Program-made: the position numbers and the translations under genes
Assembly (NCBI GenBank): GCA_963971425.1
Contig: OZ020516.1
Span: forward strand, 15,674,593 to 15,738,592
DNA length: 64,000 nt
Reading direction: 5' to 3'
Source: Bryoerythrophyllum caledonicum
Lineage: Eukaryota; Streptophyta; Bryopsida; Pottiales; Pottiaceae
Shown: one piece after another, positions 1 through 64,000 of the stretch
Numbering within the stretch: the stretch's first letter is position 1
Layout of the letters: every line of letters starts with the position of its first letter
Notes under the pieces: generated by a model
What the model was told of the DNA's origin: nothing
Database searches by the model: none
What the model saw: the letters and a program-made list of their open reading frames with translations, nothing else

Positions 1-42
1 ATGACATAACCAGTAGCATTGAAACATAGACTTCCGGTAAGT

Positions 43-678
43 CTAGTCGGAGAAATAATAAACATCCTCCTCTTCCTCCTCTAAGCATTCAAAATGCTCG
101 TAAAGGTGAAATAGGTATGGCGTGAGGAAAACTTTCGTATTCTCACCTTCTTGAATGGCACGAATTTGAGGTGTTAACACTTCTTGAAGAAGAAGTGCCC
201 AATCCGGAGAGGAGACGTCGAAATAAGCTTGCACATAAGCCGTTGCCAACCTCACCGGGATTCGCTCCTTCCGGTTGGGATGGAAAATCGAGTTTAAAAA
301 CTCAATCACCCTTCTCAACCTTAAATCGATGAAGCATGAGCTATGATATCCCTCGGAGGAATCATAGCTCCGAGAGGTGTGAGAATCTAGCAATACCTTG
401 TTATTTCTCGGCTTCCAACCCTCCCGGTTTTCGAATGAGTAGACCTTCCTCCATTTCCTTCGAGTCCATACCCGAGGCTTGGCCCGGTAAGCTCCCCGGG
501 AAGTCCCGGGTGATGCCAATTCTTCCACTACTCCACCTCCCGCCAACTTCCAAGGCTTCTCGTATAATCCTCCACACCCCATCCGAATGAGATCCTCTTC
601 AAGTTGCCTTCCTTCTTCCGTCCCTTCCCGCTTGTTGGGATCCACTTTCAACAACTTGAAAGTAGCCGGTAGAGCCAT
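43..678 (-). CDS. Hypothetical protein, 211 aa, unrecognised
   Basis: An uninterrupted frame reads from an ATG at 678 down to a stop at 43. I do not recognise the family. The N-terminal third is basic and hydrophilic. The C-terminal half (about residues 110-200) looks folded, with alternating hydrophobic and aromatic residues including a SPDWALLL stretch. The last 15 residues are strongly acidic (EEEEEDVYY). No signal peptide, membrane span or zinc finger is visible. The surrounding 2 kb is rich in CCGGG words and simple repeats, so the frame may belong to a transposable element rather than a host gene. Its length and amino-acid mix argue against pure chance, but no homologue is named. Confidence 0.4.
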   Translation of the reverse strand: MALPATFKLLKVDPNKREGTEEGRQLEEDLIRMGCGGLYEKPWKLAGGGVVEELASPGTSRGAYRAKPRVWTRRKWRKVYSFENREGWKPRNNKVLLDSHTSRSYDSSEGYHSSCFIDLRLRRVIEFLNSIFHPNRKERIPVRLATAYVQAYFDVSSPDWALLLQEVLTPQIRAIQEGENTKVFLTPYLFHLYEHFECLEEEEEDVYYFSD

Positions 679-2225
679 GTTGTCCCGGGAAATTCACCGG
701 GACACCTATGTCTCAAAAATGCTACTTGACTTACACAAAAACAACACTTAAGTACAACACCCCTTTTGAAGTAAAGAGGTTTCTCAAGGGTTTACCGGTG
801 ACCACCGGGAGACCGGGACGAACTTAGAATTTGTGCAAGACAAAGTTATGCAAAATTTGCATAACTCTTCTCACAAATCCAAACAATCACAAGCCTTCTT
901 ACAAAAGAAGAGAAACAACAATAGAAGTGAGAGTAGGAGTTTTTATGACAAACAAGGAGATTTTACAAACAAGCAATTGTACAACTAGAAGTTGCACATA
1001 CACAAAAGATGAAATTTACAAGGTGGAGGCACTTTGCTTACAAAGATTCAAGTGCCTTGGAGTTGCTTCCGCCACTCCTAGTCTCTTTGCGCTTCTCGCA
1101 CTCTTACAACCTTCAAACCCCAAAAATCCTAATCTAAAATAGATTTAGGTTTTTGGGTTTTCTTCCGTCTTCTTCTTCCTTCAAGCTCCAAGCTCCACCA
1201 AGGTTTTTAAGATTCAAACCCTAACTCTAAATCTCTCAAAACTTAGTTTCCTCACTTCTAAAATTTAAAGACACAAAAGAGGAAATCCTTCCTCTTGTAA
1301 TTGTGCAAGCCTCTTTACTCACAAACCCACCAATTGTATCTACCCTAGACACTCCTCGGTCTCTTACTTCCTTGCATCAAAGAGGACAAGAAAAAGGAGA
1401 GACAACCCAAGAAGAACAACAAAAAAAAACAAACAACCTCTCCTCCCCTTGGTGTCTTCGCGGCCCTCCTCTTCTTCCTCCTCTATTAAAATAAAAGCTA
1501 CTGTCCGGGCCGGGGGATAGGGTCCCGGTCCCGGTCCTTTTTTTTTTTTTTTTTTTTTTTTGACACAAAGTCCTGTCCGGGCCGGGGGATCGGGTCCCGG
1601 TCCCGGCTGGTGGTCGGGCCGGGGGTTGTGACCCGGTCCCGGCCACCACAGGGTCGGGGTTGGGATCACGGCCCTGGGCCATTTATTTATTTATTTATTT
1701 ATTTATATATATATTTTTTTTTTATATTTAAAAAAAATCTAATTTATTTTATTCTTTTCTAATTAAATAAAAATCTAATTCATTTACAAAACAAAACATA
1801 AAGACTAACTAACTGACTAAAAGAATTTGAAAAAAAAACTACAATTACTAATATAACTAATCTATCTTCTTACTAATCTAGTTAAATAAGGTATTAACTA
1901 ATATGTGAAAACCTTAACTATAAAAATTTGATTAGAATGGTGGTTCCACATAAAGAAGTACCGGGAAGGTTTTCGGACTATCCCGGGAAAGGTTTTCCCG
2001 GCCTCCCGGGCATCTTTCATAGTGTTTCCGGGTATAGGAATTTACTAGTTTAAGACCCGGTATTATTACCATTCTAAAACTAATTAAGAAGTTAAACATT
2101 TTCCTATTTTACCTAATTCTTATACTAACTAATTATATGTACAATTAACTACTTTCTAACAACAATTAATCAAAACAAATACTTTTAACTCATTTTTTTA
2201 GTGGGGCCTATAAAGTGGGAGTTTT
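679..2225. repeat. Gene-free CCGGG-rich repetitive stretch with simple repeats
   Basis: No supportable gene is seen. CCCGGG/CCGGGA words recur at about 680-705, 795-815, 1505-1535, 1575-1640 and 1960-2030. Near 1501 and 1574 a GC-rich block of about 34 bp starting CTGTCCGGGCCGGGG occurs twice, separated by a run of about 22 T. A (TTTA)n tract lies at about 1681-1708. A perfect odd palindrome with 11-bp arms lies at 844-866. Short hairpins occur at 681-702 and 2215-2236. Confidence 0.5.
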
Positions 2226-5031
2226 CACACTCCCACACCCCCCACACCCATACCACCCCCGGCCCCCGACATACATCCCCAAAAATCCTACAACATATCC
2301 CATTAATAACATCATACACCATAAACATATCCAACACACAGACACAAATAATATACAAAATAACTACACAAAATATTTATGCCAATGGCAACACAACGAT
2401 AACACATACAATAAATGGCTTCCCCAAAGAGACCTTTTTCCACGACACGACACCAATACCTCCACACATAACATAGAAAAAGTAAAACAATACTACCAAA
2501 AAATTCAAAACAAAACATACTTGGATATCATCCTAGCCCACCACCCCCAAGAACAATTCTCAGACTCAAGATCCGTAACACCACCCAAACATCTACACGA
2601 CCGAATGCAACCCCGAAAATGATATCCTCACATCCTCAAACACAATTCAAATAGATAACAATCAAGCACATCTATACGAAGAAAATGGCCGACACTTACA
2701 CACCATCCCCGTTACTCGACTCCAATGGTTATGGAATCAATATAATACAAAATTACAAATCCCTACAAACATCGAACCAACAACCCAACCCTTTGAAACC
2801 GAACTAATATGGCTTTACCAAAGGTATAAATATCGAATACCAAAAACCGACCCCCTAAAAAATGCACAATACACAATACCCACCCCCATTTTAGACTCAC
2901 TAATCTCATCATTTAACATCGAACAATCATACTTTTCTTCCCCGGTCACATGTTCTACCAAACTAAAAAAATTCTACTCACCTTATGAAAGAGACAAAGT
3001 ATTTGGATCCCTTGGCAAGGCCTTTGACTATAAATGGATCAGTAATGGTATAGCTCACCCCCACAACGCGAAGGACATGGAACAAGCCATACATTGGGCT
3101 AGACTTGCCGCCAAACATGACCCAAATAACTCAAATACAATCATCATCACACCGAACAACAATTGGTACCAGAACAACAACCAACATTCAAACCCATTCT
3201 CAGACTCCCATATCATTGCATTATTTGAAGCAGACACAATACCATACGAAGAACCTACTATTCCACCCGAGCTAAAAAAACCCCGAATCGAGCCATCTAC
3301 ATTACAAATACTATGCGTCCATCACCAAAATCAAACCCTTGGCTCCTTAGAACAACTTGCTGAACTTACCTCCATTACAGACAATCTAGACATACACCGA
3401 CTATACACAAAACTGGCCCCACCAACACCCATACAAACCCCCGTAAACAAAAGTAAAAATTGGTCAAAACTAAACTATGTCAACAATACATTAAACTACT
3501 CCGTCATACCCCCCCCTCTCCTAAACTACCTAACTCATACCACACCAAAATTTAATCCTGCACACAGTTATTACACCGACGGCTCCTTTAAACCACCAGA
3601 ACAAATTAGCTCGGGCTCTTGACGGAGAGAAAAAGCTGGCTATGGCATATATAATTCTGCCAAAGAAATTAAACTAGCCAAAAGACTTCATGGACTACAA
3701 AATATTCTTAGAGCAGAACTCATGGCCATTTACAAAACACTACAAATCATCACAACAAAATACAACAATGAACCCGCACACATATTCACCGATTGTATAA
3801 ATGCACTTTACCTACTAAACACTCAAATAACACACCCTACCCTTCACAATAGTCACCCTAACCAAACCATATTAACGTCAATGGTCCAAATGTTACAAAA
3901 CCGTACACAAATCACAACCCTCCACAAAGTGAGAGCCCATGCCAACATTGATGGCAACGAACAAGCAGACAAATTAGCAAAAGAAGGCTGTGAAAAAACA
4001 CACAAAAATGCCAAAGACCCACACGAACATGCCCATGCCACCCCATACTACTTTCAAAAGAAGATTGGCCTTCCAAAGAAGATACCCCCGACAAAGGCCC
4101 AATTAGATTTTTGGGCAAATATCTCAAAAAACAAGACCTTTACAACAACCTTGACACAATTTCAAAAAATATTCCTAACATAGAAAAATGGACTAACAAT
4201 AACGACATAGACAATGAACTCTCTACAAATTTCTGGAAAAACCCCATCATCTCAGACTCACAAATAACATGCCTCATCAAATTCCGGATTGGTCAATACA
4301 TGGGAAACGCCCGCAAACAACTCTTCTTTGAAACATAAAGATTTCCATCCATAACATGCTCCATTTGCCCTTCAACAGAGCCCGACACATGGCTTCATGT
4401 TCTACTCAAATGCCAAAACCACCACATACACTCTCTAATTGTTAAAAGACATAATAAAGCGGTATGGGAAGTCCGAAAACTAATCACCTCCTACAATAAA
4501 TCGAGATGTTTTATACTAATGAACGCCGGCACTTTTAATAACAATCCACAAGAAAATACGGTCCCCCCTTGGCTACTCCCATGCTCATGTATGACCCAAA
4601 GATGTCATTGCAACGCTCGGCTCAAACCGGACATCCTTTGTATTAAAGGTTTACCATATAATGACCCACCACCCAATAACATCAACCAAGACTACACCAT
4701 CCAATTCATTGAATTCACATATTGCAACGATAGATTTTCCCCAGAAACAATCCAAAATAAAATAGATAAATACCAACCCCTTATTGACGACATCATTGCC
4801 CTCGGATGGAATGTGGACCCTCTTATTGTAATCACATCTGGCACTCGTGCCACCACCTTTATCCTATCTATGAAAACTCTAGAAGATACCTTCAAAATAC
4901 CCATTGAAACAATTAAAACCACCTTTAAAAACATCAACACCATCGCTATTCAATATGCCATGTCCATTTTACTACATAAACGCAAAATAGAAAACAACCA
5001 AGCCCTTCCCGATACACAAGACCCCCCTTAA
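2226..5031 (+). pseudogene. Decayed 3' part of LINE ORF2: spacer, RNase H, CCHC, C-terminal domain
   Basis: The reading frame is broken several times relative to copy 2. A deletion of about 17 bp lies near 2580-2600. A Trp codon became TGA at about 3620, just after the RNase H TDGS motif. One A is missing from a run near 4057, shifting frame. A TAA stop lies at 4336-4338 just before the CCHC finger. Recognisable pieces remain: TDGSF (RNase H), RAELMAI, TDCINA, GNEQADKLAKEG, a C-x2-C...H...C finger near 4358-4415 and the KPDIL...FIEFT domain near 4625-4720. The C-terminal domain stays close to copy 2, which suggests it was under selection in the active ancestor. Confidence 0.8.
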
Positions 5032-5040
5032 ATTCTTCCC

Positions 5041-5357
5041 TCGCCTTGATTTTCTTGATTGGTTGGTTTTTGTGGTTTTCGCTGCTTGCTTGGTTGGTTT
5101 TGTGGTTTTTGGCTACCTGCTTGGTTGGTTTTGTGGTCTCTGGCTACTTGGTTGCTCGATTCGTTGATTGGTTGGTTAGTTGGTTGGTTGTTTGTTGGGT
5201 GGGTCTCTGGCTACTTGTTACATAGTGTCTACCCTCGAAAGGGGGAAGTAGTTCCAGCTTACTAATTCCCTGTCCGGTGGGCATGGTCTTAGTAGTGGAA
5301 CGAACAGACACTTTATTCACGCCAGTTCCTTTTCGGGAACCGGCTTTCTTCTTCTTT
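5041..5357 (+). other. LINE copy 1 3' UTR with conserved terminal hairpins
   Basis: The first 170 bases (5041-5214) are an expanded TTGGTT/TTTTGTGG imperfect repeat that is much shorter in copy 2. From 5215 to the end the sequence matches 45100-45243 almost base for base. It contains a GAAA-capped stem (CCCTC-GAAA-GGGGG, 5232-5245), a GTTCCA...TGGAAC pairing and a terminal hairpin before the TTC tail. In non-LTR elements such 3' structures are often what the reverse transcriptase recognises; that role is inferred here. Confidence 0.6.
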
Positions 5358-6659
5358 AACCGACATGTCATCTCCCCCAAGGGCTTTGTGGGTCCCCACA
5401 CAACGAGGCCGTGGAACCTCCCACCATAATTGGGTGGACTATGGTGGTACTTGAATTAGAATGTTGTATTACGCTATAAACAACAAATTCTTTTTGACAT
5501 TTTCAAAGAAGGTAATATTCTTTGTACAAGTGAAACCTCCTTTGTTATTGACGGACAAATTCCATTGAGCAATGTAGTTTTAATGTACATACGTGTTTTT
5601 AAATGACTCATCTTAAGGTCATATTCAAATTTATGAAGCATAATGTCGAATCATCAAATGTCCATATATCCCTTGTAGAACAACCCTTTAACTTTACTTT
5701 ACAAAGGAATTATGCAACTTAACTTTACAATCCCTGCCTAATTTTGGAGTCAGAAAGTTTGGATGGGCATAACTCACTTAAAAATAGTCCAAATCAAGCG
5801 TTTGAGGTGTGTTTTGACATCAATTTTTTTTGTAGATGCTAAAAAACATCTCATATGCTTAATTTGGACTATTTTTTAGTGAGATATGGCCATTCAAAGT
5901 TGATGATTCCAAAATTGGGCGGGGAGGGGCGGGGAGGTGGCGCTAGGGCGGAGACGTCTCCGCCCCTGCCATTTTGGGGCGGGGACGTCTCCGCCCTAGC
6001 GCCACCCTGGCGTGAGACGTCTGAAAGGGACGTGTCTGTCACTGGAAAAAGTTTAACCTGCAAAAAACTACTGGGCGCACTTCAAGCAATCCGTCCGAAC
6101 CGTCCGCCCGTCCGGTCCGGACTGATCGTCCGGTTGTGCTGTCTGATCACCTCAACCCATCCGTTATCACAACCCTGCTTCAAACAAGTGTGGTTTGTCT
6201 CCTAAGTCTCACCAACACCTAGATCTGAACAATGTGGGCTCACAGTAAGGCCAACAACCTCTTACTGCACATACATCAAGATTTCTAGCCTAAGTCCTTG
6301 TGCCTCTTCTCACCACGATATGCGGAGCTCACTTTCTACTCATTTAAGTCCAACATCAAGAAAAATTAACATCATATGGACACGATTCCCAAATGAACTT
6401 AGGGAGAGAAAATGGTTTAGTTGACAAACAGCTCATTCATTTGAAGAGATAGTAAAAAATTAGTTAAAATGTCATTTTCCTTGAAAAGCTAACTAAAATA
6501 CTACCATTCAATGCAAGAAAATGTTTTAATGAAATTATTTTTTTCCTATACATTACGATTTGACAGTTTATAGAGCATATTTTTTTGATAGAACTTAGTA
6601 AAAAATTCAGGGATTACTATAAACGTCCATTCACATATAACGCAAGAATGCATAGCCCA
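5358..6659. other. Intergenic, no gene; contains a foldback and a dispersed repeat
   Basis: Nothing coding is supportable. About 5790-5895 is a diverged copy of the sequence at about 8085-8195 (shared CTCATATGC and GTGAGATATGGCC words). A strong GC-rich inverted repeat sits at 5936-6006. The rest is AT-rich. Confidence 0.5.
5936..6006. repeat. GC-rich foldback: 31-bp arms, 9-base loop
   Basis: The arms 5936-5966 and 5976-6006 are reverse complements with one mismatch that still allows a G-U pair in RNA. Each arm contains GGGCGGRGACGTC. The flanking bases are GGGGCGGGG-rich. No coding content is seen. It could be a MITE remnant, an unusual hairpin-forming regulatory site or an inverted duplication. 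Confidence 0.8.
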
Positions 6660-6927
6660 GGGCGAATTGGCCCCCTCGTTGGGACTTACTCGAGGGGGCC
6701 ACGAGGTGGTGGGACCAAACCTGGCTCCTATTTTGTTTTTGGATGGGCCCTATTTATAGCAAGAGGAGGGTAATATAGGATAAAAAATGGCCGTAGGCTC
6801 CAAATTTGTCCAAAAAAATCCAAAAAAGCCTCTAGACCCCCCGAAATAAGAGGGCAAGAAAAATGACCCCATGCAATTAAGATAGGGCCCACCTCGGGTA
6901 AGTCCCAACGAGGGGGTCAATTCGCCC
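6660..6927. mobile_element. MITE, family A copy 1 (268 bp, long TIRs)
   Basis: The ends are inverted repeats of about 36 bp with two mismatches, starting GGGCGAATTGRCCCCCTCG and closing with its complement. The interior matches the element at 10866-11149 in opposite orientation (shared GGTGGTGGG, CTCCTATTTTGTTTTTG and CATGCAATTAAGA segments). There is no ORF. The superfamily is not certain; the terminal GGGGCG-type start resembles the PIF/Harbinger-like element at 8494-9105. Confidence 0.75.
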
Positions 6928-8493
6928 TAGGCGTGTGGCAAGGCGTACATGCTTTGATTTTCTTATCGCATGATTAGAACGATTTAACCCCTACGGGACC
7001 AAATCTCCTTCGGAGAGAGTTTTTGATTTTGGGCACGTTCCTAAAACTTGAAAAAAAAATCTTTTATCCTAAAACTTTTATACTAGATTGTCCTTGGTAA
7101 GAGCTATTTGGAGGTATTTTTATTATGTTTTTTGGATTTGTGGTTTGAAAGTTAGTACCACTCAAAGTGAAAAATGGGGAGTCCGGGCATTTAAAAGCTA
7201 TTGCTAGAAGTTTCTATTGACATCAAGATTCTTCATACTTATAAAGAATATTACCTTCTTTGAAGATTTCAAAAAAAAATCTTGTCTTTAGTGTAAAATC
7301 GCATTTTAACCCAAGTAAAAAAATTTCACACATTTTGGGCAAGGTACAAAAAAACTTCTTTTTTTCCTCATAAAACTTATAGATCTTTATATTTTTCACT
7401 TTTTGTTTTTTCTACTACAAGATGTGTTATAAACCTTCTTATTGACTGTTTGGATAAGCATTCTAAAAGATGTTTTTTTCACAAAAAAAATAAAACGTGA
7501 ATTGGCCATTTTTTATCCTCCACTCCTTGCACAATTTTTTTAAATATGCTACACCCCTTTTTTACCTCTAAAAATTGGTATGTAGTGAATTAACATCATG
7601 CGTAAGACAATGGTAAAAGATTTGGAACTTGTGTATTGTAAAAGTTTATAGAAAGTGAAGTCAAAGTCAGCGGATCCACTCAACGCTGGGAAGAAAATGA
7701 ACCATTATTTTCACTTTAAACACTGTAATCTATCAATCCGTGCAGTGGGTTTCAACCAAATGAGCATGGCATGTTTATATAGAAGTCTATTTTAAGATCT
7801 CACAGTTGAAAATCCAAATTCACTTTGAACGTGATTTTTATGCCTCTTTTTGACAGTGACAATTTTGGAGCAAAATTGACTACACTACACATCGTATGGT
7901 TGCAGATTGTGTACTTACTTTCGTACACTATTTGTGAATAAGCTCACAATTAGTGTAAGCCGCCAATCTCATTTATGAAACCCTCAATCAATCACCTACC
8001 GGTCGTCAAGCTTTTATTCTGCTCATTGACTTCTCCATATTCCGAAGCGGAATCTTTGAAAGACCATAACTAACTCAAATTCTATTCAAATCAAACATAT
8101 GAGCTGTTTCTAGACATCTACAAAAATGTAGATGTCAAAAAACACCTCATATGCCCAATTCGGAGTTGTTATGAGTGAGATATGGCCTCCTTGAAGTTTC
8201 CCACAAAGATACTCCAGAATTTACAGCAATCAGCTTTCCATACACTAAATGTGCACATGTAAAAAAAAATATCCTTCAAATCTTTACTGGAATTCGTATG
8301 TAGTGTACTATTTCAGATTTAGTGTATTGTTGTGTAAACACACTAATTGTAATTTTTACATTTAGTGTATGGGTTCGTATTTAGCGTGCAATACACTTGA
8401 TGCGATGTTTTGTGTAGTTTTTGAGCGAAATTGGCCATGGTCCTTTAGGGGTTAATTGAAAACTCCGTTTTTGTTCTTGTACATACCTATTCT
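6928..8493. other. Intergenic, no gene; diverged duplicated segment
   Basis: No coding region is supportable. About 6985-7530 is a direct, diverged copy of about 10855-11700, without the MITE that interrupts the latter. The stretch 8085-8195 repeats 5790-5895. A perfect 10-bp inverted repeat (GACATCTACA with its complement) lies near 8111-8135. Confidence 0.5.
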
Positions 8494-9105
8494 AAGGAGC
8501 GGTTTACACTATAGACCAAGAGCCGTGACCAAGGAAAATGGATTAATTCCATGGTCACACTTCATGGTCACACTTCCATGGTCACACTTCATAAAAATGT
8601 CATTTTTAAAGCCCTTGGGCCTCTCACTAAGTGTAAACCGAACTTGGACTGGGAGGAATGACCATGTACTAAAAAGTGGGCATGCTGATTTTTTAATGAA
8701 TGCCTAAAAAGGGCAGTATTTCCTAAAATAACAAAGAAAATAAAACAAGCCAAAAAGACAAAAAGGGTGGCCGCCATTGTATCTACAGTGACGTTGGGCC
8801 CCCTTCCCAAAAAAAAAAAAAAAAATGACTTAAAAAATAATAAAACTGCATTTCAGGCCCATGGTCCCCTCGTTTCAGCAACGAGAGAACCCATTTAGCC
8901 TCTCTCACCGAAAAATCTGGGGGACCCTCCAACATTATCCATTAGGCCTATTTCTAGGCCTTTTGAGGACCTCAACTCCTTTGGTCACTTTTCTTTTTTC
9001 CTCCTAGTGTAAACCCAAGTCATCCAGGGATGAGTTGATGGAGCCAATCACAGATTTAAGAGGGTCATGGGACGAGTTCTTGGTCCATAGTGTAAACCGC
9101 CCCTA
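8494..9105. mobile_element. PIF/Harbinger-like MITE, about 612 bp, TAA target duplication
   Basis: Both ends carry an inverted repeat beginning GGRGCGGTTTACACTATRGA. TAA occurs immediately outside each end, as expected for the 3-bp TWA duplication of PIF/Harbinger elements. The left interior has three tandem copies of a CATGGTCACACTT unit (about 8550-8592). No transposase ORF is visible, so the element is non-autonomous. It sits directly upstream of the P4-ATPase fragment. Confidence 0.7.
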
Positions 9106-9141
9106 AATGGGTCTATCGGGTTGCTGTTGCAGCTTTTGAAG

Positions 9142-10252
9142 GATATGATTCAGGCTGCCAACGTGGGAGTCGGCATATATGGAGTAGAAGGGGCTCAGGT
9201 AATCATCAAATTTTACATGATTTTTGTTCCTGGAAACATACCGATGTGATAGCATAAGACTTTGTTGATATTTATTTCTCAAATTGAAGGACCACAGTTG
9301 GAAAGAGATCACCTTCACCTAAAGTTTCTTCGTGACATTCGTGATGTTGCAGGCTGTAATGGTTGCTGATTATTCAATTGGTCAATTTCGGTTCCTGGAG
9401 CGGCTTCTTCTCGTCCATGGGCACTGGTGCTACCGTCGCATTTCCTTGATGGTATGTTGTCCACTGATCGTCTTAAGAAAACAACTATTTTTTTCAAACT
9501 TTCAGCTGTTTTTTTCAATTGGTTAACATGTTTAATCAATGACCTCTCTATGCAGATACTATATTTCTTTTACAAGGTGTGTATCCTGGAGTGGATTTCG
9601 TTCTACTTGAACATTGTTGCCCATTTCTCCGGACAACCACTCTACAACAACTGGTATGCATCGTTTTACAACACGATGTTCACATCATTACCAATTATGG
9701 TAGTGGCCGTGATCGACCAGGACGTGACCGCGGCTCAGGCATTGAAGTTCCCCGAGCTCTACCGCGCAGGGCAAAGAAGAGAGCTTTTTAATGCAAATTA
9801 GACGATTTCGTGGTGGCTGCTGAACACCTGGTACTGCTCCATCATCATCTTCTTCTTCCCAGTGCTAGTCCTCGGGCCGGGCGCCTTTTGCTCCGATGGC
9901 CAAGTTGCAGCTCGCCAGGACTTTGGCCAAGCCATGTTCACAATGCTTGTTCTTGTGCCCAATCTACAATTGTTTTCGTCCCTTCACTACTTTACATGGA
10001 TCCACCAAGTGACCATATGGGATAGCATTTGCCCTTGGTACGTATTTGTCATAGTGTTTGGGTCCCTCCCCCCTAGATACTCCACCGTTGGCTTCAAGGA
10101 GGTCCTTGCTCCCACAAGGAGCTACTGGCTCCTTCAGCTCCTGGTCGTGGTTGCTGCCTTGTTGCCAAGCTTTCCTACCGCAGCTACATGTGGGTGTTCC
10201 AGCCCACGGACTACGAGCTCATCCTTGAAAGCGAGAGATTTGAAGCCCAAGC
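9142..10252 (+). pseudogene. P4-type ATPase (phospholipid flippase, ALA-like) C-terminal fragment
   Basis: Three exon-like blocks with GT-AG borders read like the C-terminal third of a plant aminophospholipid ATPase. The first (to 9198) contains MIQAANVGVGIYGVEG, the hinge region after the GDGxND motif. The second (9353-9451) contains [21 protein letters not shown]. The third (from 9556) contains FSGQPLYNNWYASFYN and FTSLPIMVVAVIDQDV, then the last membrane spans. It is broken. An in-frame TAG interrupts the third block at 9799-9801, a single-base shift occurs near 10165, after which PTDYELILES continues in another frame, and everything upstream of the hinge (phosphorylation and nucleotide domains) is missing. 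This family flips phospholipids across membranes; this locus cannot encode a working pump. Confidence 0.8.
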
Positions 10253-10865
10253 GGAGTCAGGACTGCGATGACCACCAGGTTTTTGTAACATACATTCTTT
10301 CAGGCTCAATGAACAAGCCCATCCACCCATCATACAACTGTGCCTTGGCGATGACGAGTATCTTGTTGAGCTCAAAGCTTGATGCTGGAGTTGCAGTGCC
10401 CTTTACAGGGGCACGATCGAAAAATAGCAAGGTTTTTAGACCGACTTCAGTGTCTGCATTAGGCTTTATCCTGCAAGCACTTAATGCGTCTGTGGTGGAC
10501 GCTTATCCTACATTTTTCTTACGGGATCTCACAGGCTCAAGCCTCCTGGGACTTCAGAGGATTGAAGGTTTTAGGCCATATATGATGGCAGTGATACATA
10601 CTCAGCTGTAGCTGCAATTTTAAGTTATTCTATACCGGTACAAACTACAGCTGTCAAGGCCCTGAATGTACCTTTTCCGCTGTATTTGTCTTGAGATTAT
10701 AGCCCAGAACAGTTGGAAGGCAAGTTTACATGGCTTGCTTGAAGGAAACCCTTTTGCATTGAGCTTCCGAATACTCCATGTCACAGGGCCTACTGTTCAA
10801 ACTAGGGTATGAAAAACATGTACTAAGGTTTTATCAGCTTCTGAAAAGTACCGTTAACCCCTAAA

Positions 10866-11149
10866 GGGCGCGGACAGGACGTCCCCCACGCTCGGACTTA
10901 CCCGAGGTGGGCCCCGTCTTAATTGCATGGGTTCATTTTTCTGGCCCTCCCATTTTGGGGGGGTCAGAGGCTTTTTTTGGCTTTTTTTTTTACAAAATTG
11001 GGGCCTACGGCCCCAATTTAGTCTTCAAGTCCCTCCTTGGCAAAATTAAGGCCCCCATTCAAAAACAAAATAGGGGCCAGGTTTTGGCCCCACCACCTCA
11101 TCCCCCACCCGGTAAGTCCAAGCGTGGGGGATGTCCTGTCAAATCGCCC
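10866..11149. mobile_element. MITE, family A copy 2 (284 bp), inverted relative to copy 1
   Basis: Terminal inverted repeats start GGGCGCGGACAGGACGTCC on the left, with a matching complement on the right. The interior matches the 6660-6927 element on the other strand. CTAAA (or TAA) flanks both ends. The related segment at about 6985 reads TTAACCCCTA followed directly by the downstream flank, so it acts as an empty site and supports the insertion boundaries. Confidence 0.75.
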
Positions 11150-13539
11150 CTAAAGACCCAAGAGTTCCCTCGGGGGACCCAAGAGTCGACTCTTGAAGGT
11201 TTGGGCAAGTTCCTATGGTGTCAGTCTATGACATTTCTCTTTGAAATTTCTATTGTAAATGAACATTACTAAAAGCTTCGTGCGAGTCCAATTTTTAGGG
11301 TTCTGAATCCGACATTTTATGAAAAAGTTATAGGGTTCTGAATTTCAAATGGGGAGAGCGGCCACTTCCGGCAACTCCAATAACTTTTGCAAGGACACTC
11401 TATTGAATGTGAGATTTTCAGCACCAGCAAGGAATATTGTTTCCTTTCATAATGTCAAAAAAAAATAGCATAATAATCGAAGTCAAACATTTTCATACAT
11501 TGTCACACTTTGTAAGGCAAGGTATCAAAAAATCTTCTCCTTTTCCAAATAAAACTTAGAGACCTTCATATTTCTTACATTTCTTTCTCCTACTACAAGA
11601 TGTGGTCTAAACCTACTAATTTACCATTCGGATTATCATTCTAAAACATATTTAGTTCACAAAAAAATAAAATGTGAATTGGCAATTTTTGAACCTCTAC
11701 AATTGACGCAATACAACTGCCATGGATTGCTCAAGCAAGTGAGTGAAGCCCACTTGAGAGTGAAATGGACCTAGATTACTATGAAATTGATTTCTATTGT
11801 GGCAATATTGCAAAATTGCGATGTAATATTTTCCAGAAGCTCGTTTATGGTGTGAGAGGAAAGGTGCATGCAAGCGGCCCACTAAGGGAATTTGGAAATG
11901 TGAGTGGTGCAAGACATTAGTATGGACAAACATCAAGGCGATAGTCTAGACAAACACCACGGAAATAATCTAGACAACCACCAAGGCAAATGGCCTCATG
12001 CAATATCGAAGCCTTATTTGTTCCTCGATGACCACAGCCCTAAACATTCCAACAAATCTGAACACATCCCACCTAGCAATCAACTCCAATCACAATTGAG
12101 AAAACAAACCATCAAATACCATTTGTCAACTATATTTTTTATGTCCAATATGTTCTACCCTTTCAATTGGCCACTATTACTTCTATAAGTTTTTCTTGTA
12201 GGGCGGTAAGAAAATAATCCTTGGATGCACTGTATGCACAAATTGTATAGAGCATGTATCTCTTGTCCATTATACATCAAAGAGTTCATTATTACAACAA
12301 ATCACAAGTTGAGGTACAAGAATTGTGTGCTTATAGTGGAATTCAATTACAGTGGTAGGAGTCTAGACTCTTGGGTAAGACAAGATAGTTGACCAATTCA
12401 GCAAACAGACGCAACTCCAAACTTGAGAGTTGGATTTAGGTTTGAGACTAGGTCAACTAAAAAAAAACTAGGTCTGGTATTTTTTTTGAAGTTGGGCACC
12501 TCATATAGTCTTGGCTAAAGTCGTTGTGCCATGGATTTTTACGCCAAGGATTGATTTTTGTTGCTATGATGACTCATTTTTACAGCATGTAAAAGCAATT
12601 TCAGATCCAATAGTTTTGTTCCTTTGGTCAATTCTTTCTCTACTCGTGGTTGACGGTCTCCACCTACCTATGTCTATGCCTACCAACCCATTTCCGCGTC
12701 CGCTTGGCTGTGTCCATATCCGCCTAGACAGTTCCCCATTTGCGCCTAGACATTTTCCCATTTGCCCTAAATTTGGCCCCATCGCCGATTGCACCGTCAA
12801 AATTCTATTCCATACTCCACTACATAAATTACATCTGACCGTAACCCTTGCACTAGAATCCATTAGCAAGTACAAACATCAAGATAAAACATATATTGAA
12901 ACTCCTTTAGTATCACTAAAATCAAGATCCAAGGACTCCAATATCGCATGTCCTATACATAAGACATTACAGTTGAAGATCCCATTTTGACCTAAATTGG
13001 AACATTTTGTGACCCACCTTAACCCTTGAAGGACAAGCGGTCCATAGGTAGTAACTTTTGAAGTAATTTGCAAATTTGGTGGACCGATACTTCATCTTTC
13101 TTTGATCTACAACCTAAGTTAAGTTCCAAGGATCCATGGGTTTCCAACAAATGATGTGAGAATGTGCGCCGGGGTCCGACCGCAGAACTAAACTGATTTC
13201 CATGACGACTATTCCCACAATAAAATGTACCCACAATGTAGATGATGTTCTAAATGATCTATTATACTTGTAGATTCTCCCATGCATGGTCACCCTTGTA
13301 GGCCCTAAAGGGTCAAGCATCATGAGAATATTACTTAGTCCTTAGGGCTTTTTAATATTGTAGAAGGTGACATAAATGAGGTAAGAGTGCACCTTTTATC
13401 ACAAGTTCTGAAAGTTGTTGATTAAGTTGCACTAAGTATATGGCCAGCATCATTCTCACACTTGAGCTTCAGCAAACTATAGCCAGTCTACAGCAAGGAA
13501 TTATCTTGACCTGAACACTAGTTTCAGACAAAACATTAA
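11150..13539. other. Intergenic, no gene; second copy of a duplicated segment
   Basis: About 11150-11700 resembles about 6985-7530 (shared CTACTACAAGATGTG and AATGTGAATTGGC words). The remainder is AT-rich with short open frames of up to 159 codons that show no recognisable domain, and opposite-strand frames of similar length overlap them. I do not support a gene here. Confidence 0.45.
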
Positions 13540-13890
13540 GGTAAGCCCCCCTAAAACCAACAAGTTAAGGAATGTGCATATATGGTGAGAGGAGATAATT
13601 ATACTATAATTTTTCAGTGATGGCCAATAGAATTGCAATTCCAATCCAAGTGATTTCATATTTTTTCAATGAAAACTAAATTAGTTATGAATTTTCAAAG
13701 TGTGCAACCATGTTTAGTGGGTGGCCAACAGTAGGTACCCCCATAACCAACGACCAACAGTAAGGGTCTAGACTAGTAGCAAACCTCCATTTGGAGCTGA
13801 GGTGGTAGTAATGGGATGAAAGAAGGTTGGATATACCCCAATTTTATAGGCCTTGGCTATGGGTTTTTGTTGGTTATGGGGAGGCTTACC
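13540..13890. mobile_element. Candidate MITE, about 351 bp
   Basis: The left end GGTAAGCCCCCCTAAAACC is mirrored by the complement of the right end, where the two arms share GGTAAGCC and AACCAACAA with a few mismatches. There is no coding content. The flanks are TTAA on the left and TTAC on the right, so a target duplication is not clear. An alternative is a simple inverted duplication. Confidence 0.5.
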
Positions 13891-14560
13891 TTACCATAAG
13901 TTGAATGATGATCATCATAAACATGCTAGAAAAGTTTACCTGTCATTTCCACAATAACGGTGCAGGACCAACAATATTAAGTTCCCACCTCTGGACGTCA
14001 ATTTCCGAATGATTATCATTGGACCCAGATGAGTTATGAATCCAATGAAAATCTTATCATCACATTAAAACAGTCTGAATCTGTACAACTACACCAAAGA
14101 GTTTGTTCTAGTTAAGATTCCCATTGTTAGAAGCGGTAACGAAGCCCTTCATTTTCTCTCTTATAAAGTAAAAAGAATTTAAAAAAGCTTTGGAAATTAG
14201 GACGTACTTAATTACAATGTCTCTTCTTCGATGATTACAATCCCATAATCTGCTCCCTTGGCTCTGGGGGCTCCTCAATGATGTTCCGCCATTAAATGTG
14301 CGAAGCAGCAACACCTCTGCTTCAACTGCTGATCACTTCGAAGCTTTTAAGGTGAAGAAGCTCTAATCTCTCAGAACGTGAGCCTCACACTTTGCTCATC
14401 GCTGTGCTTTACCACGCTTTGTGTTGAATCTGAGACCAACGCCTCTGCTTCAATTGCTGGCCTGAAGAAGCTCAAGTTGCAATCTGAACCTCGCACTTTG
14501 CTCCTTCATATCAAACTCCAGTTTACCAGAACTCACTCACCTGCAACGCACAGAAGACTC
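13891..14560. other. Leader/promoter region of the ADD gene with a local duplication
   Basis: No gene is seen on its own. About 14310-14400 and 14430-14505 are imperfect direct repeats sharing CCTCTGCTTCAA, GAAGAAGCTC and CGCACTTTGCTC-like words. They lie just upstream of the proposed start codon and may be transcribed as 5' UTR. Confidence 0.4.
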
Positions 14561-17422
14561 ATGGCTGTAAGTTTCGTGATGCATGTGGTCAGTGTCCAGC
14601 TTGAGACCTGTCTATCCATGACATGTGTAATTCGCTATCCATAATATGCGTCACTACTCCGCGTTTGGTTCCAAAAGTGTCGCGCTTCACTCACTGAAAA
14701 TGTGGAAAAGGTCATCTTTTTGTGTCTCTTGAGACGAACTTCACTCGCTCTCTTAAGTTCACTACTAGTGCGTCATGGTATATCTAAAACGTATGTGATT
14801 TTCTATCTGTCACCTGATTTTGCACAGAGACCCAAGCAGAGGATAGGGATTGACAGAGAATCAAGGTCGCTCAAGAGAGCGAAGAGGAGTGAGCCGGGTC
14901 ACAGCACCGGCGGCACAAGCAGCAGCAGCAGCAGCCAGGAGATAGCGCTCGGAGACGAACCTTCCGTTGACACCTCTGAATCTGAAGGACTCGCGCTTCC
15001 GGAGACGTGGCTGGAGGACGCAATGCAGCAACATCAAGAGGCGGAGAACACCGTTCCACCAACTCCTCCAGAAGAGCAGCCTCAAAACTGCACAGTGGTA
15101 AGCAAATCATCACACACCCACATCCGGTGTTAGGTGTTCTGCGTCCACAACATAGCGTACACTGCTTGCAACCTTTCAGAATTGTTTTTAGATCTTCATA
15201 ATCATGCACTCCTTGGAACTTTGTTTCTGAAATGACTGAAGGTGTTCTACATCCACAACATGACATCCTCTCCTTGCAACCTTGTTTGTAGATGAAGGTC
15301 TGATAAGGTGTTACCTTTTCAGAACTCGTGTCTTAGATTTGGTCTTTGGAATCACGGACCATACTGGCTTATTTTTTCGAGTTTTGCAGGCTGGTGAGCA
15401 TGTGACCAGCGCGCATGTTGACGATGCTCCGGCTGCCAGGAACTGTGAGAATTCAGCTGCTGCACAGGAAAAGGGCTTTGACTGCACCACCTGTGGAAAG
15501 GAGAAGTGGGATATCATGGAGCACCCGCAGCTTGGAGTGGGCATCTGCCGAGACTGCAGGGACTTCCTCTTCAGCAGCCCTTACACCAAGGTATGGTAAC
15601 TCAGGTTGAGGTTACGTTCCTTCCGTCACCGAAAAACCATCACAAATGTGTAAGTTGTAATCAGCACCTCCGAAATCGCCTTAAACCCTGAACCCTACTG
15701 ATTTGATGAGTCTTGCATGGCTTGTCCAGAGTGAGGTGGATGGGTCCGAGGAGCAGTGCCGCTGGTGCGGCGAGGGCGGCGAGATCGTCATGTGCGACGA
15801 CTGCGACCGGGCCTTCTGCCAGGGCTGCATCGTGCGCAACTTCAGCCCCCACGACCTGCACGCGATCGTCAGCAGCGTGCACTGGAGCTGCTACAGCTGC
15901 AAGCCCGAGGCGCTCCGCGACCACGTCGAGGGTTTCAAGCGCTTCAAAGCGTCCGTGAGGGAGGCGGACTTCTTCCCTGAGAGGCGACGGCGAGGGGGAT
16001 TGAGTGCGCGGACTGGAAGGTGGGAGGGATGAACCTCAAACCCTAAACCCTCGACAGAAATGAAGTTTCAAAAAGAGTGCGTACCGCAAACCATAGGATT
16101 ATACCTGAAGGACAGGAGTGGTATCGTGGACCTAATCCTGGAACACAAATCTCTACCTCCAATGGTTTGCGGTACGCTGTAGTAAATACACACTCCAAAC
16201 TTCAAGGAAACGCAATTTCAAGAATGCATCCCCTACCATTGAATTGTGCCAGACAGGAAGACTATTGAATCCTGTGACATGAATGTGACCAGTACCTCGA
16301 TAAGTTCGAAACAGAAGTTTGAAGCAAGATGCATGCCCTAAAGTAAAACCAAAACGTACCTGTGCAGGAATGCAACCAGTTTCCCTCGGATTAGCGACGG
16401 TGAAGGCCCCACAGTAACCGAGATGTTGGCTCAACTAGAGGTCAGTACTCTCGTTCTTACAAAAAACCCTAAATTTTCACACAAAACTTTCAAACTTCAG
16501 AAAGTCTTGAATGCAACTGTTTGTTTCATGTGTTTTTAGGAGCGGAGGAGACAAATCCCAGGCCAGTGGACAAAACCGAGAGGAAAACCTGGTCGGAAGA
16601 CTGCAGCCTCGGGCAGCAACAAAAGGACCTCATCCTCCCACCAAACTGGAATGAACAAGCGCCAATTCGCAACGAAATCCGATTCAACCATTGAGGAAAT
16701 TATCAAAAACGGCGCTCTTCCTCCCCAACCCCCGGTGGCAACGTACATCCGACCTCACCAGGTAGTACGCCCTGAACCCTGAACCCTAAAACCCTAAATC
16801 CATGCCACAATTGCAATGCGACGTGTTTCATTGGATTAGGGCTCCATCTTTTGCATTCAACTTCCTGATTGTTTTGTCCAGATTGTGTATCAGCATGTGT
16901 ACACATCTACAGTGCTCAAAGATCCCATCGAAACAGAAACCCTAGTCAAATGGAACGCGTTTCATTGCAACTATGTTGTGTGCATTCTCCTCTTGAATAC
17001 TGATCCTAAACCCTAAACCCTGATTCATTGCACCTACGTTGTCGTTGCAGTGGGTCGGGAAGCGTCAAGAGGCAGCTGAGAGACGCAGACGCGCCGAGCA
17101 GGCAGAGCGCTTGAAGAACATCACCAACAACGACAAGAACGAGAAGAACATCGTCACCGATCGCAACGAGAACACCATCATCATCAATGACAACGACGAG
17201 AAGAACAACGTCACCAATCACGATGAGAAGAAGGTCGCGAGAGCGGAGATGGTGGCCCAGGTGAAGTCGGAATATGGTGATGATGGTGAGAAGCAGAACG
17301 TGGAGAAGATGGTGTTTTTCTCGGAGGTGAGCGGCGGGGATTTGATGCAGACCACGGAGGATGCGTTCGGGGCCGCGGCCAAGAACCTCTTCGCCAATTT
17401 CACGGGCGTGTCCAGGGTTTAG
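14561..17422 (+). CDS. ADD-domain zinc-finger protein, about 477 aa (spliced)
   Basis: The proposed exons are 14561-14566, 14828-15097, 15390-15590, 15730-16019, 16368-16440, 16540-16761 and 17051-17422. All junctions are GT-AG, the phases agree and the sum is divisible by three. Exons 3-4 form an ADD domain like that of ATRX/DNMT3. A GATA-like finger (C124-x2-C127, C145-x2-C148) is followed by a PHD-like finger starting EEQCRWCGEGGEIV (C169, C172, C181, C184, C189, C192, C213, C216). ADD domains read the histone H3 tail. Before it lies a Ser-rich acidic linker; after it comes an AT-hook-like KPRGKPGRK (about 292-300), then a basic coiled stretch (WVGKRQEAAERRRRAEQAE) and an Asn/Asp-rich tail. 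No SNF2 helicase or methyltransferase domain is present. The stop codon lies in a TTTAGGG telomere-type repeat. The two-codon first exon (Met-Ala) is the least certain part. Confidence 0.7.
16079..16177. repeat. Intronic inverted repeat, 16-bp perfect arms
   Basis: GCGTACCGCAAACCAT at 16079-16094 is matched by its exact complement at 16162-16177. It lies in the intron between the PHD-finger exon and the 73-bp exon of the ADD gene. The loop has weaker inner complementarity (GGATTA / TAATCC). It is probably a small MITE or a stable intronic hairpin. Confidence 0.65.
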
Positions 17423-18090
17423 GGTTTAGGGTTCAGGGTTTAGACCATGCTGCAGGTCAGTTTCTGATTACTGGAGTGGCTCATCGGATGTTAAACCCTG
17501 AACCTGGCTGCAGGTTATCTTTGAACTACCCTAGTAGCTCGACAGAAACCCGAAACCCTAGACCTTGCTGCAGGTTATTTTCGAACAACCCTAGTGGGTC
17601 AACAGAAACCCGAAACCCTAGACCTTGCTGCAGGTTATTTTCGAATGAGCTCATCATAACCTGAACCATGTGCTGCAGGGTTGTAAGACATTTGAAACAT
17701 TGTTACAGGGTTATTTATCTTCATGGGTGCTCATCAGGCGTAAACCCTAAACCTTGAACCATAAGCAGGTCATTTTCCAATTTTCATGGTAGCACATCAG
17801 GCACCCAAAACCCTGTAGGTTGGGTCATGCTGCACGATAGTTTCTGTAGTAGCTCGTCAGACCCTAAACCCTAAACCCTGGGAGCACATCACGCGCCCAA
17901 AACCCTGAATCCTAAACCATCCTGTAGGTTATCTGTAGTGGATCATCAGACGACCTAAACCCTGAACCGTGCAACAGGTTATTCTCCAATCTCTATTGTA
18001 GCAAACTCAGATCTTAAACCCTGAACCCCAAACCCTGAACTTAAGCTATGCTGCAGGTCATTTTATTTTCCAATTCCTCTGGTAGCTCAT
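17423..18090. repeat. Degenerate ~60-bp minisatellite carrying telomere-like CCCTAAA words
   Basis: Units contain TGCTGCAGGTTATTTTC, CTAGTAGCTCATCAG-like words and (A)AACCCTRAACC. Two adjacent units at about 17501-17640 are almost identical with a period of exactly 60 bp, and later units are more diverged. Telomere-type repeats also sprinkle the introns of the upstream gene (near 15690, 16050, 16780 and 17010). No coding content is seen. Confidence 0.75.
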
Positions 18091-21000
18091 CTGATGTTTT
18101 ATTCTGTAGCCTTTTTCCTTCTTTTTTTTCCTATGGATTTTCAGATCCAAGTTGTACAGTCCACTTGTTTGCAATGTTTGGGACCAGCCCTTTCCTTCTT
18201 CTTTTTTTAAATTTTTAAATTTTTTAATCTATGTTTATGGAGATTTTAGAGTTAACCCTTTACCACCCAGGTCATGTTTCTCCAAAACCAAGAAATGTGC
18301 TGATTTTTTTCTTTCAACTAACTTTTATGGAAATATAACGCCTAGTTTTAGTATCCAACCTTACAAAAATGAACTCAAACCATGACTTAAACTTTGGGGA
18401 GAATTTACACAACGTCCAACAATTGATGGAATAGATTACAGTGTTTAAAGTTGCCATATATTGGTGATGAAAATTGTGGACTTTGGAGGGTATACTACTT
18501 TATCCACCAATAGATTCTTGCAAGAATTTTTTTACTTTGAATAAAAAGAGGTTCACATGTGTGCTAGGACAATAGCTTGGCATTGACATACCATATGTGA
18601 AGGAAACATTTAAACATGATTATTGATGAATTTTTTACTGTTGTCTACTACATTGTATACAGCAATGTTCCAAACTTATACAAATGAAAATGGAAGTTTT
18701 GTATGCGATGAGAGAGACCAACAATCACAAGAAAATGAAGAAACTCTCAAATACAAATTTCAATCAAAATTTATGACCAAAATCATTTTGCATGTGTACA
18801 AAATACAACATAGTATGCGGCATGGTATTCATTGTATTCTAATGTATTTGATGTATTTTGTGTTGTATTCCTGGCTTTTCCATGAGTTCTTTAACTCCAA
18901 ATCATGATCTGATTTTTGTAGAGTGTTCATGTAATGTGTGCAAAATCTAAACTCTACATTTCACAACCTAATTCCTCACGGATTTCATGCAAATTGAGTT
19001 TTAACACCTCCAGAGTCCCATTTTGGATCTTGTGGGCACTAAAGGGTCAAACCTTCAAAGCTTTGAAGCACCATGCTTCAACTTCAATCAATACCAAAAA
19101 AATTGTAATTATTTTTTAACTTTAAAAGAAATCATATGTATAGAAAAGTGTTTATTTTTTAAAGGATATATGAATTTTTATTACACTAACCTATGTCATA
19201 TGGCCATAGGCTTAGTGAAGAGAATGAACAAACACTATATTCTTGCTAATCCCCTCTAAAGACTAGAGTTTTTTCTTCTTATGTCCAATCCTCTTTGTTC
19301 ATTTTATGAACTATTCATCTTACAAAAGGAATTATTCTATTCAATGAAGTCTTCGTCTTTTCATCACCCAAGAGTGCTCTTGAAGAAATTTACAGCCATA
19401 TCATACCTTGTTTCTTTGCACCTATGCTTTGAGTTTGAGGCCCTCCTGAGTCAAGCCTAGGCTAAAGCATCAAGATAGACGACTACCTTCGAGGGCGTGA
19501 AATGCACATCATCCAAGATCAAAGCTTCTTCAAGTTTCAGAACAATTTGTAAAGAGGTTGCCCTACACTATCACTTGCGAGGAGTTCCAATGCAACATAG
19601 TACCAATGGATACTTAAAATATAGGTGATGCATCAAAACAAAGATCTTTGAAAAGTTTCACAAAAGCAGCGTTCTATATCTTTTAAGCAACCATGATTAT
19701 TGAACACAACTATGCCGTTCATATTGTACTTTGCAGTCATTAGGCGTTACAAAATCTTTGGTTTTGATGGTTTCTTACAATACTTAGCACCATTGTGAAA
19801 CAAAATGGTCAAAGGCCTTATCTTGGTCCACAATGACAAAGTTTGCGCCCAAAAGCACATGTGTCTAAAGCCGCATGCACTCTTGGAGGAGCAAGTTATG
19901 CGTCTCAGACTTGTATAGCAACGTGTTGTTGTTGCAATGGGAGGTAAAGTTCCACGCCTTTGTGATGTATGGACAACACACTGGGTTGGCTAGGTTCGCC
20001 ACCACAACATTTTGGAGCCCAAAGATGTGGAGGAGGAGAAGCACAAGCTAAACTTTGTTCACAGTTGTAGTCACCGTTGTCTTCACCTCAAATGCATATA
20101 ATGGTGTTTGAGAAAATCAACAAATAAAAACTTGGCCTTTTGTAAAAAATTATACAAAACCCAAGCTGGAGGTATATGTGTTGTATATAATATAATGTTC
20201 TATATATATTGGGCATTAGTATATGCACGGCAAATTGGGCAAATTAGTAGTATGTCTAGTATATCTTTTTAACAACCCTTTATAAAATCTTTGATGAACC
20301 GCAACCATCCATTGAGAAAATGTGAAAAATTCATGGTCATACAAATGTTAGGTAAACCCAAAATATCTTAGATTTGGTGTTGATCTCTTGGATTTTGTGC
20401 TTGTAGGACATGTAGAAACTTTTCATTAGCCATTCACATTTTTGTTAGGTATATCTACATACTACATACGATACATATTATACCACTCAGTATCTGTAGT
20501 GTATACAATGCATAAGAGATCTCTTGGTATACGTTGGTACTATGTGCGCCGCTATTGTCAACAATAGTATCGTTGGGTGATAGTACGCTAATACTGTGTA
20601 CGTCAAATTCCATAAGTGTACGTTGAAAATACTACCTATGTGCAGTTGAGGCGATACCCTCGGGCTTGGTTCAAATAATGCGTCTACAGCCTCGCTATAC
20701 CCTACAATACCCTTTTGAGAACCTCGCAAGCCAAACGCTCAAAGACAACTAGGACAACGGAAGCTTGGTCAAAGACTCGGAAGATCCGGAGATATCCTCA
20801 AGGAAGCCCAAAGAGGCGCTCAACTCCTGCCTATATGCCATTACATCGTGGGCTCCACCTCCCCCAAAATTTATTTATTAATCCCATCCCTCCACGTGGC
20901 TATATACGAGAGGTCTCATCCAAATTTCTTATCATTTTTTATTATAGTAGTAGATATTATAGATATATATAATTGATAAGTGAAATCTCTATTGTTTCCA

Positions 21001-23127
21001 ACAAAGCAAGGCTAGTCTCCAATGAAGTAAACCTATGCAAATGCAAAGTTCAAATGTATGTGTTATATACTTGTTGCATCCAAATCTATCCCTTTTCTGT
21101 GATACCTTGACCTACAATACCCGTCGAGTGCAAATCCCTGTGACTTAATACCCAAGTCCCTATGTATGATATCCCCTTTGGATATTCATAATGTGATCCC
21201 TGCTAGATAAATCTATAACTTATCATTTACTTTAGATATCCGCATTTGTGTACTCCATAGTTTCATCCAAATAATTTTGTCCTACGGATTCCAATGCATA
21301 AATGTCAAGGATTGTTGGGCAATACTTTTCATAACAAGAGAAGATAGCTGACTAAATGCTTTTATATTATAAATTACTAAAGAACTCATACAAATTGCTT
21401 TTACACTACTTATGGTGTGATTTTGGACTTAAAAGCCATTTGTTGTGTAAATGAGTATGGTTACTCTAGATTTGTTGAAGATGTAATAAGGAAAAATATG
21501 TATGGACTCTTCTTGTCCCAGAAGATGGAAAAGGTGGTTGTTTACAAGATCGTGTGATTTCTACACCACATAGAAGATAAAATTAGCAAAATTGTTTCAT
21601 GCATAAGCAATCAAACATTGACCTCCAATAGGTTGCAATTTGTTTCTAAAAATAAATAGAGGTATCTAAGATTTATAAGGAAAATGGGTCTTAAGACCAT
21701 CATACCGGTATGGTATATTAAAAAAGCTTAGAATTTAAAGAGAAAAAATGACACTCGTCATGCATTCTATGAAGTAGAAAAAATAACTCGAGAGAAATTG
21801 TACTCGAGATAGTGTGAAATTGAATACAAATGAGATATATTGTAACATGGCATCCAAATTAACCGCTAGAGGACCAAGGCATATTAGAAGAATCTTAACT
21901 CCATGGATAAAAAATTGTCAAGATGAACTTTGTGAGAATGTTATCATAGGATCTTCTTCTAAATTTATATGAGATAATGTGGTGAATTTTGACGGTACGA
22001 ATTGAAAGATTATTGTAGTCAAAGTGGATAATCTTGTTCCCCAAGGGGACCTTTGGTACCGTAGGAGTTAAAAAAAACATCCCAAACTTGCATCAAAGAG
22101 TCGCGTTATATACTGGTAAAAGAGACCAAAATTTAAGACCTAGACATATGTAAATATGAAAAAATTAAATTCACCTATATATGATAGAAGGTTCCAAAAT
22201 CCAAAATAAAAATCCTTATAATATTCCACTTAAAGGAACCAGAATAAAAAAATTAATACCCAAGCATATGCAATATTCTTGTGAAACCTTCATAATCTTT
22301 AGATAAGGTCCTTCTACTACACCAAACACTGAATAGAATGTGGACTAGAGTAGTTCAAGTTTTACACTAATAGGAGATTTACATCCAATTGACGACTGAC
22401 ACACACTTGCTTGAAAACACATAGCCAATCAAATTTTGACATGCATGTGCTTGATGAAAATTAGTGTGGGTGATCCACTTCAATTATGAATCCACACTGT
22501 ATTCAGTCTTTAGTGTACTCTGATACCTGTTTTTTATGCACCTAGGCAATTTTTGGATAGAAAGTAATCTCAAGTTTACCGTCCACGGCAAAAAGGTCAC
22601 AAGCGCACGGTAAGAGGATCCCAAACCCCACGGTAAAAAATCTTGTGAACGGAAGCGAGGGGACGGAAGCAGCGGAATTCGTCCAATTCTCATCCGGATC
22701 CGACGAAACGAGAAATTGTCTCCGTCGCCCACCTCACGACCTCCCATTTCCTCTCCTTATCCCACCCGTCCACGCACCGAAATCCCGCACCCCACCCCAA
22801 AAGCCGACATTAGTAGATTATGGAACCTGAAATATACCCATCCGGTACAGGATAACTTATTTGCACCCCCATAACGGTTCCACCCTCCAGTCTTCCTTAT
22901 CTCATCCTGCGAGCTTTCCTCTCTTTTGACAACAGCGAGCTGCCCTTGTCAATCTGCAGCGCCTCGCTTGCGTCGGAGAGAGCCTCACGTCAGCGAAGGA
23001 GCAGCGCGCCTTGCGATTTGGTTCCCCGCCGGCGCATTCGCATTCTCAGGAGCTTTACGGCGTGGAATTTGGTGCAGGGAGGCGGAATCCGTCGCGGTCT
23101 GGGGTTTGGTGAATCTGCGCGAGAGAG
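18091..23127. other. Long AT-rich intergenic region, no gene seen
   Basis: Short open frames are present but none shows a domain or spliced structure. About 18430-18910 is a diverged copy of about 52130-52565 (shared GTGTTTRAAGTTGC, TATACTAC, CCATGTGTA and GAGTTCTTTA words), so it is a dispersed repeat of unknown class. From about 22620 base composition rises toward the bS6c promoter and leader. Confidence 0.5.
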
Positions 23128-24660
23128 ATGGCGCTCGCGGTGGCTGGTTCCGTGGCGGTGGCCGGACTGAGTGTGGCGAGCAGCGGGAATGCGGCAGCGT
23201 CGTCGGCGTCGGCCGTGTTCGGGAGCATTCCGGCTTTGAAGGCCAAGTCGTCCGGCAGCTCGTGCAGGAGCTGTTTCCGGAGAGTTGTGGCGGTGTCTGT
23301 GAAGGCCGTCGCCATGCAGGACTCGTTGACAGGGATGGGAGAGGAGAACGACGGGTTCGGCGATTTAGGGATGGAGCTAGGGCAGAGGGAAATTAGGCAG
23401 TATCCGCCCGGCTTGCAGCGCTACGAGACCATGACTGTGCTGCGCCCGGACATCACTGAAGACCAGCGCCTCGCTCTCACGCAGCGATATGAGGAGGTAT
23501 GAATTCGTTGCCTAGTGCAATTCAGACTCGTAATTCTGCGTCTGCAGGTCAATCATGGATTGCTAGCTCGCTGCGTCTAAACCTAAAGGAATCACGCGCT
23601 GTTAAATCCACCTCACTTTAACTAGAATAATTGAATGCATGTGTTTTGATTTCGAGTTCCAGCATCAATGATAGAAATACCGGTTTGATTGAAATGTTAC
23701 ATCAAATCAAATTTGAGCGCATTGTCCGAGTTTGATCCATGTATACCGTAGTGCATTGCTGATTTACATTAATAGACGCTCTGAGGTTTGTGAGGGCATT
23801 GTATAATGCTGTTTAAAATCCATAGCAACCTACGCTGCAGCTATCTTAACTTTTTTCTTACTGTAGTCTCTAGTTGCCGTTCAAGCTCGGGACTATGCGG
23901 TCTCACCAGTTACCATCAGAGGATACTAGGGTGATCACTTTCACGTTTAACAGTTTCTATCTTATTTTGAATCTTTAAAAGTGTCTCGTTAGTTGTGCTA
24001 CGATGCGTCAGGATGGTTAGTCATGGCGTAATTTTTGTGCCGTCTGAATTATCATTATTGTGTACAGATATGTGATCAACTCATATGTTTATATCTTTCG
24101 TTCAAGCATGCTAGGGGTACCTGAATTCCTTCATCATCACATTGCGCATTGTAAACACTTTCTTTAATCCCTTCGATCAGTACAAATCCAGACATATTAA
24201 AGGCATTTTTTCACGATGCCATGTGGTTCTGGTGCATCAAATGATGCGAGACGGTTCACCCAGTGAAGCATTGTTACTTATGATGCGAAGAGTACGAAAT
24301 GAGTTGCTGAGCGTGTTTTTTGTTTTTAATGATTTGTCCTCTTCGGCGTTGATTTACCTTCGTCTCTGTTGTGCTATGTCTCCTCCACTCAACGCTCTGT
24401 TTGTTAAATACGTACTCATGTTTTTGCAGGCTATCATCGCCGGAGGAGGGCTCGACGTGGAGATGTTCAACAGGGGAATGCAGCCCTTGGCATACAACAT
24501 CAAGACGAAGAACATGGCAGGTTTCGCCAACAGATACTTGGACGGGATCTATCTGTTGTTTACATACGTGACGAAGCCCGAGAGCCAAACGGCTCTGCAA
24601 AAGAGATTGAATTCGGACGACGACATCATCCGCTCCACGACCTTCAGACTCAAGGCCTAG
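23128..24660 (+). CDS. Plastid small-subunit ribosomal protein bS6c, 199 aa (2 exons)
   Basis: Exons 23128-23496 and 24430-24660 are joined by a 933-base GT-AG intron in phase 0. Residues 1-60 are rich in Ala, Ser, Val and Arg with few acids, typical of a chloroplast transit peptide. The mature part has the bS6 pattern: YETMTVLRPDITEDQRLAL in exon 1, then GGGLDVEMFNRGMQPLAY, the NRYLDGIYLLFTYV strand and a QKRLNSDDDIIRSTTFRL end in exon 2. bS6 binds 16S rRNA with bS18 in the platform of the 30S subunit, so the product acts in plastid translation. The first ATG of the frame fits the transit peptide start. The gene ends with TAG, showing that UAG is a normal stop here. Confidence 0.9.
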
Positions 24661-27006
24661 CGAGGGTCTTCCATCTTCGTAGAGATAGAGTAGAAGATTT
24701 GAATTTGAGAGCTGTACACCACCATCCACTTGGTATTTTTGGCCTTGAAATTGGCATAATCAATATCCATATCAGAGCCATCTGATCCGACTTTTTTCCA
24801 AGCTGGTGTACCCTCTTTTCAGGGAAAACACAGGTTCAGTAAGCAACTTCCTTTCTGGTAACTCAAACGAATCCGAACCTGAAACTAAATCGTGTGTACT
24901 TCACGTGCAGGAAACCAAGTTGGGGAGGGAAAGCGGATGCAGATAAGGTACTCTCAACAAAAAGGTGAGCACATCTCCCGGGCAACTCTTTTCCCCCTTC
25001 TTTCACGGGTGAAACTATGTCTAAACCAGTGAAACTTTAGATGGCAAAAGAGTTGTGTTATGAAGTTGAAGGTGATCGGATATGCCGCATCTGGAATTAC
25101 GCTCCTGGATTGAAGTTATGGTGGACCTTGTGATGGAGAGTGCTGTGACCTTTGGAAGTCACAGAGGAAGTTGCTGTGTATTACAGTAATTCTCACAGTG
25201 GAACCAGATTTTTGACTTGGCCAAGGTAATAGGCTCCTGTCTATTGTCTGTACCGTGCATTATGTGTCTTATCTTTCGTCTCCTGTCCAAAGAACAGTAA
25301 CATTTTGTACTTTGCATCATTCATATCCACTTGCTTCATTTTCATTAGCATGTGCAAGTTTAGCATTGGTTTTAACCCTTTAAGGCCAATGAGCTTTTTT
25401 AGCCTGTGAGAATCTCTGAGATCATGCAAAACAACATCTATGCACAAGGTACATTTCATTGCAACCCCCATTCACGGAAATCATTGTCGCTCTTTGGTGC
25501 TTGCACTGATTTTTGTGGTGATTGTCTCAATAGATGCCCATCTTCCTCCACCTCTTTCTTATAGGTTCAGTCTTTCATGGAGGTGGGTTGTAGCAATTGT
25601 TATCAAGAGTATCGTGCCAAATGACTCAAAATAGGTCATTTCTTCTTGGAGGGTGAAAAGGTGATGGAAGGACGTGCTTAAGAGAATACAAATGGTATAA
25701 ATAAGAGTCATTTAAAAAATAATTAAAATGCTCATTTCGGTAAATTTGCATGATTTTATTTCATCCAATTGGGTATATGTCTGCTCCCTTGATTGCTTTC
25801 ATCTATTCTTATAGATTGAAACTTCTCAGAAGTTGTTCTGAATTCAAATGTACTTGTTGAATTTATTCTTTTTCTAGCTAAAATATTCTTAAAATTTGTG
25901 AGAATTTTATACTGGAAGAAAAATGAATCATTTAAAGGGTTAGTTTTTTGAACTGATAACATTATTTTCTTTTTTTGAATAAAACCATGTTTATATTACT
26001 CTATGGATGGAAACAAGTTAATTGTGGTATATTACATTAGAGAACTTTATGGAATATTACATTAGAGTTTAGTAGGTCACTATAAAATTTCAACTTTACG
26101 TATTATGTAAGTATCCTTATTTTTGTAGTATTAATTGTAAAATATAACTACACATGTTGTTTGATGTTGCATATAACAAATTGTTAGATTTGACATGCAC
26201 AAATGTATAAAAACATTTGCATGACTTTTTTTACATGATTAGAGTATACTTGTGATATAATGATTAGCTAGTTGTGTACACTTAAGGTAGAGGCATCCAA
26301 TTCCGATAGCTTAAGCCAGGTGGGGACTCAAATGACATTGTATGTCAAAAACATTTATGCAGAAAGATGCGGAATTAGAAATGAAACTCAACAAATATTT
26401 TTTCAAATTTAATGAATTTCAAATCTCAAAAATTTGCAATTGATATAGAATTTAGAAGCCCAAACACCACCGGAGCCCATAATCAAACCGTAGAGTAGGT
26501 GAGATTTGGTGCCCTCCTTTGCCCAATGCCAATAAGTGAGAGTGAGTAAAAAGAGAGAAGACATGCCATGGATAACCAACTCATGGAGGTACCTCATGCC
26601 GATCGGCCTTGTTCCACTTTCCAGGCAAGGCCACCAATGAGAGCTCAATTGAGGTAAAACAACCCAAAATTGCACACTTCATGACCCAATGCCGATAATG
26701 ACTGGAGTTTTTAGATTTTGAATTATCGGTTTTTGGGTCACTTCATGCACCATTTCATGCATTTACCATTTTCATGCACCATGCCATGCATACTCTATTG
26801 ATCGGAATTGGGTGGCCGATTTGAATAGGGTGCCTCAGCCTTAAAACATCATGACTTTTTTGGTACATCTATAACATTCTGACCTCTTCAACACAATTAT
26901 TATACAATGACTTGTACAGAGCGATGATAATGATCTCTTCAGTGAGCTAGGACAACTATTATGTAAGTACTTCTCAAGAAAGCTATTTTATCGTGACCTC
27001 TATATA
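24661..27006. other. 3' flank of bS6c and AT-rich intergenic DNA, no gene seen
   Basis: Only short frames without recognisable content are present. The region ends at the 12-bp target-site duplication of the large LINE (AGGCTATTACAT, 27007-27018). Confidence 0.5.
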
Positions 27007-27018
27007 AGGCTATTACAT

Positions 27019-27287
27019 AACTCAAAAATGTCAAGCTGAGCTCCGTTTTTTCTGGTGAGGGAGGGGGAAGGACTTAGTCTCAGAAGTAGAGTTTATGGGC
27101 GACAAGAGTGCTGGCCTTGTTGAGAGCCCCCGTAAACTGTAGATCTGAGGAGGAGAGAGGTTTTGGGATGCAGCGTTTGTGTTGGAAAGAGCTCACGCAC
27201 CAGATCTGGGGTTAGCTGACCACGAAGCGTACCTGAGGGATAGATCTAAGCGAAACTGATCTGAGAGCGAGGGTTTCTGTGTTGGAG
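27019..27287 (+). other. LINE 5' UTR, part before the Copia insertion
   Basis: This stretch is GC-richer than its left flank and begins at the target duplication. AGATCT/GATCTGAG motifs recur, and the same words continue after the Copia at 32456 onward. No ORF is supported. It may hold an internal promoter, as LINE 5' UTRs do, but no element can be pointed to. Confidence 0.5.
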
Positions 27288-27568
27288 TGTTAGGAGAGGA
27301 CAATATACAACACCACCATGTCCACATGAAAGAGGGCTCTGACCGGGTGAGGTCAGCTCTTATATACTTAAGAGGTGGTTAGGTGGCATTAATAGCCAAT
27401 CAGCCACCTAATTCAGTAGTGGGCGATGTAATCAAGACTGCCATAATTAGGTAGGTAAGTTTACTTACCTACCCTAATTAGGTAGGTAAGTCTCATAAAT
27501 ACCGCCTAACTACAGTGGACCCGGGAGTTTAAGTAAGAGTAGCTAGGCTATTTTAGGCTATCTCAACA
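27288..27568 (-). repeat. Copia 3' LTR
   Basis: 281 bp, TG...CA type. On the element strand it carries a TATA-like AGTATATAAGAGC and a near-palindrome GGTAGGTAAG-TTTA-CTTACCTACC (27449-27472). It differs from the 5' LTR at one base, which lies inside that palindrome. Confidence 0.95.
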
Positions 27569-27580
27569 CTCCTCCTCGAA
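27569..27580 (-). promoter_or_regulatory. Copia polypurine tract
   Basis: On the element strand CGAGGAGGAG lies immediately upstream of the 3' LTR. This is the expected position and composition for the plus-strand primer of reverse transcription. Confidence 0.75.
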
Positions 27581-27636
27581 TAAATGATTTTCTCGTTAAA
27601 AAACTGCGGTAAAAATGCAGAAAAAGAGTAAAATCT

Positions 27637-30600
27637 TTATTCGCTTGCTAACTCCGTGAGGGTCCGCATGCCAGCTGCTTTGATCAGCTTGCGGTGTTGA
27701 TGTGCGGGTAGAGCCTTCGTAAGTACGTCCGCAATATTTTCTGCTGAAGCAATCTTCTTTGCTTGAATTTGCCGTGTTTCGATTAGATCTTGTGTGTAAC
27801 TAAATAGATGAGGGCTGATATGCTTGACACGGTCGGCCTTAATAAATCCAGAAGAAACCTGTTCAATACAAGCTGCATTGTCTTCAAATAAAGTGATCGG
27901 CTCCTCCTGGTGTGAAATACCGCTCATCTTGAAGATGGTGTAGTGCATTGTGCGGATCCAAACCGCTTCGCGGGATGCTTCGTGAAATGCGACTAACTCC
28001 GCGTGGTTGGTTGATGTGGCCGTGATCGTCTGTTTGGTTGATCGCCAGGATATCGGCGCTCCGTTCTTGATGAATACGTAGCATGTCTGAGATTTGCCCG
28101 TGGCTGGATCCGTCTTGAATCCGGCGTCGGCATAGCCGGTGATGGCGCTGGACTTGGTTTTGTGGAAGTGGAGGCCGAGGTCTGTCGTCCCTCGCAGATA
28201 CCGTAGGAGATGCTTAACTCCTCGCCAGTGTCTATCGGTTGGCTTTTGATTGTGGCGAGCAAGCACGCTGACGGCGAAGGAGATATCGGGTCTGGTGTTG
28301 GTCGCCAAATAGAGTAGCGCTCCAACAACTGCTAAATACTTGGGCCGATCCACTTCCTCTTCCTCCTCTTCTGCTGGCCGATAAGGGTCCTCGTCGGTGC
28401 GACTTTTCCCGATCATTGGGGCGGACAGCGCGTTGGCGTCGGCCATGTTGAAGAGCAGCAAAAGCTTCTTTACGTAGGTCTGCTGATGTAGAAGGATGCT
28501 TCCATCTGGATAGTGTTGAATTTGCAGGCCAAGACAAAATGAAGTACGGCCTAGCACTTTCATCTCAAATTTGTCTGTGAGTAACTTTTCAACTCGTGCG
28601 CTAAGCGCTACGGTGCCTATTGAATTTAAATCATCCACATAAACTGCAAGAATTACAAAACCCGTCGTGTCTCTGAGGACAAATATGCACGGAAGTGCGG
28701 GGTCATTTGTAAATCCCTGCGACAGTAGGTAGGTTTTGAGATGGTGATACCAAGCTCGGCCGGCTTGTTTCAAGCCATAAAGTGCCTTTCTGATCTTGAG
28801 ACCAGAATATTTTCCAGGGATAGGCTTGGTTTGATCGGGGAGAAATCCGGGAGGGGGCTGGATATGGATTTCGGCGTCTAGGTCGCCGTATAAGTATGCT
28901 GTCACCACGTCGAGCAAGCGGGTTTCTAAGGAAAGCTGGACGGCTAAGCTTAGAAGGTAGCGGAAGGATGTACTATCCATAACGGGGGAGTAAGTTTGTT
29001 CGAAGTCTATGCCGGGTTTTTGGGTGAAACCCTGGGCGACTAATCTTACTTTAAATCTGATGACTTCCCCTAGGTCGTTTCGTTTGCGTGTAAATATTAG
29101 CTTGTGTCCAATTGGTTTATCTAGCAGATTGGTCACTAGTGGTCGGAAAACTCCTCGTTTTCTAAGGGAACTATATTCTGCTTCTATGGCTTTTTCCCAC
29201 TGGGGCCATTCGTCACTCTTTTGGGCCTGTTTTAATGTAAGGGGATCTGAGTCCAGGGTCGCAAGACTTGACAAAAACATTTCTACGTCGTCCCAGGGCT
29301 GTTCTAGTTCGGTGTTTAATACTGTGGGTGCCCGGGAACGGGGTGTATGGTTTAGTTTCCGTTTCTTAACGGGTTCTGATGCGGGATTTCCTGATCCGGG
29401 GACCGGGCTACGAACTATCCGGGGACCGGAGTAGAAGCCATCTGGGATCTTCTCGGCGAGGTTCTGGAGATTTAAAATCTTTCTAACTTCTGAGTCGGTT
29501 AACGCCGTACGAGGATCTGGATTCAGGGTCAAGGTTTCTGGTGATCTAAAGTTTAGATTGCTATGTTTGGTTTTGGTTTGGGCACTCGGGAATCTAGTTT
29601 CTATGAACTTACAATTCTGGAACCGAGCTTTGTGAATATCATCTCTATTGATCAGTTTATATCTAATAACACTGGGGGAATCATAACCAAGGTAAATCCC
29701 TCGATTTCTATGAGGGGTGATGGTTTTCTGTTGGGGTTCGGGGGCTGGGATCCACACTTCGCAGCCAAAGGTGCGGAGGTGGGCTACGTTCGGTGTCCGA
29801 CCGGACGCCATCTCGAGGGGTGACTGTGTGAGTAATAGTGTGGGTCTTAGGCGCAGCAGGACGGCCGCGTGTAAGACGGCGTGACCCCAGAACTCAGGTG
29901 CTAAGCTAGCGTGTATTAGGAGGGGCCTAACGATCAGTTGGATCTTTTTGATATAGGCTTCTGCTAGTCCGTTTTGTGAGTGCTCGTAAGGGGCTGAATA
30001 TGTGAGTGATATACCAGTTGCGGTGCAAAAATCCTCAAAAGCTTGTGATTTGAACTCTAAGGCGTTGTCCATCCTAAGAAAACAAATCTGATTATCGGGA
30101 AAATGGGTTCTAAACCGGATAATCATAGCTAGGGTTTTAGGAAAAACCATGTTACGGGTTGTGAGCAGGGAAACCTCAGCATGTCTACCCGATGCGTCGA
30201 CCAAGACAAAGAAGTACTGGAACTGACCTGATTTTGGGTTGATCGGCCCACATATGTCACCGTGGAGCCGATGCAGCGGGGCGGGCATTTCTGTCGGGAG
30301 CGTCCATCGCGACGGTTGGCGGATGAGCTTGCCTTGTATACACGCCGCGCACTCCTCTACGCGCTCCGCGTCCCGTGTGCAGAGGTCGTGACCGACTAAG
30401 GTCGGGACCATTTTTCTCATCATGGTCGTCCCAGGGTGCCCCAGCTGGCGATGCCAAACATCAGCCTTCGTGCTGGTTGTCAAAAAGGACATCGGCACCC
30501 CTTTCAGGGGTAGGCATGGGGATCTACGTCCGCCATCCTCTTCCTCACTCTTACGAGCGGGGCTAGGTACAGCGCCAACAAGGGGCAGCTCGTACAGGCC

Positions 30601-31350
30601 GGTGGCTCCCGCGTGTGCGGTGGCAAGGAGTCTCTCGCCTTGCCGTAGCTCGAGGACCTCATCATCAATTCCTACCGCGGTAGAAACGTGGATTTGATTG
30701 GCCCGTAAATCCCGGTAGCTGATCAGACTCCGGGGGGCATCCGGGACATACATTGCCCTCTTGCAGGTGAGGGGGGCTCCCCCGGGCAAGACTATGTTTG
30801 CCCGGCCCTCGCGGAATTTAAAGGTCCGCTTGCCTACGATGGTGATTATATCACAAGTTTGCCACGGCTCGTTCCTAGTTCTGAACTCAAAGAACGCCGG
30901 GTCCTGGAGAATGGTGTGAGTGGACGCACTGTCTAACAAAGCAACTCTCGCTTTGCTAGGTTGTGACCCAAACTGTACCATATAGTTTTCTGGGTCGACA
31001 TCGTTTAGCGTAAGGGAGGGGGCATCGAGAGTATGGGTTTCTCTCTTTCCTTCCCTTAAGGACTTTAACTCTCTATACATGTCGACGATATATTGTGACG
31101 CTCGACAATCCTTAAGAAAGTGCCCTGGACGACCACACTTGTGACATGACCCTCGCGATCCACTCCCTGATGTACTTGTCGACTTATCGGGTCGATGTGT
31201 GTACCTCGGGTTCTTGTCTGATTGCTGTTGATCACGACGTGGGGGGCGCCAATCGCCTCGGGATCGTCGCCTGGGAGCCTCCGCGCTGTGGGTTTCTCGC
31301 CTGGGGTTTGTCGACTTCGACGGCGTCGTCGAGTTGGGCTGCTTGCGGCT
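27637..31350 (-). CDS. Copia Pol: zinc knuckle, protease, integrase, RT, RNase H
   Basis: The frame stays open from the codon after the Gag stop (31350) to the stop at 27637. A CX2CX4HX4C knuckle lies at 31146-31105. The protease has LLDSASTH in place of the usual DSGA. The integrase shows WHRQLGHPG with downstream Cys pairs, then HGDICGP, MDNALEF and the catalytic Glu in HSQNGLAEAYIKK. RT carries YVDD (28641-28630). RNase H has ITGYADAGF, TNHAELVA and FEDNAACIEQ. The first Met in the frame is at 31080, downstream of the knuckle, so expression most likely needs Gag-Pol readthrough. No internal lesion is visible. Confidence 0.95.
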   Translation of the reverse strand, partial: SRKQPNSTTPSKSTNPRRETHSAEAPRRRSRGDWRPPRRDQQQSDKNPRYTHRPDKSTSTSGSGSRGSCHKCGRPGHFLKDCRASQYIVDMYRELKSLREGKRETHTLDAPSLTLNDVDPENYMVQFGSQPSKARVALLDSASTHTILQDPAFFEFRTRNEPWQTCDIITIVGKRTFKFREGRANIVLPGGAPLTCKRAMYVPDAPRSLISYRDLRANQIHVSTAVGIDDEVLELRQGERLLATAHAGATGLYELPLVGAVPSPARKSEEEDGGRRSPCLPLKGVPMSFLTTSTKADVWHRQLGHPGTTMMRKMVPTLVGHDLCTRDAERVEECAACIQGKLIRQPSRWTLPTEMPAPLHRLHGDICGPINPKSGQFQYFFVLVDASGRHAEVSLLTTRNMVFPKTLAMIIRFRTHFPDNQICFLRMDNALEFKSQAFEDFCTATGISLTYSAPYEHSQNGLAEAYIKKIQLIVRPLLIHASLAPEFWGHAVLHAAVLLRLRPTLLLTQSPLEMASGRTPNVAHLRTFGCEVWIPAPEPQQKTITPHRNRGIYLGYDSPSVIRYKLINRDDIHKARFQNCKFIETRFPSAQTKTKHSNLNFRSPETLTLNPDPRTALTDSEVRKILNLQNLAEKIPDGFYSGPRIVRSPVPGSGNPASEPVKKRKLNHTPRSRAPTVLNTELEQPWDDVEMFLSSLATLDSDPLTLKQAQKSDEWPQWEKAIEAEYSSLRKRGVFRPLVTNLLDKPIGHKLIFTRKRNDLGEVIRFKVRLVAQGFTQKPGIDFEQTYSPVMDSTSFRYLLSLAVQLSLETRLLDVVTAYLYGDLDAEIHIQPPPGFLPDQTKPIPGKYSGLKIRKALYGLKQAGRAWYHHLKTYLLSQGFTNDPALPCIFVLRDTTGFVILAVYVDDLNSIGTVALSARVEKLLTDKFEMKVLGRTSFCLGLQIQHYPDGSILLHQQTYVKKLLLLFNMADANALSAPMIGKSRTDEDPYRPAEEEEEEVDRPKYLAVVGALLYLATNTRPDISFAVSVLARHNQKPTDRHWRGVKHLLRYLRGTTDLGLHFHKTKSSAITGYADAGFKTDPATGKSQTCYVFIKNGAPISWRSTKQTITATSTNHAELVAFHEASREAVWIRTMHYTIFKMSGISHQEEPITLFEDNAACIEQVSSGFIKADRVKHISPHLFSYTQDLIETRQIQAKKIASAENIADVLTKALPAHQHRKLIKAAGMRTLTELASE

Positions 31351-31983
31351 CTATTTTACTTCGCTTGTGTGAACCTCCTTCGCAAGTCGCGCCTCGGCGT
31401 TTTTAAGGAGCATCTGCTGCTGCTTTTCAGCTAAAAGCAAATATGACATAAGCTCCGAATGTTGTGTAAATCGCATGTTACGGTACTGCTGAGCTAGAAT
31501 AGCACATGCGGGGGGAAAAGTTGAGAGGGTCTTATCGATTAAGTCGACGTCGGTAACCGTGTCGCCACAGAGGCGAAGTTGCGCGACGATGCGGTGTAGT
31601 TCGGAGTTGAACGCGATGAAATTCGGAAAATCCAGTACGCGCAGACTGAGCCAGTCGCTGCGGGCTTGGGGGAGGAAAATCGTTTCCTCATGCTTGAAGC
31701 GCGCTTCCAATGCTGACCAGAGTACCGCCGGATCTTCAACCTGTATGTATTGTTGACGCAGGGACGCATCGATGTGTCGCCGGATGATGAGAAGCGTCTG
31801 CCACTTGTAGGTGGCTGGTATCTCCGCCTCGGGCTCTCCCTCCAGCGTGACGATCAGCTCCTCCGCGCTCAAGTAGGTCTTCATATCGACGTACCAATTA
31901 AGGTAATTCGAGCCGTCTGCCTCAAGTGGGTCGAAGAAAAGTGGGGTGGTTCGTGTCTCTCTTGGTTTTATCACCGTCGCCAT
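31351..31983 (-). CDS. Copia Gag, 210 aa, ends at UAG in frame with Pol
   Basis: It begins with an ATG at 31983 and reads through a typical UBN2/Copia-type Gag: NYLNWYVDMKTYL near the start, LWSALEARF in the middle and QHSELMSYLLLAEKQQ near the end. It stops at TAG (31353-31351). The frame then continues without a shift into a basic Ser/Arg linker, the zinc knuckle and Pol. Gag forms the particle. The amber codon is either a programmed readthrough site that sets the Gag:Pol ratio or a single recent nonsense change. Confidence 0.85.
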   Translation of the reverse strand: MATVIKPRETRTTPLFFDPLEADGSNYLNWYVDMKTYLSAEELIVTLEGEPEAEIPATYKWQTLLIIRRHIDASLRQQYIQVEDPAVLWSALEARFKHEETIFLPQARSDWLSLRVLDFPNFIAFNSELHRIVAQLRLCGDTVTDVDLIDKTLSTFPPACAILAQQYRNMRFTQHSELMSYLLLAEKQQQMLLKNAEARLAKEVHTSEVK

Positions 31984-32159
31984 CGCGAGGTGGTGTGTGC
32001 CTATGGCTCTAGTGGGGGATTCCTAAAAAGCTGACGTCACTCCGGCCGCTCAATCTCTTGGTAATAAAGTCTTCTGTCTAAACAACTGTAGTGCAGATTC
32101 GGAGTGTGTCAGAAAAATGAACAGTGAAACGAATTGTGCTTTCTAGGAATATGAGCTAT

Positions 32160-32174
32160 ACAGTGCTGATAACG
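32160..32174 (-). promoter_or_regulatory. Candidate Copia primer-binding site
   Basis: Directly inside the 5' LTR the element strand reads CGTTATCAGCACTG. It resembles, but does not equal, the TGGTATCAGAGC initiator-Met site common in plant Copia elements. The primer tRNA is not assigned. Confidence 0.45.
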
Positions 32175-32455
32175 TGTTAGGAGAGGACAATATACAACAC
32201 CACCATGTCCACATGAAAGAGGGCTCTGACCGGGTGAGGTCAGCTCTTATATACTTAAGAGGTGGTTAGGTGGCATTAATAGCCAATCAGCCACCTAATT
32301 CAGTAGTGGGCGATGTAATCAAGACTGCCATAATTAGGTAGGTAAGTTTACTTATCTACCCTAATTAGGTAGGTAAGTCTCATAAATACCGCCTAACTAC
32401 AGTGGACCCGGGAGTTTAAGTAAGAGTAGCTAGGCTATTTTAGGCTATCTCAACA
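32175..32455 (-). repeat. Copia 5' LTR
   Basis: 281 bp, the partner of 27288-27568, with one base difference. The TATA-like AGTATATAAGAGC on the minus strand would drive the element. TGGAG follows at 32456-32460 as target duplication. Confidence 0.95.
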
Positions 32456-33081
32456 TGGAGCATAGATCCATACCTTCTAAGTCGTTAGAACTCAGATCTA
32501 ACTCAGATCTGGTGAGAAACCGGGAAGAGCTGCTACCTCTCACAAGTCCTTTCCTCCTTCCCGACCCAGACCCTCCACACGCAAGATTGAGCAAGAGTAC
32601 AACTCATCACGGGCGCCCAACAACAAACTCCAGTCATCTCAGGTTACACTTTATTCATATCATTGTTTTCACACAATATGGCTTTCTTTCAATACACACC
32701 GCACACACAATAGCCTTAACATTACGCACAATCACAGTACTACTAACCCTAGCGCACTCAGACACAACAATAGAGCGAGTGTATCTGTATGTCGCACGCG
32801 GAAGCGCTGGAAAAATCTCTACAGGAAAACGAAAGGAGCAAAGAAACCACTGCGCGCACGCCCACAACAGATCTGCACCATCATCACAACACCAAGGATC
32901 ACCATCAATAGCACTAACCGATCTGGAGCTGGACAGTGAAAAGGAATCAACAGCCAAGCAACAACAACACGAGGGCAAGCCAGACATCAGCGCGAAAAAA
33001 CAAGAATACGGACAAAAAATAAGGTAAGTATATCTATAAAACCCTCAAACCTCCTCCATTACCTCCACAGCTTCACTCCCT
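32456..33081 (+). other. LINE 5' UTR, part after the Copia insertion
   Basis: A 190-codon open frame starts with an ATG formed by the last base of the LTR plus the target duplication, so it did not exist before the Copia insertion and is not called a gene. AGATCT words match 27019-27287. A strong donor-like AAG-GTAAGT occurs at 33024 and an acceptor-like CCACAG at 33070. Confidence 0.5.
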
Positions 33082-34578
33082 ATGCAACAGGATCCCCTTC
33101 TCTCCCTGCAACAGGTCTTCTCTCTCCCCCTGCAACAGGTCTCCTCTCTCCCCCTGCAACAGGTCCCCTCTCTCCCCCTGCAACAGGTCTCCGCTCTCCC
33201 CCTGCAACAGATTCTTTTCCCCCTCGCCCCCCCCCCTTGCACCCTCACCGTCCTTCCCCCCCTCTCCCCTCCTCATTCTGCACCCCTCCCTACCACCCCC
33301 CCTACCTATCAATCACCCACCACCTGGCCAGCCTCCACGTACATAGAACACCGAGTAACCTGCAGTACTCCCCATACCTGTCCCACAGTCAATAGAACCC
33401 CTCCGCCCAACCCCTTCAGCTCAAACCTCCCGACTCGGCAACAATCTCTCCCCAAACCCTCCCGTGAAGAAACCCCACAGACGCAACATCAACATTCCCC
33501 TATACCCTCCTGCAGCTTAACTTCCCAGACTGAGCAGGTGACCCCCCCCAAACCCTCTTGCGACACAACCACACCGACACAGCACCCAACCTCTCAGAAA
33601 ACTTCGGGACCCCCCCGCAACTTTACTCCCCAGACTCAACAGCGAACCATCGCTAAACCCTCCCAAAACGAAGCACCGAAGACAAAACAACAGGACCTCC
33701 AATACGCAGCCCCGAAGACACGCCAACAGGATCTTCAGCGCTCCTTGAGGACGAGCGGGAACGGACTCGTCGTCCACACGGCGGCAATCTCCTGCGAACC
33801 AACTTCCCCAACAAAGCCTCAGACCCCCCCATTCCTCAGGAACACCGCAGACACTAAACCCACGACCCAACTCACTAGGAACCCATTACAGGAAGGAGGA
33901 TCAGGCCCAACACGAAAAGAACCCTGCGACATTACCCAGGTAACCAAACCCACCTGCGACACAAAAGAAGCCAACGACTGCCAACCAACTTCCCTGATAT
34001 GCCGCACCTGTAAGGTGCTGCAACGTGCCCACCTCTACACAACCACACAAGAGCGCCGCGCAACCAGGCTGAGGCCTAAAACAAGCAAATCCAACGACCA
34101 CAGCCGCCGAGTAACCCTGCTGCAGACTGAAGTGAAGACAACCAACGACTACTCCCGCCGAGCCACCCAACCACAGCCTGTAGTAGATAGGATACAGCAC
34201 TCCCGCAACCAAAAACAATACACCTGCACCCAACGTTCAAATCCAACGTTGGAAACGCGGTGCATCCCACAGGGAAGGAAACGCGACGCAACTCACAACA
34301 GGGTAGGGAACGCGGCGCATCCCACAGACCAACATCCCCCGCCAAAATCTGAACCCAGTCACCCACGACCTTCCCTCCCCTTTTCGACCCACCCCCTAAA
34401 CCCACTACCTCCCCTCTCTAACACTCCCAGCTACACCCCTGCTGCCCCCTTACGACCCCCTCCCCCTAGCACAACGACCTTCCACATTACTAGCGACCGC
34501 CCCCACCTCTACTTTCCCCCCCTCCTCATCAAAACAATTACCCCCCCAACCCTACAACCTACTTTAAACATCACTTAA
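33082..34578 (+). CDS. LINE upstream ORF, 498 aa, Pro/Gln/Thr-rich low complexity
   Basis: A 498-codon frame runs from an ATG at 33082 to 34578. It starts with about five tandem copies of an eight-residue unit (LPLQQVSS-like, 24-bp period). It continues as Pro-, Thr-, Gln- and Lys-rich sequence with scattered CxxC pairs (CRTCKVL near residue 312). No known domain is seen and it is predicted to be disordered. It lies just before ORF1 in the same direction with an 11-base gap to the next open frame and 83 bases to the next ATG. C-rich composition could keep the frame open by chance, so its reality as a protein is uncertain. Confidence 0.5.
   Translation: MQQDPLLSLQQVFSLPLQQVSSLPLQQVPSLPLQQVSALPLQQILFPLAPPPCTLTVLPPLSPPHSAPLPTTPPTYQSPTTWPASTYIEHRVTCSTPHTCPTVNRTPPPNPFSSNLPTRQQSLPKPSREETPQTQHQHSPIPSCSLTSQTEQVTPPKPSCDTTTPTQHPTSQKTSGPPRNFTPQTQQRTIAKPSQNEAPKTKQQDLQYAAPKTRQQDLQRSLRTSGNGLVVHTAAISCEPTSPTKPQTPPFLRNTADTKPTTQLTRNPLQEGGSGPTRKEPCDITQVTKPTCDTKEANDCQPTSLICRTCKVLQRAHLYTTTQERRATRLRPKTSKSNDHSRRVTLLQTEVKTTNDYSRRATQPQPVVDRIQHSRNQKQYTCTQRSNPTLETRCIPQGRKRDATHNRVGNAAHPTDQHPPPKSEPSHPRPSLPFSTHPLNPLPPLSNTPSYTPAAPLRPPPPSTTTFHITSDRPHLYFPPLLIKTITPPTLQPTLNIT
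33096..33213 (+). repeat. 24-bp tandem repeat, about 5 copies
   Basis: The unit is CTCTCCCCCTGCAACAGGTC plus four variable bases, repeated about five times with few changes. It encodes the LPLQQVSS-like repeats at the start of the 498-aa frame. Confidence 0.85.
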
Positions 34579-34661
34579 CTTCCAATAGCTTGCCTCTAAC
34601 TTCTCCCTCTCCATACCCGAACCATCCCACCAAAAACATTAGTAGAGTTAGACAAAATTGC

Positions 34662-36788
34662 ATGAGTTCTGGAGGTCGAAGCCAATCTACCCCCCGTAAA
34701 ACCATTGGAAAAGATAGTGGCGTAGACACATACCGAAAGACCATTAGTGGAGAGCGACAAGTAGCCCCCGTAAACAATCCACGCCCAAGACAAGACAAAT
34801 CCACCAAAGCCTCTAGAGTAGAAGCCACACCTGTCAAAACAAGACCATTGGCTAAGAAGAAACTAGATACTCAAACTCAGAAACGTGACCTCACCCCCAA
34901 ACCACGGGGTAGAAAGAAGAAGACCTTGGAAACCAACACCACCCCACTCCAACAACACCCTGAGCCCCTAATTCATCTCTTAGACGACCAAGAGGAAGGC
35001 CCTATTACATTCTCTAGAACAAGCCAGAGGCGGTGTAAAACCTCATCCCTTCCCTTATCTCCTGACCATATAAACAAACTCACCTACGACAACCCCTGTG
35101 ACACCATGGAGCAACCTCAAAAGGAGCCTAACACCACCATAGAAGCCATGGACATAGAGAACGGGGAAACCAACCCCAAGATGGCTTGTAAGGACAAAAC
35201 CTCCACCCTCGACCCCCTAGAAGTACAACACCCTGCTAAAAAACAAAGAGGTAGCACCCCAAACCCAAACCCAAGCAGTAGCACCCCAGAGCAATCCACG
35301 TTCCATTTCTGGCTAGGCTTTCCCAACATGGAAAAGCTTGCGAAGGACGCAAACCTAGACCCACTATTTAGTGGAGAGAGCGTATCTGACATGATGCTCA
35401 GAGGAGTACCCAAGTCAGAGGCAGAGGAAGCCATAAGTGCTACAATCTCCTACCCCAGAATTCCTCAACTGTTATATCCTAGGGTAAGAGAGGACGGTGT
35501 TGTGGGGCAACACTATAACCTCACACAACTACCATTTGACATTGCCACTAATCCCGAAACCGGTCTATCGTATGACTTTCATGTAGCCATCATGTTCGAA
35601 CTACCTAAGACCCCACTATTTCACGATGACGTGAAAAGACTGGCTAGAGATAGACTCACTAAGATGGACATCCCCCTTGGTACCAAACTTTTAGATCCCC
35701 TTGCCATCCAGTGCAAAGGAGTGAAGAAGGAAGGGCAAAAACATATCTTCTCAGGATTGATAAAGTTGCACCTCCTCAATCCCGAAATTGATGCCATCTC
35801 CCTACTCAAAGGTACAAGATATTTCATGTTGCAACTTGACCCTATGGGACCAGTATCCCTGGGTAAAGTCTGCAAAACATGGCATGCAGTAGCCCGACAA
35901 GGCTTATCCGTCAACATCAAAAGTGACAACCTGTGTGGTATTCCTACACACACCTTGTTTCATAACGTGGTTCTGAACGGCTTTTCCCGTAATCTTGAGT
36001 TTGAAGTCACTGATGTCCAGAAACAGGAAAAGGAGCCATTCGCATGGATTGTGGCACCCACCCCCACCCAAGCGAAGAAACTAGCAATGCACCAGATTAC
36101 GACCTTCCATGAAATCATCCCCGCGAAACCCACCAACTCTGGAACCTTTACAACCACCGACAGGGCCAAGAAGGATGCGCTCACACTCACACTATCTCAA
36201 CTACCAATATTACTGAGCGTGGTTGAAACCACGGAGGCCATCACGAAAGCATTGGAGGCCAAGAACATTGTGAACATCTGGTTCCACCGGCAGATTAGTG
36301 GCAAACACAATGGCTCTGCCAATGTGCAAGTCGCTAATCCTATTGTCTATAGACAATACCTAAACCAAACCTTCAACATAGGTTGTCACCAGGTGGAGAT
36401 TCGACCCCACCGCCGTAGTCTTGATGGCATTGACCCCCCCTCCACCACTTTGGTGGAAAAATGGGGATTCAATGACATAAATACCGCCTTGGTGAACACG
36501 GTTGCCGCCATCAACCCCACCACCGTTCCCACCACCAACATACGCGAAGAGATGGCCGCTATTGTGGCAGATGACCACGAAAAAATCCGCTTGGAATTAT
36601 CAACTTTCAAGAAGGATATCATTCGAGAGACTCGAGAATATACCGATGCCCGCAACGCCGAGGTATACTCAAAACTTGATGATGTTGAGAAGCTAATGAG
36701 TGCCGCATTGTCTGTGATGAAGGGTATCAAATCCAATCGAGAAAAGCCATCCCTCTCCTCCTTGGACGACCCGTCAAACGTGGATTGA
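34662..36788 (+). CDS. LINE ORF1 (gag-like nucleic-acid-binding protein), about 708 aa
   Basis: The frame is open from 34590; the first ATG is at 34662. The N-terminal 110 residues are basic with a KPRGRKKK nuclear-localisation-like run. A Ser/Pro linker follows, then a folded region from FHFWLGFPNMEKL onward. Near the C-terminus a stretch with NIVNIWFHRQISGKHNGSANVQV resembles the strand pattern of an RRM-like fold. It is followed by a likely coiled coil (EEMAAIVADDHEKIRLELS onward). RRM plus coiled coil is the plan of L1-type ORF1 proteins, which coat the RNA; this assignment is inferred from pattern only. The TGA stop (36786-36788) overlaps the open frame of ORF2. Confidence 0.65.
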   Translation: MSSGGRSQSTPRKTIGKDSGVDTYRKTISGERQVAPVNNPRPRQDKSTKASRVEATPVKTRPLAKKKLDTQTQKRDLTPKPRGRKKKTLETNTTPLQQHPEPLIHLLDDQEEGPITFSRTSQRRCKTSSLPLSPDHINKLTYDNPCDTMEQPQKEPNTTIEAMDIENGETNPKMACKDKTSTLDPLEVQHPAKKQRGSTPNPNPSSSTPEQSTFHFWLGFPNMEKLAKDANLDPLFSGESVSDMMLRGVPKSEAEEAISATISYPRIPQLLYPRVREDGVVGQHYNLTQLPFDIATNPETGLSYDFHVAIMFELPKTPLFHDDVKRLARDRLTKMDIPLGTKLLDPLAIQCKGVKKEGQKHIFSGLIKLHLLNPEIDAISLLKGTRYFMLQLDPMGPVSLGKVCKTWHAVARQGLSVNIKSDNLCGIPTHTLFHNVVLNGFSRNLEFEVTDVQKQEKEPFAWIVAPTPTQAKKLAMHQITTFHEIIPAKPTNSGTFTTTDRAKKDALTLTLSQLPILLSVVETTEAITKALEAKNIVNIWFHRQISGKHNGSANVQVANPIVYRQYLNQTFNIGCHQVEIRPHRRSLDGIDPPSTTLVEKWGFNDINTALVNTVAAINPTTVPTTNIREEMAAIVADDHEKIRLELSTFKKDIIRETREYTDARNAEVYSKLDDVEKLMSAALSVMKGIKSNREKPSLSSLDDPSNVD

Positions 36789-39700
36789 TCAAAGACCGCC
36801 CACGAACTCTTCAACAACATGGTGATCACCATACTCCTACATATCCAGCTACATATCCCGTGATAGTCACATCTTTCTCTAGTACACCATATATCTACTT
36901 CACTACTCCCCTTTCCCCCCACCACCGGATAGCATTGTTAGTGATACATCTCACTAGAATCACTTCTTATCACTCTCTCCACATACCTATTACTTTCACC
37001 ACCCTCTCTACACCCTCTACCTCCCTAGAATTTGTTACAACTTTCTATAGGTATCTCCTTGTAAACACATGTCATGGATATGAGTATAAACCCATGAGAA
37101 GGCCACAACCTCCCTCATGGGCTCCTCTAACCCTTATGACAAAGTTACATGATCAAAACCACCACAAAAATATACACACTTTTTGCCATTGCCAATGGCA
37201 TTGGCATATTACTAAAATTTCCACTACCACACACATACCACACATCAAAAAACACAAAACAACACCACAACCTTGCCAAAAACAAAAACAACTAACCACA
37301 AATAACACATATAGACAACATCACACTTCATCACCAATAGATTACCAAACAATACTGTTACCTACCACATTCAGCCAAATACCGGGCAAAACCAAACACC
37401 AATCACAAAGTACGCCACCACATATATCTATCACCCAAAAAACTAAACACCTCCCCCACTCACACACTAACACAAACACATATCCCCCAAAATCAATACA
37501 ACGCACACCACAAACATACTACACCGACCCGTCATACTACACCAAGTACACACACACCCATAACCAAACCCCACACTTGTTAATTACAACAACAACTAGT
37601 CCACAATATACTCCAATAACAAAAAACACAACTCCATCAACACCCCAAAAATGGCCCACAAGTAAACCAACCAAAATAAAAATAAAAATAAAAATAAACA
37701 ATGAAAAAGAGATAGACACCATCACCACAAGGAAAAACAAAATACCACACATTAATACAAAGACAAAAACATCTAAAAACATGCATACAATCACCACCCC
37801 TCCAGTAACTAGAAACACAAATACTCACACAACATACCCAACCAAAGATCCACACACACACTCAAACACACATAATCTAAAAATAATAAAAAAGAAACAC
37901 CCAAAACACACACACAAAACAAAATCTCCAAAACACAACACCAAAGCCAAATACACAAAACTCCTATTGCTCCTAGGGGGAGACATAGAAGCCAATCCAG
38001 GACCAATGCCTAACATATTAAAAACACATCCCTCATCACATAAGAAAAATGCCAAAATATACTTTATACCAAATACCATAATATTGCATCCAGAATACAA
38101 ACACATCGCCCGAACATTTGCACCTCTCTTAAAAACAACACATGCACTGCATCATACACACAACACCACTCACCCAAATATTGCCCAATACATACAACAA
38201 CAAAATATCCACCCACCAACACACATATTATACGCTCTAGTAACGACCACACATCCAAACATAGATGAATGTAACCATCTTCTAAACCTACAAAACCCGA
38301 ACGTAACTACATGGACAAACACACTACTACAAACTTTATCAAATCTACAAAACCCACCTGAAAGACATATTCACACCCCACACCCACTTACAAAATTCCT
38401 TGAAGAAAACCAAAATATCATAAACCATGGAAAATCAATACACAAAGAATTATACAACTTCATACATAGCCAAACCATACCACCCTCAAGTAATACAATA
38501 AAACAACAATTCCCATACCTCCCTAACAACCTAATCAACGAGACACTAAAATGCTATGACCCCATCACAGATTACACCCACCCGCCCCCTCTCCCCCTCT
38601 TCCTCCCCCCACAAAATCAAAACACTAGCACACACAATGACAATACAAACATCATCACATGGAACGCATCATCCCTCAACACCGCTCTCCCTAGCCTAAA
38701 AACTCTAACCACATATACAGCAACACCACCGGCCCTAATAACCATTCAAGAAACAAAACTATCAGCAACAAAATCTATAAAATACATACAAAACACATTC
38801 CAAGACTATAAACTTATCTTTAATAACACACACACAATAACGAGATGTATCCTACAACGAAGACCATACACACCGAGTCGTGGAGGCCTCCTCACACTAA
38901 TACACAAAAAATATGCCTTCCCGGGCAACATAAAAAAAATCCCTACCCCGATGCACATATCTCCCTACCTTCAAATAATAAAAATTTCTAACCAACCACT
39001 ACAACCTTGGATAATCTTTCACATGTATATGCCATCTCACCCTGATGATACTAGATTTATCATAGACATACAAAACAATATAACATCACAAATAAATCTA
39101 AACCCAAACCACACTTACTTGTTATGTGGAGACTTCAACAGAGACATAGCATTAATTGGTAGACAAAACGGAAATCATATCACCCCCCCTCAAAACATAG
39201 ACTACCAATGGCGGCACTTTACAGAAAGCCTAAACTTCACCTACGTAAAAACTGACACCCAATACTCTAGACAAGGCGGCTATAACTATAGTGACTAGAG
39301 CCTAATAGACGGCTTCTACATAAACACAAATCATAATACACATTACACCTCCACTACAAACATAGACATTATTCTCAACTCGGACCACTCGCCAATACAA
39401 CTTCACATCCCAAATAATATACTAATAAGCCGTACTCCTATAAATAAAAATAATACTACTAAACGTATACTCAACCCTATCCCAAAAGACAACTTAGAAA
39501 AATTCAACACAAAGTTCTTTGAAGAAAACTCCATAGAAATAGACTCTCTCATAAACATACTTGAGAATAATAACCAACTCACTCAAACACAATGGCATGA
39601 AGCATGCCATACCCTAGATACACTCACCAATAATATCTCTAATACAGTGGAACAAACTTGCAAAGCCCAACCAATACCACAAATGACAAACCGAACATTA

Positions 39701-42700
39701 CAACAAGGAGGTTATTTACCCCGTAAACTCTCCAAAATCTGGAAACAACACCTAACTACATACCATATTATACGTAAAACTATCAGAACGGTAAAAAACA
39801 ACCCACAATGGCGTAATCATCCCATATGTAATGAACTACTAGCTTTACACCACACCCAAATACCGTCCCCACCTCCCCCGGAACTTCCCCATGATACATG
39901 GATAAAAGACATTGCACTAATTGCAAAAAATGCCAATACTCAAGCTCGGAAAGTAACCACAAAATATTCAAAAGACAATATTAAAAAAGCCATATCAAAA
40001 TACAGACAATTATACGAAACCAGTCCTAAGCAAATAAATAGAAAAGTTTTTAAAAAACTAGAAAGTCCACCACTAGACTGTATCACCAACCAACATAATA
40101 ACATTCTAACTAGCCCGGAAGACATTGCAAACGAAATATATAACCAACAGACAAAAAACAATAGACCCTCAGTACCAACATGCAACTACCAACCACAACA
40201 CACAATCAAATGTACATGTGCAGTACGTCAATATCCATGGCATGACCTCGACGGATTTACACTAGACAGACGAGGTGAACCTGACATACCATTACACACA
40301 TACTTCAATAGAGCTATATATGACACATGTCTCCGTAACCTCGGAAACAATAAAGCTCCAGGACCAGACTGCATACCGAACTCAATACTCAAACATATGC
40401 CCCCAAGATTTCATAAATTACTATTTCTATTCTTTTCCCATTGCTATAAACAAAAACAAATACCAGCCTCATGGAAAACAAGTGCCACAATCTTATTATA
40501 CAAAAAAAGGGACCCCTCAATTCTACCAAATCACAGACCGATTGCATTAGCCAACACAACATACAAACTATTCACTAGTACACTCACCTCTATACTATCC
40601 TCATACGGTGAAAAATTTAAAATTCTACACGATAGCCAAGAAGGATTTAGAGCAGAAAGAAGCACCTCTAGACAAATACAAACTATAATAGCGGCACTAG
40701 AAGACGCAAAATTCACAAACCAAGATATATATGTTTTATATGTAGACTTCAAAAATGCATTTGGCTCTATAGATCACGCCCGTCTATTAGCAATAATGAC
40801 TGATGTTGGATACCCTAAAGACGCAATTACACTAGTTGGAAATATCTACTCCCAATCATCCACTTACTACACAGGTGAGCACTTTGGCAAAACTAAGTCC
40901 ATCCCCATTCATAGAGGTACTATACAAGGAGACACCCTTAGCCCATACCTATTCATTATATTCTTAGAACCACTACTTAGATGGCTAGAGCGAGGAAACT
41001 ATGGATATACTTTTGGTACTTCACAAATAACCATAAACTCCGCCGCATACGCCGATGACCTTGCTACCATAACTAACAAAATTAAATCACTACAAACACA
41101 AATTGAAAAAATAGATAGATATTGTAAATGGACTGGCATGGATGTTGGTGTACCAAAATGTGCTGCTACTGGATGCCCAAATAAATCCAAAATGAACCCA
41201 ACTACTTTTAAAGCCCTAATGCAAGCCTCTAACATTAACTACCGTGGTCAACCAATCCCCATACTACACCAAAATGAATCATATGTATACCTAGGCACAA
41301 ACCTTGTCCCCTCCCTAAAATGGAAAATACAAACACATGTCACAACCACAAAACTCATTAAACAATGCAAAGAATTAACAACATGCCCGGCCACTATGAA
41401 ACAAAAAATTAAAATGGTTGACACAGTAATACGCCCAGGAGTAGCATACAGCTTTTACGCTGTACCGTACTCTATGCCAGCCATTAAAAAACTTGACCAA
41501 AAAATTATAGCCATACAAAAAACTATATGTGGAATGCCCAAATGCATGTCAAACGCAATAACCCAACTCCCACAAAATCTATTTGGACTTGAAGCTTTCT
41601 CCCTCAAAAATGCCTACCTACGATGTATAGGGGAACAATTACAAAACGCCTTAAATGACAAAGGTAGGCTCGGGAAAATATATAATGGGCTAACCCATTA
41701 CGTTCTTGCCCAATACGGAGGTGCCAACAATATACCTAGAATTAAAAAAACAGATTGCATAAGATCACCAATAACCCGTACACTCTTCCTATTAAAACAC
41801 GTAGCTAAAGTTCACCTAAGAAGCACACTCCCAGAATTCCTTTTTAACACCACATCATTAGAAACAGCATGGCAACAAGAAACACAAAACCATAACACAC
41901 TCAACAACCAACTATCCCAAAAACTTTTACACAAACTCTTATCAAAAAACATCTTTGAATTAAAACAAATTACTCTACCAAATGGCACACACATCATGAA
42001 CAATGAAGACTTCAAAACCTTTCACTTCACTCCATCCAAACTAATCAAGAGCGCCCTAAAAGTTGCCAAACAACTTTTTTGCCATCCAACATGCCCTACC
42101 ACATGTAATACCTCTTGCAACATACACCCATACACATACATACTCCAAGACCCATTCATCACCATCAACAACAACATCCTCCCAAGAACTACCCTACCAC
42201 CAATACATCCCCCCAACCCTCTACATCCATATCACCCCCGCCCCCCAACATACATCACCAAAAATCCTACCACATACCCCATCAATAACATCATTCAACA
42301 TAAACATATACAACATACAGATTCCAACAGAATACAAAATACCTTCACAAAATACCTATGCCAATGGCAACATGACAACAATACATTCAATAAATGGCTA
42401 CATCAAAGAAATCTCTTTCCAAGACACGACTGCAACACCTCCACATACAACACCGAAAAACTAAAACAATATTATCAAAGAATTCAAAATAAACTTTACT
42501 CGGAAATCATACAAGCCCACCACCCCCAAGAACAATTACAAGACTCAAGATCAGTAACCCCACCTATAATTATCCCACTCCTAAACATTTATACAACGGA
42601 ATGTAACCCCGAAAAAGATATTATCACAATCACGAACACAATTACAATAGAAAACAATCAAGCCCATCTATATGAAACAAATGGTAGACATCTCCACACT

Positions 42701-45029
42701 ATTCCCACTACTAGACTCCAATGGCTATGGAACCAATACAATTTGAAACTACAAACCCCTACAAACATTGAACCAACAACACAACCATTCGAAACCGAAG
42801 TAATTTGGTTATACCAAAGATATAAATACCGCATCCCAAAAAATAACCCCCTCAAAAGTGCACAATACACAATACCCACACCTATTCTAGACTCATTAAT
42901 CTCAACCTTTAACATAGAACAATCATACTTCTCCTCCCCCGTCACATGCTCCACCAAATTAAAAAAATTCTACTCACCCTTCGAAAGAGATAAAATATTT
43001 GGCTCCTTGGGAAAAGCCTTTGACTATAAATGGGCAGGTAAAGGAATAGCTCATCCCCACAATGAGGAAGAAACACAACAAGCACTACACTGGGCCCGTC
43101 TGGCTGCCAAAAATGATCCACAACACACAACTACACTCATTATCACACCAGACAAAAATTGGTACCAAACCGTTAATCCACAACCAAGCCCATTTGCAGA
43201 CTCCCATATCATTGCTACATTTGAAGCAGACACACTTTCATACAAAGAACCCACTATCCCACCTGAACTAAAAAAACCCCGAATTGAACCATCTACATTA
43301 CAAGTAATATGCGTCCACCACCAAAACCAGACCCTTGGCACCCTAGAACAGCTCGCCGAGCTCACAGCCATAGCAAAAACTCTTAATATAAACCGGCTAC
43401 ACACAAAGATGGCCATGCCAACACCTATACCAACACTCGTAAACAAAAACAAAAAATGGGCAAAATTAAAGCACAACAACAACACACTAGATTACATGTT
43501 ATTACCCCCACCCCTCCCAAACTATCAAACTACCACCTCACCAAAATTCGACCCCGCATATAGCTACTATACCGATGGCTCCTTTAAACCTCCAGAACAG
43601 GTTAGCCCGGGCAACTGGCGCAGAGAAAAAGCAGGCTATGGAATATTCAACCCTAATAAAGAAATCAAATTAGCTAAAAGACTCCATGGATTACAAAATA
43701 TCCTTAGAGCTGAACTCATGGCCATCCACAAAACACTAGAAATTATCACAACAAAATACAACAATGAGCCAGCACATATATTTACAGACTGTATTAACGC
43801 ACTCTATTTATTAAATACTCAAATTACACACCCTACCCTTCACAATAGCCACCCCGACCAAATCATTCTAAAATCTATGATCCGAATGATACTAAAACGA
43901 AGACAAACCACAACCATCCACAAAGTTCGAGCCCACGCTGACATTTATGGAAATGAACAAGCGGATAAACTAGCAAAAGAGGGCCGAGAAAAATCACACA
44001 AAAATGCTAAAGACCCACACGAACATGCCCACGCCACCCCATACTATTTCCAAAAAGAAGATTGGCCCTCCAAAGAAGACACCCCCGATAAAGGCCCGGT
44101 TAGATTCCTTGAGCAAATACCTCAAAAAACAAGACCTATATAATAACCTAGACACAATCTCAGACAACTTCCCTAACATAGAAAAGTGGACTCACAACAA
44201 CAACATAGACAATGAACTATCTACAAATTTCTGGAAAAATCCCATCATCACCGACTCACAAATAACATGCCTTATTAAATTCCGTACCGGACAATACATG
44301 GGAAACGCCCGAAAACAACTCTTCTTTGGAATAGAAAGATTCCCATCCATAACATGTCCAATATGCACATCCACAGATCCCGACACATGGCTACATATTT
44401 TACTTAAATGCCATAACCACCATATACACTCCCTAATTGTCAAAAGACATAACAAAGCCGTATGGGAAATCCGTAAACTTATCACCTCCCACCACAATTC
44501 AAGATGTTTCATCCTCATGAATGCCGGCACCTTTAACAACAACCCACAAGAAAATACGGTCCCCCCATGGCTACTCCCATGTACATGTAATACTCAACGA
44601 TGCCACTGCAATGCTCGACTCAAACCAGACATACTATGTGTTAGAGGCCTACCATTTAATGACCCCCCACCCGACCACATCAACTTAGACTACACGATTC
44701 AATTCATCGAGTTTACATTTTGTAACGACAGATTTTCCCCTGAAACAATCAACAACAAAATAAACAAATACCAACCCCTTATTGATGACATCACCGCCCT
44801 TGGATGGAAAGTGGACCCCCTTATGGTAATCACTGCCGGCGCCCGCGCCACTACCTTTATCCCATCTATTAATACCCTAGAAGATACCTTCAAAATCCCT
44901 ATTACAACAGTTACCAACACTTTCAAGAATATTAATGTCATTGCCATTCAACACGCCATGTCCATCCTTTTACATAAACGAAAAATTGAAAACAATCAAG
45001 CCCTTCCCGACATGTCAGACCCTCCTTAA
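36785..45029 (+). pseudogene. LINE ORF2: 2A, APE endonuclease, RT, spacer, RNase H, CCHC, PD...E domain (two breaks)
   Basis: The frame is open from 36785; the first ATG is at 37094. A Thr/His/Lys-rich leader ends in the 2A motif at 37961-38005. The APE endonuclease follows: NIITWNASS, QETKL (Glu at 38750), GDFNRD (39128), LIDGFY and NSDHS (39380). RT has NNKAPGPDCIP, the YVDFKNAFGSIDH block and YADD (41048-41059). A ~700-residue spacer with no known domain follows. RNase H has TDGSF (43571), RAELMAI, TDCINA and GNEQADKLA. A CPICTSTDPDTW...C finger (44355) comes before KPDIL (44622) and FIEFT (Glu at 44709). Breaks: TAG at 39296-39298 inside the endonuclease and a +1 insertion near 44106, after which the last 300 codons lie in another frame. 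Confidence 0.9.
37961..38005 (+). other. 2A-type ribosome-skipping motif (DIEANPGP)
   Basis: Codons 37961-38005 encode five hydrophobic residues, Gly-Gly and DIEANPGP, matching the DxExNPGP consensus exactly with the usual Leu-rich run before it. In known 2A peptides the ribosome fails to join the final Gly and Pro and releases the upstream product while continuing. Here it would separate a basic Thr/His-rich leader (about 300-400 residues) from the endonuclease-RT protein starting with Pro. 2A-like motifs are known in some non-LTR elements such as trypanosome L1Tc and sea urchin CR1 elements. Confidence 0.85.
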
Positions 45030-45243
45030 AAACTATCCCCTTTTTTCTTTGCTCCTTTGAAACTTTGTGGTTGGTTAGGTTCTTTTGTCCTTGGCTGCTT
45101 GTTACATAGTGTCTACCCTCGAAAGGGGGAAGTAGTTCCAGCTAACTAATTCCCTGTCCGGTGGGCACGGTCTTAGTAGTGGAACGAACAGACACTTTAT
45201 TCACGCCGGCTTCCTTCGGAGACCGGCGTTCTTCTTCTTCTTC
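45030..45243 (+). other. LINE copy 2 3' UTR with conserved hairpins and (TTC)n tail
   Basis: From 45100 it matches copy 1 (5215-5357). Conserved parts include the GAAA-capped stem CCCTC-GAAA-GGGGG (45116-45129), GTTCCA/TGGAAC pairing and a terminal stem CGCCGG...CCGGCG before TTCTTCTTCTTC. The target duplication starts at the next base. Confidence 0.7.
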
Positions 45244-45512
45244 AGGCTATTACATCCCAACCTCTTACATCATAATTCACATTTTATTAAAAAATTAGGC
45301 TATGACATTGACAAAACTGTACAATCTAACCTCAAGACATTGCCTAAAGATATGACCTTCCTATATTTCTTATACTAAAAGCAACCTCTACATAATTATT
45401 ACAATCTAACCTTTACAAGCATACCACATCTTTTTCCACTATGAATTACTGGACATAACATTTTGGTGTAACATAATTAGACTTTTTAAATCTACCTAAT
45501 ATGGATTATCAA

Positions 45513-46357
45513 TCATACTACTAAAATCATAATCCGCTTAGTGAACCATGCAGCGATCAATCGCGCAGTCAACCGTGCAGTGAACTATAGGAACGGTGCA
45601 GTCAGCCGCGCAGTTAATTGCGCAGCCAACCGCGCAATGAATCATGTTACCTTTTTAAAAAAAATATAGTTTGTAATATATAAACTACATTAAAATGGTT
45701 GGATTAATGCATTGCAAAGCATTAGCTTGAGTTTTTGGGTGTGACAAATTTGCATTTGTGTTTAGCAATTTGTGCTCTTGATTACAAATTTGACGTTCAA
45801 AATATTTTTTGAGTTAAGCACTAAAAGATTGAATTGTAAATTATGAGTTGTAAACTTGGAGTGAAAAAGTTGTGAAGTTGGAGTTGTGATCTTGGAGGTT
45901 GGCATACAAAGTTGGAGTTGCAAAATTGCATATTCGAATTGTGGAGATTGAAATTACAAGTTTTGAGGTGAGATTGCAAGTTTTGAGATTGTGATTGCAA
46001 ATTGAGTTTGTGGGTGTGTGAATTTGAGATTGTAATTGCAAGTTGAATTTGTGGTTGTGTGAAATTTGCATTTGTGTGTTGCAATTTGTGCTTATCCAAA
46101 TAAATTTGAAACTCTTGATTACAAATTTGACGTTCATAATTTATTTGAAATCCCATGTTAAAATGCAAAAAATCTAAAACCTAATTTATTTATTTCTATT
46201 CTATTCTATTACATATTAAAATTCATGCATAGGTTTCAAAGACATATTTATATTTTATGTAGATTGTTGTTACCATTTTTAAAAAAAAAAATTGTGATAT
46301 AAAAAATACATTGAAATGGTTGAACTAATGCGTTGCAAAGCAAGCGCCAACTGCTAG
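45513..46357 (+). mobile_element. Candidate non-autonomous Helitron, about 845 bp
   Basis: The left end is A|TCATACTACTAAAATC and the right end CTAG|T, preceded by a short hairpin GCGTTGC-AAA-GCAAGCGC. This fits the A|TC...CTRR|T rule for Helitrons. Inside, a GCGCAGTCAACCG-like motif repeats several times (about 45545-45640). Direct repeats about 75-90 bp long occur in the order A-B...B'-A' (45655-45735, 45737-45810, 46057-46150, 46275-46350). No helicase is encoded. Confidence 0.4.
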
Positions 46358-46474
46358 TTATCAACTAAAATAACAATTAACTGGAGAGCAGGCTGAATTG
46401 AATCTCTTTTTCATCCAGCACTAGATGAACATCTACCTCGATGATTAATTAGGGCAGGAGCCCCGACTCGACCA

Positions 46475-46738
46475 CAAACCCGTCACTGCACTCTAAACCA
46501 ACCCCTCATCCATAAAATTCCTAGATCACACCCCCAAATCCACGTGAGACGCACATTATGGTGGCTACTCGGTGCAGTGACGGGTTCACATACGCATCCC
46601 TTGCTGTGCAAGGGATTCATACCCCAAACCCGTCACCGCACCGACAAGCTAACAGCATGTGCGCATTACGCGGATTTGGGGGTGCGATCTAGGAACTTGA
46701 TGGATGAGGGGTTGGTTTAGAGGGCAGTGACGGGTTTG
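46475..46738. repeat. Nested inverted repeat / foldback element upstream of the CCDC25 gene
   Basis: Arms of about 85 bp starting CAAACCCGTCACTGC are inverted copies with a few mismatches. A second, inner pair around GGTGCAGTGACGGGTT and its complement repeats the same core words. The element ends 236 bases before the CCDC25 start codon, so it lies in or next to the promoter. No target duplication is evident. Confidence 0.75.
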
Positions 46739-46974
46739 CGGGCGAGAGAGAACGCCCACGTGAAGATGGAGATGAAGCCGGCCTTTTAATTTACACGTCG
46801 TTGAGTGTTTTCGTTGTTGTTGCAGAGTTGTTTGTGGTGCCATCGCCATGTCCGCTCGGGGCCGCGACCAGGGGAGAGCGCGCACTGCAACCGCGACCGC
46901 CTGCTGCTGCTGACGCTCCGACGCCGCTCCTCTCTCCTTTTGTCCATTCCCTTCCTCCGCCTCTCGCCGTCACC

Positions 46975-48847
46975 ATGGTGTACTACTTCAAGGCGCGCCC
47001 TGAGGTCGGCGACTATGTCATCTACATGGGGCTCGACAAGCACGAGAACGAGGACCTCATCAAATATGGCCTCCCGGAAGATATCTGGTACAACGCGTGC
47101 CTCTCGCTTCTTAAGTTAGGGTTTGGCTGCCGTGCTGGAGGGTTTTTTGAGGTTTTTTCGTCGATTTTTATCTTTGGAATTGCATTTTTTCGTGTCCTGT
47201 TTAGTTATGATTTTGGAGTTTTGATTAACTGGAACGAGCGGGAGGGCGGCAGGATGGTTTTAGAGGTGTGGAATTGAGTTTCTCTGGGTTTGTAGAGGCT
47301 CCGGGGCTAGATTTTGTTATTACCGACTAGGTTGAATTGTCGGGAGGTTTGAACAGGGCTGAATCGTTATGAAGGAGCTTTGGACTTTCTTTCGTGAAAG
47401 CTGGAGGTAGTGGACGTCTCTAGTTGCACCGGTCTGTATGAGATTTTTTGTTTGGAATGCAGTAGGAGTCGGTTTCATGATGAAGTGAAAGTGTGGAATT
47501 GAGGTTTCGAGGGTCTGTAGAGCTTCTGGGGCTAGACTTTATTAACACCGATTGGATAAGGACGAATCGTTATGAAGGAGCTCTGGACTCTCTTTTGTGA
47601 AAACTGTAGATTAGCAGACGTCTTTAGTTGCAGCGTTTTGTATGGTGATGGTTTGGTTGGAATGCTTCATGAGTTGGTTTGATGAGGAGGCGATGATTTT
47701 TTATTGTTTGTAGGGGAGGCTTCTAGGCGTCTTTAATTGAGGCGTGGATAGTGTTTGTTGTTCTGCTGTTGTACATCTTTTAGAAGGAAAAAGTACTTCG
47801 CATTTTTAGGAGTGTAGTGCGGAATTCATGTTAATGGCGAGGAAGATGAAGAGGAAGCGCAGTTCATGTTAATGACGAGAGGATGTGCTGTTGTGACAGG
47901 TTTCATGTCGACAAGCTTTCATCTGCTCATGTGTACCTAAGGATGCACAAGGGCCAGACTGTGGAGATGATCGCTCCTGAGCTTCTTGAGGATTGCGCTC
48001 AGCTTGTGAAGGCTAATTCTATTCAAGGTCTGTGGTTAGCTCACAGTTCGCTAGCTTCTCCACAGTGTGAAGGGCATCGTCCTTGTCAATCTTCTCGCGA
48101 TGGAGCGGATGTAATTAGTTGAGCCTAATCGATACATATATGCGGTATTTTGTGCAGGAAACAAGCTCAACAACTTGGATGTTGTGTACACACCTTGGTA
48201 TAACCTGAGGAAGACTCCAAGCATGGACGTCGGTCAAGTCGGCTTTCACAATTCTAAGCTTGTAAGGGTTTATGCACCTATTTCTTTGTATGAGAGATGG
48301 GCGCTTTGTTTTGTGGCGCATGTAATCGAATTGCGCTTAATGTGATCGAATACTTGCAGGTGCGGACGGTTCGCGTCGAAACACGCAAGAATGAAATTGT
48401 GAATCGTCTGAACAAGACCAAAACTGAACAGACTCCAGATTTGAAGGGTGAGTTTATTTTCGATTCTGAGTTTTCTTGGAGATTTGTACCCTGCTTGGAT
48501 TCTGTGCATTGATGTGCTTGATGGATGTCTCTGATGCAGCTGAAAGAGAAGCCTACAACGCTGCAGAGAGGAACGAACGGAAGCAGCATACTAAAGAGAA
48601 GGTATTACCCTCTTCTCTTGCCAGACAAGTAGAGTATGGTTCATGCAGGTCAGTGCTGATTACTAAGGGTGGACAATGTTAATTTGATGTGCAGAAACGA
48701 CGAGAAGAATTGGAGCGGCTGGAGAAAGAGAGACAGACGGAAATCCGGAGCTACACCAGGCTCATGGTGCAGGAGAAGATGACATCGAACAAGGATATCG
48801 CTGCCAAGGGCAAAACCCTGGCGGAGTTGGAAGAGGATTTTATGTGA
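46975..48847 (+). CDS. CCDC25-like protein (NFACT-R domain), 215 aa, 6 exons
   Basis: Exons 46975-47087, 47900-48027, 48158-48261, 48360-48447, 48540-48601 and 48695-48847 have GT-AG borders and consistent phases; the 648 bases encode 215 residues plus TGA. The product begins [19 protein letters not shown] and continues with [44 protein letters not shown] and [12 protein letters not shown]. These are the hallmarks of the NFACT-R domain of CCDC25. The C-terminal third is a charged coiled coil ([24 protein letters not shown]), ending in EDFM. Human CCDC25 is of similar length. The family is conserved across eukaryotes and NFACT-R domains are linked to RNA or ribosome-associated functions; the plant role is not known to me. 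Confidence 0.93.
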
Positions 48848-49627
48848 CTTATTTTCATCGTTCAATGTAGTTAATACTATTATCATGGTGCAGCCTGTCC
48901 TTTTTCCAATTGCAAATGGCATGTTGTTCTCTTGTTTCATGGATGTGATGCAGTTGGGCACACAAGCGTTTTACCTCTCATTTTCCTCAAGGTCTCACAA
49001 GGCCGAGTTAGACTACTTTAGACAGGTACAAATTCCATATACCCTTTCAAGGTGTGATTCAATCTACTGCCAAAATGCTTTCATAACTTTTTCCATGCGC
49101 TAATCCACCCCTCCTTGCCAAAGTCAATAAGACTAATTCCTCTTGTTTGTAAATCTTTCTTGAATACATCCGTAGGTTTTCTGACTTCAATCAGCGTTGT
49201 TTTTTGTGCAGGATGAATTAGTTACGAAGAGATGTGAACTGTAAGCGTTATATTGCACAATGGGATACGCTAGATGCGTGTGCTCCTAGATTAAGACATT
49301 ATAGTACAATTTTGTCAAGGTAAAGTACTCTTTGTCATTATAGTACTCTTTCAAACAATTTTCTTAGAGATATTCAGCTCCCTAGAACGTTCACCCAAGT
49401 GTACATTGCAGAGACCATGGCGCCAGAATTTTATTGTAATTGCAGACTTGTCCGTTTTGATTCAATGTGCTTACCTGATCGAAAACAGTGGGTTTTTGGA
49501 AGGGCGCAATCATTTACTTCCGGTCAATAGAATTTTATTTATCGGAGTCCATTCTCTTTCACTATTTACAAGTCACAATCAATGGAATAGACTCTAAACC
49601 GTATGAACTTTATCTAGTAGAATAAAG
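48848..49627. other. Intergenic between convergent CCDC25 and GH1 genes
   Basis: No gene is seen. The two genes face each other, so this stretch probably holds both 3' UTRs and polyadenylation signals. Confidence 0.5.
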
Positions 49628-51130
49628 TTAATGAGACGTTTTCTTGAGGATTTGTTGGAACCAGTAAACTGAGCTTTTGGGAAACCTAGCAAGGCCGTTT
49701 TTGTAATCTACATAGTAAATGCCGAATCTAACAGTGTAGCCAACTGCCCATTCAAAGTTGTCCAGGAGAGACCAAGCGAAGTAACCGCGGACATCCGAGC
49801 CATCTTTGATCGCCAGCAGGACGTTTTGCATGTAATCGTGGTAGTAACGAATGCGTTCCGGGTCCTTCAACTGGTCTGCGAGAGGTAAAGAATCGTCTTG
49901 GTTGGCTTCGTCTCTCCCATTTTCAGTAATGTATACGATAGGGTTGTGGTACCTTTCCCGAATCCAACCCAACAGGCTTCGCATTCCACTTGGATATACG
50001 AATAGCCAGCTTGATGGTGTCGCTTCTCCGATTGGCACGCCGTCTTTTGAGTATGCGCTTCTCACTAATGCTCCATCAGAGCTGTTGTATGTTGTGTAGA
50101 ACGAAGAATAGTGGTTGATGCCGACGAAGTCCTGGGAGCCTTTGACGAGCTCAGCTTCTTCTTCTGTGAACGTAGGCAAATTGGAGCCGAGTCTTGCACG
50201 CATCGAACGTGGGTATTCGCCGAAAAAGATCGGGTCCAAATACATCCCCAAATTCTCATCGATGGCTTCTTGCGCAGACAGAACATCCGTCGGAGAATTC
50301 GCATCAAGAGGCAAGAACCAAGCCGAGTCCGTCGTGATGCCGATTTCACCGTCTTGTTTCTGTTTGAATTCCTTCCTGTAGATATCAACCACGTGAGCGT
50401 GCGACAGCAACGCGTGATGGCTGACAAGATACGGCTCCACACTGGAATTTCCGGCGGAGCAGTTGCCGAACGGCGGTGAGCAACGCCCCGGCGCCTTCTC
50501 GCCTGTTTGATAACCCCCTCTCGAGAAACTGTAGATCTCGTTGAACGTGATCCAGTGTTTCACAGCCGGGCCCCACCTCTGGAAGCAGAACCTTGCATAT
50601 CTTGCAAAAGGTTGCACGATCTCGGCACTCAACCACCCACCGATCGAATCCTCCAGCGCTTGCGGCATATCCCAGTGATACAGCGTGACATACGGTTCGA
50701 TGCCGCGCTCCAGAAGCGTCGCGATTAGGTCGTCGTAGTACTGCACGCCCTCCCAGTTCACTTCGCCGACACCTCGCGGGAAGATGCGAGACCATGAGAT
50801 GGAGAACCGGTACGCGTCCATGTTGAGATCCTTCAACAACCAAACGTCTTCCTTGTATCGGTGGTACTGATCCACAGCAACGTCTCCAGTGGAGTTTCCT
50901 TTCACCTTTCCCAGCTCATGTGAAAATGTATCCCAAATGCTTGGGCCTCTTCCGCCTTCATGAGCTGCTCCTTCATATTGATAAGCAGCTGAAGCTGCCC
51001 CGAATACAAAGCCCTTCGGAAAACTCGATCTCTCAACAGAAGGCGCCTCTTCCTCACCAGCGACAAGTCGAGGAGAAAACAAACAAAGCGCAATGAAGAC
51101 CACCATCAGGGCTTTTGGTAGAGATGCCAT
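49628..51130 (-). CDS. Beta-glucosidase, glycoside hydrolase family 1, secreted, 500 aa
   Basis: A single uninterrupted frame encodes a complete GH1 enzyme. Residues 1-25 form a signal peptide with a hydrophobic core. FPKGFVFGAASAAYQYEG and GRGPSIWDTF are the classic N-terminal GH1 signatures. The acid/base Glu is E198 in ITFNE and the nucleophile is E403 in YITENG; FAWSLLDNFEW near the end lines the aglycone site. Several NxS/T sites (such as NCS and NSS at 223-230) suggest glycosylation in the secretory path. GH1 enzymes release glucose from glucosides, cell-wall oligosaccharides or hormone conjugates; the substrate cannot be read from sequence. Flowering-plant GH1 genes usually have many introns, whereas this one has none. 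A TATA-like box lies about 40 bases upstream of the ATG. Confidence 0.95.
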   Translation of the reverse strand: MASLPKALMVVFIALCLFSPRLVAGEEEAPSVERSSFPKGFVFGAASAAYQYEGAAHEGGRGPSIWDTFSHELGKVKGNSTGDVAVDQYHRYKEDVWLLKDLNMDAYRFSISWSRIFPRGVGEVNWEGVQYYDDLIATLLERGIEPYVTLYHWDMPQALEDSIGGWLSAEIVQPFARYARFCFQRWGPAVKHWITFNEIYSFSRGGYQTGEKAPGRCSPPFGNCSAGNSSVEPYLVSHHALLSHAHVVDIYRKEFKQKQDGEIGITTDSAWFLPLDANSPTDVLSAQEAIDENLGMYLDPIFFGEYPRSMRARLGSNLPTFTEEEAELVKGSQDFVGINHYSSFYTTYNSSDGALVRSAYSKDGVPIGEATPSSWLFVYPSGMRSLLGWIRERYHNPIVYITENGRDEANQDDSLPLADQLKDPERIRYYHDYMQNVLLAIKDGSDVRGYFAWSLLDNFEWAVGYTVRFGIYYVDYKNGLARFPKSSVYWFQQILKKTSH

Positions 51131-51170
51131 CCTTAGAAAATAAAATATGTGAAGTTTATGCTCGAAGCCC

Positions 51171-51179
51171 TATTTATAT
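51171..51179 (-). promoter_or_regulatory. TATA-like box of the GH1 gene
   Basis: On the minus strand GATATAAATAGG is about 40 bases upstream of the ATG at 51130. This implies a short leader and supports the chosen start. Confidence 0.6.
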
Positions 51180-51186
51180 CTTGCAA

Positions 51187-51224
51187 TTGCTTTTGCTTTT
51201 GCTTTTGCTTTTGCTTTTACTTTT
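51187..51224. repeat. (TTTTGC)n microsatellite
   Basis: Five to six hexamer copies of TTTTGC lie just upstream of the GH1 TATA-like box. Confidence 0.85.
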
Positions 51225-51317
51225 GAGCCCTTTGAGTTTCTTAGCTTTGCCACTAGTTCTAGTTAATGTTATTATTGTACATCCATTGCTTTTAAGTTAT
51301 TTGTGGTCAAACATCTT

Positions 51318-51651
51318 AAGCTCGTCATTAAAGTAAAATATTCTTAAGCTCTTTGTTAGAGCAAAATATTCTTAAGCACTTCATTGAAGTAAAATATTAT
51401 GAAGCTCTTCATTAAAGCAAAATATTCTCAAGCTCTTCATTAAAGTAAAATATGCTTAAGCTCTTCATGAATGTAAAATATACTTAAGCTCTTTGTTTAA
51501 GTAAAATATTCTTAAGCTCTTCATTAAGGTAAAATATTCTTAAGCTCTTTGTTAAAGTAAAATATTTTCAAGCTCTTCATTAAGGTAAATATTCTTAAGC
51601 TCTTTGTTAAAGTAAAATATTTTCAAGCTCTTCATTAAGGTAAAATATTTT
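51318..51651. repeat. 28-bp minisatellite, about 12 copies
   Basis: The unit begins AAGCTCTTCATTAAAGTAAA and ends ATATTCTT. Copies differ by a few substitutions; one lacks a base. The last five alternate between CTTTGTTAAAG and CTTCATTAAGG variants, showing amplification of a two-unit block. Confidence 0.92.
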
Positions 51652-53187
51652 CCATGGGAACAAGTGCACTTTGAACAATTGCACCTTCTAGATTATAAGG
51701 TTTAGGGCTATTGTGGTTGCCAAGCGGGGGTGACCCACGGCATCAACTGGGCTCAACGCCCTAGTCGAGCAAGACCATGCGCCTCCAGCTTCAGGATGCA
51801 TTTAGAAGAGATTTGTAGGGACCCCAATAAATTATTGTGAGGCGGGGCCCACTTCCATACCGCCACATGGTAGTGCAGGAGTGGTTGCTGCTAATGGAGA
51901 CTAGGTGTACTTCAATTGCACCTTTCCACCATCATGTTTACCATTAATTTCAATTTGTAAGCATTGTCATTTAGTCATTATTTTTTTCACCGTTGTACTT
52001 AGTTCTTCCATACGGGCGGCATAGAGAGTTGGTTTAGGAGACACTAATTGGTGGTGTGGCACATGAGCGAGTAGCCTGATCAAGGACCCTGCATTTTTTA
52101 CCATGACGAGGCTGGCATGAGCCATGGAAGTGCTCTTATAGTGTTTGAAGTTGCTAAATATTGGTGGTAAAAATTGTAGATTCTGGAAGCTATACTACGT
52201 CAATAATTAAAATCCATAAATTAAATCAAACGGCATTGGTTTGACATGCACTACGTTGACTTCACATTGACATAAAATATGTGAAGTAAACATTTATATA
52301 TGATTTTCCAAATCCTTTCTATTTCATTATATACAAAGAAATTCTAAACACAAGTTTATTATGTGATTAACTTGATCAATCATCACATGACAATGATTAT
52401 GGAAATGAAACTTTTTATCATAATCATTTTCCATGTGTAAGAAGCACTACATAATATGTGACATTATACGTGTATATGTGCTGTATTTGAGTGTGTCGCA
52501 TATTTAACAATGTATCCTCAAATATTCAGTGAGTTCTTTACTTCCAAAACATGATCCAAATCATGAAACACGAATGGAAGAATAAAGACTGAGTCCAAGA
52601 AAATGCCACTGCAGAGCACAAAGTGGATGTAGAGTTGCAAGAGAAAGAGAGAGGGAGACGGAACTCATGAAACTTATAATTGCATAGTAGGCCATAATAG
52701 GCCAACTCCTATCAATACTGAATACAAGAAATTAGAGGCACATCTGAGAATAATAGTACATGCAACTTCATCATCTTCCCGAAATAAGTGCCCACCACTG
52801 CGTCCCCTCCTCAAAGCAGCGCCGTAACAAAACGCTCGATAATGTTGTATCATCTCCCTAAAGTCCTAAGAATCCTTGCATTTCTCTAGCAATGCATCAG
52901 CTGATCACCTTGGTTACTTACTGACGCATTTAAGAGAAAAGGAGCAGCAAAAAAAGGACCCACCCATTCGCGGGTGTGTGAGTTCGAATGTTTTCTGCAC
53001 TCGGATGTTAAAATAATCGACCATCTAACAAAATTAGCAGATGAGAGAGCAACTTCCTACAACAGGCACCTATATCATCATCATCATCATCTTCCTTTCA
53101 AGATGGGAGCAGTTCAACCTAAAAAGAATGAGCGACCTCCCACTCATTAACCTAAGCAGCTCAAAAATGATAAACTCGGTAAACTTC
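51652..53187. other. Intergenic, no gene; dispersed repeat copy
   Basis: About 52130-52565 matches about 18430-18910. The part nearest 53187 is probably the 3' UTR of the ZRF1-like gene. An open plus-strand frame at 53041-53808 is the antisense shadow of that gene and is not called. Confidence 0.5.
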
Positions 53188-55185
53188 TCATTCAGCCTTC
53201 TTGGTACTCCTGAAATTCTCTCTCAACTCGGCAAACTTCTTGAAGCACTGGGCTTTGCTCTTACCAGGAACGGCAGCAGCGATTCTCTCCCACCTATTGG
53301 CTGTATCTTTAGGAAAAGCCTTGATAGCTTTCACCAACGCCACTTCCTGCCCCTCCGACCACCCTTCAGCTTCACCGTTGGCAGCTGCTGCACCGTTGCT
53401 CTGAGACTCCTCCGCCGTGCCATTGTCCACCTTCTTCGCACTGCCATTCGCAACCGGAACCGTTTCTTCGCCGTCCTCCCTCGTCGAGAGAGGCGAGTTG
53501 ATCTCTGCCCCTGGCTTCCTCTTCTGCAGGAAAGAATCAAACGCCTTGGACGAGTCTGGTTTCTGCAACAGCACTGTCTTTACGCCTTTAAGAATCTCCT
53601 CCACAGTGCGGTTGGTGCCGATGTAGTTGGCGACCACTTCCCAGCGCTGCGAGGTGCCCTTAGGATACTTGGCCACGGCTTTCCTCAGCAGGTCCACCTC
53701 TTGCTTTGTCCAAGGCCTCTCCTTCTTCTCAGCAACCGGGGTGGCCTTCTTGCCCTTCTCTGCAGTGCCCTTCTTGTTGTTGTTCTCCGCCTGTTTCTCC
53801 GCCTCTGATTTGGTGGGGGTGACGTCTGCTGCGTTGAGAGACGCGCTGGAGTTGACTCGGCTGGGGGTGGAAGCAGCAGCTGAGTCGGAGGAGACGATGG
53901 TTTCCGCTCCGCTGATGACGCTCTTCAGGTAGAGGGTCTGCTCATCAACCTCGACCATCCCCTCCAACTTCTCGCACAAGCCGCGCAAGAGGGCAATCTC
54001 GAGGGTGGTGCAGAAGTTCTCAATGTCATCATCAGAAATTCCACTGTCTTTCTTAGCAACCGCACCGCCAGCCACAGCACGCAACCTGGCTTTCTCCTTC
54101 CGCAAAAGCTTCTTCTCTTTCTCCTTCAGCTTCTTCTGGGCGGACGCTTCTTCCGCGGCTCTCTTCTCTTCCTCCTCTTTTCGCAGTCTTTCCTCCTCGG
54201 CGGCTCGTGCCACTTCCTCCTCCTTGTCCCGCCTCGCCTGGGTCTTGGCCTGCTTCTTCCGCAGCTTCTCGGCCTTCTCCTCCTCCTTCCTGCGCGCAAT
54301 TCTGGGGTCCTTCTTGTACGCGTTCTCCGTCATCAACCTGATGCGAGCGTTCTCCTCCTTCTTGGCCTTCTCCCGCAGCTTCGCGTTCTGCCTCTCCATC
54401 CACCGCTTGTGCTCCCGGCTCTCCGCTTGCTCAAGGTCGAAGTCATCCGCGTGGGGAAACTCTCTCCAGGACTTGAACGTCCACCAGAAGTCATAAAACT
54501 CGTCAACGGCTGCAATGTCAGTGTCGTTGTCGCCAAGCGAGGGAACGGGTTGGATGTTGGACCAGCGCCCATTTCGTGCAAAGACAGGTCCGAACACTTT
54601 GAAGAAGTCCCCGGGCGCACAGTCGCTTGGAATCTCGTCATCAAATTCGTCGATGGAGTCATACGCTCGTCGCTTCACCGGGTCTATAAGAACTTCGTAG
54701 GCTAACTGAATGGCTTTGAAGTGGCGGTCGATCTCCTCCTTCTTGACTTCCTTCTTCTCCTCTGTGTCCTCCAAGAGAAGGAGCGTGGCTTGCTTGTCGG
54801 GATGATGTTTCAGGGCAGCGTCTCGGTAGCTCTTCCTAATCTGATCCTCCGTGGCCAAAAACCTCAGGTGGCTCAGACCAAGAAGAGCATAATGATCCTG
54901 AGTCTCAGGGCCATCTCCTGACTTCTTCTTCCCTTTGAATTGATAAGAATCCACGGAGGGAGACTCAGCGCTCTTGTCTTTCTTGTCTGGAACGGCTTCT
55001 TCTACTTCCTCGGCCTCCTTGTCAACTCCTCTTTGCCGCTTCGCCGCCTCGTGGAAACATATGCCTGCCGGCTCCTGCCCCAGGCGCGGGTGGCACTGAT
55101 TATTCGATGCTACATGCTGTGGCAGCTCCGCTGGAATGTCAGCTGCAAAATAAGTGAGATAAAGCCGGTCCTCTACGCCCGGCAT
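53188..55185 (-). CDS. ZRF1/zuotin-type J-protein (DNAJC2/MPP11 family), 665 aa
   Basis: One frame without introns. A J-domain lies at about residues 95-180 (DHYALLGLSHLRFLATEDQIR; HPD at 128-130). The zuotin homology region follows (FDDEIPSDCAPGDFFKVFGPVF and FYDFWWTFKSWREF), then a long highly charged helix rich in Lys, Glu, Arg and Ala. Two SANT domains end the protein, at about 490-545 (RPWTKQEVDLLRKAV) and about 607-655 (EGWSEGQEVALVKAIKAF). The family pairs with Hsp70 at the ribosome exit tunnel and, through the SANT domains, acts on H2A-ubiquitin chromatin; the Volvox relative GlsA controls asymmetric division. The start at 55185 gives the usual short N-terminal arm. All domains look intact. 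Confidence 0.95.
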   Translation of the reverse strand: MPGVEDRLYLTYFAADIPAELPQHVASNNQCHPRLGQEPAGICFHEAAKRQRGVDKEAEEVEEAVPDKKDKSAESPSVDSYQFKGKKKSGDGPETQDHYALLGLSHLRFLATEDQIRKSYRDAALKHHPDKQATLLLLEDTEEKKEVKKEEIDRHFKAIQLAYEVLIDPVKRRAYDSIDEFDDEIPSDCAPGDFFKVFGPVFARNGRWSNIQPVPSLGDNDTDIAAVDEFYDFWWTFKSWREFPHADDFDLEQAESREHKRWMERQNAKLREKAKKEENARIRLMTENAYKKDPRIARRKEEEKAEKLRKKQAKTQARRDKEEEVARAAEEERLRKEEEEKRAAEEASAQKKLKEKEKKLLRKEKARLRAVAGGAVAKKDSGISDDDIENFCTTLEIALLRGLCEKLEGMVEVDEQTLYLKSVISGAETIVSSDSAAASTPSRVNSSASLNAADVTPTKSEAEKQAENNNKKGTAEKGKKATPVAEKKERPWTKQEVDLLRKAVAKYPKGTSQRWEVVANYIGTNRTVEEILKGVKTVLLQKPDSSKAFDSFLQKRKPGAEINSPLSTREDGEETVPVANGSAKKVDNGTAEESQSNGAAAANGEAEGWSEGQEVALVKAIKAFPKDTANRWERIAAAVPGKSKAQCFKKFAELRENFRSTKKAE

Positions 55186-56345
55186 CTTTACTAAATGTAC
55201 CCTTTCGTGGAAAATATAGCTATGTCAGTCGCCTCTGAGTGCAGCGAACGACACTCCGAGTATCTGCAGGCACAAAGCACCCAACTCCTGTGAGAAAATG
55301 AGTAGAATAACCCTGCATTATGAGACTTTCACAGCAAAACTCACAGGAGGCGGCAACCACAAATATACAAACCACTTTCCTACCCACAAACTTGAGGCGA
55401 AATTCCAAACCCTAAAACAGAGCTATGCGAGCTCGCCACGTCCATCACAACACAGACTCGAGACAAAACAAACCAATGCAAGGCATCGTCCCTGCAACCA
55501 AAATAGCAATTCACCCCCGAAAACGCTCACAGATTGCGCACAAAAACGCGCTTCTATCTACAAACATGACAATCACGATATGTGCAATGGCGACTCACTT
55601 CAACAAGCCAACTATTCCCAAGAAAAAAGAGACAGAAAGGTTTACGACAAGCTTCCAGACGCCACTCCCGCCTTGGGAACACACACAAGCTATCGTCCAC
55701 AAACCCCGAAAGGAAGTCAAAATTCACACCCCGGCACCTCCGACAACACGGTAACGAACTCAGCCCCAAACACAAAAGGCGAGCTCAAACCAACACTGCA
55801 AACCCGTCAAACCCTCAAAACCCTAGCCTCCCTGAAGCCCATTCGCCTTGCAAACCACCACCACTCCAAAACCTAGAAAACGCCCCACACCCACCTCGAA
55901 CCGCCACAAACCCTAGCAATGACAATCCGCCGACTCCACCTCCGCCGCCCAAACCACGCGCAAAACCCTAACCGACAGACAGACAAACACAAAAGACCGC
56001 CCTTACCACGCCGCGAATTCGAGCCGCCCCTTCACCTCCCCTCCCCTCCCAATCCCACGCGCAACTGCCCTACCCCGAACGCAGGAGACCAATCCCTACA
56101 TCCCAAACCCCGAACAATTGCAGACGCCGGCACTCCTCCTACGACCTCATCTCGGCGCCGTTCGCTGCGAGGCTGGCGGGGACGAGCAGGCGAGGCGGCA
56201 CGGGAGTGCGAGTCACGAGTGCGAGGCAGCGGGCGCCAGGCGCGGCCCTTGGAGCCGCATGCGGAGATGGGGAACGGCAGAGGCGCGAGGGCGGCTGCTG
56301 CTGCCAAACCTCTACAGAGAGAGAAAGAGAGAGAGAGAGCCCAAT
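55186..56345 (-). promoter_or_regulatory. Upstream region and probable 5' leader of the ZRF1-like gene
   Basis: This GC-rich stretch holds several mutually overlapping open frames on both strands without any domain, so none is called. On the minus strand a (CT)n tract (complement of 56315-56339) lies near its distal edge, a common feature near plant transcription starts. Part of it may be a 5' UTR intron; no junction is certain. Confidence 0.4.
56315..56339. repeat. (GA)n microsatellite
   Basis: GA repeats interrupted once by an extra A. Confidence 0.85.
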
Positions 56346-56430
56346 AAACCACAGCTAGTTCCTTCCTGTAAACCTCTTGGCGGCGGCGTCTCTCTCCTTC
56401 CTCTCCCAAGCCCATTCCCCTTCCGCTTGC

Positions 56431-56600
56431 TTGGTCGGTCGAACCGTCGTAGGTTGGTCCGACGCTGGTAGGTTGGTCCGAGCCTGGCAGGTTGGTCCGG
56501 GGCTGGTAGGTCGGTCCGAGGGTGGTAGGTTGGTTCGAGGTTGGTAGGTTGGTACGAGGTTGGTAGGTTGGTCCGGGGCTGGTTGGTCCGAGGGTGGAGG
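56431..56600. repeat. ~20-bp minisatellite, about 8 copies
   Basis: The unit is GGTAGGTTGGTCCGAGGCT-like, repeated with substitutions in about 170 bp. Confidence 0.85.
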
Positions 56601-56696
56601 GTAGTTTACTTGTGTCCGAGATATTCCCAGAATGAACCTTTTAGGGTTGGGATGTGCTTCACACACTCGTACTGGAATTGAGGAATGAGTGGATTA

Positions 56697-57382
56697 GCCC
56701 TTGAACGTCAGACGGGAACCGTATGTACAGGGGCGTATTTTACTATGTAGAATACCAAAAAAGTACTACAGTCTAGCAAGACCTGCACCTTCGGATTGAA
56801 AATTCTTCATCTATCATCTTTCACTTGGAGGTCATTTCAGTCAATCTCAACCTTATCATGTTCAAATACGACAATACACATCTAGAATATTGTGGCCACT
56901 AGCGACATGTTTTGATGTTTAAGGGTTAACCCTTAAACGTCAGAAGGTGCCACCGGTGGGCATAGTATTCTACATGTGTATTGTCGTATTCGAACATGGT
57001 AAGGTTGAGATTGACTGAAATGACCTCCAAATGAAAGATGATAGTTGAAGAATTTTCAATCCGAAGGTGTAGGTCTTGCTAGACTTTAGTATTTTTTGGT
57101 ATTCTACATAGTAAAATACGTCCTTGTGTATATGGTTCCCGGCTGATGTTTAAGGGTTAAATCTCAGCTGGGAACCGTATGTATAGGGACATATTTTACT
57201 CTGTAGAATACCAAAAAAGTATTTGAGTCTAGCAAGACTTACACCTTTGGATTGAAAATTATTCATCCAACATCTTTTATTTGGACGTCATTTCAATCAA
57301 TCTGACATTATCATGTTTGAATACGACATTATACGTGTAGAATATTGTGGGCACCAACGGCACCTTCCAACCTTTAAGGGTT
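56697..57382. mobile_element. Three MITE-like copies in alternating orientation
   Basis: Copies of about 231, 231 and 224 bp lie at 56697-56927 (+), 56928-57158 (-) and 57159-57382 (+). They share GGGAACCGTATGTA, GTAGAATACCAAAAAAGTA, TCTAGCAAGAC and GATTGAAAATT. Each is bounded by AACCCTTAAACGTCAG-like ends. The first joint is a perfect 20-bp palindrome around GGGTTAACCC (56918-56937). No ORF is present. Confidence 0.85.
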
Positions 57383-58120
57383 ACCGACGTGGTTGGCGTG
57401 GAAGCAACTTTGTTATTTAAGACGGATGAAGGATGCACTACTCACAATAAAGGTGTGAGTCGTCTCTTTATTTGAAGTGTTAGTACGTTCTTGCTCTAGA
57501 ATTTAAGTGATAGTAAATGGATTGTCAAAATCTTTTAAGAAGTTATATGCCTAGAACTTGCCTAAATGAAACGGGAGTATGAAATCCACAATTGATACTA
57601 TATCATGGAATTATTATGATATATTGACTAATAAAATATTGTATAGATAAGAGATATACATTAGTCATTATCTTTTGCTAGTTTTACGTGGATAGGGACG
57701 AGGATGTGTTATCAGGATGCATGTTTCAGCAGGGTGCACATTTTTTGGTGATGGAATGTATTGAATGTGGACTTTCATAGTTAGCTTACATTGCATTGGC
57801 GTTCTAAACATGTTGTTGTGTTTGTTCTAAGCATCAAAATCTTCATCAACCTTATCAACATTAGCACTTTTTTAAGAGAATTTGTCTTTAAGAGGGGGCA
57901 CATCTTTGCAACACGATTAGGACGGCTTTGCTGAGGACGTGACTGGTTGTGCAGTTGTTGGCGCTCCTTGCTTAATTTTATTGTACAAATAAAACTGAAT
58001 GAAATAAAAGAGCAATCACTCACATCAACACTTCCAATCTAAAAAGGTTCATTGAGAGCCCATTTGCTTGATCTTGATGTTGGTAAAGCGCCATACCTAC
58101 TTCCTAAAACCACAGTCTTG
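57383..58120. other. Intergenic, no gene seen
   Basis: AT-rich; only a short minus-strand frame (57781-58023) without recognisable domain is present. Confidence 0.45.
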
Positions 58121-58122
58121 TA

Positions 58123-60835
58123 CAGTGGGGTGACACCCAAATTGGCACCTTGTGCAATTTCAGGGGTAGTGCTCACACTGCTGCCAACTTTGACACCCTC
58201 CTTAGCGTTGGAAAATTGTTATTTATACATGAAATTTTAGACACAAAATCACTATTATGTTGACAACATTTGTACCAAATTTCAAAGCTAGAAGATTGAT
58301 ACAAAAAAAGATATTCAAGATTTACTAACAAGGGGTAGCTGTAAGAAATGTTTCACAACTGCCAACTTTGACACCCTCCCAAGGATTGAAGAATTTTTTT
58401 TTTCACATGAAATTTTTGGAGTAGAAATATCTTTATGTTGTTTACACATCTGAAAAAATTCAAGTCCAAAAGACCCACAAAAAAATGATATTCCAAATCT
58501 ACCAACAGGTGTAGTTGTGAGAAACAAAGGAGAGAATCGTTTCACAACTTCCAACTTTGACAGCCTCCCTAGGGCTGAGAATCTGTTATTTCAATATGAA
58601 ATTTTTGTCACATGATCTTTATGATGTTGATCACATGCATGAAATTTTTCAAGGCCAGAAGATACACAAAAAAATAGTTATTTTAAATCTACCAACGTGT
58701 GTAATGACAATAACCAATTCAAGGACATGTTGAAAATATTGAAATATCTTTGACACCTCATGCTTCGTCATTGAACTTATCCATTTGACACAATGCCTAA
58801 TCATAAATGCATCTAAGAAAAATCAGTAACATCCAAATGTAGAAGTGTGGAGTTGTCACATCAAGAAGAAACTACTTGTATCGTACACGCATGACGAAGT
58901 TTCCCCCTCTAAATATCAACTGAGCACTATTGTGTAAACTTAAGGGAATGTTGCATGTGATTTGTGATCATTGGATGTTGAAGTAATGGTGAGAGCAGAG
59001 AGAAAGAATGTGTTATGTGTGAGACATGGAGTGATGTGTTGTATGAGTGATGTGATGCATGAGTAATTTAGTCATGCTTGCTTATGCATGTTGAGTGATG
59101 TATATGTGGTTATTCTTACTAGGCTGAATGATGTGCATGTGGTTATGCCTAATGGACTAAATGTTGTGATTGAGTGACTGATTCTGTATAAAATTGTTAG
59201 TGTTGTTAATGAGAGTTTAAGGTTCTGTTAGCCTAGTAAAAGAAAGTTCAACATATTTCAGATGGAAATTTCCGATGAAATTCGTGGACGTATTATAGGT
59301 ATGAGTGAGGGAGGGAGTATTCAAGTTCAAATTGCAGCCACTATCAAAGTTTACGTTAGAACAGTTAAGAGGTTGGTGAAAAAATTTAGAGAAAATGGAA
59401 CTTACAAGCACGAACCTTGTGGTGGAAGTCACACTACAAAACTTAGTGATAGAGATGTACGTAGTATTTTGCGTTTCTCAAAAAATAACTATTGCGCGTC
59501 AGTATTAGAGATTGCTAGTGTATGTCCTACTCCAGTATGTGGACGTACCATTCAAAGGCTCTTACATAGAAGTGGCATTTTCAGTCGAATTGCAGTCAAA
59601 AAACCTTTTTTGACACCTTGTCACATATATCAAAGGCTGGTTTTTGCTTAGAAGTACCGTGGATGGAGCGCAGAAGATTGGGAGCGTATTATTTGGACAA
59701 ATGAATCTACCTTTGAAATTGGGAAGAATTCGAGACAAGTTCGTGTTTGGAGAACTGCATATGAGCGGTATTCATCAAATTGTATAGTTCCTATTTATAA
59801 AAGTGGACGGACTTCCTTGATGATTTGGGGCGCATTTGCTGGAGGCCAAAAGTCAAAACTTGTTTTTATGCTTAAAGATCGACGCCCTGCAAAGGATTTT
59901 GTGGAAGTGGTTTTCGAAGGGGAATTATTTCATTTCATGGTTAAAGTTCCACATGCAGTGCTCATGAAAGATGGCGCACCCGTCCATCGTAGCAAAATAT
60001 GTGAAGAATGGAGACAATTGCGCCTCCTTGAAAAGCTCAATTGGCCTCCAAACTCTCATGATCTCAATCTTATTGAGAATTTGTGGAAGATTCTAAAAGA
60101 TGCAGTACAACGTAACAAGGCATGTCCTAGAAACATAGATGGGTGGAAGGTAGTTCTTGAAAGAGAGTGGAAGTCAATTAGTGAAACAAAGCTCCTTCAA
60201 TTATGTCATTCTATGCCCTCTAGGTTACAAGCAGTGATTAATGATAATGGAGGACATATACGTTGATAGATTTAAAATAACTATTTTTTTGTATATCTTT
60301 TGGCCTTGAAAATTTTCATACATGTGATCAACATCATAAAGATCATGTGACAAAAATTTCATATTGAAATAACAGATTCTCAGCCCTAGGGAGGCTGTCA
60401 AAGTTGGAAGTTGTGAAACGATTCTCTCCTTTGTTTCTCACAACTACACCTGTTGGTAGATTTGGAATATCATTTTTTTGTGGGTCTTTTGGACTTGAAT
60501 TTTTTCAGATGTGTAAACAACATAAAGATATTTCTACTCCAAAAATTTCATGTGAAAAAAAAAATTCTTCAATCCTTGGGAGGGTGTCAAAGTTGGCAGT
60601 TGTGAAACATTTCTTACAGCTACCCCTTGTTAGTAAATCTTGAATATCTTTTTTTGTATCAATCTTCTAGCTTTGAAATTTGGTACAAATGTTGTCGACA
60701 TAATAGTGATTTTGTGTCTAAAATTTCATGTATAAATAACAATTTTCCAACGCTAAGGAGGGTGTCAAAGTTGGCAGCAGTGTGAGCACTACCCCTGAAA
60801 TTGCACAAGGTGCCAATTTGGGTGTCACCCCACTA
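58123..60835 (+). mobile_element. Tc1/mariner-like transposon, 2.7 kb, 575-bp TIRs
   Basis: The ends begin YAGTGGGGTGACACCC with TA outside both (58121-58122 and 60836-60837), as for Tc1/mariner insertion at TA. The inverted repeats 58123-58697 and 60261-60835 are both 575 bp and nearly identical; a 240-bp part (58315-58554 against 60404-60643) encodes the same 79-residue frame in both arms. Each arm contains three sub-repeats marked by CCAACTTTGACACCCTCC-like words spaced 178-189 bp apart. The central part carries a transposase pseudogene whose last codons run into the right arm. Confidence 0.9.
59262..60266 (+). pseudogene. Tc1/mariner-type transposase, one UAG and a D-to-N catalytic change
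   Basis: The 335-codon frame begins at an ATG (59262). It has two helix-turn-helix-like parts (SIQVQIAATIKVYVRTVKRLVKK, and CGRTIQRLLHRSGI) and a DDE-type domain: WTNESTFEIG where the first catalytic Asp is normally found (here Asn), VLMKDGAPVH (second Asp) and NSHDLNLIENLWKILK (Glu). A TAG at 59649-59651 interrupts it between the DNA-binding and catalytic halves. Length and order fit Tc1-family enzymes (about 340 aa). With both changes it cannot be active. Confidence 0.85.
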
Positions 60836-60837
60836 TA

Positions 60838-61248
60838 CAATGCCTATCACCGCCAATCACTATGTTAATTAATGTCATTCCAACATGTAAAAAACTGGCA
60901 TGTATGAAGTGATGATGCGTCGTGACAGTTCTCAATACCGCCTACTCTTGTCTATGAAACAATAACACTATTATTCATAACTGCCACTCACTATATAAAT
61001 TCCTCTCGTTTCAAAAAAATTGGAGATTTGGCAGTATTTGAATTTTTAATAGATTGGTGGTTTTAAAACACATGACAATAACAGGCTTAGTCACCGTATA
61101 GAAATCACTAGACCACAAGTCTAAAAGGGCGGAAGTTCAACATTTCAAGGAGCCAAAATTGCACGTTCACTTAATCATTCCTTTGTTGACGCTTCCTCCC
61201 GTATTTTGAGGTAATAGCATTAATCATATCTTGAGTGTTGCCTAAAGG
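60838..61248. other. Short intergenic gap between two TIR elements, nothing seen
   Basis: AT-rich spacer between TA target sites; no ORF or repeat unit is recognised. Confidence 0.5.
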
Positions 61249-61250
61249 TA

Positions 61251-62578
61251 CAGTACCCTCACACAAGTATACGTACTTTTTTGATTTTGTACGTTTCCAC
61301 ACTACACTACTGCCAATTTTGGCACCCACATGAGGGCTGAAAAATTGTCAATTTACCATGAAATTTTTGGCACAAGATCACCTTTATGTTCAAAACATGT
61401 GTGCCAGATTTCAAGGCGAGAAGATGAATACAAAAAAAGATATTCAAAATCTACCAAGATGTGTAGTTGTGAGCGGTTCACAGCTAACCAACTTTGACAC
61501 CCTTCCAAAGATTGAAAGAATTTTTTTGCCCATGGAATTTTTAGCATGAGACCACCTCTATGTTTATAATAAGTGTGCCAAATTCCAAGGCCACATGATG
61601 AATAGAAAAAGGATATTCAAAATTGTTTCTCGTAGCTACATATTTTGGTAGATTTTGAAGATGGTTTTTTGTATTCATCTTCTGGCCTTGAATTTTGGCA
61701 CACTTGTTATCAACATGAAGGTGATCTTGTGCCAAATATTTCATGGTCAATTAATAATTTTTCCGACCTAGGTAGGGTGCCAAAGTTGACAATAGTGAAA
61801 TGGTTTCGCTAATTGTTTCTCACAACTACAAATGTTGGTAGATTTAGATTTGTTTCTTTTCTTTTGTGGGTCTTTTGGACTTGAAAGTAAGCACATGTAT
61901 AACCAACATAGATATGGTCTCATGTCCAGAATATCATGGGAAAAAATAAAAAATTGAATCCTTAGGAGGGTGTCAAAGTTGGCAGCACTGAAATGTTTCT
62001 CACAACTATACATGTTGGTAGATTTCAATAATCTTTTGATATGTAAATATTATGGCCTTCAAATTTGGCACGCATGTGATCAACATAGAGATTGTCTCAT
62101 GTCAAAAATTTCATGGGAAAATACCAAAAAACCCAATCCTTGGGAGTGTGTCAAAGTCGGCTAGGAGTGAAATGTTTATCACAACTACACATGTTGCTAG
62201 CTTTTGATGTAGTTTCAATTGTGTGGATCTTTTGGACTTGAAATTTTTCACACATATAATCAACATAGAGGTCGTCTCATGCTAAAAATTACATGGGCAA
62301 AACAAATTCTTTCAATCCTTGGAAGGGTGTCAAAGTTGGCAGCTGTGAAACTTTTCTTACAACTACCCCATGTTGGTAAATCTTGGATATTTTTTTTTGT
62401 ATAAATCTTCTGGCCTTGAAATCTGGCACACATGTTTTCAACATGGAAGTGATCTTGTGCCAAAAATTTCATGGTAAATTGACAAATTTTTAGCCCTTAG
62501 GACGGTGCCAAAGTTGGCAGCAGTGTAGTGTGGAAACGTACAAAAGCAAAAAGTACGTATACTTGTGTGAGGGTACTG
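61251..62578. mobile_element. Non-autonomous Tc1/mariner-like relative, 1.3 kb
   Basis: The ends CAGTACCCTCACACAAGTAT are inverted, with TA outside (61249-61250 and 62579-62580). The outer ~240 bp are good inverted repeats. The interior is built from the same ~180-bp sub-repeats as the 58-61 kb element: two in one orientation on the left and five in the other on the right, marked by GTGTCAAAGTTGGCAG-like words near 61778, 61968, 62147, 62326 and 62505. There is no transposase. Confidence 0.8.
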
Positions 62579-62586
62579 TACATTTA

Positions 62587-63936
62587 TCATTTTTGGGCAG
62601 CATATATATTTCTTATCAACCGCTGAAATATTGTTATCATCGAGACGAAGGAGACATTTGAAAAAGTGCAATTGCCAAGATGATCATAGATAGTGCGTGC
62701 TCCATCCACTCGCATATTTAGTCGCAAATGGAAAATACTAACGGACCTCCATAGCCATAATTCCTTTATGGACAAAGATACAATGTCTGCTTGGTTCCCT
62801 TTCGATATCACAGGACACACTTGCCGGAAATCACTTGACATGACAAATGTAATTCCACCAAAAGTCACAACCTTACCCATTTAATCAGGCAACATACGGT
62901 CAACAATTCAAATGCATATTAGTTAGTCATGGGAGCTTCATCCCAGAGGATCAGCCATGTCCGATGAATTAATTCTCTTAAATTTGATTGCTTTGTGATT
63001 CGGCATATAGATGTACGGTCAAGCGTAATAGATATCCTAAAACAAGAGTGGGCAATGCAACCTCTTTCAAGTGGAAGTGCGGCAATTCCTAAAGGCAACA
63101 ACAAATATAGTATCCCAACATGACCTTACGATTTTCAAATTTAATTTTTCAATGTATGTTTTATTACTCCCATCCAGTCCATCCGTAAAAAGATTTTGCC
63201 TTTGCTCACAATGTATGTATTGATAGTTGCATCCTACATAGTCCGTTGATCATCGTTAAAAATTGGTACGCCAATAGCAACTTCCTCTTCAAACTACTCA
63301 ACTACATAGTTGTACTCTGCCTCAATCAGACGGTTTGTTTTAAAATTTTCAAGAAAATAGCCAAAAACATAAGGGTTATATATTTCAAAGGCTTTGCCAA
63401 ATTTTCCAAGCAACTCACAAAAATAACACAAGCCAAAACTTCCCACTTCTTTGGCACTTGGATCGTGGTTCCCACGCTGTCACAAAAGTCTTCCGCAATT
63501 ATCACATATATAGTCCTTGTAGGTGTTCCAAAGAGCACGTGAATTCTTGGGATACCAAAAGTAAGTATTGTCACCAAAAGGCCCATACTTTTAGTACCAT
63601 GTTGCATTTTAACCGCTTTATTCATGCAAAGATTTCACACTTCATTAGAGTCATATAATCAATTGCAACGCAGACAACTTATGATGGACATGCCCGTCGA
63701 TTGTACAAAGGTGTTCAAATGAAGTTGTCCTTTTAACCTTCATTAGTAGAGTCTGCAAATGATAGGCTCATTGGCAACAGGACTGACAAAGTAAAGCCGA
63801 CAACATGGCTAACAAAGTAAAGGCGGCTAATCATAAACTCTAATTGGCGCACTGTCCATTTCTTTTTGTAATAACTTTCTACACAAATTCTGCAAAAAAT
63901 CCAAATAGATAAGTTCTTTGGCTTGAGGAAATTCAA
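62587..63936 (-). pseudogene. Helitron/PIF1-type helicase relic
   Basis: Three minus-strand fragments read in order like the C-terminal part of a Helitron RepHel helicase. About 63936-63733 has VRQLEFMISRLYFVS; 63104-62919 has GIAALPLERGCIAHS and the Walker B-like LILWDEAPMTN; 62880-62587 has FVMSSDFRQVCPVISKGNQADIVSLSI and NMRV. Frames shift between fragments and stops separate them, and the Walker A region is not readable. The other Helitron end is not in the window. Confidence 0.7.
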
Positions 63937-64000
63937 TATTCCTCAAGCCAATGAAATATTTTGTCTGTGTAGTTTTCTAGTTCTGCTCTGCAACAATTAA

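Follow-up and report, generated by a model that had tools for sequence, protein, structure and literature searches.

A conserved and probably functional 2A (StopGo) motif between an open leader and the ORF2 protein of a very large LINE family in a probable land plant

2A-like sequences are known from LINEs of trypanosomes (L1Tc) and sea urchin, according to the available portions of the reports (PMC5972666, PMC4981915). The accessible text of a 2026 survey records no natural StopGo peptide in plant viruses, though the peptide works in plants, and describes an LLLLSG-like class of StopGo peptides composed of L-rich motifs ending in (A/S/C)G ahead of Asp (PMC12846837). With regard to enzymatic domains, excerpts of earlier work state that Dualen carries two endonucleases, one of APE type and one restriction-like (PMC4640811, PMC3636483), and that plant L1 may carry RNase H (PMC4640811). 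Here we describe a LINE located in a stretch of 64,000 nucleotides of DNA, the window. The LINE belongs to a very large family, and its host is probably a land plant. Its ORF2 frame contains a motif that is, with high probability, a working 2A (StopGo) peptide, which would release a leader from the ORF2 protein.

The initial annotation had proposed a DxExNPGP match inside the ORF2 frame, about 300 residues after the first ATG and just before the endonuclease. The match is real: positions 37961-38005 (+) translate in the ORF2 frame to LLLLLGGDIEANPGP, a 2A/StopGo-like motif of the form LLLLLGG-DIEANPG/P whose core, DIEANPGP, agrees with the published 2A core (D/G/C/N)(V/I)ExNPGP. The predicted break site lies between Gly (codon ending at 38002) and Pro (38003-38005). 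Counted from the ATG at 37094, the core Asp is residue 297, as the annotation had placed it; the motif is also upstream of the endonuclease, but adjacency is loose, since the Pfam endonuclease match starts 216 residues past the last Pro. NPGP is unique to this site in all six frames of the window. Throughout the 437 Mb genome, the DxExNPGP codon pattern has 1,730 matches (884+846) versus 4 (3+1) for the reversed pattern. Matches that run on as ATG-MCN-AAY number 810+760, with 0 in the control, and therefore at least nine in ten genomic matches represent one type of site. A chance origin of the motif is ruled out by these counts.

To locate further copies independently of the motif, the genome was searched with the protein downstream of it. 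This search scored 98 of 5,185 first-look candidates, from which the best-scoring 30 loci were taken, window copy included; the same search with the corresponding part of families L008 and L003 returned 86 hits each, and 40 sites were picked from these by choice. Both families originally came from a motif search, and the query stretch itself excludes the motif. NPGP is kept in 66 of the 70 sites located in this way, and the other four differ by one residue (NPGL in L021, NPEP in L024, NLGP in L104 and NPSP in L107). Loss of NPGP in other copies, the outcome that the annotation had named as contrary to its reading, is thus ruled out. Identity of the post-motif protein between families falls to about 55-57%. 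Recently multiplied families keep the 2A as well: among the 98 scored hits of the 5,185 candidates, 15 have a common 2,809-codon open frame and 13 a 3,087-codon one. L004 and L041 each carry two 2A stretches, of which the upstream one is decayed (DMETNPRP and DINTRPN, respectively) and the one adjoining the constant protein is intact; the decayed stretch of L004 is accompanied by about 25 residues of downstream protein.

Selective constraint was assessed on 71 sites (the window copy, L041 and 69 of the 70 motif-independent sites), of which 69 have an unbroken frame and 28 are non-redundant at <93% DNA identity; L015 and L028 were left out because the frame is broken or one codon next to the site is missing. 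Across the 28 sites, pN/pS is 0.048 in the eight codons of the core (pS 0.57, pN 0.03), 0.49 at -22 to -9, 1.36 at -40 to -23 and 0.255 in the eight codons that follow the core; the 91 pairs that are 75% or more identical give 0.04, 0.51, 1.07 and 0.10 for the same intervals. The 2A core is under very strong amino-acid-level constraint, and codons 23-40 upstream are under none. In the window, the constrained stretch extends from -22 to -1 and ends at the final Pro (37940-38005, +). Within the core, all 28 non-redundant sites share D, E, N and the final P, the middle P and the G are each found at 27/28, the I/V position is split 27 to 1, and x is T at 25 sites, K at two and A at one, so that the Ala of the window is a minority state. 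Two decayed sites aside, only x and I/V vary, a pattern that at the level of sequence matches the published 2A core. Ahead of the core, Gly is present at -9 and Leu at -11 and -14 in 26/28 sites each, and position -10 is occupied by C (12), G (9, as in the window) or S (7).

A constraint edge about 22 residues upstream would fit a peptide acting in the ribosome tunnel. The residues past the motif are also conserved (pN/pS of 0.10-0.26 at +1 to +8), as they would be if NPGP were kept as part of a folded ORF2 domain and no skipping took place. We consider this quite improbable, since constraint is stronger in the core than in the residues that follow and stops at about -22; moreover, the position left free to vary coincides exactly with x in the 2A consensus, and the Leu-rich context with Gly at p11 matches known StopGo peptides.

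The motif is preceded by an open leader that extends from the ORF1 stop to the 2A core (36789-37981, +), comprises 397 codons in the 2A frame and is rich in Thr, Lys, His and Pro. Its first in-frame ATG past the ORF1 stop is at 37094, 296 codons ahead of the core Asp, and from there the leader contains 21% Thr, 13% Lys and 10% His, with K+R+H at 25% and D+E at 2%, in agreement with the basic, Thr/His-rich leader that had been described. The 2A frame of the window leader has 0 stops and the other two frames have 24 and 20; dinucleotide shuffles predict 16.6 (sd 3.9), and none of 400 was as low as 0. The leader of L039 is similar, with 0 stops in the 2A frame, 21 and 13 in the others and 18.4 expected. 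Could the leader be open merely through an A/C-rich, repeat-like composition? Some families have (CAA)n leaders in which stops are indeed sparse whatever the frame (L002 has 9 and 3 in its other two), but the other-frame counts of the window and L039, and the absence of any shuffle reaching 0, make this most unlikely as a general account; composition is disfavoured for the A/C-rich leaders and possible for the repeat leaders. Leaders of the remaining copies in the stop test were delimited from stop to stop, which is biased, and were given no weight.

Among 14 distinct copies with a pattern-found ORF1 end (15 rows, since L035 and L039 are the same copy), the leader is open in the same -1 frame in seven; in the other seven it has stops or a changed frame, which we read as decay. 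For four usable pairs, leader dN/dS is 0.55-0.77 versus 0.11-0.14 for the endonuclease part after the motif. Two L017 pairs were left out, their endonuclease values of 0.49 and 0.60 (leader 0.64 and 0.77) resulting from a frame break in L017, as was the almost saturated window-L035 pair (leader 0.35, endonuclease 0.10). In other families, leaders of poly-Q, poly-N, HN or QP repeats adjoin the same 2A. The high dN/dS, the repeat leaders and the decayed upstream 2A copies together suggest that what is maintained in the leader is its readability and not its sequence; it seems to evolve freely yet stay open.

Met directly follows NPGP at 28/28 non-redundant sites, and no ORF2 start codon is conserved within the leader, where in-frame ATG positions differ between subfamilies. 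Both features would be expected if ORF2 began at the ATG right after NPGP, the upstream stretch being untranslated and the motif a remnant. However, an untranslated stretch would not show 0 stops versus about 17 expected, nor would D, E, N, P, G and P be kept at the protein level despite synonymous change (pS 0.57, pN 0.03). The open leader and the core constraint disfavour this ATG as the sole start, and we give such an arrangement very little credence. A leader open beyond chance and amino-acid constraint on the motif argue instead that the 2A lies within a translated frame. ATG-free open stretches upstream of the first Met were also observed in L039 (25-2073, 683 codons) and L041 (2754-4181, 476 codons), with 0 stops versus 20.9 and 18.1 expected.

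A possible point at which ribosomes would enter this frame is the end of ORF1. The ORF1 open frame (34494-36788, +; first ATG at 34662, TGA stop at 36786-36788) is homologous to that of L039, with 67% DNA identity over 1,212 aligned bases, and had no match in a Pfam search. It ends in TCAAACGTGGATTGA (36774-36788, +), 15 bases that two subfamilies share, apart from one C/T difference, in 16 distinct copies. From 36689 onwards the ORF2 frame is open; it is offset by -1 from ORF1, with which it overlaps for 100 bases (124 bases in L039). The near-invariance of the ORF1 end suggests a signal there, on the basis of two lineages. One form of the 2A explanation, differing on where translation enters, is that -1 frameshifting at the ORF1 end joins ORF1 and ORF2 and that the 2A then separates the ORF2 protein from a polyprotein of ORF1 and leader. 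The frame offset, the overlaps and the 15 bases shared between subfamilies all speak for it. We nevertheless regard it as doubtful: by-eye inspection finds no classical slippery heptamer at the ORF1 end, the comparison covers only two deep lineages, a non-ATG start or re-initiation would look alike, and L041, one copy of a second young family, has no ORF1 of at least 200 codons and carries its 5' region in the ORF2 frame. In this 3,087-codon family copy (L041:2754-4994), the ORF2 frame extends upstream into sequence like the 5' part of the L039 ORF1 frame (44 bases, 89%). Separately, the 5' region of the window copy (32560-33030) contains splice-acceptor-like (CCCGACCCAG) and donor-like (AAG-GTAAGT) sequence.

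We propose the following order of events for the 2A model. A ribosome would enter the ORF2 frame somewhere upstream of the 2A and read through the open, little-constrained leader of about 400 codons; at NPG/P the leader would be released and the ribosome would continue. The constant ORF2 protein would then begin Pro-Met-Pro-Asn and comprise an N-terminal region, endonuclease, reverse transcriptase, PCIF1-like domain, RNase H and C-terminal domain. The 2A would thereby reset the N terminus, and the leader need only remain readable. Skipping at the motif is very likely because the motif is conserved and constrained at the amino-acid level, the leader is open and the Leu-rich context is StopGo-like. 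The reading of the motif as a 2A, put forward in the annotation, is thus supported by conservation and constraint; we infer the skipping itself and its efficiency, the production of the leader as a protein and the purpose of the 2A. A tentative extension is that a single land-plant LINE mRNA undergoes two recoding steps, a frame change at the near-invariant 15-base ORF1 end and a 2A about 400 codons later, with a disposable leader in between. If the model is true, the 2A makes the leader a disposable spacer that is free to lengthen, gain repeats or fuse, and the N terminus of the enzyme stays fixed. Present in more than 1,500 copies and under constraint in a single LINE family, the 2A would represent natural StopGo use in a plant lineage. 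The natural variation among these plant 2A peptides would offer material for tests and for plant biotechnology, the decayed copies serving as controls. Whether LINEs use a 2A to free the enzyme from a variable leader also becomes testable.

Downstream of the 2A, the conserved N-terminal region of ORF2 (38006-38653, +; residues 1-216) starts with MPNILK, had no match in a Pfam search and folds poorly as a single sequence (mean pLDDT 43). It is followed by the match region of an APE-type endonuclease (38654-39166, +; PF03372, E 5.2e-05), with the motifs NASSL at 38663, QETK at 38747, GDFN at 39128 and SDHS at 39380. The window copy scores 23.5 bits, just below the 24.5 cut-off, and L041 scores 25.2, above it. 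An in-frame TAG (39296-39298, +) breaks ORF2 of the window copy, which also has a frame change at about 44.0-44.14 kb; this copy is a broken member of a family in which copies with long uninterrupted frames exist. The reverse transcriptase (40505-41248, +; PF00078, E 5.4e-28; YADD at 41048) was compared with solved structures in the PDB, among which R2 gave 3e-34 and 1e-31, human L1 ORF2p 8e-21 and other R2 entries 4e-16, and it is therefore not clearly of R2 or L1 type.

Between the reverse transcriptase and RNase H lies a PCIF1-like domain (42752-43156, +; PF12237, E 1.5e-11, above the cut-off), which aligns to zebrafish PCIF1 (PDB 6irx) with an E of 0.0012; HPHN in the window occupies the place of PCIF1's NPPF. 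In a genome search for this domain family, 150 of 2,614 first-look candidates were scored and all 150 were above the cut-off. NPPF was present in 0 of 29 readable loci (of 30), most having HPHN or HPHT. RNase H (43559-43987, +; PF00075, E 1.2e-12) is followed, in a shifted frame, by a C-terminal region (44064-45026, +) with the sequence motifs C-x2-C-x9-H-x4-C and then KPDIL...IEFT. On the basis of these motifs we suspect it to be a restriction-like endonuclease; searches of Pfam, NCBIfam and the PDB gave no convincing match to this region, and its single-sequence fold was unusable (pLDDT 35). The 3' end (45204-45243, +), common to L040 and L042, consists of a short hairpin, CGCCGG..CCTTCGGAGACCGGCG, followed by (TTC)n; the hairpin is of UUCG type. 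A 133-base 3'-end-only copy was found at L041:2033-2165, within leader-like repeats read backwards; the similar bases on either side of it (TTTGTAGTAT.TG) may represent a target-site duplication. No relatives were found among the viral contigs searched.

Other features of the window include a Ty1/copia-type polyprotein (27637-31080, -; single open frame of 1,147 codons), an inverted repeat with 120-base arms, 86% complementary and 40 bases apart (46467-46746), a GH1 beta-glucosidase (49628-51130, -; single open frame of 500 codons) with plant beta-glucosidases among its best matches, and a Zuotin-like J protein (53188-55185, -; single open frame of 665 codons).

Compared by eye with the LLLLSG-like class as presented in the available text, the peptide described here shares the core D(V/I)ExNPGP, the Gly ahead of Asp and a Leu-rich upstream stretch, with Gly at p11 in 26/28 sites and a Leu-rich hexapeptide as in that class (PMC12846837). 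Unlike the class, in which -10 is A, S or C, Gly stands at -10 in 9/28 sites, the window included; as the motifs of the class end in (A/S/C)G, the Gly variant falls slightly outside the description in that text (PMC12846837). It also differs from the StopGo peptides in the accessible part of the survey in belonging to a retrotransposon of a probable plant and in having a predicted activity (PMC12846837). Like the trypanosome and sea urchin LINEs, as far as the available portions describe them, the element has an in-frame 2A ahead of an APE-type endonuclease-reverse transcriptase (PMC5972666, PMC4981915). It has an APE endonuclease, reverse transcriptase and RNase H in common with Dualen/RandI of Chlamydomonas and other algae, and differs from them in its PCIF1-like domain and 2A, neither of which is mentioned in the excerpts consulted (PMC4640811, PMC3636483).

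Judged by its domains, with APE endonuclease, reverse transcriptase, RNase H and possibly a second endonuclease, the element may be most like Dualen/RandI. With plant L1 LINEs it shares the APE endonuclease and reverse transcriptase; unlike L1, its reverse transcriptase scores R2 first (3e-34, versus 8e-21 for human L1, among solved structures only) and it contains domains unexpected of L1. The earlier description as a plant-type LINE is doubtful if L1 was meant, given these scores and the extra domains. A streptophyte host, probably a land plant, is supported by 31 NAM matches in the genome and by the plant beta-glucosidases among the best matches of the GH1 protein in the window. NAC transcription factors are not known outside streptophytes, and the NAM (NAC) matches fall in about 18 loci. 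A literature search, outside which most subscription papers lay, found no report of a 2A in plant LINEs or in Dualen. In L1Tc the 2A is near the protein start, and a 2A well inside an open frame is unusual beside L1Tc and animal LINEs; unlike in L1Tc and the sea urchin LINEs, the 2A described here is preceded by a leader of about 400 open codons. The presence of 2A in trypanosome and sea urchin LINEs is already known; what is probably new is the combination of a probable land-plant host, a large family and a long, free-evolving open leader.
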